A stretch of DNA of 64,000 nucleotides from Calothrix anomala FACHB-343. GTDB lineage: Bacteria > Cyanobacteriota > Cyanobacteriia > Cyanobacteriales > Nostocaceae. A program made the translations under genes and the position numbers. The notes under the pieces were generated by a model. It worked only from the letters and a program-made list of their open reading frames with translations, searched no databases and was not told where the DNA came from. The DNA lies in the NCBI RefSeq assembly GCF_014696435.1, contig NZ_JACJQG010000033.1, positions 27,747 to 91,746 of the forward strand, read 5' to 3'. This document shows, piece after piece, positions 1 to 64,000 of this stretch; within the stretch, counting starts at the first letter, position 1, and every line of letters begins with the position of its first letter.

Positions 1-18
1 TTGTGTCAGAGATTTAAT

Positions 19-1026
19 TTAAAAAGAAATGCCATAACCAATACCAAAAATAAAGCGAGCGCCATCACCTGCATTTCCTGTAATATCGCTCACTGCTGGT
101 GTTATGACTAAAGGAGTGTTTTTAAATGGTGTAATCGATAATCCTAGAGTTAAATCTTGTCCAGTCCATTCGGCGATCGCGTTTACAGGTTGCGCTACTC
201 TTAAGGCTACACTACCAAACACGCCGATAGAATCAACTTTATTATTAATATCAGATTCCGAGCGAAATTGACCGCCACCAATACCAACAGATACATAAAG
301 ACGACTCAAAGGTTTAGTATCGCTATCTTGGAGGCGAAACATTTTAGTAACTACACCATAAGCGCTTGTACCGCCGTCAGTTTCACCAAAAGTCAACACA
401 TTTTTCACGCCAAAAGCTACAGCAAAATCCTCTGGAAGCCGACGATGTAATTTAAAACTGATAGTACCATCTTGAAGATTATCGAGGTCAACAATACCTA
501 AACTGACATCTAAACCTACAGACTTTTGCGCATCACCGAAACCTATACCAAATCCAATCACACCATCAGCTGTATCAGTAAAGCGAGTTCGCGATTGTAA
601 CCCCAAGCCTACAGCCGCACTTCCCCAAGATTTACCATAAGCTGATGGCGTTTGAATCGTGACCCCAGGAGATGTTACTGCACCAGTTCTTTTTTTTCTA
701 AATGCGGCGGGGATTCTTTGCGGTTGAAATGGTTTTTGTTCTGGGGAAGTAGGTTCTATCTGTAAAGGTTGTTGTCCAACTGGCTGTGATGTTGATTCGT
801 TCGTAATTCCCGTTGCTTGAGTTAGATAAAATGGCTCTATCTCTTCAGGGGAAGGTATGGTGAAAGTTATAGATTCTTTACCAAATTCTTCGGGATTCGG
901 CAGTGCCGAAAAATTTTGTAATTTTTCAATCTTACTAGGGACAAATTCATCCTGATAGATAATTTCTGTCGTGTAATTATTACTATTTGTGGTTATAAGC
1001 GGGTATTCTCCTAGAAAGTAAAGCAT
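19..1026 (-). CDS. putative outer-membrane beta-barrel-like protein, unknown function
   Basis: I do not recognise a named family. The protein has 335 residues. The first third (to about residue 115) is low-complexity and rich in Pro, Gln, Thr and Glu. From about residue 125 onward it consists of alternating Gly/aromatic/hydrophobic strands (GFGIGFGD, VSVGIGGGQF, FIFGIGYGISF) and ends in Phe, as outer-membrane beta-barrels usually do. No clear signal peptide is visible at the annotated N-terminus, so the true start could be different or export is atypical. It is transcribed away from the methyltransferase gene across an AT-rich gap. Barrel or surface localisation is inferred from composition only. 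Confidence 0.6.
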   Translation of the reverse strand: MLYFLGEYPLITTNSNNYTTEIIYQDEFVPSKIEKLQNFSALPNPEEFGKESITFTIPSPEEIEPFYLTQATGITNESTSQPVGQQPLQIEPTSPEQKPFQPQRIPAAFRKKRTGAVTSPGVTIQTPSAYGKSWGSAAVGLGLQSRTRFTDTADGVIGFGIGFGDAQKSVGLDVSLGIVDLDNLQDGTISFKLHRRLPEDFAVAFGVKNVLTFGETDGGTSAYGVVTKMFRLQDSDTKPLSRLYVSVGIGGGQFRSESDINNKVDSIGVFGSVALRVAQPVNAIAEWTGQDLTLGLSITPFKNTPLVITPAVSDITGNAGDGARFIFGIGYGISF

Positions 1027-1359
1027 ATTTATCCTAAGCTCATTAATAATTGGTCTTGGTGATATTCTTACTATCTAACCAACAAATAGATCGGATTTCG
1101 TCCCTTGTAACAATTTGATAGTTTTAATCTAGCATTAGTCTTAATTATTACTCTGTTAACAACCGTATTTATATTGAAGCTGTTTCTAAAAAATATTCAC
1201 ATGATTGTATATTGCAATACAAAAAAATCTTATTTAAAACCATAACTAAGTGAATGAAGCAAATTAAGGTAATAATTTAACTTAGCCACTGAATGTTTTA
1301 TAATTAGTTATACTGTCAAGCTAAATTAGCCTAATCCTGACAATTAGCCTTATATAATC
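1027..1359. other. AT-rich divergent intergenic region
   Basis: This 333-bp gap separates two divergently transcribed genes and must hold both promoters. It is strongly AT-rich. I see no ORF, tandem repeat or strong hairpin in it. Confidence 0.6.
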
Positions 1360-2001
1360 ATGAATTCAATCAATCTCTGGACTTCTGCAGAACACGCTTT
1401 GAGATATCTAGCAAAAGCAGATTCTATACCTCACCGTACTGAAGGGGAAGCAGTCTTATTAGAACATGTCCCCAAGACTGTAAAGCGAATTCTGGATTTA
1501 GGAACTGGTGACGGGCGCTTACTAGGATTACTGAAAATTGAGCGTCCGCAAGCGCAGAGTATTGCCATTGATTTTTCTGCAACTATGTTAGAAGCGGTTA
1601 GAACACGTTTCGCTGACGATTCAACTGTACAAGTAATAGCCCATAACTTAGATCAACCTTTACCAGAATTAGGTTCTTTTGATGCAGTGGTTTCCAGCTT
1701 TGCGATCCACCACCTCAGCGACGATCGCAAACTTTCCCTGTACAGAGAAATTTTTCAGATATTAGAACCTGGCGGAATTTTTTGCAATTTAGAACATGTG
1801 GCTTCACCCACACCAGCATTACATGAACATTTTTTACAACAGCTAGGTATCGCACCCGAAAACGACGACCCATCAAATAAACTTTTAGATGTAGAAACAC
1901 AGCTAAATTGGTTACGCAAAATTGGCTTTACCGATGTGGATTGTTACTGGAAGTGGCTAGAACTGGCGTTATTAATTGGGGTGAAACCTGACTCAATTTA
2001 A
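1360..2001 (+). CDS. class I SAM-dependent methyltransferase
   Basis: A 213-residue Rossmann-fold methyltransferase. Motif I is ILDLGTGDGR at residues 44-53 (SAM-binding glycine loop). An acidic strand end follows at about residue 71 (AIDFS), and the motif IV region FDAVVSSFAIHHL is near residues 108-119, with a post-motif at about 135 (LEPGGIFCNLEH). This is the usual order for small cytosolic methyltransferases of the Methyltransf_11/25 type. The substrate cannot be told from sequence. It is followed 50 bp later by the Uma2-type gene on the same strand, so the two could be co-transcribed. Confidence 0.88.
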   Translation: MNSINLWTSAEHALRYLAKADSIPHRTEGEAVLLEHVPKTVKRILDLGTGDGRLLGLLKIERPQAQSIAIDFSATMLEAVRTRFADDSTVQVIAHNLDQPLPELGSFDAVVSSFAIHHLSDDRKLSLYREIFQILEPGGIFCNLEHVASPTPALHEHFLQQLGIAPENDDPSNKLLDVETQLNWLRKIGFTDVDCYWKWLELALLIGVKPDSI

Positions 2002-2051
2002 TATTTGAGTGTAGGATGTGAAATGAAGATAACGATTAAAAAGCGATCGCT

Positions 2052-2603
2052 ATGGTCGTAACTCCAGCAAAGTGGACAATAGAAGAGTACCACCGCATGA
2101 TTGCAGCCGGTATATTAGACAATCGGCTTGTGGAATTGTTGCAGGGAAAGATTATCGAGATGTCACCAGAAGGAGAACCCCACGCCTATTTTAGTAGCGA
2201 AGCCGGGGAATATCTCACGCGATTATTAGGCGATCGCGCGACAATTCGTCCAGCAAAACCAATTACCCTGGTGAATAACTCGGAACCAGAACCAGATATT
2301 GCGATCGTCCAACGTTTAGGGCGTGAATATCTTAATCATCATCCTTATGCGGAAAATATTTTCTGGCTGATTGAATACTCTGATTCCAGCTTAGAAAAAG
2401 ATTTAGAGATAAAAACTAAAATTTATGCTGAAGCGGAAATTCCAGAGTATTGGGTAGTGAATTTAAGAAAAAGGCAGCTTGTAGTATTTAGAGATCCCCA
2501 AGATGGGGAATATGCTTCTAAATCTACACTTACAGGGGGTACTATTTACCCAGTAGCATTTCCAGATATAGCTGTTGCAGTAGATTTAATTGTTAGTTCT
2601 TAG
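2052..2603 (+). CDS. Uma2 family (DUF820) endonuclease-fold protein
   Basis: A 183-residue protein of the Uma2/DUF820 family, which is greatly expanded in filamentous cyanobacteria and has a restriction-endonuclease-like PD-(D/E)xK fold. The family N-terminus (WTIEEYHRMIAAGIL, RLVELLQGKIIEMSP) is intact. The presumed active-site elements are visible: Asp82 in EPEPDIAIV, Glu108 in WLIEYSD, and lysines 116-123 before YAEAEIPEYWVVNL. The start ATG lies directly behind a HIP1 octamer. Physiological substrate and role are unknown for most members; nuclease activity is a fold-based inference. Confidence 0.88.
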   Translation: MVVTPAKWTIEEYHRMIAAGILDNRLVELLQGKIIEMSPEGEPHAYFSSEAGEYLTRLLGDRATIRPAKPITLVNNSEPEPDIAIVQRLGREYLNHHPYAENIFWLIEYSDSSLEKDLEIKTKIYAEAEIPEYWVVNLRKRQLVVFRDPQDGEYASKSTLTGGTIYPVAFPDIAVAVDLIVSS

Positions 2604-2660
2604 AACAAAAATACTGATAATTTTAAATAAGTATCAGCCCAATTTGCCATAATACCTTGT

Positions 2661-4331
2661 ATGGTATTTCTACATCCGCTTTCAGATTTTATTAACTGCA
2701 ATTCTCCTATTAGCAACCCATCGCCTAACTATTACTATGAAGGGTATTGTCCGCAAACTGGGAATTTACTCAGATTACCCCGTACAGCTTTAGTAGAAGC
2801 GATCGCTCAAAGTTTAATGCAACAACTAGCCAAAGATGACCTTTATTCCCAAGAAGGTAAGATGTATGGGGTATTGCTGGTTGAACTACCTACAGGCGAA
2901 CAGCGCATCATCAAAGCTTTCTCTGGTTTACTGAATGGTTGTAGTGTAGCCGCAGGTTGGGTTCCGCCAATTCCAGGGCGCGAAGAAGTTGCTGAACAAG
3001 AAGCTCAAACTTTGGTGGAATTGGCAGATATCAAACAAGAATTGATTAATTTACAGCAAATTCCCCAAAGACAAGAATACGAAAAGCGATCGCAGGAATT
3101 TACACAACAATTACAAGCAATGCGCGATCGCCATCGTCAGCGCAAACATCAACGCCAAGCAGAACGCCAGCACATCTGCAATACAGTCACAGGTGAAGCA
3201 CTGACTATTGCTTTAGAAAAACTTGATGCAGAAAGCCGTCAGGAGGGAATTGCAGAACGCCACCTGAAACGCCAGCAAAATCAAGTATTACAGCCGCTTC
3301 AGCAGGTAATCAGCGCTGCAGATCAACGGATGCTGGAATTAAAACAGCAGCGCAAACAGCGATCGCGCCAACTCCAAACGCAAATGCACGCAGCTTATAC
3401 CCTAATTAATTTTTATGGACAATCGCGATCGCTACAACAATTAATACCATCAGGATTACCCACAGGTACAGGGGATTGTTGCGCCCCTAAACTATTACAA
3501 TATGCAGCGATGCATCATCTCAAACCCTTAGCAATGGCGGAATTTTGGTGGGGTTCTCCATCAATAACTGGAGATAAAATCCCCGGTGAATTTTACGGTG
3601 CTTGTGCAGAACGCTGTCAGCCATTAATGGGATTTTTACTTTCAGGTTTAAAAGAAGTTAACTCTGCAAATCTCTTATCTATTAATATAGAAAAGGACGA
3701 AACACTCTCAATTATTTACGAAGATGAATGGTTAATTGCTATTAATAAACCCGCAGGATTATTATCAGTTCCCGGACGTTATTTAGATACTCAAGATAGT
3801 GTTCTCAGTCGGTTACGCAATATATTACCAGATGGGATGTCACTCAATGCCGTGCATAGACTGGATCGAGACACTTCTGGTATTTTACTTTTGGCACGCG
3901 ATCGCCTAACTTATCGCCAACTCAGCCAACAATTTCAGCAACAGCAAGTTAACAAAATTTATGAAGCTTTACTTTCTGGTATTCTCACTGCTGAGAAAGG
4001 TGTAATTGAACTTCCATTATGGGGAAATCCTGATAATCGCCCCTATCAACAAGTTGATTGGCAATATGGTAAACCCAGCATTACCCATTTTCAAGTAATA
4101 GTGAGAGAAGGAAACTATACCCGCGTTGAATTTAAACCCCTAACAGGACGCACCCATCAAATTAGAGTTCATGCTGCTGATATTCAAGGACTAGCTACAC
4201 CAATTTTAGGAGATAAGTTATATGAGAATAATAGCCAAGTAAATCGCTTACATCTCCATGCTAGAGAAATTAACTTTCAGCATCCCCAGTTAGAAGAAAC
4301 TGTTTATCTACAAATAAAAACGCCATTTTAA
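2661..4331 (+). CDS. RluA family pseudouridine synthase with long N-terminal extension
   Basis: A 556-residue protein. The C-terminal part, from about residue 350, is a RluA-type RNA pseudouridine synthase: IIYEDEWLIAINKPAGLLSVPG, then the catalytic motif HRLDRDTSG with Asp402, and GRTHQIRVHAA near residue 495. It should isomerise uridine to pseudouridine in rRNA or tRNA. The first 340 residues are not part of the canonical catalytic domain: a Gln/Arg/Glu-rich, probably coiled-coil stretch spans about 125-250, followed by a Cys-containing section (TGDCCAPKL, GACAERCQPLMGF). RluA enzymes normally have about 300 residues, so this is a fusion or extended form. Target site not inferable. Confidence 0.9.
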   Translation: MVFLHPLSDFINCNSPISNPSPNYYYEGYCPQTGNLLRLPRTALVEAIAQSLMQQLAKDDLYSQEGKMYGVLLVELPTGEQRIIKAFSGLLNGCSVAAGWVPPIPGREEVAEQEAQTLVELADIKQELINLQQIPQRQEYEKRSQEFTQQLQAMRDRHRQRKHQRQAERQHICNTVTGEALTIALEKLDAESRQEGIAERHLKRQQNQVLQPLQQVISAADQRMLELKQQRKQRSRQLQTQMHAAYTLINFYGQSRSLQQLIPSGLPTGTGDCCAPKLLQYAAMHHLKPLAMAEFWWGSPSITGDKIPGEFYGACAERCQPLMGFLLSGLKEVNSANLLSINIEKDETLSIIYEDEWLIAINKPAGLLSVPGRYLDTQDSVLSRLRNILPDGMSLNAVHRLDRDTSGILLLARDRLTYRQLSQQFQQQQVNKIYEALLSGILTAEKGVIELPLWGNPDNRPYQQVDWQYGKPSITHFQVIVREGNYTRVEFKPLTGRTHQIRVHAADIQGLATPILGDKLYENNSQVNRLHLHAREINFQHPQLEETVYLQIKTPF

Positions 4332-4358
4332 ATTAATACAATTATGCAATAAATAATA

Positions 4359-4457
4359 TACAGTATATTTCAGTTAAGCGCTTTGGGGCATGGCAATGCC
4401 AGTGCCCCTACAATCAACGATCATCTATACTTCGCCAACTGGCAATATATAGCTGTA
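4359..4457. repeat. dispersed TIR element, family C copy 1
   Basis: A member of a family of about 100-130 bp. It begins TACAGTATATTTCA and ends with the imperfect inverse (ATATAGCTGTA). Its core is the near-palindrome GGGGCATGGCAATGCC followed by AGTGCCCCTACAATCAACGA. Related copies are at 54334-54440 and, reversed, 41439-41548; a diverged one is at 46679-46806. No ORF inside. Confidence 0.75.
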
Positions 4458-4482
4458 GCCAGGTAGATTAGGACATCAACCT

Positions 4483-4621
4483 AATACCAATTCAAATAAT
4501 GTTTCCGACAGATAAATTCTTTGTAGGGGCACGGCATCCACAATCTGTTGGCATATCAAATATTTTACTGGTGCCGTGCCCCTACTACCCATCTGTCGCG
4601 TTCTTTTTTCAAAATGGTATA
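4483..4621. repeat. dispersed TIR element, family B copy 1
   Basis: Begins AATACCAATTCAAAT and ends AAAATGGTAT, an inverted repeat of the start. It contains a palindromic centre (GGGGCACGGCATCC versus GGTGCCGTGCCCCT) and CCGACAG/CTGTCGCG inner arms. Other copies are at 41580-41678, 48678-48765 and 57131-57233. Non-coding. Confidence 0.75.
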
Positions 4622-4680
4622 AGATTGCAATAAAAGGCTTTTAAGTCTGTCAACAGTCAACTGTCAACAGCTATACTTTA

Positions 4681-5166
4681 TCATTTGTATATGATAATTA
4701 TGGGTGTCACCTTTGGTTGATTGGGATTGCTGAGATTTAATCTATAATGTACTCTTAAAAATTTGTCATTTCTACCACCTCGGACAGTAACTATATAATT
4801 AGCATTTCGCGAAGAGTCTTTGGCAACTTTTTCAATTACTTTATCTTGAATCAATTGAGCTTGTTTTAATTTTTGCGGCTGTGCATTAAAGGTTGCCAAA
4901 CAAAAAACACCTGTGGCATTAGGAAATTTATATACTTGTAAAAAATATTTTTGCCGATTAACATCAAAAGCAGATGTTAAATATATAGTGCCGCGCTTTT
5001 GAGGGGGAATTTTTCTAAAAACTTCTGGTGTTCTTACATGATACTGGCAATTATTATCAATAATTGGTTCGCCAGCATTAATAGGTTTTGATATAATTGA
5101 TATACTAGCTATGAATAAACTTAAACCTGTTAAGCTCAATCCAATAGATTTTAAGTAAGGGAACAT
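4681..5166 (-). CDS. small exported protein, unknown function
   Basis: I do not recognise this family. I place the start at 5166 because AGGAG lies 8 bases before that ATG; an ATG seven codons further upstream has no comparable ribosome-binding site. The resulting 161-residue protein starts MFPYLKSIGLSLTGLSLFIA, a good signal peptide, then continues with a beta-rich domain containing two cysteines (NNCQYHV and GVFCLATF) that could form a disulfide in the periplasm. The C-terminus carries YIVTVRGGRNDKFLRVHYRL. It stands alone between repeat-rich gaps. Confidence 0.65.
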   Translation of the reverse strand: MFPYLKSIGLSLTGLSLFIASISIISKPINAGEPIIDNNCQYHVRTPEVFRKIPPQKRGTIYLTSAFDVNRQKYFLQVYKFPNATGVFCLATFNAQPQKLKQAQLIQDKVIEKVAKDSSRNANYIVTVRGGRNDKFLRVHYRLNLSNPNQPKVTPIIIIYK

Positions 5167-5187
5167 ATATTTTACTCCTGATTCCAT

Positions 5188-5457
5188 CTCTGGTGACGGA
5201 GTAAAATTTTAGCTAGTTCCTTTAACAATTCAAAATTCAAAATTCAAAATTCTCTCTTGGAAAGTTCTGATCGGAGGAAACCTCCGCTCAGACTTTCCGC
5301 AAAATTAAAGACATTTTCATTCGGAGATTTAAGCCCTAACTAAAAATCTGCTCATTGTAGATGAAGGGATCTTAAAGCCTTGAATGTACGATCAGGTTTT
5401 GCATAAGTACTTAAGAGGCGATCGCACTATTCAAAACCTACATTTTTGCTCTTTGCT
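5188..5457. other. intergenic region with hairpin and dispersed repeat
   Basis: Contains GAATTTT-type heptamer repeats (5228-5252), a long imperfect hairpin at 5259-5298 (arms GGAAAGTTCTGATCGGAGG and CCTCCGCTCAGACTTTCC, loop AAA) and, at 5304-5390, a sequence also present in reverse at 62278-62365 (shared AAAGACATTTTCATTCG). No gene seen. Confidence 0.6.
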
Positions 5458-5928
5458 TTAATCGATTCGACAACGCCCTTCACCATCACAAAGTTGCTGT
5501 TGACGCTGGGAAATAATATCTTGTAACTTCGGTCTTCCTGTCAACGCCAGTCGCCAATCTGCCCAAATTCCATAGAGAAAATCTGCGATCGCGCCTACTA
5601 TCGGTAACTTAGTAACACTATATACCCAACCTATCCCCAGAACCTCATAAACCCGGCGAAACACCTCCACATTCTTTACTACCGTTCCATCAGCTAAAAC
5701 TGCATGGATGCGTCCCATCGCTGTTTCATAGTCAATATTGCCATGTGCTGTTGGGTTATAGTCATTGTCTGCAATATCCACAAAATTCACTAATCCTCGT
5801 CCAGCATCGCGTTTTTGCAGAAAATTCACCTCACGCAGACACAAAGGACATTCACCGTCATACAACAGTTCGATTTTCCATGTGGGTGCAGTCTTGGCAA
5901 TAGAGGATTGAGAATTGAGTGAAGACAT
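5458..5928 (-). CDS. DCC family thiol-disulfide oxidoreductase-like protein (DUF393)
   Basis: A 156-residue protein whose N-terminal motif LLYDGECPLC (residues 21-30) is the DxxCxxC signature of the DCC/DUF393 family, with Cys27 and Cys30 as the probable redox pair. Further family features are NFVDIAD near 49, AMGRIHAV near 70 and VYSVTKLPIVGAIADFLYGIWA with a possible amphipathic or membrane-associated helix. A thioredoxin-like role is inferred from the motif; members are poorly characterised. The C-terminal GEGRC may be a further thiol site. Confidence 0.85.
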   Translation of the reverse strand: MSSLNSQSSIAKTAPTWKIELLYDGECPLCLREVNFLQKRDAGRGLVNFVDIADNDYNPTAHGNIDYETAMGRIHAVLADGTVVKNVEVFRRVYEVLGIGWVYSVTKLPIVGAIADFLYGIWADWRLALTGRPKLQDIISQRQQQLCDGEGRCRID

Positions 5929-6324
5929 AGAGGCGCTTTTATTAAGATTCTTATACTTATATATATATTGTAGAGAAATTCATCGCCGAAAGAATCGCCG
6001 CTTACTGAAAGCCAATGTTGCCAATAGTCCGGGTAAAGCTTGGCATATATATATTGATATCTACCGAGACTGCTACACCCATTACTAAAGTCAGCAGTAA
6101 CCTCGACAAGCCTAACTAAAGACTGCACTAGCTCGTAATTAGCGACTAAACAAACACGCTTTGCAGAAGAAAAAACTGAACCATAGAGAAAAAGTTATAG
6201 TATTTTTGCAAAAACCTTTAGATATAAATTTTTCTATGCCTATTGAAGTAAATACTTATTCACAATTGTTTACAAAGTCGAGTAGAATGACCTTATTCAC
6301 AGATAAGTATTTTTTCTTATTGAC
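5929..6324. other. intergenic region upstream of ndhD
   Basis: A 396-bp gap between the divergent DCC gene and ndhD. It contains an AT-rich stretch at about 6190-6310 that probably holds the ndhD promoter. I see no credible gene; an open stretch of about 100 codons on the minus strand has no family features. Confidence 0.5.
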
Positions 6325-8013
6325 ATGATAGCGGATCGATTTCCCTGGCTTACCGCGATTGTTCTACTGCCACTGGTTGCTTCCCTGCTTATCCCTGCGC
6401 TGCCTGATAAAGATGGCAAACGCGTGCGGTGGTATGCCCTTGGCGTAGGTATCGCAGACTTTGTTTTAATGTGCTATGCCTTTTGGAAGCATTACGATGC
6501 CAGCAGTGCTAGTTTTCAACTCGTGGAAAATTATGCCTGGCTGCCCCAGTTAGGTCTTAACTGGGCTGTATCGGTCGATGGGCTATCAGTCCCATTGGTA
6601 CTGCTAGCAGGATTTGTCACCACACTCTCCATGTTTTCTGCGTGGCAAGTCGATCGCAGACCAAAACTATTCTACTTTTTAATGTTGGTTCTGTATTCAG
6701 CACAGATTGGGGTATTCGTTGCTCAAGACTTGCTGCTGTTCTTCATCATGTGGGAAGTCGAGCTGATTCCCGTCTACCTCCTCGTCTGTATTTGGGGCGG
6801 ACAAAAGCGCCGCTACGCAGCAACTAAATTTTTGTTATATACCGCAGCCGCTTCTATATTTATTCTCGTCGCCGCATTGGCAATGGCGCTCTCCGGTGGC
6901 GGTACCATGACTTTTGATATGGCTGCTTTGGGAATGAAAGATTTCCCCCTGGGTCTAGAACTGTTGCTCTATGCAGGATTATTAATAGCCTTTGGTGTTA
7001 AGCTGGCTATTTTCCCGCTCCACACTTGGTTACCTGATGCTCACGGTGAAGCTTCTGCGCCCGTATCAATGATTTTGGCTGGCGTACTTCTAAAAATGGG
7101 TGGATACGGTCTAATTCGCTTAAATTTAGAACTTTTACCCGACGCTCACGTATACTTTGCCCCTGTTTTAGCTATCTTAGGTGTTGTTAACATTATCTAC
7201 GGCGCGCTGAACTCCTTTGCCCAAACCAACATGAAGCGCCGCTTGGCTTATTCCTCAATTTCCCACATGGGCTTTGTATTGTTGGGAATTGCTTCTTTCA
7301 CCGATTTGGGAATCAATGGCGCAATGTTGCAGATGATTTCCCACGGTTTGATTGCTTCAGTCCTGTTCTTCTTAGCAGGTGTGACTTACGACCGTACTCA
7401 TACAATGGCAATGGAAAGTATGGGCGGTATCGGTCAAGCAATGCCTAAAGTATTTGCTCTGTTTACCATCGGTGCAATGGCTTCTCTGGCTCTCCCTGGA
7501 ATGAGCGGCTTTGTCGGCGAGCTTTCGGTATTCGTTGGTGTAACTACTAGCGATATTTACAGTTCGACTTTCTGCACAGTGACAGTTTTCCTCGCGGCTG
7601 TGGGCGTAATTCTCACGCCAATCTATCTCCTTTCCATGTTGCGCCAGGTATTTTATGGCACTGGTCAAGCGCCTACCTGCGACCTGACAGATGGCGGATT
7701 TAAGAATGACGAAGCAGAAGAAGCTGTATGTTTTGGTACAGATTGCGTTCTACCTACCCAAGCAGTGTATAGAGATGCTAGCCCTCGTGAAGTGTTTATT
7801 GCTGCCTGCTTTATCGTGTTAATTATCGGCATTGGCTTTTATCCCAAGGTAGCGATGCAGATGTACGATGTGAAGACTGTGGCAATCAATGCTCAGGTAC
7901 GCGAATCTTACACTGTCATTTCCCAAGCCAATCCCCGGATTTACGCTAGTGGATTTTTAGCTCCCCAGATTACAGAACCGGAAATCTCACCAGTTTTGGC
8001 AACTATGAAGTAA
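6325..8013 (+). CDS. ndhD: NAD(P)H-quinone oxidoreductase subunit 4 (NDH-1 chain D)
   Basis: A 562-residue polytopic thylakoid protein of the proton-pumping NuoM/NdhD family, part of the cyanobacterial NDH-1 complex in cyclic electron flow and respiration. Recognisable signatures are [17 protein letters not shown] at the N-terminus, [16 protein letters not shown] with the conserved membrane Glu, [19 protein letters not shown], and the loop [20 protein letters not shown]. About 14 hydrophobic segments are seen. An acidic, Cys-containing loop near residues 450-480 precedes the last membrane helix. ndhF is not adjacent in this window. It resembles the respiratory NdhD1/D2 type more than the CO2-uptake types, but that assignment is tentative. 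Confidence 0.95.
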
Positions 8014-8045
8014 GCTTTTCGACCTCTATTATCTGTTGAAAATGT

Positions 8046-8080
8046 AGCGATCGCTCTTTGTGGGGCGATCGCTTTTTTTT
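8046..8080 (+). terminator. rho-independent terminator built from two HIP1 octamers
   Basis: AGCGATCGC at 8046-8054 pairs with GCGATCGCT at 8065-8073 across a 10-base loop, followed directly by a run of eight T. It lies 33 bp after the ndhD stop, a standard intrinsic terminator placement. Confidence 0.8.
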
Positions 8081-8138
8081 GCTTATATATCTGTATAAAA
8101 CATCTATCTATAGATATAAATCCTGAAAAATGCTTTGT

Positions 8139-8244
8139 TATACCAATTCTCCAAAATGCAGCAACAGATGCCAGATCAAAAACCCTTGCTATATATGGCT
8201 TTCTTAATTTTGAATTTTGAATTTTGAATTTTGAATTGGTATTA
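8139..8244. repeat. dispersed TIR element, family D copy 1
   Basis: Starts TATACCAATTC and ends with its inverse AATTGGTATTA, preceded by GAATTTT heptamers. The core CAGCAACAGATGCCA recurs in copies at 43885-44004 and, reversed, 61232-61330. Non-coding. Confidence 0.75.
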
Positions 8245-8567
8245 CCTCTACTTTTCCCATGAAGGATTGACGGGAATGAATTTAAATATGATATGATTTG
8301 TCCTGTGCAAATGTTATGATTTGTAACGTAACTCTAATTTACTCTCTAGTAGATTATTTGCTGGCTTAGGCTAAAACAGCTTAATTTAGAGGTATAAAGC
8401 CAATTAAATCAAGTAAAATTTTTGCATAAAAGATTTTTGCTTAATAAAGTTAACATTTCGTTAACTAATGGTTCATATATATTTAAATTCAGAATTTTTC
8501 GGAATTACTGAGATAAATATATGAAATACTGAGCATTAATTTTACTTGAGTTAAGAGGAATAATACT

Positions 8568-8691
8568 AAGCTAATGCGCGTCTAAATTGCATAACTACTA
8601 ATAAGGGCTGTCAACAGTCAACAGTCAACAGTCAACAGCCAACAGTCAACAGCCCTCACTATGGATTGTGCAACTTAAAAGCAGAATACCT
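8568..8691. repeat. dispersed element with heptamer core, family A copy 1 (reverse)
   Basis: Reads AAGCTAATGC, then ATTGCATAACTACTAATAAG, then GGGCTGTCAACA followed by GTCAACA heptamers, then AGCCCTCACTATGGATTGTG and CAACTTAAAAGCAGAATA. The arms GGGCTGT/ACAGCCC and the ends are inverted. Copies: 31437-31547, 39761-39847 (shortened) and 55948-56055, all in the other orientation. Confidence 0.8.
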
Positions 8692-9601
8692 TATCATCCT
8701 GAATAGAAGGTAGTCAGTCTTCTTAGTTTCTAGCCATTTTATGGTTTGGGACTAATGCTAAAAAACAACAATTTGAGGATTAATTATGGCTGTAATCTCA
8801 AATGTCAGTCTGAAGATAGACAAGATGAGTAATCTACTAAGATAGGATTTTTGCACAGTCGAAAAATCGGAAAATTGTTAGAGAAAAATACAGTGGAGTT
8901 AACGATCATTTAAGTAAAATTACTCAAAATCCACTGTCATCTTGAGCCAAAAAGAATGTAACGAGTAGCCATAGAAGGTTTAATCGTAATGCTAAACAAC
9001 ACCGAACTTCAGGTAAATCAGGGTGCTAATCTCAAATTAAAACTGGGAGAAGAACAAGACGAACTTTTCTCCAGGACAGCAGTTTGCCGAAATCGCACCA
9101 TTGGTAAACCACTAAAGTTAAGCATAGTGGTAAGTAAGTCGGTGCAATGAAATATAACTAGTAAAGGCTGTCATTTGTCCTTTGTCATTAGTCATTGGTA
9201 AGAGTTTGAAGGCTATTTACATAAAGTACATAGTTTAGTGCAATTACCGACTTACTTATAAATCTGAATTCAGAGGAAATATTCTGCTTGTTCAAGTCAA
9301 CAATTCTAGAAGAAAGAATGCAAGCGTTATGGCGCGATATTGCAAATGTGACTAGTTGACTAGTTTTGAGTTTCTCCTGAATGAAAGATTAAGCCACCTA
9401 AATAATTTACTCAAATGAATGGTGTTGTTTAATAACAATGCCACACAGTAATAGAAGTCAGCTTTTTTATAAAAAGCTGGTTTTGTGATGCCTTTAATCT
9501 CAAACATTAAAGAGTATTATTTCCTGCTGGCTTGCATTAGGGTAAAGCGGAATTTTTACCAGAATTCCACAATTTTTTAATTTCCAGAGAGGTCAAAAGA
9601 C
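8692..9601. other. long AT-rich leader/intergenic region upstream of mysA
   Basis: Over 900 bp without a convincing gene except one 53-codon ORF (listed separately). A perfect hairpin CAGCTTTTT/AAAAAGCTG lies at 9459-9479. A purine-rich ribosome-binding site, AGAGAGG, at 9586-9592 sits nine bases before the mysA ATG. UV- or light-responsive control of the mys genes would have to act here, but I cannot point to an operator. Confidence 0.5.
8989..9150 (+). CDS. possible small protein, 53 residues
   Basis: An ATG ORF preceded by AGAAGG. The peptide begins MLNNTELQVNQGANLKLKLG and ends LSIVVSKSVQ. It has ordinary amino-acid composition rather than repeat-derived composition, which is the only argument that it may be real. 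No family recognised. It lies in the long gap upstream of mysA. Equally likely to be a chance ORF or the remains of a gene. Confidence 0.25.
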   Translation: MLNNTELQVNQGANLKLKLGEEQDELFSRTAVCRNRTIGKPLKLSIVVSKSVQ

Positions 9602-10831
9602 ATGAGTAATGTTCAAGCATCGTTTGCAGCTACAGAAACTGCATTTCACGTCCAAGGTTACGAAAAAATAGATTTTAGTCTTGTCTATGTAAACGGTGCA
9701 TTTGATATTAACAATCGAGAACTTGCTGATAGCTATGCAAAATTTGGTCGCTGTTTAACTGTAATTGATGCCAATGTTTATGAACTTTACGGCGAGCAAA
9801 TCAGGTCATATTTTAAGCACTATGAAATTGACTTGACAGTATTTCCTATCATCATTACTGAACCAGCTAAAACCCTTGCTAGTTTTGAGAAGATTGTTGA
9901 CGCTTTTTCCGACTTTGGCTTAGTTCGTAAAGAACCAGTTTTAGTGGTTGGTGGCGGTTTAATTACTGATGTGGCTGGGTTTGCTTGCGCTGCTTACCGT
10001 CGCAAGAGTAACTATATTCGCATTCCTACTACATTGATTGGGTTAATTGATGCAGGTGTAGCGATTAAGGTAGCGGTGAATCATCGCAAGTTAAAAAATC
10101 GCTTGGGAGCCTATCATGCACCTTTGAAAGTTATCCTTGATTTCTCATTTTTGCAAACCTTACCAACGGCTCAAGTTCGTAATGGGATGGCGGAGTTAGT
10201 CAAAATTGCTGTAGTAGCTAACTCAGAAGTTTTTGAACTGCTATATGAATATGGCGAGGAATTGCTTAACACTCACTTTGGACATGTGAATGGTACAGCA
10301 GAAATCAAAGAGATTGCTCATAAAGTCAACTATGAAGCAATCAAAACTATGTTGGAATTAGAGACGCCAAACTTGCATGAAATCGACCTCGATCGCGTTA
10401 TTGCTTACGGTCATACTTGGAGTCCTACCCTAGAATTAGCGCCGCGTGTACCTCTATATCACGGTCACGCCGTCAATATAGATATGGCTTTATCTGCAAC
10501 CATTGCTGCACAACGAGGTTATATTCCCACAACAGAACGCGATCGCATCCTCGACTTGATGAGTCGTATAGGCCTATCACTCGATCACCCACTATTAGAT
10601 GGGGATTTACTCTGGTATGCCACCCAATCTATTACCCTGACACGAGATGGTAAACAACGCGCCGCCATGCCTCGTCCCATTGGTGAGTGCTTCTTTGCTA
10701 ACGATTTGACTCGTGAAGAACTAGATACAGCTTTAGCTGAACACAAACGTCTTTGTGCTAAATACCCTCGTGGTGGAGCAGGTGTGGACGCATACATTGA
10801 ACCCCAAGAAGTTCAATTAGTAGGAGTGTAA
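9602..10831 (+). CDS. mysA: demethyl-4-deoxygadusol synthase (MysA)
   Basis: A 409-residue sugar-phosphate cyclase of the dehydroquinate-synthase superfamily. It converts sedoheptulose 7-phosphate (or a shikimate-branch intermediate) to demethyl-4-deoxygadusol, the first step in mycosporine-like amino acid synthesis. Visible features are the NAD-binding glycine segment [13 protein letters not shown] (115-127), [21 protein letters not shown] (140-160), and presumed metal ligands Glu198 (GMAELVK), His271 (YGHTWSP) and His287/289 (YHGHAVNID). The start has AGAGAGG nine bases upstream. The stop is 4 bp before mysB, so the two are translationally linked. The mysABCD context separates it from true AroB and from 2-epi-5-epi-valiolone synthase. 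Confidence 0.95.
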
Positions 10832-10835
10832 AAAG

Positions 10836-11669
10836 ATGACGAGTATTACAGAACTCCCTCCAGCTAGACCAATCACACCACACAGCATCTTAGTAGCGCA
10901 ACTTCAGCAAACCCTGAAATTAGCACAACAGCAAAACGTTCCCGCAGAGATATTAGATTCTCTACAGCAAGCAGTGCAATTAGCAGCAGGTTTAGATCCC
11001 TACTTGGATGATTACACTACGCCAGAATCAAGTGCATTAACAGCATTGGCGCAAAGAACCAGTCAAGAAGACTGGAGTAAACGCTTTAGTGATGGGGAAA
11101 CAGTGCGCCAACTAGAACAGGAAATGCTCTCTGGACATCTTGAAGGACAGACATTAAAAATGTTTGTACACATGACTAAGGCCAAGCGCATTCTGGAAGT
11201 GGGAATGTTTACAGGGTATTCAGCCTTAGCAATGGCAGAAGCTTTACCAAGCGATGGACAACTCATAGCTTGTGAAGTAGATGCTTATGTGGCTCAATTT
11301 GCGCAAGCTTGCTTTGATACATCTCCCGACGGTGACAAAATCGTCGTTGAAGTAGCACCTGCGCTAGAGACACTCCACAAGCTAGCAGCAAGTAAAGAAA
11401 CATTTGATTTAATCTTCATCGATGCCGATAAAAAGGAGTATGTAGAGTACTTTCAGATCATCTTGGATCGTGACTTACTAGCTCCCGACGGCTTAATCTG
11501 CGTCGATAATACTTTGCTACAAGGACAAGTTTATCTACCACCAGAACAACGCACCACCAACGGGGAAGCGATCGCTCAATTTAACGCTGTTGTCGCCGCC
11601 GATTCTCGTGTAGAGCAAGTTCTGTTACCCATCCGCGATGGTGTAACTCTGATTAGACGGGTAGCGTAA
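10836..11669 (+). CDS. mysB: 4-deoxygadusol O-methyltransferase (MysB)
   Basis: A 277-residue SAM-dependent O-methyltransferase of the CCoAOMT/COMT-like type. It methylates demethyl-4-deoxygadusol to 4-deoxygadusol. Motif I is ILEVGMFTGYSALAM (119-133). The metal-site residues expected of this family are present: Asp196 in FIDADK and Asp224-Asn225 in CVDNTLLQG. The first 65 residues are helical and specific to the MysB group. It begins 4 bp after mysA; a 98-bp gap with a palindrome separates it from mysC. Confidence 0.94.
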   Translation: MTSITELPPARPITPHSILVAQLQQTLKLAQQQNVPAEILDSLQQAVQLAAGLDPYLDDYTTPESSALTALAQRTSQEDWSKRFSDGETVRQLEQEMLSGHLEGQTLKMFVHMTKAKRILEVGMFTGYSALAMAEALPSDGQLIACEVDAYVAQFAQACFDTSPDGDKIVVEVAPALETLHKLAASKETFDLIFIDADKKEYVEYFQIILDRDLLAPDGLICVDNTLLQGQVYLPPEQRTTNGEAIAQFNAVVAADSRVEQVLLPIRDGVTLIRRVA

Positions 11670-11707
11670 TTCAGGGATAAGGGGGATGATCCTCCCCCCT
11701 CTTGTAC

Positions 11708-11727
11708 AGACGCGATTAATCGCGTCT
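11708..11727. repeat. perfect 20-bp palindrome between mysB and mysC
   Basis: AGACGCGATT followed immediately by its reverse complement AATCGCGTCT, 38 bp after the mysB stop. A close relative is found near 56594-56620. With no loop and no T-run it is not a normal terminator, but could form an RNA hairpin inside the mys transcript. Confidence 0.7.
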
Positions 11728-11767
11728 CTACCCCCACTCCCTCATCTGTTTATACTTTCAACGACTT

Positions 11768-13165
11768 ATGGCACAATCAATTTCGTTATCTTTGCCTCAA
11801 TCGACAACGCCATCAACGGGTGTGAGGGTAAAGATAGTGGCTTTATTCAAGACTCTGGGTACTCTGACATTATTACTATTAGCCTTGCCATTCAATGCTT
11901 TGATAGTGTTGATCGCTTTGCTGTGGGGAATTGCGCGATCGCCTTTTAGCAAAAAAGCTGTCGTCGCTGCTAATCCTCAAACTATCTTGGTAAGTGGAGC
12001 CAAGATGACCAAAGCCTTGCAACTGGCGCGTAGTTTTCATGCCGCCGGACATAGAGTTATTTTGATTGAAGGTCACAAATACTGGTTATCTGGCCATAGA
12101 TTTTCCCAAGCTGTAAGTCGTTTTTATACAGTCCCCGCACCGCAATCAGACCCAGAAGGATATATTCAGGCGCTAGTGGAAATCGTCAAGAAAGAAAAAG
12201 TTGACATTTACGTACCTGTATGCAGTCCGATAGCTAGTTACTACGATTCTTTAGCAAAGCCTGCATTATCAGAATACTGCGAAGTTTTCCACTTTGATGC
12301 AGATATTACCAAGATGTTAGATGATAAATTTGCCTTTACCGATCAAGCGCGATCGCTTGGTTTATCTGTTCCCAAGTCTTTTAAAATTACCGATCCGCAA
12401 CAAGTTATCAATTTCGATTTTAGTCAAGAAACCCGTAAATATATCCTTAAAAGTATTGCTTACGACTCCGTTCGCCGCTTAGATTTAACTAAACTACCCT
12501 GCGACACCCCAGAAGAAACAGCCGCCTTTGTCAATAGTTTACCCATCAGTCCAGAAAATCCTTGGATTATGCAAGAGTTTATTCCTGGGAAAGAGTTCTG
12601 TACCCATAGTACAGTCCGGGATGGAGAATTAAGATTGCATTGCTGTTGTCACTCTTCTGCATTTCAAATTAACTATGAAAACGCCGAAAATCCCCAAATT
12701 CGTGCATGGGTGCAACATTTCGTCAAAAATTTGCGCCTAACTGGACAAGTTTCTTTCGACTTTATCCAAGCTGAAGACGGTACCGTTTACGCCATTGAAT
12801 GCAATCCTCGTACCCATTCAGCAATCACCATGTTTTACAATCATCCTGGTGTGGCAGAGGCCTATTTTGGTAAAATCCCCCTACCCGCACCTCACGAACC
12901 CCTAGCAAATAGCAAGCCTACATACTGGATATATCACGAAATTTGGCGATTAACTGGTGTCCGTTCCGGGAAACAATTGCAAACCCGCTTGAATATCCTA
13001 TTCAGGGGAACTGATGCAATTTTCCGCCTTGATGACCCTGTACCATTTTTAACCTTGCATCACTGGCAGATTCCCTTACTTCTGCTTCAGAATCTCCAAA
13101 AACTCAAAGGCTGGGTAAAAATAGACTTCAACATTGGCAAACTGGTGGAATTAGGTGGCGATTAA
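11768..13165 (+). CDS. mysC: ATP-grasp ligase forming mycosporine-glycine (MysC)
   Basis: A 465-residue ATP-grasp enzyme that joins glycine to 4-deoxygadusol, giving mycosporine-glycine. A hydrophobic segment at about 28-54 (GTLTLLLLALPFNALIVLIA) is a probable membrane anchor. After it come TILVSGAKMTKALQLARSFH (substrate/N-domain), the ATP-grasp core around 269 (QEFIPGKEFCTHS) and the metal/nucleotide segment near 341 (VYAIECNPRTHS). Length fits cyanobacterial MysC. Third gene of the cluster; gaps on both sides contain palindromes. Confidence 0.94.
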   Translation: MAQSISLSLPQSTTPSTGVRVKIVALFKTLGTLTLLLLALPFNALIVLIALLWGIARSPFSKKAVVAANPQTILVSGAKMTKALQLARSFHAAGHRVILIEGHKYWLSGHRFSQAVSRFYTVPAPQSDPEGYIQALVEIVKKEKVDIYVPVCSPIASYYDSLAKPALSEYCEVFHFDADITKMLDDKFAFTDQARSLGLSVPKSFKITDPQQVINFDFSQETRKYILKSIAYDSVRRLDLTKLPCDTPEETAAFVNSLPISPENPWIMQEFIPGKEFCTHSTVRDGELRLHCCCHSSAFQINYENAENPQIRAWVQHFVKNLRLTGQVSFDFIQAEDGTVYAIECNPRTHSAITMFYNHPGVAEAYFGKIPLPAPHEPLANSKPTYWIYHEIWRLTGVRSGKQLQTRLNILFRGTDAIFRLDDPVPFLTLHHWQIPLLLLQNLQKLKGWVKIDFNIGKLVELGGD

Positions 13166-13197
13166 AAATAAAAAACTCCACCCACGAATCGGAGTCA

Positions 13198-13259
13198 GTA
13201 GGGGCGGGTTTATTAAGATCATCGTCTAAAAATGAGGATATCTGTAAACCCGCCCCTAC
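13198..13259. repeat. 62-bp inverted repeat between mysC and mysD
   Basis: Perfect 15-bp arms, GTAGGGGCGGGTTTA and TAAACCCGCCCCTAC, around a 32-base spacer. It belongs to a class of GTAGGGGCGGG palindromes seen elsewhere (41393-41419, 57083-57120). In mRNA it would form a stable hairpin before mysD and could reduce read-through or protect 3' ends of mysABC mRNA. Confidence 0.75.
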
Positions 13260-13318
13260 AACTGACTTTTGACACGCGAAGCGCAATAAAAAATTATACA
13301 TATTTACAAAATAGAATC

Positions 13319-14395
13319 ATGTCAAAACTTCGTATACTTCATTTAGTTGGCTCTGCCGAAAATGAATTTTACTGCGATTTGTCACGCCTTTATGCTCAAG
13401 ATTGTCTCACAGCAACAGCAGAGCGATCGCGCTATGATTTTCAAATTGCATATATCACACCCGATGGAAAATGGCGATTTCCTGCTTCTTTGAGTTTAGA
13501 AGATATTGCGATCGCCAAACCGATGACTTTGTTTGCAGCCATACAGTTTATAACAGCGCAAAACATTGACCTAGTGTTACCACAAATGTTTTGTATTCCG
13601 GGAATGACTCACTACCGTGCTTTATTTGACCTGCTGAAGATTCCTTACATCGGTAATACTCCAGATATTATGGCGATCGCATCTCACAAAGCTAGAGCCA
13701 AAGCAATTGTCGCCGCCGCCGGGGTAAAAGTACCGCATGGACAACTCCTCCGCCCAGGAGACGTACCCACAATTCCACCTCCAGCCGTCGTCAAACCTGC
13801 AAGTTCCGACAACTCTTTAGGAATAGCCTTAGTTAAAAATGTGACTGAATATGACGCAGCCTTGAAGACAGCATTTGCATACGCAGATGAAGTCATTGTA
13901 GAAGCATTCATCGAACTCGGCCGAGAAGTCAGATGTGGCATCATCGTTAAAGATGGGGAACTAGTAGGTTTACCCTTGGAAGAGTATCAGGTAGACCCAA
14001 TCTCCAAACCCATCCGTAACTATGCTGATAAGCTGCAAAAAAAGGACGATGGTAACTTGCATTTAATGGCTAAAGACCATACAAAGGCGTGGATTGTAGA
14101 CCCTAAAGACCCCATCACCCAAACAGTTCAGGAAGTAGCAAAGCAATGTCATCAGGCTTTAGGTTGTCGCCACTACAGCTTATTTGATTTCCGAATCGAT
14201 CCAAAAGGACAACCTTGGTTTTTAGAGGCTGGATTGTATTGTTCTTTTGCTCCTAAAAGTGTGATTTCCTGTATGGCGAAAGCAGCCGGAATTTCTTTAA
14301 ATGAGTTATTAATAACGGCTATCAATCAAACCTTGGGAAATAAATTGAGGCAGAGCCTCATAAATTTAAGCTCCCACGCAGAGCATGGGAGCTAG
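13319..14395 (+). CDS. mysD: D-Ala-D-Ala ligase-like ATP-grasp enzyme (MysD)
   Basis: A 358-residue ATP-grasp ligase that adds a second amino acid (usually Ser or Thr) to mycosporine-glycine, giving shinorine or porphyra-334. I start it at MSKLRILHLVG; an in-frame ATG 29 codons upstream lies inside the preceding palindrome and would add repeat-derived residues. Family features: QMFCIPGMTHYRALFDLL, PAVVKPASSDNSLGIALV (ATP-binding), and SLFDFRIDPKGQPWFLEAG (metal-binding strand). About 17 C-terminal residues, from KLRQSL to the stop, are encoded by a dispersed repeat also present at 51369-51432. Substrate preference is not predictable from sequence. Confidence 0.92.
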   Translation: MSKLRILHLVGSAENEFYCDLSRLYAQDCLTATAERSRYDFQIAYITPDGKWRFPASLSLEDIAIAKPMTLFAAIQFITAQNIDLVLPQMFCIPGMTHYRALFDLLKIPYIGNTPDIMAIASHKARAKAIVAAAGVKVPHGQLLRPGDVPTIPPPAVVKPASSDNSLGIALVKNVTEYDAALKTAFAYADEVIVEAFIELGREVRCGIIVKDGELVGLPLEEYQVDPISKPIRNYADKLQKKDDGNLHLMAKDHTKAWIVDPKDPITQTVQEVAKQCHQALGCRHYSLFDFRIDPKGQPWFLEAGLYCSFAPKSVISCMAKAAGISLNELLITAINQTLGNKLRQSLINLSSHAEHGS

Positions 14396-14404
14396 ATGGA
14401 ATTG
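14340..14404. repeat. dispersed palindromic repeat, family F copy 1, forming the 3' end of mysD
   Basis: Starts ATAAATTGAGGCA and ends GAGCTAGATGGAATT, with the stem GCTCCCACGCAGAGCATGGGAGC split as GCTCCCA/TGGGAGC. The same outline is at 51369-51432, outside any gene. Here it supplies the last codons and the stop of mysD. Confidence 0.8.
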
Positions 14405-14496
14405 GGGTTTCACGTTAAGTTGACACAAATAGGGTCACCCCGCCCCTACAATTGGGTATAATTTATTTGTTGGAGTTTCCTAAGTCCAATAAATAA

Positions 14497-15120
14497 TTAA
14501 ATCAAGCTACTGGCGAATTTTTGTAAATCAACATTGGGATTATACACAGTAGCTAGAAGATCGTTCGTTCCTTTGTCATAGATCAGCACGCTTTGATTTT
14601 GACCTAATGCCAGCCGCACATTACTAGGATCGGCAACATCAAACTTTGTCATCCCAAATTGGTAGTTGTAAATTTGATCGTATCCTAGTCCTACATCCAG
14701 AACTACGACATCGCGACCACCATTTAATCGCACAATATCCCATCCAGAACCGGAATTAATCACATCATTGCCGGAACCAGTGTTAATGGTGTCGTTACCA
14801 TCACCAGCCCAGATTTTATCATTGCCACCATTACCATTAATCAGATCGTCACCCGAACCACCATAAATTAAATCATTACCAGAACCACCATTAATAATGT
14901 CATTTCCAGAACCGCCTAATAGTGTATCTCTGCCGCCATTGCCATTAATGGTGTCTCTACCGCTACCACCATCTAAGTAATCCTTGCCGGAACTGCCATT
15001 GATATTGTCATTTCCACCCAGTGCATAAAAGAAGTCATTTCCACCATTGCTATTAAAAACGTCGGCATATTGAGTGCCTCGAAGATTATCGCTTCCGGTT
15101 GAACCATTAAAAACAGCCAT
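14497..15120 (-). CDS. RTX-type calcium-binding repeat protein
   Basis: A 207-residue acidic, Gly/Asn/Asp-rich protein. From about residue 20 to 130 it is built of nonapeptide repeats of the hemolysin type (GGSGNDIIN, GGSGNDLIY, GGSGDDLIN, GGNGNDTIN-like), about a dozen units, which fold as a calcium-bound beta-roll. No signal peptide is visible; such proteins usually leave through type I secretion using C-terminal information (here ending LQKFASSLI). No secretion genes are adjacent. Likely extracellular; function unknown beyond calcium binding. Confidence 0.9.
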   Translation of the reverse strand: MAVFNGSTGSDNLRGTQYADVFNSNGGNDFFYALGGNDNINGSSGKDYLDGGSGRDTINGNGGRDTLLGGSGNDIINGGSGNDLIYGGSGDDLINGNGGNDKIWAGDGNDTINTGSGNDVINSGSGWDIVRLNGGRDVVVLDVGLGYDQIYNYQFGMTKFDVADPSNVRLALGQNQSVLIYDKGTNDLLATVYNPNVDLQKFASSLI

Positions 15121-15806
15121 TTTTTATTTTCCTGATATTAATTAAGTGCTGATTTAATGTGCAAAATCAAGTAAAAATTTGCACATCACTTTTAGTTATG
15201 AATAAACAATAGATTATTTGCGTATTAGGCACATTACTTTGTGAGTTTATTTAGTATATATTTATTGAACTTAAAAGATAATTTTTTTACTTTCTTGAGC
15301 ATGAAATATATGTTAAGTCCTTATATATCAATTGTTTAGAGACACGATACTCCTAATTATGGAGTAAAAAATAATACTATTTTCTGTATAAATTTATCCT
15401 GTATAAGCAATAAATTTATTATTAATAGAATAAGTAGGATTACAAGTGTTAAAAATCCATTTTTTAGCTGAATAATAACAGCATATTTAAATTTAAATGC
15501 TTGGAATATCGAGTCAGGGTAATTACTGGCTCTCTAGAAGGCTATTTTCTGGTTAAACATACATTTATTACTGATTATCCGCCAGCTACTACTGAATACT
15601 GAGCCTCGTAAGTTGAATCAGTTTGCAAACTAAATTTATATGAGTAACTGCTCTCATATATATTTAGAAATATTACATTAATACAGGCGATCGCGATATT
15701 TTCACCAGTAGCGACTTCTTTAACTCTGTGAAATGCGATCGCCTGATTCTACTTGAAAAAGTCACAAAGAATAAAAAAATTAAATATCTTAATATAAATC
15801 ATCATT
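15121..15806. other. AT-rich intergenic region
   Basis: 686 bp, very AT-rich, upstream of the RTX gene and downstream of the csaA-like gene. A pair of HIP1-containing segments (GGCGATCGCGA near 15687 and GCGATCGCC near 15736) is the only marked structure. No gene seen. Confidence 0.55.
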
Positions 15807-16142
15807 TCATAAAATTCTTTTACCTAAAGCCACCTCTCTATCTGGCTGAATTAAAACGACTTCCCCCTCATCAAGCACTACTCCTAATACCAAAACCTCA
15901 GACATAAAATCTGCAATTTGGCGAGGGGGGAAGTTAGTAACGGCTAAGATTAATTTATTGACTAAATCCTCTGGCTGATAAAGCTTAGTAATTTGGGCAC
16001 TAGATTTTTTAACGCCCAAATCACCAAAATCTATCCACAGTTTATAGGCGGGTTTTCTTGCGTTAGGAAAGTCTGCTACTTCGATAACCTTCCCAACGCG
16101 AATCTCGACTTTTTCAAAGTCATCATAGGTAATTTGTGGCAT
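15807..16142 (-). CDS. CsaA-like tRNA-binding protein (EMAP II/OB fold)
   Basis: A 111-residue single-domain protein of the tRNA_bind family: YDDFEKVEIRVGKVIEVADF, then KLWIDFGDLGVKKSSAQIT, and ILAVTNFPPRQIADFMSEVLVLG. In Bacillus, CsaA acts as a chaperone linked to protein export. Its start codon directly abuts the tatC stop upstream on the same strand, with no intergenic base, so the two are almost certainly co-translated. That coupling with the Tat translocase supports an export-related role, which is inference. Confidence 0.9.
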   Translation of the reverse strand: MPQITYDDFEKVEIRVGKVIEVADFPNARKPAYKLWIDFGDLGVKKSSAQITKLYQPEDLVNKLILAVTNFPPRQIADFMSEVLVLGVVLDEGEVVLIQPDREVALGKRIL

Positions 16143-16979
16143 TTATTTACCTATTAACTTTACTAAACCAATCCCACCGAAATAAAGCCCTAAAACTGCT
16201 CCTGCTAAAAGGCTTTGGGTTAAGGGGTCAGTAGAAGGTGTAAGCACAGCACCGAGAACTACCGCACCCATAATTACGTATCGCCAACCAGAATACATTT
16301 GTTTGGAAGATACAATTTCCAATGCCCCAAGTAATAATTGAATGACCGGAATTTGAAATGCTAAACCCGTACTAAATAACAGCAGTAAAACAAATTCAAA
16401 ATACCTTTCAATTGACCAAAGTTGCTCTACTACATCCGCACCATAGCTAATAAAAAACTTTAAAGCGGCGGGAATCAGTAGAAAATATGCAAATACTAAC
16501 CCTGCCACAAATAGCACGCTCGAACCGAAAACCACAGGCCCTAATAAACGGCGTTCGCGGCGAGTTAATCCGGGAAGGACGAACTGAATAATTTGATAAA
16601 GGATAAAGGGTGTAGACAGCAATAAACCACTGTAAGCGGCAACTTTCAAAGAGACAAAGAAATATTCGCCAGGGGCAAGTTGGAGAAATTTTACCCCCTG
16701 GGCGGGCACTTCTAATAGCTGAACAATCGGTCTGACGTTAAAGAAACAGCCAAAAACAGCGACTGCAACGGCAATTAATGCATAAAAAATCCGTTGCCGC
16801 AACTCCTCTAGGTGGTCAAAAAACGACATTTCTACCTCATCTGGCAACTCATCTAGAGGATCGTCCTCAGAGTTGCCAAATTCTTCCACTTCGATATCCG
16901 GAGAAGTTGTAGCAGTTGCATCTGAGTATTCATCAGATGAATTGGACTGCGCTTGGGTATCTAAATTTTGTGGCGTCAT
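16143..16979 (-). CDS. tatC: Sec-independent protein translocase TatC
   Basis: A 278-residue six-helix membrane protein, the twin-arginine signal receptor of the Tat pathway. The signature [19 protein letters not shown] is at about residues 50-68, and [16 protein letters not shown] near 133. An acidic N-terminal extension of some 48 residues, rich in Ser, Glu and Asp, precedes the conserved part; many cyanobacterial TatC proteins have such extensions. First gene of a two-gene unit with the csaA-like gene. Confidence 0.96.
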
Positions 16980-17007
16980 GATTCAGCAATTAGGCAACAT
17001 TTGCTAA

Positions 17008-17487
17008 CTATTTTACTGGGCATTGGGCATGGGGCATTGGGCATTGGGCATTGGGCATTGGGCATGGGGCATTGGGCATGGGGCATTGGGCAAAAGTTAG
17101 GTTTGAAGGTGCAACTTCCGGCATCAAAGCTGCAATGTTGAGGTTTAAAGACGCAACTTTTGACATCAGAACCGCAATGTTGAGGTTTAAAGGCGCAACT
17201 TCCGACATCAAAGGCGCAACTTCCGACATCAAAGGCGCAACTTCCGACATCAAAGCCGCAACTTCCAGCATCAAAGGCGCAATGTTCAAGCTCAAAGCTG
17301 CAACTTCCGACATCAAAGGCGCAATGTTCAAGCTCAAAGCTGCAACTTCCGACATCAAAGGCGCAATGTTCAAGCTCAAAGCCGCAACTTCCAACATCAA
17401 AGCCGTAACTCCCCGATTAAAAGTTTAACGCCCCATGCCCCATGCCCCATGCCCCATGCCCCGTACTCAATGCCCCATGCCCAATCA
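17008..17487. repeat. 21-bp minisatellite flanked by inverted heptamer tracts
   Basis: Fourteen consecutive 21-bp units from 17111 to 17404, of two kinds: type A (GCAACTTCCGACATCAAAGG plus C) and type B (GCAATGTTCAAGCTCAAAGC plus T). The last part alternates A-B-A-B. The left flank is GGGCATT/GGGCATG heptamers (about 17017-17093) and the right flank the reverse-complement type CCCCATG (17431-17483). As 21 is a multiple of three, the array is open on both strands (plus: ATSDIKG/AMFKLKA; minus: MSEVAAL-type). I treat it as non-coding DNA. Confidence 0.85.
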
Positions 17488-19683
17488 TTACTGATTCGGC
17501 AATTTTGGATGTTCGTTGGAGTATTTACCGACTAATTCGGAAATTTCTGGGTTATACAGTCGTAAATAATTCCAATAGTTGCCTAAAACTTGACGGACGT
17601 AATTTCTGGTTTCATCAAAGGGGATGTTCTCGACAAACTCATCTGGATCTTGTGTGGGTAGAGTTTGCAGCCATTTGGAAACGTTGCCGGGGCCTGCATT
17701 GTAACTAGCGATCGCTAACAGGGAGTTATTGTTATATTGCTGATGGGTATGATCCAAATACCAAGTACCCAGCATAATATTGTTGTCAGGATCTTCTAGC
17801 TTAATTGTTTTGCTATCAACTTTGATTTGTGGGGCGATCCATTTAGCTGTGCTGGGTAATACCTGCATCAAGCCCATAGCATCGGCAATGGATTTGGCTT
17901 TAGCTTCAAACCGCGACTCTTGACGAATCAAAGCAGTGACTAGCAAGGGATTGAGCTGGCGTTCTTTTGACCATTTTTCAATTTCTTGCAAGTAAGGAAA
18001 GGGATAACGGGCTTGCCAGTAAATGCTTTGTTTGCTGAGAGTTTGATATTCGGCTTGTTCTTCTGGTTTCTCTCTGTCTTCTAATTTAGAAATTGTATCA
18101 ATGCCAATTTTATTTTCTCCCCTAGCTAGCTGCATTAAACCCTCGGTAAATTGTTCGGCTACCGTAGGTTGGGCTTTATTGATAAATTCTGTCTCCCATT
18201 GCAACCAAGCGTCTCTATCTTGACCTAAAAGATACAATTCTTTAAAGGTATCTGAACCAGCCGTAGGTACGGGACGTTGTGGGGGAACTACTTCGGGGTT
18301 CATTTGCCGGACGGTATTAAAATTACCCACATTCAGCCCCAAAATTGCCGCAGATCGCCATGCATAGTAGGAGTAAGGAAACTGGCTAATTACATATTCA
18401 TAAGCGGTTTTCGCTTCTTGTTGTTTTCCTAGCTGGCTAGCCCATTTTCCCACCCAAAAACCTGCTCTAGGAGCCAAAATACTGGAGGGGTTGTTATTGG
18501 GAATTGGTTCTGCCCATTGCCATGCACCAACATAATCTTTAGCTTTGGCTTTTTCTTGGGCGACTTTCCAGCGATATTCTGCGGCTTCATCAGAATCAGG
18601 GTATTTGCTAATCAGTAATTGCCATGTTTGGGCTGCTGATTTATTATCCTTGAGTCCTTGGTAAATTTTGGCTTTTTCTACTAGTGCTTTCGGCGCTGCT
18701 TGGGGAAATTTAGCGATCGCTTGATCGAGATAAGGTAAGGCGTCTTTACGAGTTTTCGCCATTTCCGCTAAACGTAGCAAGCCTGTTCCAGTTTCTTCAG
18801 CTTCAGGAAATTCTTGCAATAGTTGTTTATAACTAGCGATCGCTTTTTCCCTGTCTTTACCTGTTACTTGCAAACCCCGTCCAGTACGGTAGAGACTGAG
18901 GGCTGTCTTGGTTGCTTTACTATATGCGTTGGCAGCTTTGTCAAATTGGTTGTTGAGCCAATAAGCTGTGGCAATTATTTCCCAATCTTCTGGTTGGAGA
19001 TTTGGCTGCTTCACTAGCGCATCTAATACGCCAACTATTCCCGGTTGATCGGCAGCGTATTTCGCCAACATTAACTGCAATTTTGGCTGATTGGGATTAT
19101 CTTCTAGGCGTTTTTTGATAATTTCCCAGGTGAGGGGATGGGTAGGAAATTGAGCGATCGCAATATCCTGTTGCTTTGGTTGGGCAATCAAATAAATCGC
19201 TTTGACTGCGGCGGCGGTTTTACCATACTGTCTTACCACTTTCTGGCGCAAATCCGAAGCTTTTCCTGCTTCACCTAGCATATCTTGCGCCTGGGCTTGT
19301 TTGAGCAGAATGTAAGGTGCGAGAATCGGATAATCTTTCTCTAGTCCATCTAACAAAACTAAAGCTTTTTTTGCCTGTGTTCTGTCAATATAATCGCTAG
19401 CTAAAAGGTAACGAGCGCGTTCTCTATCTGGAGAACGGGAATTTTGGGCGATTTCCGCTAATTTTGCGGCTCTTTCTGGCAGAGATTGCGATACTAAAGG
19501 ATATACAGCCGACTTAGCTTTACTAGCCTCCGAAATCTGTTCAGATTGATTGCTGTCTTGTTTGAGCCATTGTCCTATAGACTTTCCAAGCTGTGGTGCT
19601 GAAACCATTGCCCCAGCTAAAAAGGCACATAGTCCTGCACCAGCGATAATAGGAACTGGATTTTTTTTAAGTTGCTTCAGCAT
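17488..19683 (-). CDS. lytic transglycosylase (Slt-type) with TPR-like superhelix
   Basis: A 731-residue periplasmic murein-degrading enzyme. Residues 9-32 (PVPIIAGAGLCAFLAGAMV) are a signal or anchor. A long helical solenoid with TPR-like repeats runs to about 560 (for example ARYLLASDYIDRTQAKKALV). The catalytic SLT domain is C-terminal: LVTALIRQESRFEAKAKSIA with the presumed catalytic Glu at about 589, then DAMGLMQVLPSTAKW and LLAIASYNAGPGNVSKWL. This architecture matches soluble lytic transglycosylase Slt70. It should cleave the MurNAc-GlcNAc bond with anhydro-muropeptide formation. Confidence 0.93.
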   Translation of the reverse strand: MLKQLKKNPVPIIAGAGLCAFLAGAMVSAPQLGKSIGQWLKQDSNQSEQISEASKAKSAVYPLVSQSLPERAAKLAEIAQNSRSPDRERARYLLASDYIDRTQAKKALVLLDGLEKDYPILAPYILLKQAQAQDMLGEAGKASDLRQKVVRQYGKTAAAVKAIYLIAQPKQQDIAIAQFPTHPLTWEIIKKRLEDNPNQPKLQLMLAKYAADQPGIVGVLDALVKQPNLQPEDWEIIATAYWLNNQFDKAANAYSKATKTALSLYRTGRGLQVTGKDREKAIASYKQLLQEFPEAEETGTGLLRLAEMAKTRKDALPYLDQAIAKFPQAAPKALVEKAKIYQGLKDNKSAAQTWQLLISKYPDSDEAAEYRWKVAQEKAKAKDYVGAWQWAEPIPNNNPSSILAPRAGFWVGKWASQLGKQQEAKTAYEYVISQFPYSYYAWRSAAILGLNVGNFNTVRQMNPEVVPPQRPVPTAGSDTFKELYLLGQDRDAWLQWETEFINKAQPTVAEQFTEGLMQLARGENKIGIDTISKLEDREKPEEQAEYQTLSKQSIYWQARYPFPYLQEIEKWSKERQLNPLLVTALIRQESRFEAKAKSIADAMGLMQVLPSTAKWIAPQIKVDSKTIKLEDPDNNIMLGTWYLDHTHQQYNNNSLLAIASYNAGPGNVSKWLQTLPTQDPDEFVENIPFDETRNYVRQVLGNYWNYLRLYNPEISELVGKYSNEHPKLPNQ

Positions 19684-20336
19684 GAATACTCGCTGAAAAT
19701 TTCAGATGAATTTCTTGAAACTTTAGCATTACTAGCGGTCAGTGGTGCCACTTTTTCTTTTTTATCTGAGATGAGGGGATCGGAGATTATGAAAGGTTCA
19801 AGTACCCCGATCGTATTCCTGTTTGATATTGCTGCATTCCCGCATGGGTAAATATTCCTCAAGGATGAGGTAATTTTCTCAGCCAGCACCTATGTTTGAG
19901 AACTCAACAAGAGTAACAATAGAGATTTCTTAATATAATTTCTTAATATAATTTATAGATAAGTTTTGTCAGCGATCGCTCATCTCTCCTCTTTCTAGTA
20001 TAAATATCACAGTTGTACCAATTCAATATCATCTAGCCCACGAAGGTGGGCTTTGTAATTATAGCCCCACCCTTATAGGGTGAGGGCGTTAATGTGCTAT
20101 TAGTGATGTTGGATTGTGGCTGCTTCGATTGATTTCCCGCATAAATTCGGCGTCTACAGACTGATTGAGATTTTAAGTAAGTCTGCGGGAATAAACCAAA
20201 CTATATTGCGCAATGTAAACATGCCTGAAACCCTTACCAATTACCAATGACAAATGACAAATGACAGATCTCGCATAAACCCGCCCCTACAGTTGTTTTT
20301 TGAATCTTTCTAATACCCCATCCCTTTATTTACCAC
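19684..20336. other. intergenic region with palindromic and heptamer repeats
   Basis: 653 bp between two minus-strand genes. Includes TTTCTTAATATAA tandem copies near 19926-19948, an AGCCCAC/GTGGGCT hairpin at about 20036-20053, a CCCCACCC-type hairpin just after, and ATGACAA heptamers at about 20247-20265. No gene recognised. Confidence 0.5.
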
Positions 20337-22781
20337 TTACTCTAATTCCCATTCCAGCTTTAAAGTTTCTAGCTTGGGATTTTTTACGCTTAAGCTGTGA
20401 CATTCATCCAAAAATCCTTTTACCTGTTCTTCGTTGAGAGTCAAACCACCCTCTTGCAGGTTATGAATATAAGTGATGATATCAGCAGTGGTGAGAGATG
20501 AGCTAATTTCTTCTAGTAAAATAGCGTTTCTGACTTCTCTACAGACTAATTCAATATCTGATGAAGTAAACCTGACACTTTTTTCGGCTAAAATCTCAAA
20601 ATTAATTATCTGCTCAAAGTCAATCTTTGCAAGATAATGTTGAAATATCTCGATTCTTTCCCATTTATCTGGAGGAAATATCGGAATCTTCCAATCTAAT
20701 CTTCCCGAACGCTTTAAAGCACTATCAATACCACTTAAATAATTAGTAGCTGCAATCACAATTACATTACTATTGCGGAGATTATTCAATTCAATCAACA
20801 ATTGATTAATAGTTGCTTTTTGGTCTGTATGGGCGTTATCTTCATTCCGATTAAAGCCAATACTATCTAACTCATCGATAAATAACACCGAGGGAGATTT
20901 CTTTTTAGCCTGAGCAAAGATATCACGGATATTTTTCTGACTCTGACCTATCCATACACTAATAATATCTGCTGGTGAAAATTTAAAAAAATATCTTCCC
21001 GATTCGTTAGCAAATGCATTCGCCAGTAGGGTTTTACCGCATCCAGGTAAGCCATAAAATAAAATTCCACTAATAGCATCTTGATAGCCTTTAGATTGAA
21101 GTTTGAGCAGTTTACTTAATTTCTCTTTCTCCTCTTTCAATCCTTTAACTTGACTAAAATCTAGCTTAATCTCTGGGGCACGATTAGTCAGAGAATAGGT
21201 TTGTCCTAAACTTTGTTTTTTGATTCCATACTCAAACGATGGATAATTAATAGCATCAAATGAAACGGGTACTAGTTGATGATTTTCATAATCTGGAGCC
21301 ATGACGACAATCTGAAAATTATCGCTATAATACCCAGCTAGTTTAAATTCTAAGACTTCTTTCGCCTTCTTAATTTGGTAATAGTTACGAGCAATTTCAA
21401 AACCAGGAACGACTAACCAAACAGTCTCTAATTGATTCGGCCATACTTTTGATTTTTGGAAAATTCGCTTAATTGAATCTAAAAATAAATTATTATCTTG
21501 AAATTCTTGATACTTAAGAGTTTCTATCTCCACAATTACTTTATTTTCCACATACACTTGAATAATTTCGCTTTGATATTCTTCCTCGTAATCTGACATT
21601 TCATCATCAGTTGTTTCCTGATCTCTAGAAGTCAATTCTACTTCACAGCGAATCTGAGACAGTTCATAACCTAAATTTTCTAAAGTCTTAATGGCAAAAT
21701 ATTTCAGGTAAATATATTCTGTACTTTCTTGTTGCCACTTCAAAGTATAAAAATGTTCAGCTTTCATCCTCATTAATAACTGAGATTCAGCAAATATTTG
21801 TGCCTTTTGCAACTCTAAGAAGTAATTTAATAACGATGCTTCATCTTCCTCCATTTGATAATATGGCAGTTCTAAAAGTAAGCGGAAATGAGCATAAATT
21901 TCTTCTTTATGCTTAATCGCAGCTTCATTAGGATATTTACATCTTAAGGTGAAGGTAAAAGGAATTTTACTAGCTACTCTGTCTACCAGATATCCTAGAG
22001 CATCTTCTTGCTGCTGTGCTTGAATATCGGATGCTGATGGACAATGAAAGACAATAAAGAACTGTTCAGAATTATATTTATTAGCATATAGAGATATCTG
22101 CTCAAACTGCTCGTCAAATTTTTCACAATCTAGTAAATCTAAAGCAGTATTGCCCAAGATAACGCTGGTCATTGTGGAAAGATAAAAATGATAAATATTC
22201 GCATCAGACAGCGAATATTCCTTTTCGTCGTCGCTATCATCGGCAGTAATATTGGTAGTAAATTTTTGATTAGAAGCTTTAGGAATAAACCCGCTACCTT
22301 TATACTGATATTTTCTAATTAACTCATAATTTAAAATTTTGACAACAATATCAGAAAAGAAATCTTCTTTTTGTGGTATGAGAAAAATTCCCACTGGTTG
22401 ATTTGAGTCTAAACATACCTGAAAGCGTTCGTATTCTTGCTCAGAAACAAAATCAAACAAGTAATAGAAAAAATCATGTTTAACGGGAATGGTATCGCTT
22501 AATTTCGCTAAAATTGCCGCCGAATCAGCCGATTTATTCTCTGGAGTGACACCTTTAATCGAAATCGCTAGTTTAGTATCTAAAGGGGTGTTTAAATCAA
22601 ATATTGGCTCAGTATTAAGTTCCAAATCATCGAGAGCATGATTAAAATTATCTACAAAAGCTTGACTGCGGCGCTGATAGCCAAATTGCTCCATAATAGT
22701 TTTAACTCGCAGACTTTTTTTAGTTCTTCCAGTTCGCTGCAGTTCATTTTTAATCGCGCGTAAGTAGGCTGTATATGACAT
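20337..22781 (-). CDS. AAA+ ATPase with large unassigned N-terminal region
   Basis: An 814-residue protein. The C-terminal 270 residues are a classical AAA module: Walker A GLPGCGKT at about 576-583, Walker B VLFIDELD near 632-640, a sensor-1-like VIVIAATNY, and RSGRLDWKIPIFPP with the arginine-finger region, resembling the FtsH/Cdc48 class. The 530 residues before it have no motif I recognise; they are acidic and mixed alpha/beta. There is no zinc-protease motif (HEXXH) and no membrane segment, so it is not FtsH. A remodelling role on unknown substrates is inferred. It stands alone. Confidence 0.85.
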   Translation of the reverse strand: MSYTAYLRAIKNELQRTGRTKKSLRVKTIMEQFGYQRRSQAFVDNFNHALDDLELNTEPIFDLNTPLDTKLAISIKGVTPENKSADSAAILAKLSDTIPVKHDFFYYLFDFVSEQEYERFQVCLDSNQPVGIFLIPQKEDFFSDIVVKILNYELIRKYQYKGSGFIPKASNQKFTTNITADDSDDEKEYSLSDANIYHFYLSTMTSVILGNTALDLLDCEKFDEQFEQISLYANKYNSEQFFIVFHCPSASDIQAQQQEDALGYLVDRVASKIPFTFTLRCKYPNEAAIKHKEEIYAHFRLLLELPYYQMEEDEASLLNYFLELQKAQIFAESQLLMRMKAEHFYTLKWQQESTEYIYLKYFAIKTLENLGYELSQIRCEVELTSRDQETTDDEMSDYEEEYQSEIIQVYVENKVIVEIETLKYQEFQDNNLFLDSIKRIFQKSKVWPNQLETVWLVVPGFEIARNYYQIKKAKEVLEFKLAGYYSDNFQIVVMAPDYENHQLVPVSFDAINYPSFEYGIKKQSLGQTYSLTNRAPEIKLDFSQVKGLKEEKEKLSKLLKLQSKGYQDAISGILFYGLPGCGKTLLANAFANESGRYFFKFSPADIISVWIGQSQKNIRDIFAQAKKKSPSVLFIDELDSIGFNRNEDNAHTDQKATINQLLIELNNLRNSNVIVIAATNYLSGIDSALKRSGRLDWKIPIFPPDKWERIEIFQHYLAKIDFEQIINFEILAEKSVRFTSSDIELVCREVRNAILLEEISSSLTTADIITYIHNLQEGGLTLNEEQVKGFLDECHSLSVKNPKLETLKLEWELE

Positions 22782-23003
22782 TATGTGCTTTTTACTCTGT
22801 CTAACTTAAGTGAGTCTCCCCACAGGGAGCAATAATATAATTCCCCAAGCTATATGTATAGTTAACTTAAGTGCGTAAGCGTTATGTAAAGGCTGAAGGC
22901 TGAAGGCTGAAGTGAAGATTGGTTAGGAAAACTTTACTTCTTGTTACAAAATTCTCCTGCTTCAGCCTCTCTACTAGTACCTAGCCCCTAGCCCCTAGCA
23001 GTT

Positions 23004-23912
23004 GTGTTGGAAATTAGCAGGCGACATAGAAACCGCAGATGGTATTTTACAGAAAACATGGCTGGATATTTATTTATGATGCCTGCCATTTTGGTTTTGG
23101 GTATTTTTGTCGTACTTCCAATTCTTTACGCTGTCTTTCTTTCTCTACATAAGGTTCAGCTTCTCGGCGGGATTGAATATCAGTTCATCGGTTTTCGCAA
23201 TTTCACGCGCTTAGTTGAAGATGAACGGGTGTGGATTGCGTTGAAAAATACAGCCGAATACGTTGCAATTGTTGTACCCGCCCAAACTATTCTCGCTTTA
23301 ATTCTCGCTGTTACGCTAAATTCTGGGATTCGCGGGCAAAATTGGTGGCGCATTCTCTACTTTTTACCCACAGTCACCTCTTCAGCAGTGCTGACGCTGA
23401 TTTTCATGTGGATTTATAACACCGATGGGCTACTTAATGATGTTCTTGGTGCTGTAGGTTTACCTAGATATAACTGGTTAGGCGATCCAGCCGTTGCTCT
23501 CAAAGGGATTATGATCATGAATATTTGGTCAACAGCGCCGTTTTACATGGTAATTTACCTAGCGGCGTTGCAGGATATCCCCCAGTCACTTTATGAAGCT
23601 GCTGAACTCGATGGGGCAAATGGCTGGCAAAAGTTGATTCATGTGACTATCCCCATACTCCAGCCTGTAACTTTCTTTGTGGTGGCGATGGGAGTAATTG
23701 GGACTTTTCAATTATTTGACCAATCTTATATTTTTTCTGCTGGTACTGGCGGCCCTAATAATGCGACTTTGACGGTAGTGTTACTAATTTACCAAGCTGT
23801 ATTTCGGAATTTACAGATGGGTTATGCAGCTGCGATCGCTTTTTTATTAGCCGCCATCATTATTGCGATCGCTTTAATTCAACGGCGAATTTTTGGAGGT
23901 GACAAGCTGTGA
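23004..23912 (+). CDS. sugar ABC transporter permease (MalF/UgpA-type)
   Basis: A 302-residue inner-membrane permease of the carbohydrate uptake family 1, with six membrane helices. The EAA loop that docks on the ATPase is EAAELDGANGWQKLIHVTIP, from about residue 198. The proposed start is GTG; an in-frame ATG at residue 19 (MAGYLF) is an alternative and neither has a strong ribosome-binding site. Upstream are GGCTGAA heptamers (about 22890-22911). The last bases overlap the next permease. No binding protein or ATPase gene is adjacent, so those subunits must be encoded elsewhere. Substrate unknown. Confidence 0.92.
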   Translation: MLEISRRHRNRRWYFTENMAGYLFMMPAILVLGIFVVLPILYAVFLSLHKVQLLGGIEYQFIGFRNFTRLVEDERVWIALKNTAEYVAIVVPAQTILALILAVTLNSGIRGQNWWRILYFLPTVTSSAVLTLIFMWIYNTDGLLNDVLGAVGLPRYNWLGDPAVALKGIMIMNIWSTAPFYMVIYLAALQDIPQSLYEAAELDGANGWQKLIHVTIPILQPVTFFVVAMGVIGTFQLFDQSYIFSAGTGGPNNATLTVVLLIYQAVFRNLQMGYAAAIAFLLAAIIIAIALIQRRIFGGDKL

Positions 23913-24745
23913 CTCCTATCTCTCGCTTTTCTTGGCTAAAACTGCTGCTGTACGCCTTACTCACAGTCTATGCCATCATCACTATCATTCCCTTTGTTTG
24001 GGCACTCTCAGCTTCATTTAAGCCCCTATCAGAAATTGTCAGTGGCGAGCCTAATTTAATACCACGAAATTTCACTTTTGACAACTATAAGCAAATATTC
24101 TTACAAGAGCCATTATTTTGGCGTTGGCTATTTAACAGCGTATTTATTGCCTTCAGTGTAACTATTTTAAATTTACTGCTCAACTCAATGGCAGGCTACG
24201 CTTTAGCTAGATTGAGCTTTGCTGGCAAACGCTTTTGGTTTTTACTGATTTTGGCAGTTTTAGCCGTTCCTGCCCAGATTACCCTCATACCCACCTTTTT
24301 GATTTTAAAAGCGATCGGCTGGCTCAATACTTACCAAGGCGCGATCGTACCTAGTATGGTTAATGCCACATTCATTTTTATGATGCGGCAGTTTTTCGTT
24401 AATTTTCCTAAAGAATTAGAAGAAGCCGCCCAACTAGATGGTTTAAACAGCTTAGGCATTTTTCGGCATATTGTCTTACCCTTAGCCAAACCCGCCCTAG
24501 CAGCCCAAGCAGTTTTTGTCTTCATGGGTAGCTGGAATAATTTTTTGCTCCCTGTAGTCATTTTATTTGACCCAGAAATGTTTACTCTGCCTTTAGGGCT
24601 AAACAGCTTTAAAGGTCAATACATCAGCTATTGGAACTACATCATGGCTGCTTCAATGGTATTCACCCTCCCAGCTTTAGCAATCTACGCCTTTTTCAAC
24701 CGCTACTTTATTCAAAGTGTCACATTTACTGGAGGTAAAGGGTAA
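23909..24745 (+). CDS. sugar ABC transporter permease (MalG/UgpE-type)
   Basis: A 278-residue partner permease of the preceding gene, overlapping it by 4 bp at a GTG start (GTGA), which indicates translational coupling. The EAA loop is EEAAQLDGLNSLGIFRHIVL from about residue 170, and N-terminal features PFVWALSASFKPLSEI and the FDNYKQIF segment are typical of the MalG group. Six membrane helices. Together the two form the channel of a CUT1-type importer. The gene ends just before a GTCAACA heptamer tract (24747-24780). Confidence 0.93.
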   Translation: MTPISRFSWLKLLLYALLTVYAIITIIPFVWALSASFKPLSEIVSGEPNLIPRNFTFDNYKQIFLQEPLFWRWLFNSVFIAFSVTILNLLLNSMAGYALARLSFAGKRFWFLLILAVLAVPAQITLIPTFLILKAIGWLNTYQGAIVPSMVNATFIFMMRQFFVNFPKELEEAAQLDGLNSLGIFRHIVLPLAKPALAAQAVFVFMGSWNNFLLPVVILFDPEMFTLPLGLNSFKGQYISYWNYIMAASMVFTLPALAIYAFFNRYFIQSVTFTGGKG

Positions 24746-24912
24746 CAGTCAACAGTCAACAGTCAACAGTCAACCATCAACCATCAACCGTCTTTCCCAA
24801 CCTCTACGATCCCCACTGTAACTAGAACAGTATTTTGAGCGACAAATTGCACTCTTAACGTGATATTGGTATTACAGCGACTTAATCTCTATATATCAGT
24901 TAACAAAACATT

Positions 24913-25107
24913 ATGGGTTTTGCAGACCTATCAATCGCAGAGATAGCAGCAGACTACAGTATGACTGTGGACAAAGGTTTTTCTCTGTATAACCACCTCT
25001 TAATTGCCGATAAACACCAAAAAACCCGTTTGGCGTTGGCGGCTGCAAAGGCAATTATTTCGCAATTATTGTCTGAGAAATACCCAAAAGGTACTAGCAC
25101 CTGTTAG
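24913..25107 (+). CDS. small conserved-looking protein resembling an IF2 N-terminal domain
   Basis: A 64-residue protein. The segment SIAEIAADYSMTVDKGFSLY and the following RLALAAAKAIISQLL resemble the short helical IF2_N fold found at the N-terminus of translation initiation factor IF-2. This is a pattern-based suggestion, not a confident family call. It is located 120 bp before psbV on the same strand. No good ribosome-binding site is visible before its ATG. Confidence 0.5.
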   Translation: MGFADLSIAEIAADYSMTVDKGFSLYNHLLIADKHQKTRLALAAAKAIISQLLSEKYPKGTSTC

Positions 25108-25230
25108 GTGTTAGCAAAGCCACCTCCAGGGCTATCTTGGGCTTGGATTCATGGCAAAAAACAATTAACAACATAGAGATTGAGTAACGCTAACTAGCTG
25201 TGTTGAGTGTCAAAATCTTTAAGGGGAAAC

Positions 25231-25722
25231 ATGTTTAGAAGATTAATTGGCGTGGTTGTGGCTACTGTTTTACTAACGTTTCAGCTGATTGTCGGTAGCG
25301 CAACAGCCCTAGAATTGGATGAGGCTATCAGAACAGTGCCATTAAACGATAAGGGTGATACCATTACTCTCAGCTTAAAGCAAGTCAAAGAAGGTAAAGC
25401 TTTATTTCAGTACGCTTGCGCTCAATGTCACGTTGGTGGTGTCACCAAGACTAACCAAAACGTAGGGTTGGAACCAGAAGCACTAGCACTGGCTACACCA
25501 AACCGTAACAATATTGAAGGTTTGGTTGACTACATGAAGAATCCTACTACCTATGATGGTGAAGAGGAAATTTCTGAATTACACCCCAGCACCAAGAGTG
25601 CAGATATTTTCACCGAAATGAGAAATTTGACCGATGAAGACTTAACAGCGATCGCAGGTCATATTCTCCTACAACCCAAAGTTGTTGGCACCAGATGGGG
25701 AGGTGGCAAAATTTACTACTAA
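25231..25722 (+). CDS. psbV: photosystem II extrinsic cytochrome c550
   Basis: Lumenal subunit that stabilises the oxygen-evolving centre of photosystem II. I choose ATG 25231, preceded by AAGGGGAAAC, over an upstream in-frame GTG. This gives 163 residues with a 26-residue signal peptide ending SATA. The heme site is CAQCH (Cys63, Cys66, His67), and the second axial ligand is His118 in SELHPS. After signal removal these become His41 and His92, exactly the numbering known for c550, which supports both start and cleavage site. The C-terminus GGGKIYY is typical. psbV2 follows. Confidence 0.97.
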   Translation: MFRRLIGVVVATVLLTFQLIVGSATALELDEAIRTVPLNDKGDTITLSLKQVKEGKALFQYACAQCHVGGVTKTNQNVGLEPEALALATPNRNNIEGLVDYMKNPTTYDGEEEISELHPSTKSADIFTEMRNLTDEDLTAIAGHILLQPKVVGTRWGGGKIYY

Positions 25723-25889
25723 AGCCAGTAATTAGTACTGAGTACTGAGGTCTGAGATCTGGGTGCTGAGTAATGGGACTGGGGATTTGGGACGATCCAC
25801 TCTCATATCCCCACTTCTGGAACAATCAGCAATCAGAACTGGGAACTCAGTACACTTTGCCCGATTAACTCTATTTCAGCTAGCTGCTA

Positions 25890-26387
25890 ATGCTATATCG
25901 ATTATTTGCGCGTTATCTATTTCTAGTTTTGCTGATTGTCTTATTGGTCGATCGCAGCAGTACTTTACCTGCTCAAGCTGCCAATATCGATGCTTATATT
26001 GGGCGTTATTTACACGTTACTGAGCCAATTGCACTAGAACTGGATGAACAAGGAAATACTCGTCTGTTTTCCCCATTAGAATTATCTGCTGGGAAAAAAC
26101 TGTTTGAAACCAACTGTATTAACTGTCATGTTGGTGGCGCGACTTTACCCGATCCTCAAGTATCTCTGGCGCTAGAAACCCTCAAAGGTGCTAATCCAAG
26201 ACGCGATCGCCTTAACTCTCTGGTTGACTTTATGCGTCAGCCCATGACATACGATGGTACTCAAGAAACCTATTGGTGTCGAAAGTTGACCCCTGATTTT
26301 CTCTCCCAACAGCAAGTGGAACGTTTAGCCGCTTTTGTTCTTACCGCCGCAAAAAAAGCTCCTGGTTGGGGTCAAGAAGATTTTTAG
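25890..26387 (+). CDS. psbV2: cytochrome c550-like protein PsbV2
   Basis: A 165-residue paralogue of PsbV with a signal peptide ending near PAQAA (residues 1-31). The heme-binding motif is CINCH (Cys76, Cys79, His80). The position that supplies the second axial His in PsbV is occupied here by Cys130 (TYWCRKLTPDF), the His/Cys ligation reported for PsbV2. Low redox potential would follow. Its order directly after psbV matches the known psbV-psbV2 arrangement. Start ATG is poorly marked by a ribosome-binding site. Function in vivo is uncertain. Confidence 0.93.
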   Translation: MLYRLFARYLFLVLLIVLLVDRSSTLPAQAANIDAYIGRYLHVTEPIALELDEQGNTRLFSPLELSAGKKLFETNCINCHVGGATLPDPQVSLALETLKGANPRRDRLNSLVDFMRQPMTYDGTQETYWCRKLTPDFLSQQQVERLAAFVLTAAKKAPGWGQEDF

Positions 26388-26565
26388 ACTTCTACAGCTA
26401 AATTTCTCTTGGCAAAAAATATTTATTTTTGAGATTATACTATAAATTTACTTTTACTAGCTGAAGTATACAGATTATTTTAGGTTAAATTTATTTAAGT
26501 ATGTTTACCGGATTGGCTAAATTTCTACTAGAGAAATAGAGTTCATTATTAAAAAAAATTCATCT

Positions 26566-26580
26566 ATGACAGATTGTCAT
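26566..26580. promoter_or_regulatory. dyad-symmetric candidate operator upstream of petE
   Basis: ATGACA, spacer GAT, TGTCAT: a perfect 6-3-6 dyad about 64 bp before the petE start, in an AT-rich promoter region. Plastocyanin genes in cyanobacteria are copper-controlled (the BlaI-type repressor PetR), so this is a reasonable repressor site candidate, but I cannot confirm the motif. Confidence 0.4.
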
Positions 26581-26644
26581 ATTTGGCGTATTTTTTATTT
26601 AAAATGGGGAAGGGAAAATTAAAACCATTTGTTAGGAGAACGCC

Positions 26645-27061
26645 ATGAAATTAATTGCGTCTAGCCTGCGGCGCTTGAGCCTAGCTGTATTGACAATTCT
26701 TTTAGTTGTTAGCAGCTTTGCTGTTTTTACTCCCAGCGCATCTGCTGAGACTTATCAAGTCAAACTAGGTAGTGATAAAGGACTACTACAATTTCAACCC
26801 AAGAGTATAACCATTAAAGCAGGTGATACAATTGAATGGGTGAATAACAAGCTGGCTCCTCATAACGTAGTGTTTGACGCTGCTAAAATCCCTACGAAAA
26901 GTGCTGATTTAGCTAAATCTTTATCTCAAACTAAGCTGTTGTTGAATCCAGGCCAAAAAGTAACCACCACCTTCCCCGCAGACGCGCCTGCTGGTGAATA
27001 CTCCTTCTTCTGCACACCCCACCGTGGCGCAGGTATGACTGGTAAAGTCATTGTTCAATAG
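26645..27061 (+). CDS. petE: plastocyanin
   Basis: A 138-residue blue-copper electron carrier between cytochrome b6f and photosystem I in the thylakoid lumen. The signal peptide ends SASA at residue 34. Copper ligands are His73 (APHNVVFD), Cys123, His126 and Met131 (FFCTPHRGAGM), which become 39, 89, 92 and 97 in the mature protein, the canonical set. The ribosome-binding site is strong (TAGGAG, seven bases before ATG). Placement between psbV2 and a cytochrome c6 gene puts copper- and heme-based carriers side by side. Confidence 0.98.
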   Translation: MKLIASSLRRLSLAVLTILLVVSSFAVFTPSASAETYQVKLGSDKGLLQFQPKSITIKAGDTIEWVNNKLAPHNVVFDAAKIPTKSADLAKSLSQTKLLLNPGQKVTTTFPADAPAGEYSFFCTPHRGAGMTGKVIVQ

Positions 27062-27161
27062 CTAGATACAGCTAGATAATAGATGATTTCCTTGCTTGGC
27101 TGGCAAATTAGCCCCTAGCAATCCATCATCAACCTAGAGTGATGACAATTTATAGATAATG

Positions 27162-27248
27162 AGCGGTGTCGAGTCTCATCCCTGCCTAAAATGCTAACCA
27201 TTGCATAGGCTTGTTCACAGAGGGGGTAACTCGCCACCGCTAATTTTT
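27162..27248 (+). ncRNA. candidate structured RNA between petE and petJ
   Basis: A nested fold can be drawn by hand: outer stem AGCGGTG (27162-27168) with CACCGCT (27235-27241); then GAGT (27171-27174) with ACTC (27229-27232), both separated from the outer stem by two bases; then CCC (27180-27182) with GGG (27223-27225); and an apical hairpin GCCTA-AAA-TGC with GCA-TAGGC. The outer stem is followed by AATTTTT. A -10-like TATAGATAAT ends at 27160. This suggests an independent small RNA of about 85 bases. The outer layout (7-bp stem, 2-base spacer, 4-bp stem) recalls a tRNA but there is no T arm. Strand could also be minus. Confidence 0.5.
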
Positions 27249-27475
27249 ATGGGATTTCCGGAAAAATAAGGGGAATCGTATTGAATTTTTTCAATGCAAA
27301 ATTACAAATAAATTGAAGATTTCTGCGCTTAATAATGTTTATGCATTACAGAAATCAGCGCTTCATAGGGTAGAGTACACATAGCATTTGGTAATCTCTC
27401 AGGCTTCTAGCAGCCATAGAAAACTTACTGGAGAAGGTTTTGCAGTTGCCGAATGGTTGTTGCGAGGAGAATATC

Positions 27476-27832
27476 TTGAGAATACTTGTGAGAATACTTT
27501 TATTTATACTGCTGTTGGCGATCGCCTTTTTTAGATTCACATTCATTTTGCCAGCATTCGCTGTTGAAGCATCAGAAGGAGCCAAAATCTTTGAGGCTAA
27601 TTGTTCTTCTTGCCATATAGGCGGCGGTAACATCCTCATTAGCCATAAAACCCTAAAAAAGGAGGCATTATCGAGTAATCTCGAAAATTATAACCAAGAA
27701 GGTATTCAAGCAATTATTCACCAGGTACAAAACGGCAAAAATGCCATGCCTGCCTTTAAAAACAAACTCAGCAATGAGGAAATTCTCCAAGTAGCCGCCT
27801 ACGTCTTTCAAAAAGCGGAAACAGGGTGGTAA
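27476..27832 (+). CDS. petJ: cytochrome c6 (PetJ-like)
   Basis: A small lumenal c-type cytochrome, an alternative to plastocyanin as donor to photosystem I or cytochrome oxidase. I choose TTG 27476 because GAGGAG lies six bases upstream and the protein then begins directly with a signal peptide (MRILVRILLFILLLAIAFF, ending near PAFA). The 118-residue product has heme motif CSSCH (43-47), Met91 in NGKNAMPAF as second ligand, and the C-terminal Trp typical of c6. Some positions differ from the commonest c6 sequences, so it could be a c6 paralogue rather than the main petJ. Confidence 0.88.
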   Translation: MRILVRILLFILLLAIAFFRFTFILPAFAVEASEGAKIFEANCSSCHIGGGNILISHKTLKKEALSSNLENYNQEGIQAIIHQVQNGKNAMPAFKNKLSNEEILQVAAYVFQKAETGW

Positions 27833-28185
27833 TTAGGTATTGGGTATTGGGCATTGGGCGTTGGGCATTGGGCATTGGGCATTGGGCATTGGGCATTGAA
27901 AGAATTTTGGATATTTGATGAAGCTCTCAGTACAAGTTTTGGATTTTAGATTTTAGATTGGAATCTATGCATCGCAAATCTGTCTTGAAAATAGGAGCGC
28001 TTAGGCTAGGGGTTAGGGCGTGTTTTCAAACCCCGAAAGTAGGTTGTTTGAGGTGAACGCAACCCAACGAAGTAACGTAAATGTTGGGTTTTGTTCCTCA
28101 AACGCCACTCGCCTCAAGCCGGGAAACCCGCCCACGGCGGTGGCTCCCCAACCTACATTGAAGTCTAGCCCCTAGCCTCTAACCC
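27833..28185. other. intergenic region with heptamers and inverted repeat
   Basis: GGGCATT-type heptamers at about 27838-27897, then a region at about 28043-28105 with inverted segments (GTTTGAGG ... CCTCAAAC and CCCAAC ... GTTGGG). No gene. It separates convergent petJ and proC. Confidence 0.55.
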
Positions 28186-29007
28186 CTACTTCCCCAATTC
28201 TTGCGATCGCTCTGTGGCGGCTTTGACTGCTTGAATTAAGGCGGAGCGAAAGGCGGCTTTTTCTAGTTGGGTAATACCGGCAATGGTTGTACCTCCGGGG
28301 CTGGTAACTCTGTCTTTGAGTTCTGCAGGGTGCATTTTGCTTTCATGGAGGAGTGTGGCTGTACCTAAGACGGTTTGTAGGGCGAGTTGGTTTGCGATCG
28401 CTCTTGGTAAACCTGCGGCTACTCCTCCATCTGCTAATGCTTCTACCATCAAGGCTACATAAGCCGGGCCGCTTCCCGAAAGTCCTGTAACTGCGTCCAT
28501 TAAGCCTTCGGCTACTTCTACAACTTCCCCGACTGCGGTAAAAATTTGCTGGGCTATTTGCTGGTGTTTCACCGTCGTGTATGCGCCTAAGCAAATGGCT
28601 GTCATTCCTGCGCCGACGGTAGCAGGTGTATTTGGCATGGCGCGAATTACTGGTAATTGGGGAAATGCCGCTTCTAGCTGATTTAAAGTCACGCCCGCTA
28701 AAATCGAAATGACTAGGGGTGAGTTTTCTTTGACAGTTATCTCGATTATTTCTGCTAATTCTTGAGCGATCGCACTGAATACCTGAGGCTTTACTGCTAA
28801 CAATACAACTTCCCGACTTTGCGCCAAAACTAGGCGGTTATCAGCAGTCACGTTCACATCGTATTGCTGCTTGAAAAAATTTTGTCTTGCTGGCTGGGGT
28901 TCGCTGACAATAACTTCCGATGGTTGATAAACTCCACGCGCAATAAGGCGGGATAATAGCGCTTCTCCCATTACCCCACCACCTATTAAGCCAAATTTAG
29001 TAGTCAT
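28186..29007 (-). CDS. proC: pyrroline-5-carboxylate reductase
   Basis: A 273-residue NAD(P)H-dependent enzyme for the last step of proline synthesis. The N-terminal dinucleotide motif is LIGGGVMGEALL. Family signatures follow: VLLAVKPQVF near 70, VIRAMPNTPATVGAGMT near 119, GLSGSGPAYVALMVEAL near 171, and the C-terminal PROSITE-like stretch HPAELKDRVTSPGGTTIAGI. Complete in length. It is the last gene of the minus-strand series pipX-pipY-sepF-proC, an order common in cyanobacteria. The gap to sepF is a tract of TCAATTG/GTCAAGA-type repeats. Confidence 0.96.
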   Translation of the reverse strand: MTTKFGLIGGGVMGEALLSRLIARGVYQPSEVIVSEPQPARQNFFKQQYDVNVTADNRLVLAQSREVVLLAVKPQVFSAIAQELAEIIEITVKENSPLVISILAGVTLNQLEAAFPQLPVIRAMPNTPATVGAGMTAICLGAYTTVKHQQIAQQIFTAVGEVVEVAEGLMDAVTGLSGSGPAYVALMVEALADGGVAAGLPRAIANQLALQTVLGTATLLHESKMHPAELKDRVTSPGGTTIAGITQLEKAAFRSALIQAVKAATERSQELGK

Positions 29008-29186
29008 TAATTAGTCATTAGTCAATTGTCAAGAGTCAATGGTCAAGGGTTAAGGGTCAATTGTCAATCGTTAAGATTGATTACCTCTGAATTGCGACTT
29101 AGGGAAAATCGAACGATGATTGCTGATTTAACTGTCACGGAGCCGAAATTTTGACTATTGACTTTGGACTATTGACTAATCCCAAT

Positions 29187-29774
29187 TTACTGTGCTGCCA
29201 TCCGGTTAGCTTCAGTTCCCCATGCTGGTGTTGTATTTGTGGTACGAGGACGCGCTGGGGGTTGTGGTACTTCATGAATAACTCCGCCGTGAGTGCTAAC
29301 TTGCACACAGCTGGGTGTAAATAAAAATATGCTTTCGCCAATTCGCTCTTGATGCCCATCTAATGCGTAAGTACCACCTGCAACAAAATCTACTGCCCGT
29401 TGAGCTTGATCCGGGTCCATAATTGTTAAATTTAATACCACTGACTTGCGCTCACGCAAAGCTTGAATTGCCTGGGGCATTTCTTCAAAAGTGCGTGGTT
29501 CAAGTACTAATACTTCAGAAATTCCGTTAATTGCTCCTGGCATACCGATGACATTCCCCATTGACTTTGAACCTGTTGCTACATCATTACCCATTGTAGG
29601 CATGGGTTCCCGCCAACGTCGATTCTGGGGAGTCGGTTCTGGCGGTGCTGGTTGCACATTCTCTTCTTGATAGAGATTTTGGTAGCTTTCGGTTTCTGGC
29701 TCTTCTTCGTAGTATTCGTATTCTACAGGCTCATTGAGTCCGACAAAATCTCTGAGTTTAGTAAATATGCTCAT
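29187..29774 (-). CDS. sepF: cell division protein SepF
   Basis: A 195-residue cytoplasmic FtsZ partner. The N-terminus [20 protein letters not shown] is the expected membrane-binding amphipathic helix, followed by a low-complexity acidic/Pro linker. The conserved SepF core is at about 85-165: [40 protein letters not shown] and [20 protein letters not shown]. The last 30 residues are Pro/Thr-rich. In cyanobacteria SepF (Cdv2) is needed for Z-ring function. Located between pipY and proC. Confidence 0.95.
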
Positions 29775-30123
29775 CTTCTACGCTCCTGGTGCAAATTAAC
29801 TTTAATGGTTTACCTGGCGATAAATCAGTGTAGCCGAATTTTATTGCTACAAAGGGGTTTATTCAGAATTTTATTACTAGCTGTAGCTTCTATTACTGGT
29901 TTAAGTGAGGAACAGATGCTGTTGAAGTCATCTGCACGCTCCCTATCCTTGATAATGAGTCAAGATTATATACTAATGTATTTCCAAATTAAAGTTACCT
30001 TAAGCTGATTTTTATTCAGTAAGGCTTTTGTCAAAATATATATTTTGTTACACGCTGCAATATTAAAATTGATAACTTGTGTCAATAGCAGGATAAAGCT
30101 GATGATACAAGGGATACAAGCTA
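29775..30123. other. intergenic region between pipY and sepF
   Basis: 349 bp, AT-rich, with no repeat family recognised and no credible gene. It may carry a separate sepF promoter. Confidence 0.5.
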
Positions 30124-30804
30124 TTAATTAGCCTTCTCAGGGCGATCCCCGAACAAGATAGTTCCTAACCTTACCATCGTTGCACCTGCTGCTACGGCAA
30201 TTTCGTAGTCACCTGACATGCCCATCGATAGGTGCTGCATGGGGATCTGCGGATAGTTATTTTCTCTAATGGTTTTCGCTAGGCTAAAAGTACTATTAAA
30301 TACATCTAACGTTTCCGCTTCATCTAAGCCTAAGGGCGGAATTGTCATCAAACCTTGAATTTGTAAATTTTTATATTGAGCGATCGCAGGTAAATCAGTT
30401 AACAATTGGGGTACAGTCCAGCCTGATTTGTTGGGATCGGGGAGAATCTTGACTTGCAAGCAAATTTGAGGACTCACACCCAACTGTGACGCTAAATTAT
30501 TTAAGCGCTGTGCCAGTTGCAAATTATCGACGGAGTGAATCCATTGAAATAGTTCTAGAGCTTTTTTGGCTTTATTGCTTTGTAAATGTCCAATAAAGTG
30601 CCAAGTAATATCTGACAAGTCTTGTAACTCAGCTTGTTTGCTAGCGGCTTCTTGAATTCGGCTTTCACCAAAATCACGAATTCCTGCGGCATAGGCGGCG
30701 CGGATCTTATCCGCAGGAACCGTTTTACTAACAGCAATCAAGCGAACTGAATCGGGGAGGGAGGAGCGAATTTGAGTAATACGTTCGCTAATCGAACTAG
30801 TCAT
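30124..30804 (-). CDS. pipY: YggS/PLPBP family PLP homeostasis protein (PipY)
   Basis: A 226-residue pyridoxal-phosphate-binding protein with a single alanine-racemase-like barrel. The PLP lysine is Lys27 in LIAVSKTVPADKI; further signatures are GIRDFGESRIQEA, WHFIGHLQSNKAKKAL and LSMGMSGDYEIAVAAGATMV. It is thought to buffer PLP and affect amino-acid pools rather than catalyse a reaction. It overlaps pipX by 4 bp (30801-30804), the tight coupling that gave it the name PipY in cyanobacteria. Confidence 0.95.
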   Translation of the reverse strand: MTSSISERITQIRSSLPDSVRLIAVSKTVPADKIRAAYAAGIRDFGESRIQEAASKQAELQDLSDITWHFIGHLQSNKAKKALELFQWIHSVDNLQLAQRLNNLASQLGVSPQICLQVKILPDPNKSGWTVPQLLTDLPAIAQYKNLQIQGLMTIPPLGLDEAETLDVFNSTFSLAKTIRENNYPQIPMQHLSMGMSGDYEIAVAAGATMVRLGTILFGDRPEKAN

Positions 30805-31079
30805 TGGAATGTGCGTTGGAAAACACTCTGAAGCTGATCGTACTCCTGTAACTGCCCCGTGCGACGCAAAGTCCGCAAGCGATTTTCCAACATCATTCTG
30901 GCTTCAGTGCGGCCTATAGGCTGAAATTTTATACCTTTGATGTCATTTGCTACTAAAAAAAATAAGCGTTGGGCATAAAGTGTAGTAAACAGATCCTGGG
31001 TCTCATCCACCATACAGATTCTGTAAAGTAAGCCCCAAGTCGGATGATTAATGTAAGTTTCTGCGTTTTCTGGATTCAT
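30801..31079 (-). CDS. pipX: PipX, PII- and NtcA-interacting regulator
   Basis: A 92-residue protein that coactivates the nitrogen regulator NtcA and is sequestered by PII (GlnB) according to 2-oxoglutarate/ATP status. The sequence shows the Tudor-like N-terminal beta domain (TYINHPTWGLLYRICMVDE, LFTTLYAQRLFFLVANDI) and the C-terminal helices (EARMMLENRLRTLRRTGQLQ). Length and sequence agree with cyanobacterial PipX. pipY follows with a 4-bp overlap. This family is essentially restricted to cyanobacteria. Confidence 0.96.
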   Translation of the reverse strand: MNPENAETYINHPTWGLLYRICMVDETQDLFTTLYAQRLFFLVANDIKGIKFQPIGRTEARMMLENRLRTLRRTGQLQEYDQLQSVFQRTFQ

Positions 31080-31831
31080 TTAATAATCAAGGTAAGCGTC
31101 AATTGTTCTTTTCGCAGTTTTTGTACCAACATTCAGATGATGATAACTTGCTGGCGTCAGGATATTTGTCCTAAATTATGCGAAATTCAATAAGTTTTGC
31201 TGTTGAATGGCAACTGTGAAGACCTTGATCTAGTTACTCATAGAGAGATGATGCTACTAGTGGCGATTTGGTCTAGTGGAATTTGCACTTCAGGTGCTAT
31301 TCAGCAATCGGCTCTGCCATCTTATTTGGAGTTAAGAACAGCAAGGTAATGCGCCGTCAGACTGGTTTTTGCATAAGCCTCTCTCTATGCTGCCATAATT
31401 TCTGTCTATTGGCGCATTATGGTCAAAAGTACAATCAGCTATTCTGCTTTTAAGTTGCACAATCCATGGTGAGGGCTGTTGACCGTTGACCGTTGACTGT
31501 TAACAGCCCTTATTAGTAGTTATGCAATTTAGATGAGCATTAGCTTATTCGTTAATTCAGCATGTCTATGTTGAGTGCCATTATTTGTGCTTGAGCTTTG
31601 TGCAGAGATTCATTTCATTCTGGCTTACGATCGCTCTTCGCGGCAAGACCTATGGGAATTTCTTATGAGGAGTAGGGGGGAAGGGAAGGGAGACAAGGGA
31701 GACAAGGGAGACAAGGAGAGAAGTCTGAGCGCCGGCTTCCGGCGCTCAGAACTTCGGAGGACAAGGGAGAGGTTATTTTCTCGCCCTCCTGTGCTGATAC
31801 AGTGCTGGGATAATTTATGTTTGGCTGGCGG
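31080..31831. other. long intergenic region upstream of pipX
   Basis: 752 bp without a supported gene. It holds the pipX promoter side, the family A repeat (31437-31547), a purine tract of GGAGACAAG units (about 31677-31713) and a perfect 11-bp hairpin CTGAGCGCCGG/CCGGCGCTCAG at about 31726-31750. An open stretch through these repeats has no protein-like features. Confidence 0.55.
31437..31547. repeat. dispersed element with heptamer core, family A copy 2
   Basis: Begins AGCTATTCTGCTTTTAAG, then TTGCACAATCCATGG, AGGGCTGTTGACCGTTGACC, more TTGAC heptamers, ACAGCCCTTATTAGTAGT, TATGCAATTTAGATG and ends GCATTAGCTT. The two ends are imperfect inverse repeats (AGCTATTCTGC / GCATTAGCT). Confidence 0.8.
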
Positions 31832-32761
31832 CTAAATATCTGTGCCGATCGCTAAACGCACGCCCCAAAATAAAGTTAATGTGGCAATAGCTAGCCAATC
31901 CCACCTTTTTAAGCGTAAATCATGCCAAGGGACTCTATGCTCGTTGGGACTGGTAAAACCGCGCACCATCATTGCACTAGCCATTTGCGCGGCTCGCAGG
32001 AGGAGATTTTCTAACAAGCGCTCGGCGACAATCATCCAAACTTTGACTGCGCCTTTAATTCCTAGCTTTTTCCAATTAATCGCTCTAGTCATGACGGAGC
32101 GGATGAGGTTCTGGACTTCTTCTAAAACGAGAGGGATAAAGCGTAAGGATAAAGTTAAGGTGAGAGCAACTTCTGTTACGGGTAACTTTAGCCGTCGTAG
32201 GGGTTGCATTAAGCTTTCCATCCCGGCGGTGATTTCTTCGGGTGCGGTTGTGAGCAGATAAAGGTTAGTGCTGTAAATTACTGTAAACAAAATTGTACTT
32301 AACCGCACAGCCAAATCTAAGGAACGGCGGTTAACTTTCACAGGCCCTTGGCTAAATATGACGTATTTATATTCTTTATTCCCAAATACTGCTTTTTCAT
32401 CTACCTTGGCGTTATTCGTGGTAGTTGATTGCGGGCTGAGAACTTGTTCGTTAACTGGTAAGCGTTGTTGATAGTTGATCCCCAACCCATCTGGACTGAT
32501 GGCTGCTATGGTAAAAACAAAAAAGGCTAGGACTAATAACCAACCCATTTGCTGTTGCCATACACGGCGGGGAATTCTGGCGATGAGGGTAACTATAATT
32601 AATAGGGTTACCAAGAGTATGCGCCATTCATTCCGCGCAAAAGTATAACTTGTAAGAAAACTCATCAACCAAGCAAACTTGACTCTGGGGTCAATTTTAT
32701 GCAGCCAAGTTTGCGGTTCTTCTAGGTAAAGTCCTAATGGTAGCGATCGCAGTAAATCCAT
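31832..32761 (-). CDS. CbiQ/EcfT family ECF transporter transmembrane component
   Basis: A 309-residue membrane protein of the energy-coupling-factor transmembrane family. The N-terminus resembles T components (SLPLGLYLEEPQTWLHKIDP, then KFAWLMSFLTSY). Four to five membrane segments follow, and the C-terminal half carries the coupling region with RAINWKKLGIKGAVKVW and LLLRAAQMASAMMVRGF (the Ala-Arg-Gly type coupling motif is visible as MVRGF). A long inserted loop at about 100-140 is unusual. No S or A components are adjacent. Located 81 bp after der on the same strand; the substrate is not inferable. Confidence 0.88.
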   Translation of the reverse strand: MDLLRSLPLGLYLEEPQTWLHKIDPRVKFAWLMSFLTSYTFARNEWRILLVTLLIIVTLIARIPRRVWQQQMGWLLVLAFFVFTIAAISPDGLGINYQQRLPVNEQVLSPQSTTTNNAKVDEKAVFGNKEYKYVIFSQGPVKVNRRSLDLAVRLSTILFTVIYSTNLYLLTTAPEEITAGMESLMQPLRRLKLPVTEVALTLTLSLRFIPLVLEEVQNLIRSVMTRAINWKKLGIKGAVKVWMIVAERLLENLLLRAAQMASAMMVRGFTSPNEHRVPWHDLRLKRWDWLAIATLTLFWGVRLAIGTDI

Positions 32762-32842
32762 AGATGGGGTAAAACTTAAAAGATAAAAGAAAAAGGTAAC
32801 ACTTATTGTCGTTTACCTTTTTACTTTTTACTTTTTACTTGA

Positions 32843-34204
32843 TTACACGCGGGTAGCCCGGTTAACACTACCGCTTTCTACATCACGGACTTTCTTACTG
32901 CGCCACAGTAAACGAATGGGAGTCCCTTTAAAGCCTAGTTGTTGACGAAATTGGCGTTCAATGTAGCGGCGATAGTTGTCGTTAAAGCGTTTCGCCTCAT
33001 TGACAAATAAAGCGATCGTTGGCGGTTGGGTACTAACTTGCGTCCCATAGTAAATTTTACCTTGTCGCCCGCCCCTTGAAGTTGGTGGAGAATGCCAACT
33101 CACCGCGTCTTCGAGAACTTCGTTAATTACGGCAGTACTGACACGGCGTTTGTGGGATTCAGCCGCTTCAACTACCAATTCTAAGATTTTTTCTACTCGC
33201 TGTCCGGTTAAGGCGCTGACATAGATGGTGTCTGCCCATTCGGTAAAATGTAGCCGTGATTGCAGATCTTTTTCGTAGTCATAGATAGTGTATGAGTCTT
33301 TTTCGACTGCATCCCATTTATTAACTACGACTATACAAGCTCGTCCTTCTTCAATTATTCGTCCTGCTAATTTTTGGTCTTGTTCGGTAACGCCATCTAA
33401 AGCGTCTATGACCATTAAAACCACATCAGCGCGGCGAATGGCTTTAAAAGCACGGTTAATACTAAAGAATTCTGTACCGTAGTCGATGCTTTTCTTTTTG
33501 CGAATTCCCGCAGTGTCAATTAAGCGATAGGTTTGTCCATCCCGTTCAACTACTGTATCAATCGCGTCACGGGTTGTGCCGGAAATGGGGCTAACAATTG
33601 CCCTTTCTTCTCCGACGAAAGCGTTTAATAAACTGGATTTACCTACATTTGGTCTGCCGATAATGGCTACCTTGATTTCGTTAGTTTCCGGTACTTCTGT
33701 AACGTGGGGAATGTGCTTAATTAACTCATCAAGTAATTCGCCTGTACCGCTACCGTGAATTGCGGAAATGGGGTATGGTTCACCTAATCCTAATTCCCAA
33801 AATTCCGCCGCTTGAATTAAGCCTTGATCGGGGGATTCACATTTATTAACAGCTAATAGCACAGGTACGGGTTGTTGACGTAACCATGTGGCGATTTCTT
33901 CATCAGCAGGTGAGGGGCCGAGTTGTCCATCAACTACAAAAATTGCTGCACTCGCTTCGCTGAGTGCTGTCATGGCTTGTTGACGAATCAGGGGTAGGAA
34001 TTCGGTGTCATCGTTAAATACTAAGCCGCCTGTATCGACAACCACAAATTCGCGATCGCTCCAGTAAGATGGCAAATAAGTGCGATCGCGTGTCACTCCC
34101 GGTTCATCGTGGACGATCGCCGTTTGTTCCCCGGCGAGACGATTAACCAGGGTGGATTTGCCCACATTTGGGCGTCCGATAATAGCAACAATTGGCAGTC
34201 CCAT
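32843..34204 (-). CDS. der: ribosome biogenesis GTPase Der (EngA)
   Basis: A 453-residue double-GTPase needed for 50S subunit maturation. Two complete G domains are present: GRPNVGKST at residues 9-17 with DEPGVTRD and VDTGG, and GRPNVGKSS near 184 with [21 protein letters not shown] and VVNKWDA. The C-terminal KH-like domain ([17 protein letters not shown]) follows. Full length. The next gene downstream, cbiQ-like, is separated by a small AAAAGGTAA/TTACC hairpin region near 32800-32820. Confidence 0.97.
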
Positions 34205-34325
34205 AAACTCAGGATAACGTAGAGAATTAATATATCATGTCTCTACATTTTAACTACTTTAAGTCTGGTTTTACTTTAACAAGGCTATAGGGCAGTAGGC
34301 AAATTTTACCTACCATGTAGTGTAG

Positions 34326-34972
34326 TCCGCCTGAGAATAAATTCTCAGGCTCATAGCGGAAGTTAGCTGAAGCTAACTATGTTGCAAATATTATGAATGA
34401 GATTTATATAGTTCATGGATTGATATAGGTAGGTTTTGGTCTATCATCTTCTTGATTATGCTGTTCTAAAGATGCAATGACTGTTCCATTTAGATGGTGT
34501 TCTTTTTGATTTTTTACATAAAGAACGGCTTGTTCAAGTTGTTTACTTCCGAGAGAGAAAACCCCATACCCACGTTGCCAGCCAAAGGCATCTTGTGAAG
34601 GCGATGTATGATTGAGATGATGAGCGCTACTACCTTTAATCGTTTGGACAAAATCAGCAATAGAAAGTCTAGGTGGAATGGAAGCGACTAAATGAATATG
34701 GTTGTCTATGCCACCAATTGCATGGATAATGCTATCAAGTGCATCGGCTTTACCAATTATGTAATTATAAAGTTGCGTTTCCCGATTTGGTGTAATTAAT
34801 GACTGACCATCTTTTGTTGCCCAAACTAGATGATAATAAAGTCGCCACAAAGCCATGATTTGATGTTTTATTGAGAATATCTAACCTCTATAATTCCCCA
34901 AATTATCTCTCAATCTTCTAGTCGGCTTCAGCCGAGTTTAGCTATGAGCCTGAGAATTCATTCTCAGGCGGA
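34326..34972. mobile_element. IS200-like element with inverted double-hairpin ends (REP-like)
   Basis: The transposase gene is framed by two copies of the same structure in inverted orientation. At 34330-34349 CCTGAGAATAAATTCTCAGG and at 34361-34378 AGTTAGCTGAAGCTAACT. At 34949-34968 CCTGAGAATTCATTCTCAGG and at 34922-34935 TCGGCTTCAGCCGA. Both share CCGCCTGAGAAT outside and CTCATAGC between the hairpins. Paired inverted hairpins around a Y1 transposase resemble REP/RAYT arrangements as well as IS200/IS605 ends. Confidence 0.75.
34413..34856 (-). CDS. IS200/IS605-type Y1 HUH transposase
   Basis: A 147-residue single-strand DNA transposase. The HUH metal motif is NHIHLV with His53 and His55, and the catalytic nucleophile is probably Tyr113 in AVLYVKNQKEHH. 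The N-terminus LYYHLVWATKDGQSLITPN and KGSSAHHLN are typical of the family. Length is normal for IS200 TnpA, with a somewhat extended C-terminus. No accompanying tnpB is present. It is bordered by inverted double hairpins. Catalytic residues are intact, so it may be functional. Confidence 0.9.
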   Translation of the reverse strand: MALWRLYYHLVWATKDGQSLITPNRETQLYNYIIGKADALDSIIHAIGGIDNHIHLVASIPPRLSIADFVQTIKGSSAHHLNHTSPSQDAFGWQRGYGVFSLGSKQLEQAVLYVKNQKEHHLNGTVIASLEQHNQEDDRPKPTYINP

Positions 34973-35076
34973 TCGGGTCAAAAGATTACATTTCTTATAT
35001 TAATCCTAGAAAACTCTGGATATCTGTGGATTGTCGAGAGTTTTGCTATTATCATTCTCCAGAGAAACTTTGGTGC

Positions 35077-35643
35077 ATGGTAATGGTGCGGATAAACAAG
35101 CAAGTATTAATTTGGTTGTGTGCGGGAATTATTATTTTAGGTTTGATGGGATGCGATCGCTTATTTCCCCCCTCTGGCGATTTGGTGGAGCGTGTCAGCG
35201 ATGGTGATACCCTAACAGTAAAGGATTCTCAAGGTCAAAAGTTTAGCGTGCGCTTTGCTTGTATGGATGCGCCGGAAGTACCACACACCAATAAGGAAAA
35301 GCAAAGTCAACGTACTAGCGATCGCAATCAATTTACCTGGGGTGCGAAAGCTCAGGAACGCTTACAGCAGTTGGTGAAGCAAGGAGGCGATCGCGTTAGT
35401 TTAACTATTACCGATAGCGATCGCTATGGTAGAAAAGTCGCAGAAGTGCGTTTAAAAGATGGTACTTTTGTTCAGCAAGTTTTAATCAAAGAAGGACTTG
35501 CAAAAGTTTATCGTCCTTATTTAAATAAATGTCCGAGTAAAGATTTAGTCCAACAAGCTGAAGCCGAAGCGCAACAACAAAAGCGGGGAATTTGGGGTGA
35601 TGCTCAATTTGTGAATCCTTGGGAATATCGGAGGTTAAAGTAA
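35077..35643 (+). CDS. thermonuclease-family (SNase) lipoprotein
   Basis: About 188 residues from ATG 35077 (preceded by GAGAAA); an upstream in-frame GTG would put extra residues before the signal sequence. The N-terminus ends in a lipobox-like LMGC, so the protein is probably a lipid-anchored exported nuclease. The staphylococcal-nuclease domain has VSDGDTLTV, VRFACMDAPE (Arg and Asp of the active site), DRYGRKVAEVRL and VLIKEGLAKVY. Cys in the CMDAPE segment replaces the usual Gly/Ile. Expected to degrade DNA/RNA with calcium. Confidence 0.88.
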   Translation: MVMVRINKQVLIWLCAGIIILGLMGCDRLFPPSGDLVERVSDGDTLTVKDSQGQKFSVRFACMDAPEVPHTNKEKQSQRTSDRNQFTWGAKAQERLQQLVKQGGDRVSLTITDSDRYGRKVAEVRLKDGTFVQQVLIKEGLAKVYRPYLNKCPSKDLVQQAEAEAQQQKRGIWGDAQFVNPWEYRRLK

Positions 35644-35658
35644 TACTAAAACCCTAAA

Positions 35659-35693
35659 AAATAAGGAGTTATGCAAAACATAACTCCTTATTT
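35659..35693. terminator. bidirectional terminator-like hairpin
   Basis: A perfect 15-bp stem, AAATAAGGAGTTATG and CATAACTCCTTATTT, with loop CAAAA. It lies between two convergent genes 16 bp after the nuclease stop and can act in both directions. Confidence 0.75.
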
Positions 35694-35725
35694 ATCATTA
35701 ATAATTCTTCAGCTAATTTGCTCGC

Positions 35726-36430
35726 TCAATTGGGAGAGATTTGACTACACATTTGCAAAATGTGTCTGTCATTAGCACTAATAGACTTTAGCTGATGATA
35801 ATCTTGCAAGGCGACAGAATAAGGATAAGAAGTGAAAGCATCCTCATTAATGTTAGGTGTAGTACTAGTTGTAGCGACTGGATGGTAATTATTACCATCT
35901 GGGGATGCATTCACCGTCATTGCTAATTCGCCTGAGCGGTCAATTGTGCCTTGAAAACAACTAAACTCAGAGCTAGGCATATATAATGCACCTCTGACTG
36001 TAGCTTGGCGCTTTTCAAAGATGATATAACCTTGTCCTAGCTGATTTGGTTTTGGTGATTGACCATACAGATAAAGGCCATCTTCTGTGGGTAAATTACT
36101 TACTGGTAAATTTCTGACTCCGGAAGCAGATTGTTCTGCTTTAGTCGCCAGGGCTGTAGTTTCGGGTGCTGCTTTTAAAGCCTCTGCTGAACCTTGCGCG
36201 GATGGTTGCTGCAAATTCTCGCTCATCCAATAATCTTTATTTGTCTGCGCTTTGACTTCTCTGGGTTTTGGTAAAAGATAGTTTCCAGAGAGATTTTGAG
36301 AATCAATTGTGATTGGATGACTTAGTACCGATTTAATTTGTTCGCCAAACACACCAAGGGTAATTATCAAAGCTGCTGCTGGAATCACCGCTTGGCGAGA
36401 GGAACAGAACTTAGAAATATTGTTAAGCAC
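35726..36430 (-). CDS. membrane-anchored protein of unknown function
   Basis: Not recognised. 234 residues: an N-terminal membrane segment at about 14-34 (AVIPAAALIITLGVFGEQI), a low-complexity Ala/Glu/Thr linker (about 60-110), then a folded region with LYLYGQSPKPNQLGQGYIIF, ATVRGALYMPSSEFSCFQGT and SYPYSVALQDYHQLKSIS, ending with a cysteine segment. The composition suggests a periplasmic or lumen-facing domain. No neighbour gives a functional hint. Confidence 0.7.
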   Translation of the reverse strand: MLNNISKFCSSRQAVIPAAALIITLGVFGEQIKSVLSHPITIDSQNLSGNYLLPKPREVKAQTNKDYWMSENLQQPSAQGSAEALKAAPETTALATKAEQSASGVRNLPVSNLPTEDGLYLYGQSPKPNQLGQGYIIFEKRQATVRGALYMPSSEFSCFQGTIDRSGELAMTVNASPDGNNYHPVATTSTTPNINEDAFTSYPYSVALQDYHQLKSISANDRHILQMCSQISPN

Positions 36431-36973
36431 CCGACTTCTCCTCTTACAAAACTACCTACTCTCTCAACACCTGACTTAAACTTAACTAAGTATTTATGCA
36501 GCTAGGCTCGGCCAAAGGTTTGATTTATATTGTCCAGGAAACAAAAGACCGAAAACTGAAAAATTTTATATATTTTGCCATCGCCATCTTAAATTACCGT
36601 CTTTTTGCTTTTTCCTGCTTCACCCTGTAGCCTCACCCAATCGGGTGATGTAAATCTCAGCCGCAAGATTTGTTTACTTTTGTAAATTTCAACAATTCAT
36701 CACATCTGGCTCGAACCATCTGACCTTTATCCTATAACTTTTGTGTCGGTATAGGTAACTACAATAGCTCAGTTTGCTATTACGGAAAAGTCCTGAAGAT
36801 TTTGAAAAATTTTTTTAATCAATAAAAGCCTGTCTGGGTAAGGTTTTCTGGCTTTTGCCGATTATTTCAGGGGACTGAGAAAGATTTTAATCATCAAGTT
36901 ATTAGCCACATCATTCTTTGGGGTGAGAAAACCCCACCCCTAGAAGTTGGGAGAATTGATTTTTTGGGATTCC
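36431..36973. other. AT-rich intergenic region
   Basis: 543 bp between two minus-strand genes. A near-dyad TCTGG-CTCGA-ACCATCTGA lies around 36705-36723 and is superficially tRNA-like, but no acceptor stem can be drawn. No gene seen. Confidence 0.5.
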
Positions 36974-38023
36974 TTAACTGAACTGTATACTTTTGACAAA
37001 ATCTAAAATCTTGTTTTTCAGCATCTCAGCTTCTTGTTCTACTGTTCCTGGCTTGTCACCGTTAAAAAAGCTGCGCTGATTACTAACTATGTATAAAAAG
37101 TCAGTATTAATAAAGGTTAATAAACCTCGGTACGCATCTAATCTTTTTGCGTTGCCATTATATTCTTGTTTAGAAATTGTTGACCCTTGGGGCATATCCA
37201 CCAATACATAGTAAGCTCCATTTAGGGTATTTTCTAAATATTCGCCATACCTGACTTCAGCATTGGGTACATGGGCAAAAATAGCCTGGGGTACATAGCG
37301 ATCGACTAAAATCGATTGCAGATATTCTTCTAGTCCCAAAGAGTCGATTTCTTCTTCATGTTCGGGGGGAATGGGATAATAATCGATTCTGACTAAACTA
37401 CCAATATCATCAGTAAAGCCAACTACTCCTTCTTGGGTTTGAATTCTACCACCTTCTTCGGCGCTCACAGGAATGGGAACGGAAAAGTTTGCTAAAGGCG
37501 ATCTATATACTGTGTCACCATAGTCTTGGACTAAGATAATTTCTACGTCATCATCTCCAAAGTTGCCATTTTCTGCTTCTTCAATTGCTGCAATGATTTC
37601 TTGAACTATTTCTTGTGCTTCTTCATCTTCTATATCTAAAGCCTTTTGTAAATGTTGCAGAAATGGCTCTTTATCGCTAGCGATGGTTAAATCTTCATCT
37701 AACAGGACGATCGCGCCTGCTGCATAAGCGTCTAATACTACCTCATCATTAAGGGCAGCACTAGCGGTATTAAATAAAGCACCAAGTCCATCAGCTTGAG
37801 CAATATCGATCAACCGATAAACTATTTCTGTAATTTCTTCTTCTGAATATTCGTCAAATACCTCAAAGTCCCACAGTACGGTAGCTAAGGCTTCTGCGTC
37901 TACTTCTTCGATGGAAGAATCAGCGATCGCGCTAATAACTGCGATCGCTGCTACTCCTTCCTCTGGACTCAAAAATTCTTCTGTCGTCTGTTTTGAGTCA
38001 AAAATGCGATCGTACTTGCTCAT
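36974..38023 (-). CDS. acidic two-domain protein, TerB-like N-terminus, unknown function
   Basis: A 349-residue, strongly acidic protein. Residues 15-155 are all-helical with pattern SPEEGVAAIAVISAIADSSI and repeated Asp/Glu-rich helices, resembling the TerB (tellurite-resistance-type) fold; this is a tentative likeness. Residues 165-349 form a mixed domain with YRSPLANFSVPIP, YVPQAIFAHVPNAEVRYGEY and a final helix IQFS. No signal peptide or membrane segment. It stands alone, and its promoter side is followed by GGGCATT heptamers. Function not inferable. Confidence 0.7.
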   Translation of the reverse strand: MSKYDRIFDSKQTTEEFLSPEEGVAAIAVISAIADSSIEEVDAEALATVLWDFEVFDEYSEEEITEIVYRLIDIAQADGLGALFNTASAALNDEVVLDAYAAGAIVLLDEDLTIASDKEPFLQHLQKALDIEDEEAQEIVQEIIAAIEEAENGNFGDDDVEIILVQDYGDTVYRSPLANFSVPIPVSAEEGGRIQTQEGVVGFTDDIGSLVRIDYYPIPPEHEEEIDSLGLEEYLQSILVDRYVPQAIFAHVPNAEVRYGEYLENTLNGAYYVLVDMPQGSTISKQEYNGNAKRLDAYRGLLTFINTDFLYIVSNQRSFFNGDKPGTVEQEAEMLKNKILDFVKSIQFS

Positions 38024-38318
38024 ACTTGCTACCTCCTAAAAAATGGCTGGTTGAGCATAGCCCAACCGATGCTGATAGAGAATCGTGCAAGTCTCAGTTT
38101 AGCAATGTAGCGAATCTGTGCCGCAAAAGATTCGTGAATTGGGCATTGGGCATTGGGCATTGGGCATTGGGCATGGGCCAACAGTCAAGAGTTATTATTT
38201 CATTAGACAATGGCTATTGGCTAAGTAACTGGCTAAAAACAAAGCAAACTATATTGCGAAACGTAAATAGTGTTACATCTATACCAATGACAAATGACTA
38301 ATGACAAATGACAAATGA
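38024..38318. repeat. intergenic heptamer tracts
   Basis: GGGCATT units at about 38139-38175 and ATGACAA/ATGACTA units at about 38286-38322. An ORF running through them is repeat-derived and not credible. Confidence 0.6.
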
Positions 38319-39539
38319 CTAATAAAGAAAATATTTAGCAATACTTTCATAAAACTTCATATCAGTCCAGTAACCTAAATGTCCTGAAGCACCCCAGGAA
38401 GTTTTATATGTCATTTCTTCATTAATGAGATTTTCGTAGTAATCTAGGTTACCGCTTATGGGGTCTTGTAGGTGATAATAATTTACCCAGGAAATATGCT
38501 CTAGTTGACAAACTACGGGATTTTTACCTAAATAATTGCTAGTGCTTTTTGTGACTAATTCTGGTTTGATGCGGAAGGAATTGAGGTGTTGGATAATTCT
38601 GCGGCGAATATATTGCTGTTCTTGAGCGACATTCCGAAAGAAAAAGGCGATTTTATCTAACGGGGAACCAAAGGTGACTAATCCTTTGAGTTTGTCAATA
38701 TCCATACTTTTACCCAAGTCGCCAGCAAGGGTGGATTCTATACAAAGCTGGTTTAATGTATCGTAGGCTATACAACTACCTAGTGAATGTCCCACGATAA
38801 TTACTTGGTCATAATTGGCTTGTGGGTCTTTAATAATTTGTTGCAGTAAAGTTAAGCATTCTGTAATTACCTGTTGGCGGATTTTTTGGTAAGGTGATTT
38901 GGGGTCGGTTTTGGTGTAGATGGCGACATCACCAACAAAATTAATTAATAAGGGAACGATTAACTTTTTACTGAGTTTCCAGGCTGATTGCAGATAACGT
39001 CCTTTAAGAAAGGGGCCTGCAATTAATAAAGCAACTAAAATTAATAGTCTTAATAATGGGTAAATAAAGTTAAATATTCGTAAAAATATAGTAAGCGATC
39101 GCAAGCGGAATTTAAACCAGCCTTGGCGATGTCGATTTTCCAGCAAATTATCTAATAAATTTTGATTTTCTGGGCGGTTATAAAATTCGATTGTACCGTC
39201 CAGTGTCTGCTCTGCCCATTGCAATATTTCCGGCACAGAAATTTTATTTTCCGTATCCGGTGCCCAATAATATTCATGAACATCTATTAATCCTGGTTCT
39301 GTAGCATCCTGCGGGCTTAATCTCACAAAGCTTTCTATCCACCGCCCACCATTAGCAAATTCACGCTTGGCGATATGATGTTCTAAATCTGTTGGTAATT
39401 TTTCTTGTTCAAAATATTTAATGAAATTTTGGGCGAAATAGTCTAAAGTTTCATAGGGATTTTGTTGCCCAATTCCGTGGATGAGTAAAAAAGCTGTGCG
39501 CCCTTGGGGAAATCTGATATTAGTGGATGTTTGGCTCAT
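38319..39539 (-). CDS. alpha/beta-hydrolase-fold serine hydrolase, lipase-like
   Basis: A 406-residue protein. The nucleophile elbow is GHSLGSC with Ser at about 251, preceded by a hydrophobic strand (DQVIIVG). An N-terminal segment AFLLIHGIGQQNPYETLDYF gives the oxyanion HGxG motif. A hydrophobic segment at about 158-180 (FNFIYPLLRLLILVALLIAG) may be a membrane anchor, unusual for this fold. Possible catalytic Asp and His lie in the C-terminal 100 residues but I cannot assign them safely. Substrate unknown; a lipid or ester is a guess. Confidence 0.78.
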   Translation of the reverse strand: MSQTSTNIRFPQGRTAFLLIHGIGQQNPYETLDYFAQNFIKYFEQEKLPTDLEHHIAKREFANGGRWIESFVRLSPQDATEPGLIDVHEYYWAPDTENKISVPEILQWAEQTLDGTIEFYNRPENQNLLDNLLENRHRQGWFKFRLRSLTIFLRIFNFIYPLLRLLILVALLIAGPFLKGRYLQSAWKLSKKLIVPLLINFVGDVAIYTKTDPKSPYQKIRQQVITECLTLLQQIIKDPQANYDQVIIVGHSLGSCIAYDTLNQLCIESTLAGDLGKSMDIDKLKGLVTFGSPLDKIAFFFRNVAQEQQYIRRRIIQHLNSFRIKPELVTKSTSNYLGKNPVVCQLEHISWVNYYHLQDPISGNLDYYENLINEEMTYKTSWGASGHLGYWTDMKFYESIAKYFLY

Positions 39540-39867
39540 CTAAATTTTACCATTTTTCTTGTAAATTATGGGGATTTTTCGCAGATTGTAATATTGACGA
39601 AAGTGGAATTCTTGCCCTTTTGGCGAGAAAGACAACTGCTATTTATACTGTCACGAGCTAGCAGCCAAATTCCTAAAATCTATGTAAATAAGTTTATATT
39701 TACTTAGCTGTTTGTCAGCATCGCTAGAGTTTTCAGCATATTATTTATACTTCAGCAATCAGCTATTCTGCATTGACTGTTGACGGTTGACGGTTGACTG
39801 TTGACTGTCATGATTAGTAGTTATGCAATTTAGACACGCATTAGCTTAGTAATAGTTAACACTTTTT
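39540..39867. other. intergenic region with family A repeat
   Basis: 328 bp between divergent genes. The first 220 bp are AT-rich without structure; the remainder is family A copy 3. No gene seen. Confidence 0.5.
39761..39847. repeat. dispersed element with heptamer core, family A copy 3 (shortened)
   Basis: Starts AGCTATTCTGCATTGACTGT, continues with TTGACGG/TTGACTG heptamers, then GATTAGTAGTTATGCAAT, and ends GCATTAGCTT. It lacks the TTAAGTTGCACAATCC and AGGGC portions found in the other copies. Confidence 0.75.
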
Positions 39868-41379
39868 ATGCTAGATACTTTAGATTTAAGCTTAAACTTA
39901 GACAAAGCAACCTATAAATCTGAGATTGATAGGTTAATGCATCAACTGCGAACGCTACAAACCGCCTGTTGGGAAAAGAAGTTACCTGTAATTGTGGTTT
40001 TGGAAGGTTGGGCTGCTTCTGGGAAAGGTGGCTTAGTTAAACAAATGGTATCTTATATTGACCCCAGAGGATTTAAAGTACATCCTATCTGGGCGGCAAC
40101 ACCAGAGGAACGCCAATATCCTTTTTTGTGGCGATTTTGGGATAAATTACCCGCAAAAGGGGTAATTAGTATTTTTTACCACAGTTGGTATACTCATGTT
40201 TTAGAAGATCGTTTATTTGAGCGAGTATCTAGCGCCCAAATTCCTCTATTAATGGGACAAATTAATTCATTTGAGCGCCAGTTGGTAGATGATGGAGTTG
40301 CGATCGCAAAATTTTGGTTGCATTTAAGTCGCAAAGAATTGAAAAGTCGCCTCAAAGAATATGCTAAAGATCCCCTCACAGCTTGGCGGGTGCGTAAAGA
40401 AGACTGGCAGCAAGAAAAGCATTACGATCGCTATAGGGCTTATGCTGAAGATATGCTAGCCCAAACGAGTACTGGTAGCGCCCCTTGGACTTTAGTTGAA
40501 GGTGATTCACAACGCTGGGCTAGGGTAAAGGTATTAACCCATTTAGCCGCAACTCTAACTGCGGCTTTAGATAGACAGAAAATTCAACTTCCTACCCCCA
40601 TTCTCCCACCCCAAGCTCATTTAGAACCCACAGAACCAGATTATTTAGCCCAGGTTGATTTAAGTCAAAGTCTCTCAGAAATAGATTATGACGAGCAATT
40701 AGCCAACGAACAAATTCAACTGCGTCAATTACAATTAAGCATCCACAAACATCACATACCCGTGTTAGTTTTATTTGAAGGTTGGGATGCAGCAGGGAAA
40801 GGTGGGGCAATTAAACGATTAACAGATATTCTCGATCCCCGGAGTTACTTTGTATTTCCCTTTGCTGCGCCTTCAGATGAAGAAAAAGCCCATCATTATT
40901 TATGGCGATTTTGGCGCAGATTACCCACTACAGGAACAATTGGCATTTTTGATCGTTCTTGGTACGGGCGGGTATTAGTGGAACGTGTGGAAGGCTTTGC
41001 AGCAGAGGTGGAATGGCGCAGGGCTTATCAAGAAATTAATGAATTTGAAGCGCAATTAACTACTGCTGGTTATGTATTAGTTAAATTTTGGCTGCATATT
41101 AGTCCAGAAGAACAACTCAACCGCTTTACTGAACGCCAAAATGATTTATTTAAACAGTACAAACTCACCGATGAAGATTGGCGAAATCGGGAAAAATGGC
41201 CTTATTACGAAGTTGCTGTGAATCAGATGATTCAACGTACCACTACGCCCAATGCGCCTTGGACAATTGTTGCGGCTAATGATAAATATTTCGCTAGAGT
41301 TAAGGTAATTGAAACTGTAGTTGATGCTATTCAAGCAGAAATTAAGCGGCGTAAAAAAGGCAATCGGTTATTGTTTTAA
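39868..41379 (+). CDS. pap: polyphosphate:AMP phosphotransferase (tandem PPK2)
   Basis: A 503-residue protein with two PPK2 domains in tandem, the architecture of polyphosphate:AMP phosphotransferase, which makes ADP from AMP and polyphosphate. The C-terminal domain is canonical: Walker A GWDAAGKGGAIKRL at about 304, lid RSYFVFPFAAPSDEE and FDRSWYGRVLVERVEGF. In the N-terminal domain the Walker A is GWAASGKGGLV but the catalytic block reads FYHSWYTHVLEDRLF, so Asp-Arg are replaced by Tyr-His; that domain is probably structural. An ATG start with no marked ribosome-binding site. Confidence 0.92.
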   Translation: MLDTLDLSLNLDKATYKSEIDRLMHQLRTLQTACWEKKLPVIVVLEGWAASGKGGLVKQMVSYIDPRGFKVHPIWAATPEERQYPFLWRFWDKLPAKGVISIFYHSWYTHVLEDRLFERVSSAQIPLLMGQINSFERQLVDDGVAIAKFWLHLSRKELKSRLKEYAKDPLTAWRVRKEDWQQEKHYDRYRAYAEDMLAQTSTGSAPWTLVEGDSQRWARVKVLTHLAATLTAALDRQKIQLPTPILPPQAHLEPTEPDYLAQVDLSQSLSEIDYDEQLANEQIQLRQLQLSIHKHHIPVLVLFEGWDAAGKGGAIKRLTDILDPRSYFVFPFAAPSDEEKAHHYLWRFWRRLPTTGTIGIFDRSWYGRVLVERVEGFAAEVEWRRAYQEINEFEAQLTTAGYVLVKFWLHISPEEQLNRFTERQNDLFKQYKLTDEDWRNREKWPYYEVAVNQMIQRTTTPNAPWTIVAANDKYFARVKVIETVVDAIQAEIKRRKKGNRLLF

Positions 41380-41438
41380 ATTATGCCAAATTGTAGGGGC
41401 GGGGTAACCCCGCCCCTACGAGTTGTGGGTTTGGTAAG

Positions 41439-41548
41439 TTATAGCAGATTACCCGTTGGTGAAGTACAGATTATATCGTTGATTGTAGAGGCACTGGCAC
41501 TGCCATGCCCCGAAGCGCGTACCTCATTTACGTGAAATCTGCTGTAAC
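41439..41548. repeat. dispersed TIR element, family C copy 3 (reverse)
   Basis: Ends TTATAGCAGATTA and GAAATCTGCTGTAAC are inverted repeats. The core GGCACTGGCACTGCCATGCC is the reverse of the family C centre. Confidence 0.75.
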
Positions 41549-41579
41549 GATCGCAATATTTTTTTATTTGCAAGTTCCT

Positions 41580-41678
41580 AATACCAATTTAAATACTATT
41601 GGCGCTACATGAATATATTCTAGAGGGCATGGCATTGCCATGCCCCTACCATTTGTCGCATTTTTCCCAATTAGTATA
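41580..41678. repeat. dispersed TIR element, family B copy 2
   Basis: Begins AATACCAATTTAAAT, contains GGGCATGGCATTGCCATGCC and TTTGTCGCATTTTT, and ends CCAATTAGTAT, an imperfect inverse of the start. Confidence 0.75.
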
Positions 41679-41895
41679 AATATTTATCTTCCTTGTCCCT
41701 CTTTGTCCCCCTTGTCCCTTTTGTTTGCATATCAAATCGGATTCCTATATCTATAGAATGAGGCTGATACTAGCTTGAGATAGATGCTTGGCTCAAAAAA
41801 ATAATTAGATAATACCCATGTTTGCAGTCAAAAACTTGGTGCAAAGCTTTTATTTCTCAGACTACAAACTTGGAATATCTAGGACTTTAAATATC

Positions 41896-43809
41896 ATGGT
41901 ACAGACTCCCCCATCTCAATTTTCTCCAGAACAATATAAGGTTGATGCGCCGAATCAAGAAGTAGAAAATATTATCAAATCGCCAGCATCAGAAACAGAT
42001 ATTAATTTAGAATTTCTCTACACTAGAGATATTGAATTTCGCCAGGAAACTATTTACTTTATTGTGGTGGATCGCTTTTATGATGGCGATCCCGATAATA
42101 GTGAAGGGATTAATTCCGAACTTTACGATCCTACAGGAAAAGACTGGGGTAAGTACTGGGGTGGCGATTTACAAGGCGTAATTGATAAATTAGATTATTT
42201 AAAAAATATGGGAGTAACGGCTATTTGGCTAACTCCTTTGTTTGAGCAAGTTGAAGAGTTATTTGTGGGTAATGCGGCGATTCATGGTTATTGGACAAAA
42301 GATTTTAAGCGCATCAATCCCCGGTTTATTGCTGAGGGCGAAAATCCTTCTTTAAACGCTACTCAAGATACAAAAGATACTACTTTCGATCGCTTGATTG
42401 CAGAAATGCACAAGCGCAATATGAAATTAATTCTTGATATTGTTTGCAACCATAGTACCCCAGATACTAGTGGTAGCAAAGGTGAATTATATGATGATGG
42501 GGTAAAAATTGCTGACTTCCATAATGATGTGAATAATTGGTATCATCACTACGGTGTAGTGCAAAATTGGGAAGATGAATGGCAAGTCCAGAATTGTGAA
42601 TTGGCTGGGTTAGCAACTTTCAATGAAAATAATAGCGAATATCGTCAGTATATTAAATCGGCAATTAAACAATGGCTAGACAGGGGTGTAGATGCGCTAC
42701 GGGTAGATACTGTCAAGCATATGCCGATTTGGTTCTGGCAAGAATTTACTGGTGATATGTATAATCATAAACCAGATGTGTTTATTTTTGGTGAATGGAT
42801 CTATAGCAATCCTAGTGACGATCGCTCTGTAGAATTTGCCAATCATTCGGGGATGACAATTTTAGACTTTGGCTTGTGTGTGGCGATTAGAGCTGCATTG
42901 GCTCAAGGTTCAGAAAATGGCTTTCATACAATTCAATATATCTTTGACCAAGATCATCGCTATAATGGCGCGACAGAGTTAGTTACTTTTATCGATAACC
43001 ACGATATGTCTCGCTTTCAATCGCTGAATCCCGATCCGGCGATGTTAAAAGTAGCGATCGCTTTAATTATGACTTGTCGCGGTATTCCTTGCATCTATTA
43101 CGGCACTGAACAATATCTTCACGATGATACCGATGGCGGTAACGATCCATACAATCGCCCGATGATGGATAATTGGGATATTGAGACGAAAATTTATCGT
43201 TATGTGAGATTATTATCTGGTTTACGACGATTAAACCCAGCCGTATCTATGGGTAGTCACTGGCAAAAATATTTAACTGAGGATGTTTATTGCTACCTGC
43301 GCCGTTATCGCGATTCTTTATGTTTTGTGGCGTTAAATCGCGGGGGAGAAGTCACTTTAGCGGAAGTAGAAACAGAACTACCAGATGGCGAACATACTTG
43401 TATCATCACTCGGCAAAAGTATGAAGTTAAAGACGGCAAAATTCACAACCTCACACTTGCAGAACGGGGAGTGATTGTTTTTAGTCATGTAGGCGAAAGA
43501 ATTAAAGGGCAGACAATTGTGCGCGTACAATTAAACGGCGTACAAACTCAACCAGGTGAAACCGTTGTTGTAACTGGCGACTGTCCAGAGTTGGGTAACT
43601 GGGATATTAGCAAGGCTTACCCTTTGGAGTATATTAACACAAATACCTGGTTTGGCGAAATTCCTTTTAACGAGACTGCAGGTAAGTTAATTAGTTATAA
43701 ATATGCCATTTGGCGCGAAGGGCGATCGCCTTTACGAGAAAATAGCGTACCCCGGCGCTGGGTAGTTGCCAAAGAAGGTACTGTGAAGTGGCGCGATATG
43801 TGGGCTTAG
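41896..43809 (+). CDS. alpha-amylase family glycoside hydrolase (GH13) with C-terminal CBM20
   Basis: About 637 residues from ATG 41896 (MVQTPPSQFSP); an upstream in-frame ATG at 41818 would add 26 residues with no role. The GH13 barrel shows DRFYDGDPDN, LDIVCNHSTPD, the nucleophile Asp271 in GVDALRVDTVKH, acid/base Glu300 in FIFGEW, and Asp370 in TFIDNHDMSRF. From about residue 538 a starch-binding CBM20 follows (VRVQLNGVQTQPGETVVVTG, ELGNWDISKAYPLEY). No signal peptide, so intracellular glycogen or maltodextrin is the probable substrate; the domain layout also occurs in CGTase-like enzymes. Confidence 0.9.
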   Translation: MVQTPPSQFSPEQYKVDAPNQEVENIIKSPASETDINLEFLYTRDIEFRQETIYFIVVDRFYDGDPDNSEGINSELYDPTGKDWGKYWGGDLQGVIDKLDYLKNMGVTAIWLTPLFEQVEELFVGNAAIHGYWTKDFKRINPRFIAEGENPSLNATQDTKDTTFDRLIAEMHKRNMKLILDIVCNHSTPDTSGSKGELYDDGVKIADFHNDVNNWYHHYGVVQNWEDEWQVQNCELAGLATFNENNSEYRQYIKSAIKQWLDRGVDALRVDTVKHMPIWFWQEFTGDMYNHKPDVFIFGEWIYSNPSDDRSVEFANHSGMTILDFGLCVAIRAALAQGSENGFHTIQYIFDQDHRYNGATELVTFIDNHDMSRFQSLNPDPAMLKVAIALIMTCRGIPCIYYGTEQYLHDDTDGGNDPYNRPMMDNWDIETKIYRYVRLLSGLRRLNPAVSMGSHWQKYLTEDVYCYLRRYRDSLCFVALNRGGEVTLAEVETELPDGEHTCIITRQKYEVKDGKIHNLTLAERGVIVFSHVGERIKGQTIVRVQLNGVQTQPGETVVVTGDCPELGNWDISKAYPLEYINTNTWFGEIPFNETAGKLISYKYAIWREGRSPLRENSVPRRWVVAKEGTVKWRDMWA

Positions 43810-43824
43810 TTTCTCACGTTCTTT

Positions 43825-43865
43825 GAAGCTCCGCCTAAAAATTTGCTAAATTAAGGCGGAGCTTC
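43825..43865. terminator. hairpin downstream of the amylase gene
   Basis: Stem GAAGCTCCGCCT / AGGCGGAGCTTC (12 bp) with a 17-base loop, 15 bp after the amylase stop. No T-run follows, so it may be an mRNA-protecting hairpin or weak terminator. Confidence 0.5.
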
Positions 43866-43884
43866 ACAGTTAGTAATCAAGAAG

Positions 43885-44004
43885 TATACCATTTCGCCAA
43901 AATTCAGCAACAAATCCAAACTCAAAAACTCTTACTAAAGATAGCTTTCTTAATTTTGAATTTTGAATTTTGAATTTTGAATTTTGAATTTTGAATTGGT
44001 ATTA
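43885..44004. repeat. dispersed TIR element, family D copy 2
   Basis: Starts TATACCATTTC and ends AATTGGTATTA. Contains the shared core TTCAGCAACAAATCCAAACT and five GAATTTT heptamers. Confidence 0.75.
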
Positions 44005-44009
44005 TTCCC

Positions 44010-45101
44010 CTAGACGTTAAATCGGAATAACATTACATCGCCTTCTTTGACAATATATTCTTTACCTTCACTTCTGACTAAGCCTTTTTCCTTGGCAGCA
44101 TTCATCGAACCAGATGTGACTAAATCCTCATAGGCGACAGTTTCCGCGCGAATAAATCCCCGTTCAAAATCGGAGTGAATTACACCTGCGGCTTGGGGTG
44201 CAGACATTCCGGCGTGAATTGTCCAAGCGCGGGTTTCTTTGGGGCCGCTAGTGAAATATGTCCGCAAACCTAATAAAGTATAAGTAGCCCGGATTAAAGA
44301 TTTTAAACCGCCTTCTTCTACACCTAAAGATGCGAGAAAATCAGCTTTATCTGCTTCTGGTAATTCTACAAGTTCGGCTTCTACTTGAGCGGAAACTATG
44401 ACAACTTGAGCATTTTCTTGAGAGGCGATTTCTCGCACTTTCTCTACAAAATCATTGCCTGTGGCTAAGTCATCTTCAGAAACATTGGCGGCGTAAATTA
44501 TGGGTTTATTTGTCAGCAGTCCTAAACCTTTAATTATCTCCGCTTCTTCATCTGTTAAACTGATTTGTCTGACAGATTTACCTTCATTTAAAGCCGCAGA
44601 TAACTTTTCTAACACTGTGACTTCAAATTGTGCTTCTTTACTAGTCCTGGCTAATTTGCGGGTACGGTCAATGCGGCGTTCAATTTGTCCTAAATCTGCT
44701 AAACCTAGTTCTAAATTAATGATTTCCACATCTCTGGCTGGGTCAACAGAACCAGCAACGTGAATAATATCATCATTTTCAAAACACCGCACTACATGGA
44801 CAATGGCATCAACTTCCCGGATGTGGGACAGAAATTTATTTCCTAATCCCTCACCCTCACTCGCACCTTTAACTAAACCGGCAATATCGACAAATTCAAC
44901 CCGCGCGGGAACGATTTGTTCGGAATTGGATATGTTCGAGAGAACATTTAAACGCTCATCCGGTACTGCGACAACGCCGACATTCGGTTCAATGGTGCAA
45001 AATGGGAAGTTAGCAGCTTCGGCTTTGGCGTTAGCCACCAAAGCATTAAATAACGTAGATTTTCCGACGTTGGGTAGTCCGACAATTCCGGCTCGTAACA
45101 T
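44010..45101 (-). CDS. ychF: redox-regulated ATPase YchF (OLA1 family)
   Basis: A 363-residue member of the universally conserved YchF/OLA1 family that binds ATP rather than GTP. The P-loop is [15 protein letters not shown] (residues 8-22), followed by [38 protein letters not shown] and the family-defining NVSEDD region in place of NKxD. The C-terminal TGS-like domain ends [10 protein letters not shown]. Complete. A proline-rich ORF lies just upstream on the same strand. Confidence 0.97.
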
Positions 45102-45140
45102 TGTAGATTTTCGATGTTGGCTTACATTACCAAGGATAAT

Positions 45141-45350
45141 TTAAACCGGTTCGGGAATTGTTTGGGGTATTGTTCCGGGAACTGTTTGGGGAATGGGTGC
45201 GGGAACAGTTTGGGGTATGGGTTCGGGAACTGGTTCGGGTACAGGTTGGGGAATATTTGGCGATGGTGCAGGTTCTGGGCTAGGTAAGGGATTGGGGACG
45301 GGATTGGGTATTTGTGGTTCGGGGATAAAAATGGCTTTTGGGTAGATCAT
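45141..45350 (-). CDS. possible proline-rich small protein
   Basis: A 69-residue ORF whose last 50 residues are Pro in every second or third place ([18 protein letters not shown] and similar), from a run of imperfect GGAACNGTTTGGGG-type repeats. It ends 39 bp before the ychF start on the same strand. No ribosome-binding site is visible and the sequence is largely repeat-derived, so I regard it as a doubtful gene; Pro-rich tails of this kind do exist in cyanobacterial cell-surface proteins. Confidence 0.25.
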
Positions 45351-45470
45351 AGAAAGTCTAAATTAATTTAGGCGACTTTCTCACGCTAGATGAAAAGTTA
45401 AGCTGATGACATCTTCCTAAATGGGCATTGGGCATGGGGCATTGGGCATAGGGCATTGGTTGGTGAGTTA

Positions 45471-45876
45471 GGGGTAAGACTCCTCGCTGATACCGAAATT
45501 CCGCCGTCACCCTCCAAGGGTGCGGCTAATTGAACAAAGCCTGCTTTTGCAGGCTCAATTTCTCTAGCCTGCAAAAGCAGGCTTTGTAGCTTGAGCCAGT
45601 GGCTTATAGCCTGCAGGCGGTGTGTCGGGTAAGCGAGAGAAATTTTTTATGGAATGGATTTGGTTTAATGTAGTTCGGGGTAAGACTCCTCGCTGATACC
45701 GAAATTCCGCCGTCACCCTCCAAGGGTGCGGCTAATTGAACAAAGCCTGCTTTTGCAGGCTCAATTTCTCTAGCCTGCGGAGGCAGGCTTTGTAACGTTA
45801 GCCCCAGGCTTATAGCCTGCGGGCGATGTGTCGGGTAAGCGAGAGAAATTTTTTATGGAATGGATTTGGTTTAATG
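45471..45876. repeat. tandem direct duplication of a 200-bp palindrome-rich segment
   Basis: Two near-identical copies, 45471-45670 and 45677-45876 (period 206 bp). Each starts GGGGTAAGACTCCTCGCTGA and ends TGGATTTGGTTTAATG. Inside are AAAGCCTGCTTTTGCAGGCT and, in the first copy, its inverse AGCCTGCAAAAGCAGGCTTT; the second copy has AGCCTGCGGAGGCAGGCTTT. The differences are in hairpin loops and some stems. No ORF. Confidence 0.85.
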
Positions 45877-46120
45877 TTCTCAAACTGGGGTTTGAGTTCT
45901 CAATCTGGAGTTTGAGTTCTCAATCTGGGGTTTGAGAACTCATTTGAGTGTATTCCGCAGGCAAAAGTTGATATTGAGTTCTCAATCTGGGGTTTGAGAA
46001 CTCATTTGAGTGTATTCCGCAGGCAAAAGTTAATATTGAGTTCTCAATCTGGGATTTGAGAACTCATTTGAGTGTATTCCGCAGACAAAAGTTAATATTG
46101 AGTTCTCAATCTGGGGGTTA
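45877..46120. repeat. 62-bp tandem repeat with internal hairpin
   Basis: Units begin at 45916, 45978, 46040 and 46102 (last partial), an exact 62-bp period. Each contains GAGTTCTCAA followed seven bases later by TTGAGAACTC, a 10-bp hairpin, then CATTTGAGTGTATTCCGCAG. The preceding 40 bp (45877-45915) are made of 20-21-bp sub-units of the same TTCTCAA...TTGAG sequence. Follows the 200-bp duplication directly. Confidence 0.85.
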
Positions 46121-46294
46121 CTGATTGTTTTAAGTAATTTCCTAGATGTTTATCAATTTTATATGTTTCAAAAATGACAATTAATTTGCAGAATTTTCTC
46201 AGGCTGATCGTAGGGAAGTTTTTTAAGCTAAAGAAGCTGAAATTATCCAATTTCAGAACTAATAACCAAATAATCGCATTAAAAGGTGCATTTC

Positions 46295-46669
46295 ATGGCT
46301 AGACAAAAAAGAAGTTCCCAAGTACTCAAAAATGCAGCGCGTCGCGCAGCTGGTATAAGTTCAATCGATCAAAATGTAGATGTTGGTAGTGGATTAACTT
46401 TATCAGCTTACTCTAGCCTGATTGAAACCATGCGCAGTAAAGAAACTGCCTATAACACTGCGCTTTCTAACTTAGATAGGTTATACCGAGACATGTTAGA
46501 AACAGAGCAGCATTTGGCAGATATGAGCGAACATATACTGATGGGTATTGGTGTTAAATATGGCAAAAGCAGTGCAGAGTATGGTATGGCAGGAGGGGTT
46601 CCTAAAAACAAACGCCGCAAGGGGTTGCGCGGTGAGTCTCCAATTGTTAGTAATGAGCCAAGTGAATGA
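46295..46669 (+). CDS. small basic protein of unknown function
   Basis: Not recognised. I start at ATG 46295 (MARQKRSSQVLKNAARRAAG), with AAAAGG upstream; a GTG three codons before it is less likely. The 124-residue product is basic at both ends (KNKRRKGLRGES near the C-terminus) with a central helical part, ETMRSKETAYNTALSNLDRL, that looks like a coiled coil. Nucleic-acid binding is possible from composition only. It sits downstream of the minisatellites and upstream of a family C repeat. Confidence 0.6.
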   Translation: MARQKRSSQVLKNAARRAAGISSIDQNVDVGSGLTLSAYSSLIETMRSKETAYNTALSNLDRLYRDMLETEQHLADMSEHILMGIGVKYGKSSAEYGMAGGVPKNKRRKGLRGESPIVSNEPSE

Positions 46670-46678
46670 TTGCTGATG

Positions 46679-46806
46679 TTACAGCAGTTTTCACCCATTT
46701 GAACCACATCTATCGTAGGGAACACCGACAATCTTTTGGTACATACAATAATTTTACTGATGCCGTGCCCCTACAGCGTGGTCTATTTACAGGAAGATGC
46801 TGTAAC
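46679..46806. repeat. dispersed TIR element, family C-related copy 4
   Basis: Starts TTACAGCAGTTTTCACCC and ends GGAAGATGCTGTAAC, an inverted repeat of the start. The interior (CGACAATCTTTTGG, GATGCCGTGCCCCTAC) is diverged from other family C members and shares parts with family B. Confidence 0.6.
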
Positions 46807-47032
46807 AACAAAGGCAGAGGGTAGGCTTGATGAAATAATTTTCATCGCCACATTATAAAAGGACAAGGGGGACAAGGAGGACAAGGGAGAAATAACTCTT
46901 TCAACTAGCAGAAGGGAAGAGGGCATGGCAGTGCCATGCCCCTACAATCTTTCGTATTCTTTGTTTAAATTACTATTATTATTCCCCCTGCTCCCTGCCC
47001 CCTGCCCCATGCCCCATGCCCCATGCCCTTTG
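46807..47032. other. intergenic repeats downstream of glpK
   Basis: GGACAAGGG units at about 46861-46888, a GGGCATGGCAGTGCCATGCC hairpin at about 46922-46941 and CCCCATG/CCCCTGC heptamers at about 46986-47029, right up to the glpK stop. No gene. Confidence 0.6.
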
Positions 47033-48517
47033 CTACCTATGCCTCGTCTGGGCGATCGCTTGTCGCCATGCATGTAATAATGTTAACCGTTGCTCTTGAT
47101 TCATGGTTGGCTCAAAGCGTTTCTCTACCTGCCATTGCTGGGTAATTTCTGCTTCGCTTTGCCAGTAACCAACCGCTAAACCGGCTAAATAAGCAGCGCC
47201 TAAAGCCGTGGTTTCGGTAATTCTGGGACGAACTACAGGCACGCCTAAAATATCAGCTTGAAATTGCATTAATAAATCGTTACGGGATGCACCGCCATCT
47301 ACCCGCAGTTCCGAAAGTTCCAGTTGGGAATCTTGACGCATGGCTTCAATCACATCAGCCGTTTGATAGGCAATACTTTCTAAAGCTGCGCGGGCAATAT
47401 GGGCGCTGGTGGAACCGCGAGTTAAACCGACAATTGTGCCCCTGGCGTAACTATCCCAATAAGGTGCGCCTAAACCGACAAAAGCCGGGACAAAATACAC
47501 GCCACCGTTATCAGGTACATTGCTAGCAAGGGTTTCTACATCTGCACTGTGCTTAATAATTCCCAGTCCATCACGCAGCCATTGCACAACCGCCCCAGCT
47601 ACAAATACGCTACCTTCTAAAGCATAATTGGTGCGTCCGTTAATTGACCAGGCAATTGTAGTGAGCAGTTTGTGTTGAGATAGCATTGGTTGATTACCGA
47701 TATTTAAGAGTAAAAAACAACCAGTGCCATAAGTATTTTTTGCCATGCCACATTCTAAGGATGCTTGCCCAAAGGTAGCTGCTTGCTGGTCTCCGGCAAT
47801 TCCCGCAATGGGAATGCGACTGCCAAACAGACCTTCAGATGTATATCCATATACCTGTGATGAACTCTGCACTTGGGGAAGCAGGGAACGGGGAATATCG
47901 AGAATAGTTAGTAATTCATCGTCCCATTGTTGAGTGTGAATATTGAATAGTAAAGTTCGGCTAGCATTCGTCACATCTGTAACGTGCAATTCCCCTTGAG
48001 TTAGCTTCCAAATCAACCAGCTATCAACGGTGCCAAAGGCTAATTCACCACGTTCAGCTTTTTCTCTCGCTTCTGGGACATTATCCAGCAACCACTTAAT
48101 TTTAGTCCCGCTAAAGTACGCATCGATGACTAATCCGGTTTTCTGCTGAAATATTGTCTCATAACCAGCAGCTTTTAGGCGATCGCATTCTGCCGCCGTG
48201 CGTCTATCTTGCCAAACAATAGCATGATAAATCGGCTTCCCTGTTTGGCGCTCCCAAACTAGCGTCGTTTCTCGCTGATTAGTAATCCCAATCGCTGCAA
48301 TATCACTCGCCTTAATCCCAATCCGTGCTAAAGCTTCATTTGCCACCCCAACCTGCGAAGACCAAATTTCCTCTGGATTATGCTCTACCCAGCCAGGTTG
48401 GGGAAAGATTTGCGGAAATTCCTTCTGCGCGATCGTCAGGATATCGCCATTGCGGTTAAATATAATCGAGCGCGAGCTAGTTGTACCTTGGTCAAAAGCC
48501 AGAATATATTTAGTCAT
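47033..48517 (-). CDS. glpK: glycerol kinase
   Basis: A 494-residue FGGY-family kinase forming sn-glycerol 3-phosphate from glycerol and ATP. N-terminal phosphate motif [16 protein letters not shown]; glycerol-binding stretch [20 protein letters not shown] and [14 protein letters not shown]-type signatures [20 protein letters not shown] and [20 protein letters not shown]. Full length. It is monocistronic here; neither glpD nor glpF is adjacent. Surrounded on both sides by heptamer tracts. Confidence 0.97.
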
Positions 48518-48555
48518 GAATCAATTCAAAATTCAAAATTCAAAATTCAAAATTA

Positions 48556-48668
48556 AAGACAGCCACCCACAAGAGATGGGTTTGTTACCGTTCGGCTGAC
48601 GCTCACGGCGAAGCCTACCTTGGGAAACAAGGATTTTTTCGCCCACTAGGGGCGAGGTTTTAAACCTA
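48556..48668 (-). mobile_element. possible miniature IS200/IS605-like element
   Basis: Read on the minus strand it begins GGTTTAAAACCTCG, the same 14 bases that begin the candidate element at 57270, followed by a GCCC/GGGC-type hairpin (48640-48654), and ends about 80 bp later with CCCATCTCTTGTGGG (48566-48580). Two small hairpins at opposite ends with no ORF fit a palindrome-associated miniature element. Confidence 0.4.
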
Positions 48669-48677
48669 ACTTTTTCC

Positions 48678-48765
48678 TATAAAATAATGCGACAGATTGT
48701 AGGGGCATGGCACTGCCATGACCTCTAGAATATATTGATGTGTCGCCAACATAATTTGAATTGCT
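48678..48765. repeat. dispersed TIR element, family B copy 3 (reverse)
   Basis: Contains AATGCGACAGATTGTAGGGG, CATGGCACTGCCATG, CTCTAGAATATATTGATG and ends CATAATTTGAATTGCTT, the inverse order of the other family B copies. Confidence 0.7.
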
Positions 48766-49282
48766 TAAGACTTAGGGACTTACAAAAAATAAATTACCAA
48801 TATTCCGTAGTGCGAACATAGGGAATAAGGCAGAGCATGAGTTAACAATGCCCAATGCCCAATGCCCAATGCCCAATAGCTATTCATCCCACCAAGGAGT
48901 GAACTTTCCCGCCGACTTCTTGTTATTTAAGTTACATGAGTTAACCATAATAGTTAGCCGAAAAGAGCTAAAATCTCAATTGGGTTGTACGAAAATTTGG
49001 CGCTTGCATCAACTTTTATACCACTCTCAACAAGCTACGGTATTGACAACTGTTGAAGAAGGCAGAAGGCAGACGGCAGAGGGCAGAAGGCTCAAGTCAA
49101 AAGGGGATTTAAACTCCTCATGACTTGGCAGCCCTGAACTCTTGTTCAGTGGGGGTTTAAAACCCTTACTCCCTTTCGGTCGTGGCAGAGAGTAGGAAAC
49201 AGAATTCCCTTCTGCCTTCTGCCTCCGTCCCTCTGCCTTTCTTGATAATTCAAATATTCATCGCCAGACAGAGTGTTGACTT

Positions 49283-51268
49283 ATGTGTACTGAATTTGGG
49301 CGGGAAATCTGCGGCAATCTCGACACCGCAGAATCACGGGAATGGCTAGTTACTAACGGTATTGGTGGTTATGCTTCGGGAACGGTAGCAGGTTTATTAA
49401 CCCGTCGCTATCACGGCTTACTAGTAGCAGCATTACAACCGCCTTTAGGTCGCACTTTACTGCTGGCTAAACTAGATGAAACTGCCCTATACGATAATCG
49501 CCCTTATTCTCTATATATTAATCGCTGGGCAGATGGTAGCCTTAACCCTCATGGCTATCAACATATTGAACGTTTTTCCCAGGAAGGGACAATTCCCGTC
49601 TGGCGTTTTGCTGTCGCTGATGCTTTGTTAGAAAAACGGGTATGGATGCAGCAAGGGGCGAATACAACCTATGTGCAATATGTCCTGCGTCGCGCTACCC
49701 AACCGCTTAAATTAACGCTGAAAGCCTTGGTTAACTACCGCGATTATCACAGCGATACTCACAGCAACGGCTGGCAGATGTTGATTGAGCCAGTAGAGCA
49801 AGGAATTTGTGTGACTGCTTATCCTGGTGCTGTACCGTTGTATTTGCTGAGTAACCAGGGTAATGCTTCGCCAGTTCACAATTGGTATTATAACTTTGAC
49901 CTAGCAGTAGAACGATATCGGGGATTGAGCGACAAAGAAGATCATCTCCACGCTGCAACCTTTGAAGTTACCCTCAATGCTGGAGAATCGCTGACCTTTG
50001 TAGCTAGCACTCACAAGCAAGCAGATTTAAATGGAGAAGTAGCGCTGAAACAGCGTCAAGCCCAAGAACAGAAGTTAATCGATTTGTGGAAATCTCAACG
50101 ACCTTTAAATGCGCCTAATTCTCCTGTTTGGATTAATCGTTTAGTCTTAGCTGCTGACCAGTTTATCGTCAATCGTTCCCTACCAGAAAACTCCTATGGC
50201 AAGACTATCATTGCTGGTTATCCCTGGTTTAGTGACTGGGGACGGGATACGATGATTAGTTTACCAGGTTTAACCCTATCTACTGGTCGCCCAGAGGTAG
50301 CGCGGGCAATTCTGCGGACTTTTGCCAGGTATGTAGACCAAGGAATGTTACCCAATCGCTTCCCTGATGCAGGTGAAACACCAGAATACAACACAGTTGA
50401 TGCAACTCTGTGGTATTTTGAAGCGATTCGCGCTTACTTTCACGCCACCCAGGATGATGATTTACTCATGGAATTATTCCCCGTCTTGGCAGAAATTATT
50501 GATTGGCATTGTCGCGGTACGCGCTACAACATTCACCTAGATGCTAGCGATGGTTTACTTTACGCCGGGGAAACAGGGGTACAACTCACTTGGATGGATG
50601 CCAAAGTGGGAGATTGGGTAGTCACGCCGCGAATTGGTAAACCTGTAGAAGTCAATGCTTTGTGGTATAATGCTCTACGCACAATGGCAAAGTTTGCCCG
50701 CCAATTGGGTAAACCACATCAAGAATATGAAGCGATCGCCAATCGGGCAGAAATTAGATTTGCTCGCTTTTGGAATCAGGAGCAAGGCTACTGTTACGAT
50801 GTCCTAGATAGTCCCGATGGTGATGATGCATCTCTACGCCCTAACCAGATTTTTGCTGTATCCTTAAGCGAAAGCCCCCTTACCCCAGCCCAACAAAAAG
50901 CAGTAGTGGATATTTGCGGGCGGATGTTACTCACCTCTTACGGATTGCGATCGCTATCTCCCCATCATCCCCAATATCATGGCATTTACGGAGGCGATCG
51001 CTATCAGCGTGATGGAGCTTATCATCAAGGAACAGTGTGGGGATGGTTATTAGGTGCGTTTGTCTTCGCCCATTTACGTGTCTATCAAAATCCAGGTATT
51101 GCGCGTCAGTTCCTAGAACCAATGGCAAATCACCTGAACGCCCAAGGTGTTGGTAGTCTCAGCGAAATTTTTGATGGGGATGTACCAATAACACCCAGAG
51201 GTTGTATTGCTCAAGCATGGACAGTAGCAGAAGTATTACGTGCTTGGTTAGCCGTCGAGAAATTCTAA
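49283..51268 (+). CDS. amylo-alpha-1,6-glucosidase / glycogen debranching enzyme
   Basis: A 661-residue protein with the archaeal-type GDE architecture: an N-terminal beta domain (WLVTNGIGGYASGTVAGLLT, RRYHGLLVAALQPP) and an (alpha/alpha)6 C-terminal domain with the family hallmark DWGRDTMISLPGL at about residue 316, GMLPNRFPDAGETPEYNTVD and YHQGTVWGWLLGAF. It should hydrolyse alpha-1,6 branch stubs in glycogen. It differs in fold from the GH13 TreX/GlgX debranching enzymes. Starts with an ATG after the repeat-rich gap; ends right before GAATTTT heptamers. Confidence 0.93.
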   Translation: MCTEFGREICGNLDTAESREWLVTNGIGGYASGTVAGLLTRRYHGLLVAALQPPLGRTLLLAKLDETALYDNRPYSLYINRWADGSLNPHGYQHIERFSQEGTIPVWRFAVADALLEKRVWMQQGANTTYVQYVLRRATQPLKLTLKALVNYRDYHSDTHSNGWQMLIEPVEQGICVTAYPGAVPLYLLSNQGNASPVHNWYYNFDLAVERYRGLSDKEDHLHAATFEVTLNAGESLTFVASTHKQADLNGEVALKQRQAQEQKLIDLWKSQRPLNAPNSPVWINRLVLAADQFIVNRSLPENSYGKTIIAGYPWFSDWGRDTMISLPGLTLSTGRPEVARAILRTFARYVDQGMLPNRFPDAGETPEYNTVDATLWYFEAIRAYFHATQDDDLLMELFPVLAEIIDWHCRGTRYNIHLDASDGLLYAGETGVQLTWMDAKVGDWVVTPRIGKPVEVNALWYNALRTMAKFARQLGKPHQEYEAIANRAEIRFARFWNQEQGYCYDVLDSPDGDDASLRPNQIFAVSLSESPLTPAQQKAVVDICGRMLLTSYGLRSLSPHHPQYHGIYGGDRYQRDGAYHQGTVWGWLLGAFVFAHLRVYQNPGIARQFLEPMANHLNAQGVGSLSEIFDGDVPITPRGCIAQAWTVAEVLRAWLAVEKF

Positions 51269-51621
51269 TACCAATTCAAAATTCAAAATTCAAAATTCAA
51301 AATTAAGATTATCTCGTTTCCAGCCGGAGGCTGGAAATGCGTATTCGTGGGCTGCTGCCTCTTATCTGATAAATTGAGGCAACAGCCCCACGATTTTCGC
51401 TCCCACGCAGAGCATGGGAGCTAGATGGAATTCAAAATTCATAATAATTCTCCCCCTGCCCCCTGCCCCCTGCCCCCCTGCTGCCTATATGTGTCATCTA
51501 TCACCATGAGTTTTTCCTGAGAATTTTCCCGCCCAATTTTTCAGCAGAAATTCAGCATTATTGAGGAAGAAAACGCAATACTTCAGATAGTACAGTCATC
51601 AGGCATTAACTAGGGTTTATT
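51269..51621. other. intergenic region with consecutive hairpins
   Basis: GAATTTT-type heptamers at 51273-51305, then hairpins CCAGCCGGAGGCTGG (near 51322), GGGCTGCTGCCTC with GAGGCAACAGCCC (51349-51389), and GCTCCCA/TGGGAGC (51399-51421), followed by CCCCTGC heptamers (about 51454-51480). Family F copy 2 occupies 51369-51432. No gene. Confidence 0.65.
51369..51432. repeat. dispersed palindromic repeat, family F copy 2
   Basis: ATAAATTGAGGCA at the left and GAGCTAGATGGAATT at the right with the CTCCCACGCAGAGCATGGGA stem between, the same outline as the segment forming the end of mysD (14340-14404). Confidence 0.8.
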
Positions 51622-54330
51622 ATGACCAATCTCACCCAAGAAGAAATTAGACTAGAAGCTGCAAGAAATCAGAAAAGCAAATGGCGCAAGTGGGGGCCAT
51701 ATTTAAGCGATCGCCAATGGGGAACAGTGCGGGAAGACTACAGCCCTAACGGTACAGCTTGGGACTATTTTACCCACGATCAAGCCCGTTCTCGCGCCTA
51801 TCGTTGGGGTGAAGATGGCATTGCCGGCATTTCCGATGAACGCCAGCGCCTCTGTTTTGCAGTTAGCCTTTGGAATGGTGAAGACTCTATTCTGAAAGAA
51901 AGATTTTTCGGGCTAACTGGTAATGAAGGTAATCACGGCGAAGACGTTAAAGAATATTACTTTTATCTTGACAATACACCCACTCATTCCTACATGAAAA
52001 TGCTTTATAAATATCCCCAAAAAGCATTTCCCTACGCTCAATTACTGGCGGAAAATAAAAACCGCAGCCGCCATGAACCAGAATTTGAATTATTAGATAC
52101 AGGCATATTTGATGATAATCGCTACTTTGATGTCTTTGTAGAATATGCGAAAAATTCTGCTGAAGATATTTTGATTCAGATTCAAGTTGCTAATCGGGGT
52201 GACGCAGCCAAGACATTACATTTATTACCTACATTATGGTTTAGGAATACTTGGTCTTGGAATGGGACAAATGATAAACCGCAAATTCAAAAAGTTGATT
52301 TTCATAATAACTTGAATATTCTCGAAGCGGTGCATTCATCTTTAGGTAAAAGGTGGCTTTACTGTGACGGAGAAGTAGAGTTTTTATTTACCGAAAATGA
52401 AACCGATAACGCCAAGTTATTTGATACACCTAACGCTTCAGCCTATGTTAAAGACGGCATTAATGAATATATTGTCCAGGGAAATAAAGCCGCAGTAAAT
52501 CCCGATAAAATTGGTACAAAAGCGGCTGCTTACTATGTATTAAATATTGGTGCTGGTGAAACTAAAACTGTACGCTTGCGTTTGAGTCACAAAGCTGATT
52601 TAGCTGCACCCTTTGGCACAAATTTTGATGAAATCTTGACTACCCGCCAGCAAGAAGCAGATGAATTTTATCAAAACTTAACGCCCTTTACTCTGAGTGA
52701 AGATATGCGCAATGTCCAGCGCCAAGCATTTGCGGGGATGTTATGGACTAAACAATTTTATTATTACGATGTCGAGAAATGGTTGCAAGGCGATCCTGGC
52801 ACAATTCCCCCACCAAAAGAACGGAAATCTGGCAGAAATCGCGAATGGTTTCACCTAAATAACGAAGACATTCTTTCTATGCCCGATAAATGGGAATATC
52901 CCTGGTATGCAGCTTGGGATTTAGCATTTCACTGCATACCTTTGGCAATGATTGACCCAGATTTTGCTAAATATCAATTAGATATTTTAACGCGGGAATG
53001 GTATATGCATCCTAATGGGCAAATTCCTGCTTATGAATGGGCATTTAGTGATGTGAATCCCCCCGTACATGCTTGGGCAACTTGGCGGGTTTACAAGATT
53101 GAACAGAAAATGTATGGACGAACAGATAGGCAATTTTTAGAAAGGGTATTTCAGAAGTTATTACTAAACTTTACCTGGTGGGTAAATCGCAAAGATACTG
53201 AAGGTAATAATGTATTTCAAGGAGGATTTTTAGGCTTAGATAATATTGGTGTATTTGACCGCAGTGCAACTTTACCCACAGGCGGACATATTAACCAATC
53301 TGATGGTACAAGTTGGATGGGGATGTATTGCTTAAATATGCTCACCATCTCTCTAGAATTAGCCAAAGATAATCCGGTTTATGAAGATATTGCCACTAAA
53401 TTTTTTGAGCATTTTTTATATATTGCTGATGCCATGAATCATATTGGTGGAGAGGAAAATAGCTTATGGCATGAGGAAGATGGATTTTTCTATGATGTAT
53501 TAAATTCACCCCATCAACAAATTAGTTTAAAAGTCAGGTCAATGGTAGGGTTAATTCCTCTATTTGCTGTTGACACTATTGAACCAGAGATATTAAATTT
53601 ACTACCTAACTTTAAGCGCAGGTTGGAATGGTTTATTAAAAATCGTCCTGATTTGCGGCGAAATGTCGCTTGCATGGAAACTGAAGGAATGGAAGCGCGG
53701 AGATTATTAGCGATTGTTTCTAGTAATAAGTTACGCCAAATTTTGCAACAAATGTTAGATGAAACTGAATTTTTCAGCGATTACGGTATTCGCGCCCTCT
53801 CGCGATTTCATGCCGAACATCCCTACATTTTTAATGTCAATGGCTGTCAATTCCGTGTAGATTATGAGCCTGCGGAATCTAGCAGCAGTTTATTTGGTGG
53901 TAATTCCAATTGGCGCGGCCCGGTATGGTATCCGGTGAATTTTCTATTAATTGAATCGCTGCAAAAATTTCATCATTATTTAGGCGATGATTTTAAAATT
54001 GAATGTCCTACAGGTTCAGGTAAAATGCTAACTCTGTGGGAAGTAGCATCAGAATTATCGCAAAGATTAATCAATATTTTCTTGCAAAATTCTGCTGGTA
54101 AACGTCCTGTATATGGGGGAGTGGAGAAGTTACAAACCGATCCGCACTGGCAAAATTTAATTTTATTTTATGAATATTTTCATGGTGATAATGGTGCGGG
54201 AATCGGTGCGAGTCATCAAACTGGGTGGACTGGTTTAGTAGCGAAACTAATCCAGCAGTTTGCTGAGTATGAAGCACAAGATCCGGAATCAGAAATTCAA
54301 CAGGCGAAACAGGCGATCGCAAATTTTTAA
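51622..54330 (+). CDS. GH63-like glucosidase (MGH1-type (alpha/alpha)6 hydrolase)
   Basis: A 902-residue cytosolic enzyme resembling bacterial members of glycoside hydrolase family 63 (mannosyl-oligosaccharide glucosidase-like). Recognisable parts are [20 protein letters not shown] at the N-terminus, [40 protein letters not shown] (general-acid Asp region) and [20 protein letters not shown]. Bacterial GH63 enzymes with similar features act on glucosylglycerate or mannosylglycerate or on alpha-glucosides; the substrate here is not certain. It lies 353 bp after the debranching enzyme, so the two may form a functional set. Confidence 0.88.
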
Positions 54331-54333
54331 ATT

Positions 54334-54440
54334 TACAGCATATTTCAGGTAAATCAGGTACGCGATCGCGGGGCATGGCAGTGCCAGTGCCCCTACAATC
54401 AACAATTATCTGTACCTCACCAACTGGCAATTCACTGTCA
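54334..54440. repeat. dispersed TIR element, family C copy 2
   Basis: Starts TACAGCATATTTCAGG, four bases after the GH63 stop, and ends AATTCACTGTCA, whose last three bases are the stop codon of the convergent decarboxylase gene. Core GGGGCATGGCAGTGCCAGTG then CCCCTACAATCAACAAT. Confidence 0.75.
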
Positions 54441-55925
54441 ATTTTGCGACAGACTACTAGGTGATGCTAATACCTTGAGGCTGCTAAGACGCAAATCTTC
54501 ACAGCCAGTAATAAAACCACCTGTGGCTTGGATGTGTTGCAAATATTTAATCGCAGCTTTGGTAATTAACTCTCCTGGCATTAACACGGGTATACCTGGA
54601 GGATAGGGACAAACGATTTCTGCACAGATGCGATCGCGCGTTTGTTCTAGTGGTAAAGTTTCTGTAGGGGTGAAAAAAGCCTCGCGGGGAGAAATTTGCA
54701 CAGAATTACCCAGCTTAAAAATATTATCCCAGAAAATTGACTTGGTTTTTGCAACTGGCGGTAAATTTATTTGCGCCAAGGTAGTCAAACCTTGAATTAA
54801 ATTTTCAATATCGGCTGTGGTATTGCCGAGGCTAATAATCAAAGTGAGATGTTGCAGTGATGCAAATTCTGGCGTTACACCCAGTTCTGCATCTAAAATT
54901 TCCTCTGCGGCAAAGCCGGTTAAACCTAAGCCGGAAACGGTGACGGTAAGGCGAGTTCGATCCAAGGCAATAAAGCCAGGTGTTGGTTGCTGGGGTTTAT
55001 CTACAACCGATAATCCGGGAATTCGGCTAATTTTAGTTCTCGCTAACTCCGCTAATTCCAATGTGCGGCACATTAGCTGTTTACCTTGCATTGCCATTTG
55101 CTGACGCGCTGCATCCAGGGAAGCTAAGAGGATATAACTGGGGCTGGTAGATTGGACTAATTGCAAAGCTTTATTTACGCGATCGCAATTTATTCTGTTA
55201 CCTTGCAGGTGTAACATCGAAGCTTGCGTCATTGCACCCAAGGTTTTGTGGATGGATTGGACAGTTAAATCTGCACCTGCGGCTAATGCTGGGGTAGGTA
55301 AATTGGGATGAAAAGCAAAGTGCGCGCCGTGAGCTTCATCCACGAGTAAGGGAATATGATATTCATGGGTTATTTGGGCGATCGCTTGTATATCTCCGCA
55401 AACACCGTAATATGTGGGGTAAACTACTAACACTGCTTTTGCATCCGGATGCTGTTGTAATGCCGCTTGCACAGCTTGGGGTGTAATACTGTGAGCAATA
55501 TCTAAAACTGCGTCATATTCAGGATTGAGAAAAATTGGCACAGCACCAGAGAGAATTAAACCTGCGATCGCAGATGAATGCACATTGCGCGGCAAAATAA
55601 TTTTATCCCCTGTATTACAGGTTGCAAGAATCGCCGCTTCAATACCGCAGGTAGAACCATTCACCAAAAACCATGTTTGTTTAGCACCAAAGGCTTGTGC
55701 TGCTAGTTGCTGCGCTTGCAGAATCGCCCCTTGGGGTGCAAACAGATTATCTAAATTGCTTAACTCTGTTAAATCAGCGCCAAACACCGCTTTACCCAAT
55801 AAATCAGCCAAAGGTTGCCCAATTCCCTCTCCCCGCTTATGTCCGGGGGTATAAAAAGGCGCGTGGGGTTTTGCTGCACAGGCTTTTAAAGCGGCGATTA
55901 ATGGCGTTTGATTTTGGTTCAGCAT
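54438..55925 (-). CDS. Orn/Lys/Arg decarboxylase-family PLP enzyme
   Basis: A 495-residue fold-type I PLP protein of the Orn/Lys/Arg decarboxylase family in its short (no wing domain) form. Signs are FYTPGHKRGEG at residues 20-30, TWFLVNGSTCGIEAAILA, LLVDEAHGAHFAFHPNLP and the PLP lysine in SIHKTLGAMTQASMLHLQ; PYPPGIPVLMPGELI near the C-terminus is the second family signature. Short-form members include arginine, lysine and ornithine decarboxylases; which substrate this one uses cannot be read. It would feed polyamine synthesis. Confidence 0.9.
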   Translation of the reverse strand: MLNQNQTPLIAALKACAAKPHAPFYTPGHKRGEGIGQPLADLLGKAVFGADLTELSNLDNLFAPQGAILQAQQLAAQAFGAKQTWFLVNGSTCGIEAAILATCNTGDKIILPRNVHSSAIAGLILSGAVPIFLNPEYDAVLDIAHSITPQAVQAALQQHPDAKAVLVVYPTYYGVCGDIQAIAQITHEYHIPLLVDEAHGAHFAFHPNLPTPALAAGADLTVQSIHKTLGAMTQASMLHLQGNRINCDRVNKALQLVQSTSPSYILLASLDAARQQMAMQGKQLMCRTLELAELARTKISRIPGLSVVDKPQQPTPGFIALDRTRLTVTVSGLGLTGFAAEEILDAELGVTPEFASLQHLTLIISLGNTTADIENLIQGLTTLAQINLPPVAKTKSIFWDNIFKLGNSVQISPREAFFTPTETLPLEQTRDRICAEIVCPYPPGIPVLMPGELITKAAIKYLQHIQATGGFITGCEDLRLSSLKVLASPSSLSQN

Positions 55926-56273
55926 GACAGCGATTTTTATTAGTGTAAGCTAATCTGCTTTTAAGTTGCACAATCCATTGTCAGGGTTGTTGACTGTTGA
56001 CTGTTGACTGTTGACAGCCCTTATTAGTAGTTATGCAATTTAGATGCACATTAGTGTATGACAACTTCAGGGCCAGAAAACTCGAAGTCGGAAATTTTGG
56101 CAAAATTTCCCTTAATTGCCGAAAAATACTAGCGCGATCGCACTGGAATTTATCTCCTGTTTCTCACACAGTTGCGTACAAATGTACTATAATAATAAAT
56201 ATAGCGCCCACAAAGCCCGGTTAAGTTGAGAATGGCTCTGTGGAAGGTTTCTGGAAGGAAGATAGAATTAACG
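55926..56273. other. intergenic region with family A repeat
   Basis: The family A element fills 55948-56055. The rest is AT-rich. An ORF of 63 codons at 56033-56224 starts inside the repeat and is not credible. Confidence 0.5.
55948..56055. repeat. dispersed element with heptamer core, family A copy 4
   Basis: AGCTAATCTGCTTTTAAG, TTGCACAATCCATTG, AGGGTTGTTGACTGTTGACT with further TTGACTG heptamers, ACAGCCCTTATTAGTAGT, TATGCAATTTAGATG and GCACATTAGTG. Full-length apart from a changed right end. Confidence 0.8.
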
Positions 56274-56546
56274 ATGAGTAATATGATGAAGCACTACATT
56301 CTCAACCTCAACCCCACTGCAAAGCATGAATGGGATCGGTGTATTTTACGCGATCCTCTGACAGCAAAACGCCCAGATATAGCCAAGATAATCGCTGATG
56401 CGGTTGGTGCAGATACAGGAAGTTATTTAGTGAGTGTGAATATCGAAGTGACTGTACTAGAACAAGCTGCGGTACCACAAGCCGAACAACTTTCCCTTTC
56501 ATTTCCAGAGATGACACCACCATCTCAATTACGGGAAGTGGCGTAG
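56274..56546 (+). CDS. small protein of unknown function
   Basis: Not recognised. I choose ATG 56274 (MSNMMKHYILNLNPTAKHEW), preceded by the purine-rich GGAAGGAAGAT; ATGs at 56283 and 56286 are possible too. About 90 residues: a start with aromatic and charged residues, a helix with DIAKIIADAVGADTGS, a strand YLVSVNIEVTVLEQ, and a Pro/Ser-rich tail. It is followed 123 bp later by another small unknown gene on the same strand. Confidence 0.55.
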   Translation: MSNMMKHYILNLNPTAKHEWDRCILRDPLTAKRPDIAKIIADAVGADTGSYLVSVNIEVTVLEQAAVPQAEQLSLSFPEMTPPSQLREVA

Positions 56547-56669
56547 GAACAGAGATGATAAGGGGCTAGAGGCTAGGGAAGACAAGGAAGACAATTGTAG
56601 AGACGCGATTCATCGCGTCTTTGCCCAATGCCCAATGCCCCATGCCCATTTACCTAATATTATTTAATT

Positions 56670-57038
56670 ATGCAACTGAGTTATTATCCGGATGCAATAG
56701 TTCAAGCTGCTCATCGAGTTAATGAACTAGATTCGCAATTGATGGCAGTGCAACAGCAAATTAACCGCTTTGAAGGTAACGCAGATCGTAGCGCTGCTTT
56801 TGATATGGATTTAAAGAATGATGCACAACGCAAAGCGCGGCGCTTTGAAGTTCTGCTGGTAAATCAGGAATATCAAAAAGCCATAGATACCCAACTGAGA
56901 TTAACCGCAGAAAAAACAAATGCGATCGCTCATTTGGAATATCTGCGTAACCAGTTTAGTGTAGCGAAGTTAGAAGCCAGATTAGCGATCGCCCAACAAC
57001 TCACTGATTTTGAATCTCGCGAATTAGTAGGATTGTAA
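56670..57038 (+). CDS. coiled-coil protein of unknown function
   Basis: 122 residues, almost entirely helical with heptad-like spacing (ELDSQLMAVQQQINRFEG, then YQKAIDTQLRLTAEKTNAIA and EYLRNQFSVAKLEARLAIAQ). No signal peptide or membrane segment. Not recognised. The gap before it contains an AGACGCGATTCATCGCGTCT palindrome and CCCAATG heptamers, so co-transcription with the preceding gene is possible but interrupted by repeats. Confidence 0.6.
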   Translation: MQLSYYPDAIVQAAHRVNELDSQLMAVQQQINRFEGNADRSAAFDMDLKNDAQRKARRFEVLLVNQEYQKAIDTQLRLTAEKTNAIAHLEYLRNQFSVAKLEARLAIAQQLTDFESRELVGL

Positions 57039-57082
57039 ATCATTGTCTAACGCTTAGGGAACTCCAGAAAATAAATTATCCC

Positions 57083-57120
57083 AAATTGTAGGGGCGGGGT
57101 AACCCCGCCCCTACAATTTG
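57083..57120. repeat. GTAGGGGCGGGG palindrome
   Basis: CAAATTGTAGGGGCGGGGT followed by its reverse complement, 45 bp after a stop codon. Same palindrome as 41393-41419. Could act as a 3' mRNA hairpin. Confidence 0.7.
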
Positions 57121-57130
57121 CGGGCTTGGT

Positions 57131-57233
57131 AATACCAATTTCAATAATCTTTGCGACACATCAAAATATTCTAGAGGGCATGGCATTGCCAGTGCCCCTA
57201 CAATCTGTCGCATTCTTTTTTCCAATTGGTATA
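57131..57233. repeat. dispersed TIR element, family B copy 4
   Basis: AATACCAATTTCAATAATC at the left, CCAATTGGTATAA at the right (inverse), with TTGCGACACATC / CTGTCGCATTC inner arms and GGGCATGGCATTGCC. The best-conserved ends of the family. Confidence 0.8.
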
Positions 57234-57267
57234 AGTTAATGATTGGGATATTTTTTTATCAGAAAAA

Positions 57268-57583
57268 TGGGTTTAAAACCTCGTCCTTGTAGGACGACTT
57301 TTGTGGTAGGATTTGGTACAAACAGATATCCAGGCTCAATACTTACGCCCTGAAACAGGTGGGATGAGAGCAAACTCGGATACGGCTGAAGGGCAATGGC
57401 AGTGTGCCACCCTGGAGGCAAACAAGTTTTTTGAACTTGTGTACTCTACAGCTAAAAGTCGCCATAGGGCATTGGGAGACTTTAAACGGACGCGGAGACT
57501 GGGTAAGACTTGCTTGCAAGCACTGGTCGGTGAAACGTCAAGGAATCCTCACACTTTTAGGGTGAGGAGGTATGTCAACTGGA
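57268..57583 (+). mobile_element. remnant or miniature IS200/IS605-type element with tnpB-like 3' end
   Basis: Left side: GGTTTAAAACCTCG and hairpin CGTCCT-TGT-AGGACG (57282-57296). Right side: AAACGTCAAGGAATCC, hairpin CCTCAC/GTGAGG (57547-57567) and GTCAAC, the arrangement usual at the right end of cyanobacterial IS605 elements after tnpB. Between them no complete tnpB exists; one frame reads through RPETGGMRANSD and GKTCLQALVGETSRNPHTF, which may be a decayed tnpB tail or the region that in active elements encodes the omega RNA. A strong terminator follows. Confidence 0.5.
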
Positions 57584-57600
57584 AATCCCTTAAACACAGA

Positions 57601-57636
57601 GATACCCGACTTTTCTCGAAAGTCGGGTATCTTTTT
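57601..57636 (+). terminator. strong rho-independent terminator
   Basis: GATACCCGACTTT / AAAGTCGGGTATC (13-bp stem) with loop TCTCG, followed by TTTTT. No protein gene precedes it closely; the nearest upstream transcript candidate is the IS605-like remnant. Confidence 0.85.
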
Positions 57637-58262
57637 AGAATTACTCAATAACCGCTTCGTGTCTAATGCGCACTTGGCGGTTCATTTCAAGTAAATTTCT
57701 TGCATTTTCGCCAAAATATCTAGATTTAACCAATATTAAACTCGATAATCAAAGCTTAGAAGTTCAAATTTGGAGTTCTGAGAATCAACCATCCTGTAAT
57801 AAACAAGAAGTTTCCGGCTTTTTCCATGATGGTTGCAGATATTTACACGAAACTCCGAGTTCCGAACACCAATGTTCAAGAGATTTACTCAAAACGCCGA
57901 GTTCCGAACACCAACGTTCAAGAGATTTACTCAAAACGCCGAGTTCTGAACACCAACGTTCAAGAGATTTACTCAAAACGCCGAGTTCCGAACACCAATG
58001 TTCAAGATATTTAGGCGAAACGATGGAATAGAGAAGTATCAATCAACCCCATCATCAGCATCTCACTGAAAAATAAGATTTCCCATGCCCTGTACCCTAT
58101 GCTCATTTCCGTTAAAATTTAACTACTTCCGTCCAGCTTCAAACAGTGATTTAAGTAAGTAGGTAAAAATAAACTAAATTATATGACAAAAAGTAAATAG
58201 ACTTGAAACCCTTACCAATGACCAATGACCAATGACAAATGACAAATGACCAATAACATTTT
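57637..58262. other. intergenic region around the 42-bp minisatellite
   Basis: The part before the array (57640-57856) shows an open frame (SKFLAFSPKYLDLTNIKLDN and on) that leads into the repeat and may be protein-coding at a low probability. The part after it has ATGACAA/ATGACCA heptamers at about 58217-58257, reaching the NurA start. Confidence 0.45.
57857..58019. repeat. 42-bp minisatellite
   Basis: Units start at 57857, 57899, 57941 and 57983 with an exact 42-bp period: GAGTTCCGAACACCAACG then TTCAAGAGATTTACTCAAAA and CGCC. The last unit is changed at its end. Because 42 is a multiple of three, ORFs run through on both strands (plus: TPSSEHQRSRDLLK); I treat these as by-products. The last unit ends 240 bp before the NurA gene. 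Confidence 0.85.
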
Positions 58263-59438
58263 ATGCTTGACCTGACAAAACTAGCGCGACAAATGCAAGG
58301 TTTAAGTCAGCATCTTTCTTCAGAAGCTGCTGCAAGTCGTCAACGTTTAGAATTAGCTCAACAATACCTACACAAAGCTTATAGCGAACAACAAGATTTA
58401 ATCGCTCGTCAGGAGAAATGGCGCGATCGCATTCTCTTTGCTAATGCTACACCCATAGAGCCACTAGAAACTTGTATTGAGATTCCAGTACCGCCGAAAA
58501 TTCATACTGTAATTGCTACTGATGGTTCGCAAATTGCGCCTAACCACCATGAAATTGCTTACTGTTATCTGTTAAATATTGGCAGAGTCGTTTTACATTA
58601 CGGACAAAATCGCCATCCACTCTTGGATAGTCTGCCAGAAGTATTTTACCGTCCCGAAGATTTATATATGTCTCGGCAGTGGGGAATTAGAACTGAAGAA
58701 TGGATGGGTTATCGCCGTACTGCTAGCGAAGCCACAGTCTTAGCCGAACTAGCTTGTGCGGTAAAAGGAGAAGTACCTACCCTGGCGATGGTGGATGGTT
58801 CCTTAATTTACTGGTTTTTAGAACAATTACCCCTTGATGCCCGCGATCGCATTTTACCCCCCATTATCGCCGCTTGGCAGCAAATGCGTGACGCCCAAAT
58901 TCCCTTGATGGGATATCTCAGCGCTTCTCGTAACGTCGAAGGGATGAACTTTTTACGCTTGTTAGCTTGTCCCCATCCCGTACCCGACTGTATAAGTTAT
59001 TGCCCCAATCAATTAGAAAAGGTTCCTTGTAAAGTCTTTGAACCCTTGCGCGATACTTCTCTGTGGACAACTCAACTCAAACCAGGACAGCGCGGCCCCT
59101 TGTGGCGCAGCAATGCCAGAATTTTGGAGTTGTACGAAGACCAAAACATATATTTTTGCTACGTTCATGTCGGTACCGAAATTGCCCGGATAGAAGTACC
59201 TGCCTGGGTAGCAGAAAATACCGCTATGTTTGACCAAGCCTTAGGACTGATGCTGGCACAGGTGCAAAAAGGCTATGGTTATCCAGTAGCGATCGCTGAA
59301 GCTCATAATCAAGCGGTGGTACGTGGTGGCGATAAAACGCGCTTTTTTGCGTTACTGGAGAAGCAAATGATTAAAGCTGGTTTGAGAAATGTGGGTACTT
59401 CTTATAAAGAAGCGAGAAAGCGGGGAAGTATTGCATGA
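58263..59438 (+). CDS. NurA domain-containing protein
   Basis: A 391-residue member of the NurA superfamily (single-strand endo/exonuclease acting with HerA in archaeal double-strand-break processing). The first metal Asp is Asp87 in IATDGSQIAPN and the second DGS motif is AMVDGSLIYWFLEQLP near 179. An N-terminal helical stretch (residues 5-55) resembles a coiled coil. Further segments are GYLSASRNVEGMNFLRLL and VAIAEAHNQAVVRGGDKTRF, a typical C-terminal NurA block. HerA is not adjacent. The ATG follows directly after a heptamer tract and lacks a clear ribosome-binding site. Confidence 0.88.
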   Translation: MLDLTKLARQMQGLSQHLSSEAAASRQRLELAQQYLHKAYSEQQDLIARQEKWRDRILFANATPIEPLETCIEIPVPPKIHTVIATDGSQIAPNHHEIAYCYLLNIGRVVLHYGQNRHPLLDSLPEVFYRPEDLYMSRQWGIRTEEWMGYRRTASEATVLAELACAVKGEVPTLAMVDGSLIYWFLEQLPLDARDRILPPIIAAWQQMRDAQIPLMGYLSASRNVEGMNFLRLLACPHPVPDCISYCPNQLEKVPCKVFEPLRDTSLWTTQLKPGQRGPLWRSNARILELYEDQNIYFCYVHVGTEIARIEVPAWVAENTAMFDQALGLMLAQVQKGYGYPVAIAEAHNQAVVRGGDKTRFFALLEKQMIKAGLRNVGTSYKEARKRGSIA

Positions 59439-59956
59439 AAGGTCATTTGTCATTGGTCATTAGTCATTTGTAATACCAATTTAAATCATATGGTTATAGT
59501 TTGAAAACACGCCCTAACCCCCCTTAAAAAGGCTACGGTGTACACACAAGTCTTATAACCTAGCCCGATAACGTTTTGATCCCCCCTAACCCCCCTTCAA
59601 AAAGGGGGGAAGAGAATCAAATTCCCCCTTTTTAAGGGGCAGCCCTGCGTTGCGGGGGTTCCCCCCGTTGTAGCAAGTGGCGTGGATTTAGGGGGATCTA
59701 GCTACATTTTGCACTTAGCACAGAGATCTGTGTACACCGTAGAGGAGAAGGGGAGAGGGGATAAGGGCGAGGGTTTTTGTACAACACTCGCCGTATATAG
59801 CTTTTAGCTGAAGTTGACACCAATGAAGTCTAAAGCCCCTGGGAGGGGGTTGGGGGATCTGAGTGCGTAAGTTCTGGCATTGCCCTAAAAATTTATAAAC
59901 GAAACACCCAAAGCTATCAGCAAACACAAGTGCTGAGATAGCAGTTTCAGCAGTAG
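59439..59956. other. repeat-filled intergenic region
   Basis: 518 bp. It contains TCATTTG heptamers, C-runs (CCCCCCTAACCCCCC) and the MITE-like element described below. An ORF on the minus strand (59715-59927) overlaps these sequences and is not credible. Confidence 0.5.
59533..59742. mobile_element. MITE-like element with 14-bp terminal inverted repeats
   Basis: CTACGGTGTACACA at 59533 and TGTGTACACCGTAG ending at 59742 are perfect inverted repeats, 210 bp apart. The interior has further inverted segments (CCCCCCTTCAAAAAGG, AAATTCCCCCTTTTTAAG) and no ORF. No clear target duplication was found. Confidence 0.7.
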
Positions 59957-61180
59957 TTAACTTTGCACAGGTAAATTCCGTTTGAGTTGCAATCCTATCA
60001 ACAATCCGACAATGACAAAGGCTGTCATGTAAGCCAAACTAATAAACCGCACTGAAAAAGGTGGTGCGACTCCTTCAACATCTATAAGTTTTTCTAGCTG
60101 AAATGGCTTAAATTGACGTTCAGCATTGGGTTGAGGCGCAATTTCTACTTGTAGTTTATGGGGTGCGCCATCAAAAAACCCTTGTTCCCATGAAAATTGT
60201 CCTGTGGAATCGGTTACAGTTTTGTAAGCAAAATTCACAAAACCATCTTCAACCATGACGGTTGTAATATTTAAAAGTAAGTCAGGAATTGGTTGATTAG
60301 TTTTTTCATCAGTTACTTTTAATTGCAAAGCCGCAGTTTCACCAACGCTGGTGTTAGTAGATCCTAATAATTGCAGTTGCAAACCTTGTTGACGAACAAT
60401 TCCCGAATTATCAACTTGTAGCGCAGTTGTAGAACCATGTTCGTGATGCCCTTGATGCTCGTGATGCTCTTGATGCTCGTGACTGTGTGAGTGTCCTGCA
60501 CCTTGGGATTGGGCAACTTCTGCACTGATGTTAACAAATAATAGAGCTGCGATCGCCACCACAGTCAACCCACTTAATAATAATCGCACTCGCGCTGGTG
60601 CAATTTCTCCCGGTGCGATCGCTTGTCTTCCACCAATTACCCAACCGCCACCTAGCCCAACTAGTAATAAAATCACAGCGAGAATCGCAAAATTCCGATA
60701 TTTTACTGAATTCTCAGCTACTGGTAATGTCAGGGTTTGCTGAATTGGTGTAAAAGCATTGGCAACAACGGGGGTAACATTCACCTTAAGTTGGTAATTC
60801 CCCCGAATTGGTAACATCTGCTGAACTTCTAGCTCGCCTTTAGGGGCGATAGTTTCCAAATCTAGAAGCTTGGTTCCCTCGACTATGGGAAAATCTGTAG
60901 TAAACCAAGGATTATGGGGTGGGTTAAAAATTTCCAGGTTAAATTTAGCGTTCTCTAAAGCTTTACCTGTAGCGTCTTCGGCTCGCAGAACTAATTTTAC
61001 TGGCGATTGGGGCGTACTAGATGCCGCTTCAAAGGGTAAAACTTTGCTTGCTGGTGCTGGGTTCACCAGTCGCACTCCTGGCGCGGGGGATGCGGAGAAG
61101 CCGATAAAACTATAAAAAACTACACTCACCATACAAATAGCACTGATGAGTGTATAAAGCTTAAATTTCGACATTTTCAC
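59957..61180 (-). CDS. membrane protein with histidine-rich metal-binding loop
   Basis: 407 residues. An N-terminal signal/anchor (residues 8-28) leads into a beta domain with Pro-rich segments (LEIFNPPHNPWFTTDFPI) up to about 155. Two membrane helices follow at about 167-188 and 199-217. The loop after them has ten histidines in 19 residues (HSHSHEHQEHHEH and on), then a second beta domain (TTALQVDNSGIVRQQGLQLQ) and a last membrane helix at about 381-400. Such His runs bind Ni, Co or Zn. It follows cbtB and the riboswitch-like leader on the same strand, which suggests cobalt uptake or handling. Family not recognised. Confidence 0.75.
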   Translation of the reverse strand: MKMSKFKLYTLISAICMVSVVFYSFIGFSASPAPGVRLVNPAPASKVLPFEAASSTPQSPVKLVLRAEDATGKALENAKFNLEIFNPPHNPWFTTDFPIVEGTKLLDLETIAPKGELEVQQMLPIRGNYQLKVNVTPVVANAFTPIQQTLTLPVAENSVKYRNFAILAVILLLVGLGGGWVIGGRQAIAPGEIAPARVRLLLSGLTVVAIAALLFVNISAEVAQSQGAGHSHSHEHQEHHEHQGHHEHGSTTALQVDNSGIVRQQGLQLQLLGSTNTSVGETAALQLKVTDEKTNQPIPDLLLNITTVMVEDGFVNFAYKTVTDSTGQFSWEQGFFDGAPHKLQVEIAPQPNAERQFKPFQLEKLIDVEGVAPPFSVRFISLAYMTAFVIVGLLIGLQLKRNLPVQS

Positions 61181-61231
61181 TGTGAATTTCTACAGTAATA
61201 GTGGAGTGTATCAAACCTTGTGAACCCAGCT

Positions 61232-61330
61232 TATACCAATTCAAAATTCAAAATTCAAAATTAGCAAAGCCAGATACTAAAGGGGCTTCTGAGTTTGGAT
61301 TTATTGCTGAATTTTAAAGAATTGGTATTA
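61232..61330. repeat. dispersed TIR element, family D copy 3 (reverse)
   Basis: TATACCAATTC at 61232 and AATTGGTATTA ending at 61330. Lies between cbtB and the His-rich gene, inside their probable transcript. Confidence 0.7.
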
Positions 61331-61450
61331 CAAGTTTTCAATTACTCATTTTTGCTGTAAATTGTGGAGAATCTTGTGCGCTGGATTTCACGCAGATTCT
61401 TCCCCCAATCCTAGCGAGGATATGGGGGTGCTTAAACAGTTGCTAACTGT

Positions 61451-61642
61451 TTAGTGACAAGGTACCAACAGGGTATGGTGACGGGGGTTATGTACGCGAT
61501 CGTGAATTGCCGGATAGGTTGTAAAATAAACAGTCCACAGTGTCAACGCACATAGGGAAACGAAAAGTGTTGCTTGTACAGGCGTTGATAAAGTCAAGTT
61601 AGCCGTTTTTTGCAACACTGAAGGATGAGTTTGAGTTGTCAT
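61451..61642 (-). CDS. cbtB: CbtB-type cobalt transporter subunit
   Basis: A 63-residue protein with one membrane helix (about 24-43, ATLFVSLCALTLWTVYF) and the hallmark C-terminal metal motif HDRVHNPRHHTLLVPCH (residues 47-63, ending Pro-Cys-His). This pattern identifies CbtB, the small subunit of a predicted B12-regulated cobalt transporter. The usual partner cbtA (five-helix protein) is not adjacent; instead the His-rich membrane protein follows. Leader resembles a cobalamin riboswitch. Confidence 0.88.
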   Translation of the reverse strand: MTTQTHPSVLQKTANLTLSTPVQATLFVSLCALTLWTVYFTTYPAIHDRVHNPRHHTLLVPCH

Positions 61643-61667
61643 CTTATACCTCGCATAAATTTAGAAC

Positions 61668-61786
61668 AGTGAACGCATCGGCGGGTGTTCCGGCTGGGCT
61701 AGCTTTAGCAACTGTTTTCTTGATGAACCGCGAATTCATACCCAAGTTTCCCCTTTACCTTTAGCGGCTGTTCTCCACTAAAACCG
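61668..61786 (-). promoter_or_regulatory. cobalamin-riboswitch-like leader of cbtB
   Basis: On the minus strand the leader contains AGCCGGAACACCCGCC (61680-61695), a 13-of-16 match by eye to the B12 box consensus AGYCMGRWDACCKGCC. Upstream of it are GGGAAACTTGGGTATGAATTC and GTGGAGAACAGCC, corresponding in order to the GGGAA and GGUG-type conserved segments. The box is 38 bases before the cbtB ATG. The presence of CbtB downstream supports the call. Confidence 0.5.
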
Positions 61787-62592
61787 ATTATTACGCAAAT
61801 AACACAATATCTTAGTTTTTGTTGGCGTGCCAGTATGTATATTTATGCAAAAATTTGCGATTGACAACAGCAGGCTATATTATTGGCTACTTATCGTTCC
61901 TGCGTAATTAGAAATTTCTTTGTGATGGCTGCTGTATTATTTGATTCTTTCTAATGAGCGATCGCCAGAATGTAAATTTTTTTATTAAATCGAATACTCA
62001 GTATTTTTATTCAATTTATGACATTGGGCATGGGGCATTGGGCATTGGGCATTGGGCATTGGGCATTGGTCATTTGTCATTTGTCATTTGTCATTTGTCA
62101 TTTGTGGTTTGGGATATAATTTGCCCAATATCCAGGTTTTAGAGGATATTGCCCTAGCTAACAATCATACTCTAATTTAATTTAGATAAATTTTGATGAT
62201 TTGCTAGGAAATAGCATTAATTAAAATTAAATAATAGATGATATTTATACCTATTTTCTAAAATTATCCTAATTCCGAGGTTTGAAGACCCATGCGTTTA
62301 TACGTAGCAGGTTTTCAGTTGGGGTTTAAATCCTCGAATGAAAATGTCTTTAATTTTGAATTTTGAATTTTTAACTCTTGTCTTAATTACGAATTACGTA
62401 GGCGCAAGCCTTCCCGCAGGGTATTACGAATTACGAATTAATATTATGTCTAGATGCAGGCGATCGCTCATCTTCATCATGGGCTAATTTGGTCGCGATC
62501 GCACTTCTCAGCACTTCGCTAAAACACAGTTCTTAACACTGATTGTTTTTTTGTGATTTTTGTGGCAATATTTTTTACATTAAGCAAAATAC
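61787..62592. other. long intergenic region between cbtB and the NIL-domain operon
   Basis: About 800 bp without a supported gene. Contains GGGCATT and GTCATTT heptamers (about 62025-62103), an inverted GAGGTTTGAAGACCC / GGGGTTTAAATCCTC pair at 62278-62337, a second copy of the AAAGACATTTTCATTCG repeat seen at 5304, and HIP1 sites near 62460. Confidence 0.55.
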
Positions 62593-62615
62593 TATAATAC
62601 GATAGATTTATCGTA
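62593..62615 (+). promoter_or_regulatory. promoter with overlapping palindromic operator
   Basis: A perfect -10 box TATAAT (62593-62598) is followed by a palindrome TACGATA-GATT-TATCGTA (62598-62615) that would cover the transcription start. That is the usual place for a repressor operator. The -35 region is weak. The downstream unit is the leader ORF and NIL-domain genes. Confidence 0.65.
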
Positions 62616-62648
62616 GTTTGCAAAGCAGCCTAGAAGAGGAGAATCTAA

Positions 62649-62759
62649 ATGAGACTCATATCCAGTCGGGCAAATTTGGCGAAACTAAATGTTTTTGATG
62701 AGAAATATTGTCTATTTGTCCCATTGTTCCTAAACCATTCAGTGATGATGGGAGGTTAA
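62649..62759 (+). CDS. possible 36-residue leader peptide
   Basis: ATG ORF with AGGAG seven bases upstream, a much better ribosome-binding site than most in this window. The peptide starts MRLISSRANLAKL and ends NHSVMMGG, with the stop 4 bp before the NIL-domain gene. The last codons and stop overlap the GGGAGG ribosome-binding site of the next gene, so translation of the leader could influence it. No similar family known to me. Confidence 0.45.
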   Translation: MRLISSRANLAKLNVFDEKYCLFVPLFLNHSVMMGG

Positions 62760-62763
62760 GCCA

Positions 62764-63438
62764 ATGTCTCCTCGTCAAGCGAAAAAATCTCCCCCAGTTC
62801 ATAGCCGGATTTCAGTTCCGCAAAAGTATCACAGACAACCTGTGATTTCGCGGTTAGTGTCGCGCTATGGTTTAACAGTCAACATTACAGCCGCATCATT
62901 AGTATCAGATGATGACAGCGATGGCTGGTTTGACTTAGAACTATCGGGAAATCCCCAGCATTTAACCAATAGCTTATCTTACCTGCAAGAATTGGGTGTA
63001 AATTTAGTGCAAATAGCGATCGCTAACCAAATTCAAATGAATAACCGGGATTTGGAAGAAAATCCGATGAAGTGGGAATTGGGCGAGGGAGAGAAAAATC
63101 TAGTTCCTAATCATGAAACCACATTTTTGCGATCGCGATCGCGAAAAATCACAGGGCTGTCAGAAGAATATCAAAAATGGTTATCTCATGGTCAAACTAA
63201 TCGCTTACGTCTACAGCTTTGCATTTTGCAAAATTACCACCAGAAACCTATAATTTCTCAACTAGTTTCTCGTTATGGATTAACAGTCAACATCATCGGT
63301 GCGCGCCTTCACCCCAATATGCAAGATGATGGCTGGTTTGAGCTAGATTTATGGGGTAAAACCAAGCAAATCCGCTCTAGTCTAATTTATCTCACAAAAT
63401 TAGGATTACCAATTTGGCCTGATTGGGCTAGTGGCTAG
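62764..63438 (+). CDS. double NIL-domain protein
   Basis: 224 residues with two NIL domains, the small ferredoxin-like fold found at the C-terminus of MetN-type ATPases. Domain 1 is about 17-80 (QPVISRLVSRYGLTVNITAA, DGWFDLELSGNPQHL), domain 2 about 145-215 (KPIISQLVSRYGLTVNIIGA, DDGWFELDLWGKTKQI). A charged linker separates them. Preceded by GGGAGG ribosome-binding site. No ATPase or other domain is present, so these are stand-alone ligand-sensing-type modules; ligand unknown (Met binding is known for MetN NIL domains). Confidence 0.88.
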   Translation: MSPRQAKKSPPVHSRISVPQKYHRQPVISRLVSRYGLTVNITAASLVSDDDSDGWFDLELSGNPQHLTNSLSYLQELGVNLVQIAIANQIQMNNRDLEENPMKWELGEGEKNLVPNHETTFLRSRSRKITGLSEEYQKWLSHGQTNRLRLQLCILQNYHQKPIISQLVSRYGLTVNIIGARLHPNMQDDGWFELDLWGKTKQIRSSLIYLTKLGLPIWPDWASG

Positions 63439-63488
63439 GGACTACAAAGAGTTTAATAAAAATTTTTGAAATACTGATTTATAGTAAT

Positions 63489-63839
63489 ATGACCGCATTT
63501 AATCAAGTTCAATTGAAAACCAAGAGTAAATTTTCTGTTTTTAGTTCTGCGATCGCATCAATTCATGACAAAAACCAGATTACTCAAATTCGTGTATGTG
63601 TATATATTCCGAAATCCTACCTAAATGAGCCAGTAATTTCCCGGTTAATTTCTGATTACGGCTTAATTGTTAACATTACTGGTGCAATGCTAGAAGCAAA
63701 CACAGATAGCGCTGGACGTTTTGACTTAGAAATTCGCGGAAGCGTGGCTCAAATCAATCATGGTATAGCTTATCTTGAATCTCTCAATCTTAAAATAATC
63801 GGCAAACCCCATGTTAATGGTGATAGTTGGTCTTACTAA
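63489..63839 (+). CDS. single NIL-domain protein
   Basis: 116 residues. After 40 variable residues one NIL domain follows (YLNEPVISRLISDYGLIVNI, GAMLEANTDSAGRFDLEIRG, QINHGIAYLESLNLKI). It is 50 bp after the two-domain gene on the same strand, so the three NIL domains probably derive from duplication and are co-expressed. The stop is followed immediately by GTCAACA heptamers to the end of the window. Confidence 0.85.
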   Translation: MTAFNQVQLKTKSKFSVFSSAIASIHDKNQITQIRVCVYIPKSYLNEPVISRLISDYGLIVNITGAMLEANTDSAGRFDLEIRGSVAQINHGIAYLESLNLKIIGKPHVNGDSWSY

Positions 63840-63840
63840 T

Positions 63841-64000
63841 TAATAGTCAATAGTCAATAGTCAACAGTCAACAGTCAATAGTCAATAGTCAATAGTCAAC
63901 AGTCAACAGTCAACAGTCAACAGTCAACAGTCAACAGTCAACAGTCAACAGTCAACAGTCAACAGTCAACAGTCAACAGTCAACAGTCAACAGTCAACAG
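63841..64000. repeat. long heptamer tract GTCAACA/GTCAATA
   Basis: About 22 consecutive 7-bp units, the first mixed between GTCAATA and GTCAACA and the later ones uniformly GTCAACA, running off the window edge. It is the longest such tract in the window; shorter ones are at 8611-8652 and 24747-24780. Confidence 0.95.

Follow-up and report, generated by a model that had tools for sequence, protein, structure and literature searches.

A small RNA derived from the 3' end of a cyanobacterial mRNA of light harvesting is reportedly named ApcZ. Cyanobacteria lack Rho, and a hairpin with a U-tract ends only 22% of the transcription units in one species, as stated in the part of the source considered here (PMC13289151). 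Opposite copper regulation of petE, encoding plastocyanin, and petJ, encoding cytochrome c6, has been shown in Synechocystis (PetR/PetP; PMC7896320, in the part considered). The structure described below covaries over much of a cyanobacterial family and is located where read-through would couple two oppositely copper-regulated genes.

The element, a hairpin in a 64,000-nt stretch of DNA from Calothrix anomala FACHB-343 (the whole of which is termed the window), can be compared with several described systems. Like an intrinsic terminator, it forms a stable stem 3' of a coding gene, in the same orientation as that gene and with U-rich sequence directly behind it, and in several lineages it consists of a plain hairpin and a T-run. 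Unlike such a terminator, its full form encloses about 54 nt of structured sequence within the basal stem and has an AA spacer and a short U-tract, its stem sequence and architecture are kept over many genera, and termination is predicted here. With hairpins that stabilize mRNA 3' ends (PMC13289151, in the part considered) it shares the position at an mRNA 3' end, unrelated hairpins being found instead in other lineages, about half of them without a U-tract, while the element itself differs by the U-run that follows its stem in 74 of 74 loci. The sRNA derived from a cyanobacterial mRNA 3' end (PMC8136909, in the part considered) is similar in that there, too, the mRNA of a photosynthesis gene ends in a structured and conserved region, but the element has no seed kept across the family and is known from sequence alone. 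NsiR8 and NsiR9 of heterocyst-formers (PMC4734099, in the parts covered) are likewise intergenic structured RNAs conserved in heterocystous cyanobacteria; they are, however, backed by mapped start sites and Northern signals, while the element is attached to the 3' end of petE and has been recognized from genome sequences only. In the parts of that article covered, the words petE, plastocyanin, petJ and cytochrome are absent. In the literature on petE, petJ and plastocyanin RNAs, terminators and UTRs and on conserved Nostocales sRNAs, the element was not recognized among the matches listed, which does not prove its absence from print.

The hairpin between petE and petJ

In the window, psbV, a second cytochrome c550-like gene, petE and petJ are arranged in tandem on the plus strand. 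The relevant features are the following.

25890–26387, plus strand: second cytochrome c550-domain gene, between psbV and petE (PF14495, E 3.8e-39)
26645–27061, plus strand: petE, plastocyanin precursor, 138 aa (open reading frame; PF00127 Copper-bind, E 2.4e-29)
27080–27160, plus strand: petE 3' region before the hairpin, with a possible upstream stem GATGAT..TTGCT / AGCAA..ATCATC and an A-rich linker (alignment of 28 petE 3' regions)
27151–27160, plus strand: TATAGATAAT, the -10-like string of the earlier note (present in the sequence; promoter function not supported)
27162–27241, plus strand: the element, a conserved three-tier hairpin (MFE folds, covariance-model matches, covariation, tree count)
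27162–27174, plus strand: 5' arm of the basal stem, AGCGGTG-T-CGAGT (pairs with 27229–27241)
27179–27183 with 27221–27225, plus strand: helix 2, TCCCT with AGGGG (85.4% of cells paired; two-sided change in 5 of 5 pairs)
27184–27210, plus strand: apical hairpin GCCTA-AAA-TGC-loop-GCA-TAGGC (MFE fold; lineage-specific form of the variable apical tier)
27229–27241, plus strand: 3' arm of the basal stem, ACTCG-C-CACCGCT (pairs with 27162–27174)
27242–27248, plus strand: AA spacer and T5 run, a terminator-like U-tract directly after the stem
27440–27832, plus strand: petJ, cytochrome c6-like, TTG start, exact start uncertain (open reading frame; PF13442, E 2.6e-15, and PF00034, E 8.6e-8, on 27476–27829)

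The fold of the element is real. Its outer stem is composed of AGCGGTG (27162–27168) with CACCGCT (27235–27241) and of CGAGT (27170–27174) with ACTCG (27229–27233), while GCCTA (27184–27188) and TGC (27192–27194) pair apically with GCA (27203–27205) and TAGGC (27206–27210). The minimum free energy of 27140–27260 is -38.3 kcal/mol (z -3.4, 1 of 200 shuffles as stable) and that of 27157–27255 is -35.1 (z -3.4, 2 of 200 shuffles as stable). All parts of the nested fold that an earlier note had drawn from the sequence are located at this place and the MFE fold reproduces their pairing, the comparative evidence given below being stronger. The outer stems do not have the matching two-base spacers that it had described; a single T/C mismatch lies between them instead. 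Where it had seen T-runs after the outer stem there is one run only, T5 at 27244–27248 behind the AA, and although the -10-like string that it had pointed out before the stem, TATAGATAAT, is indeed present, a consensus promoter scan of the sigma-70 type reported none in 27000–27200 and relatives give only a weak positional signal.

These data bear on the proposal, put forward in the earlier note, that a stand-alone sRNA gene, perhaps linked to copper or redox state, is transcribed from a promoter of its own between petE and petJ. We consider this improbable. In several lineages, AT-rich -10-like strings do closely precede the stem, the mean -10 score is highest at 14 nt 5' of it (6.59 vs. 3.11 overall, with many of the rows stemming from closely related Nostoc), and one subclade of genus-mates, in which the hairpin remains in a short form beside petJ without petE, speaks in favor of the earlier reader. 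However, the best -10 scores in the 22 nt before the stem are barely above those of shuffles (mean 8.85 vs. 8.05; at least 9 in 25 of 74 loci vs. 22% of shuffles), no clear promoter was found, the apical sequence is lost in several lineages and 74 of 80 loci link the element to petE. For comparison with Table 1 of the article on NsiR8 and NsiR9, we relied on what we take to be the genomic place of petE. Judged from positions, we could link none of the entries in that table to petE (PMC4734099, in the parts covered).

Occurrence in relatives and covariation of the stems

When 218 genomes of the family were searched at the plain DNA level, 19 yielded a match, counting the genome of the window itself. 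All 19 matches lie downstream of petE, and the first alignment and covariance model R1 were built from these matches. With R1, scoring 11 candidates per genome, 45 of 388 genomes of the order were matched, all within the same family as the organism of the window; when eight relatives were taken alone and 150 candidates were scored, all eight were matched at E 1.4e-6 or better, four of them by a short form before petJ. In all of 30 loci opened for the best R1 matches in the order, some of which repeat earlier loci, petE precedes the element in the same orientation, at a distance of no more than about 310 nt. A petE-anchored set comprised 80 loci from named genomes, the best 80 of 139, and at a match threshold of E 0.1 or better the element was found on the petE strand downstream of petE in 74 of these 80, with the stem 47–312 nt (median 103.5) past the last aligned petE codon. 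The BLAST and covariance-model search in relatives that the earlier note had suggested thus reveals a conserved element.

Six petE loci of this set lack a match (L084, L060, L070, L127, L128 and L131). Among them, L084 from a Desmonostoc vinosum metagenome-assembled genome retains, as judged by eye, the two basal arms as well as helix 2, with an insertion interrupting the apical part, L060 and L070 have petE 3' regions as in genus-mates with separated petE and petJ, and L127, L128 and L131 carry other stems 3' of petE. We also selected another 28 genomes of the family, of which 17 gave a match in the petE sense (E 0.1 or better), in some cases with little common sequence; 11 of the 28 had been matched in the order scan and all 11 were matched again, while six of the 17 without an earlier listed match were now matched. 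This set overlaps with the named one, as the petE 3' sequences of at least L160, L163 and L164 equal those of L119, L076 and L084, respectively. In L165 all three tiers are paired (GCAGTGCCGAGC/GCTCGGCACTGT, z -7.6), with little sequence in common with other members. In L168 only a remnant of the 3' arm, AACTAGTTACCGCTTATTTTT, is kept beside a AAGTCGGGTTTT inverted repeat.

Across the phylum, 292 genomes were scanned; 16 of the same family were matched again, and five from a single other family gave weak matches (E 6.8e-6 to 4.3e-3; 33–41 nt in three and 89–94 nt in two). We take the latter for putative generic terminators; restriction of the element to one family is not proved. A repeat or mobile element was rejected, the own genome containing one full copy and seven other BLAST matches of 16–23 nt with unrelated-looking surroundings; phage and plasmid collections gave no match to the element. 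Hairpins in the genus-mate loci L147–L149 were not accepted as copies: they are terminator-like (GGCGGTGG/CCACCGC), and the loci have no petE match. Rfam 15 gave no match in the window at curated gathering cut-offs, and the sole match below threshold that covers the element, to the snoRNA model sR55 (15.2 bits vs. a cut-off of 35), is chance-like, which led us to dismiss a known Rfam family.

In a model-fitted alignment of 75 rows, 90.4% of the cells are paired, compared to 33–62% in slid controls, and 17 of 22 pairs exhibit two-sided changes (16 of 22 with helix 3 as revised below). For the basal stem, 96.1% of the cells are paired over 73 distinct rows and 9 of 13 pairs show two-sided change. 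A MAFFT alignment of 35 representatives, which was not structure-fitted, folds into the basal stem and helix 2 with 17 pairs, 11 of them with two-sided compensatory changes. As related rows can inflate covariation counts, the basal pairs were also counted on a petE tree with 82 tips, where the 12 pairs of the true register show 24 double compensations vs. 1, 1, 1, 3, 1 and 2 in six slid registers of 9–11 pairs each. The true register further has 27 breaks and two restorations; the basal stem is therefore not inviolate. Eight of 91 rows that are off the fixed register (L082, L100, L119, L124, L160, L165, L175 and L187) were left out of the tree, as was one more with too little coding sequence; in none of the registers tried do L082 and L100 pair well, which counts against the structure, while L165 pairs fully in another register. 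Compensatory changes in the stems, on which the earlier note had let its fold stand or fall, are thus present in the model-fitted alignment, in the MAFFT alignment and on the tree.

The apical hairpin corresponds to model columns 37–40 with 82–85, in which 86.8% of the cells are paired over the 75 rows. This assignment replaced a first one for helix 3 (columns 36–39 with 72–75, drawn as TGC/GCA), for which the value was 76.8%; the apical tier GCCTA-TGC/GCA-TAGGC of the earlier note accordingly holds for the window and its nearest kin, but is not the best fit across all rows. On both arms of the basal stem, GCGGT/ACCGC is nearly invariant in the 75 rows, beyond what pairing alone needs. G-U cells outnumber A-C cells (175 vs. 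65; 54 vs. 16 in the basal stem), and this excess suggests selection on the RNA of the petE strand. An RNA from the minus strand was rejected: the reverse-strand match in the window reaches 36.5 bits compared to 81, a weaker match that arises because the fold is a palindrome, and the G-U and A-C counts favor the petE strand, though an alignment fitted on the plus strand may lean that way.

petE as the host gene and the position of petJ

The position of the element is not independent of one host gene, the exception to its tie with petE being the genus-mates with a short form before petJ. On the same strand, petJ follows 3' of the element in 68 of 74 loci, the aligned petJ start lying 27–466 nt (median 62) from the hairpin. 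In five of the 74 (L098, L130, L132, L133 and L135, with 2.8–2.9 kb examined past the hairpin) the element stays with petE and no petJ was found adjoining, while the sequence of L113 ends too early to tell. Also in the relative G103, the element lies after petE with no petJ match within about 4 kb downstream.

In the genus-mates G013–G016, and by coordinates also in G019, psbV-petE and petJ do not share a contig or are separated by more than 1 Mb. A short hairpin with a 12-bp stem, a short loop and AAATTTT remains before petJ without petE in G013–G016 (L141–L144), 74–199 nt past an unrelated 66-aa gene that the genome of the window keeps elsewhere. Behind petE in the same genus-mates (L154–L158) there is another fold, CTGGAG-GTCAA/TTGAC-CTCCAG flanked by GGGG/CCCC hairpins, which was folded for L155 (z -3.1) and seen as sequence in the other loci.

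Such an arrangement could suggest a cis-regulatory leader or insulator that evolved for petJ, with the hairpin bordering the control region of petJ on its upstream side and acting by attenuation or factor binding, and the frequent presence of petJ as the next gene on the same strand as well as a sequence block just 3' of the hairpin that appears by eye to be common to several genera would agree with it. We regard this as very improbable, as the element persists behind petE also in loci in which petJ was not detected, the distance to the petJ start is variable (although that to petE varies too) and the folds run gave one dominant fold and no alternative anti-terminator fold. For the same reasons of retention after petE without petJ and of one dominant fold, a riboswitch or metal-sensing leader was rejected. 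The metal- or redox-linked regulator between the two genes that the earlier note had envisaged finds no support either, since the element persists with petE in the absence of a detectable petJ and no signal of pairing with petJ leaders was obtained (mean z -0.37, n=68), in a crude test in which windows can overlap the element and folding is ignored.

Past the stem, at least four T in 8 nt were found within 18 nt in 74 of 74 loci, compared to 108 of 296 control windows. The longest T-run is 4 in 60 of the 74 loci and at most 3 in 12, behind the AA spacer. A simple terminator scan of 26400–27600 with a loop limit of 8 reported none; a short loop occurs only in reduced forms (L132, L141–L144), the full form carrying extra helices. 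Taken together, the constant strong stem and the nearby U-run, combined with variable apical helices, argue for a 3'-end hairpin that ends and/or protects the petE mRNA, and we consider it moderately probable that the element is the 3'-end hairpin of the petE transcript, a terminator and/or 3' protector, insulating petJ. After RNA polymerase leaves petE, the transcript would fold into the basal stem of 12–13 bp, followed by the short U-rich stretch. The basal stem would end the petE mRNA by intrinsic, Rho-independent-type termination and/or shield its 3' end from exonucleases, and the hairpin would keep petE transcription from entering petJ. Insulation of petJ is proposed since petJ is usually the next gene in the same orientation and since copper regulates petE and petJ in opposite senses. 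The modest U-tract, the AA spacer and the size of the full form, much larger than that of a normal terminator, count against reading the element as a terminator.

Seventeen petE 3' regions have no or only the weakest match. A perfect stem reached by at most 3 of 60 shuffles is present in 12 of these and not in the other five; L084 and L180, both among the 12, belong to the element as divergent members. At least four T in the next 10 nt follow six of the 12 stems (L084, L128, L131, L179, L180 and L181), L070 being without a tail in the stretch. With only half of the stems having a T-rich tail, a 3' protector fits as well as a terminator.

The apical tier and a possible second function

The apical tiers form an extension that varies between lineages; it folds but can be dispensed with. 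They are absent or shortened in L119, L130, L132, L141–L144, L160–L162, L169, L172, L182 and L187, and the basal stem is kept with the apical part lost in L132 (41 nt) and in L141–L144 (50 nt, simple hairpin with AAATTTT, folded for L143). An apical sequence like CTAARAYGCTAA is nevertheless conserved among many Nostoc-like genera. When 200-nt petE 3' regions were compared between genera, 43% of 190 pairs scored above 40, vs. 7% of 171 and 6% of 153 for the psbV and petJ 3' regions, respectively. Upstream flanks gave 36% of 153 pairs for petJ, in part the same stretch as the petE 3' region, and 100% of 190 for petE.

Conservation of the apical and upstream 3' sequence among many genera, which a pure terminator would not require, argues against a terminator-only reading, and the excess in petE 3' regions leaves room for a second function, most plausibly as a 3'UTR-derived sRNA or a protein site. 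In the first case, cleavage of the petE mRNA by an RNase, or termination after cleavage, would free the conserved 3' end, with the basal stem as its terminator, and the RNA would pair with other mRNAs and link the plastocyanin level to other genes. Despite the conserved petE 3' regions, the apical sequence shared by many genera and a precedent in cyanobacterial light harvesting (PMC8136909, in the part considered), we hold this to be rather unlikely: deep lineages (L132, L165, L180 and L182) have an unrelated apical sequence or none, so that no accessible seed is kept across the family, and petJ and petE leaders, the only targets examined and by crude tests, gave no pairing signal (for petE, mean z -0.23, n=73, folding ignored).

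Both functions might be united in a dual-purpose 3' domain of the petE mRNA in heterocyst-formers, in which an enlarged terminator hairpin, released or acting as an sRNA or bound by a protein, would report plastocyanin expression to other photosynthesis genes and also isolate petJ, lineages without the apical part having kept the terminator half only. This is a speculative and not very likely extension of the 3'-end hairpin that we favor. Relatives offer natural comparisons, namely the full form, the basal stem only, replacement by an unrelated hairpin and a hairpin left before petJ without petE, and with these variants termination, 3' protection and an sRNA role are directly testable.

Between petE and the hairpin, sequence blocks of the 27080–27160 region are partly common to several genera in the alignment of 28 petE 3' regions. 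Small stems seen there by eye are unproven, since the consensus fold of the whole petE 3' region from these 28 sequences contains the main hairpin only, without upstream stems, and 27070–27160 folded alone gave z -1.1. Short pairings compete within 27080–27160, where ATCATC can pair with the upstream GATGAT or with a downstream GTGATGA.

On the other side of the hairpin, a block like TTTTGATCAAATTTGACTTAAT is found 3' in many Nostoc loci, with a shorter form in other genera, and may be part of the petJ control region. Directly 3' of petJ lies a short tandem repeat of TTGGGCA-type units (27840–27900). Similarly to the second c550-like gene in the window, a 30–42% match to psbV precedes petE in 7 of 19 petE loci. 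The 200 nt upstream of petE (26445–26644 and equivalents) are very strongly conserved, with 190 of 190 intergeneric pairs scoring above 40, more than in the other four flanks tested, and probably contain a copper-regulated promoter.
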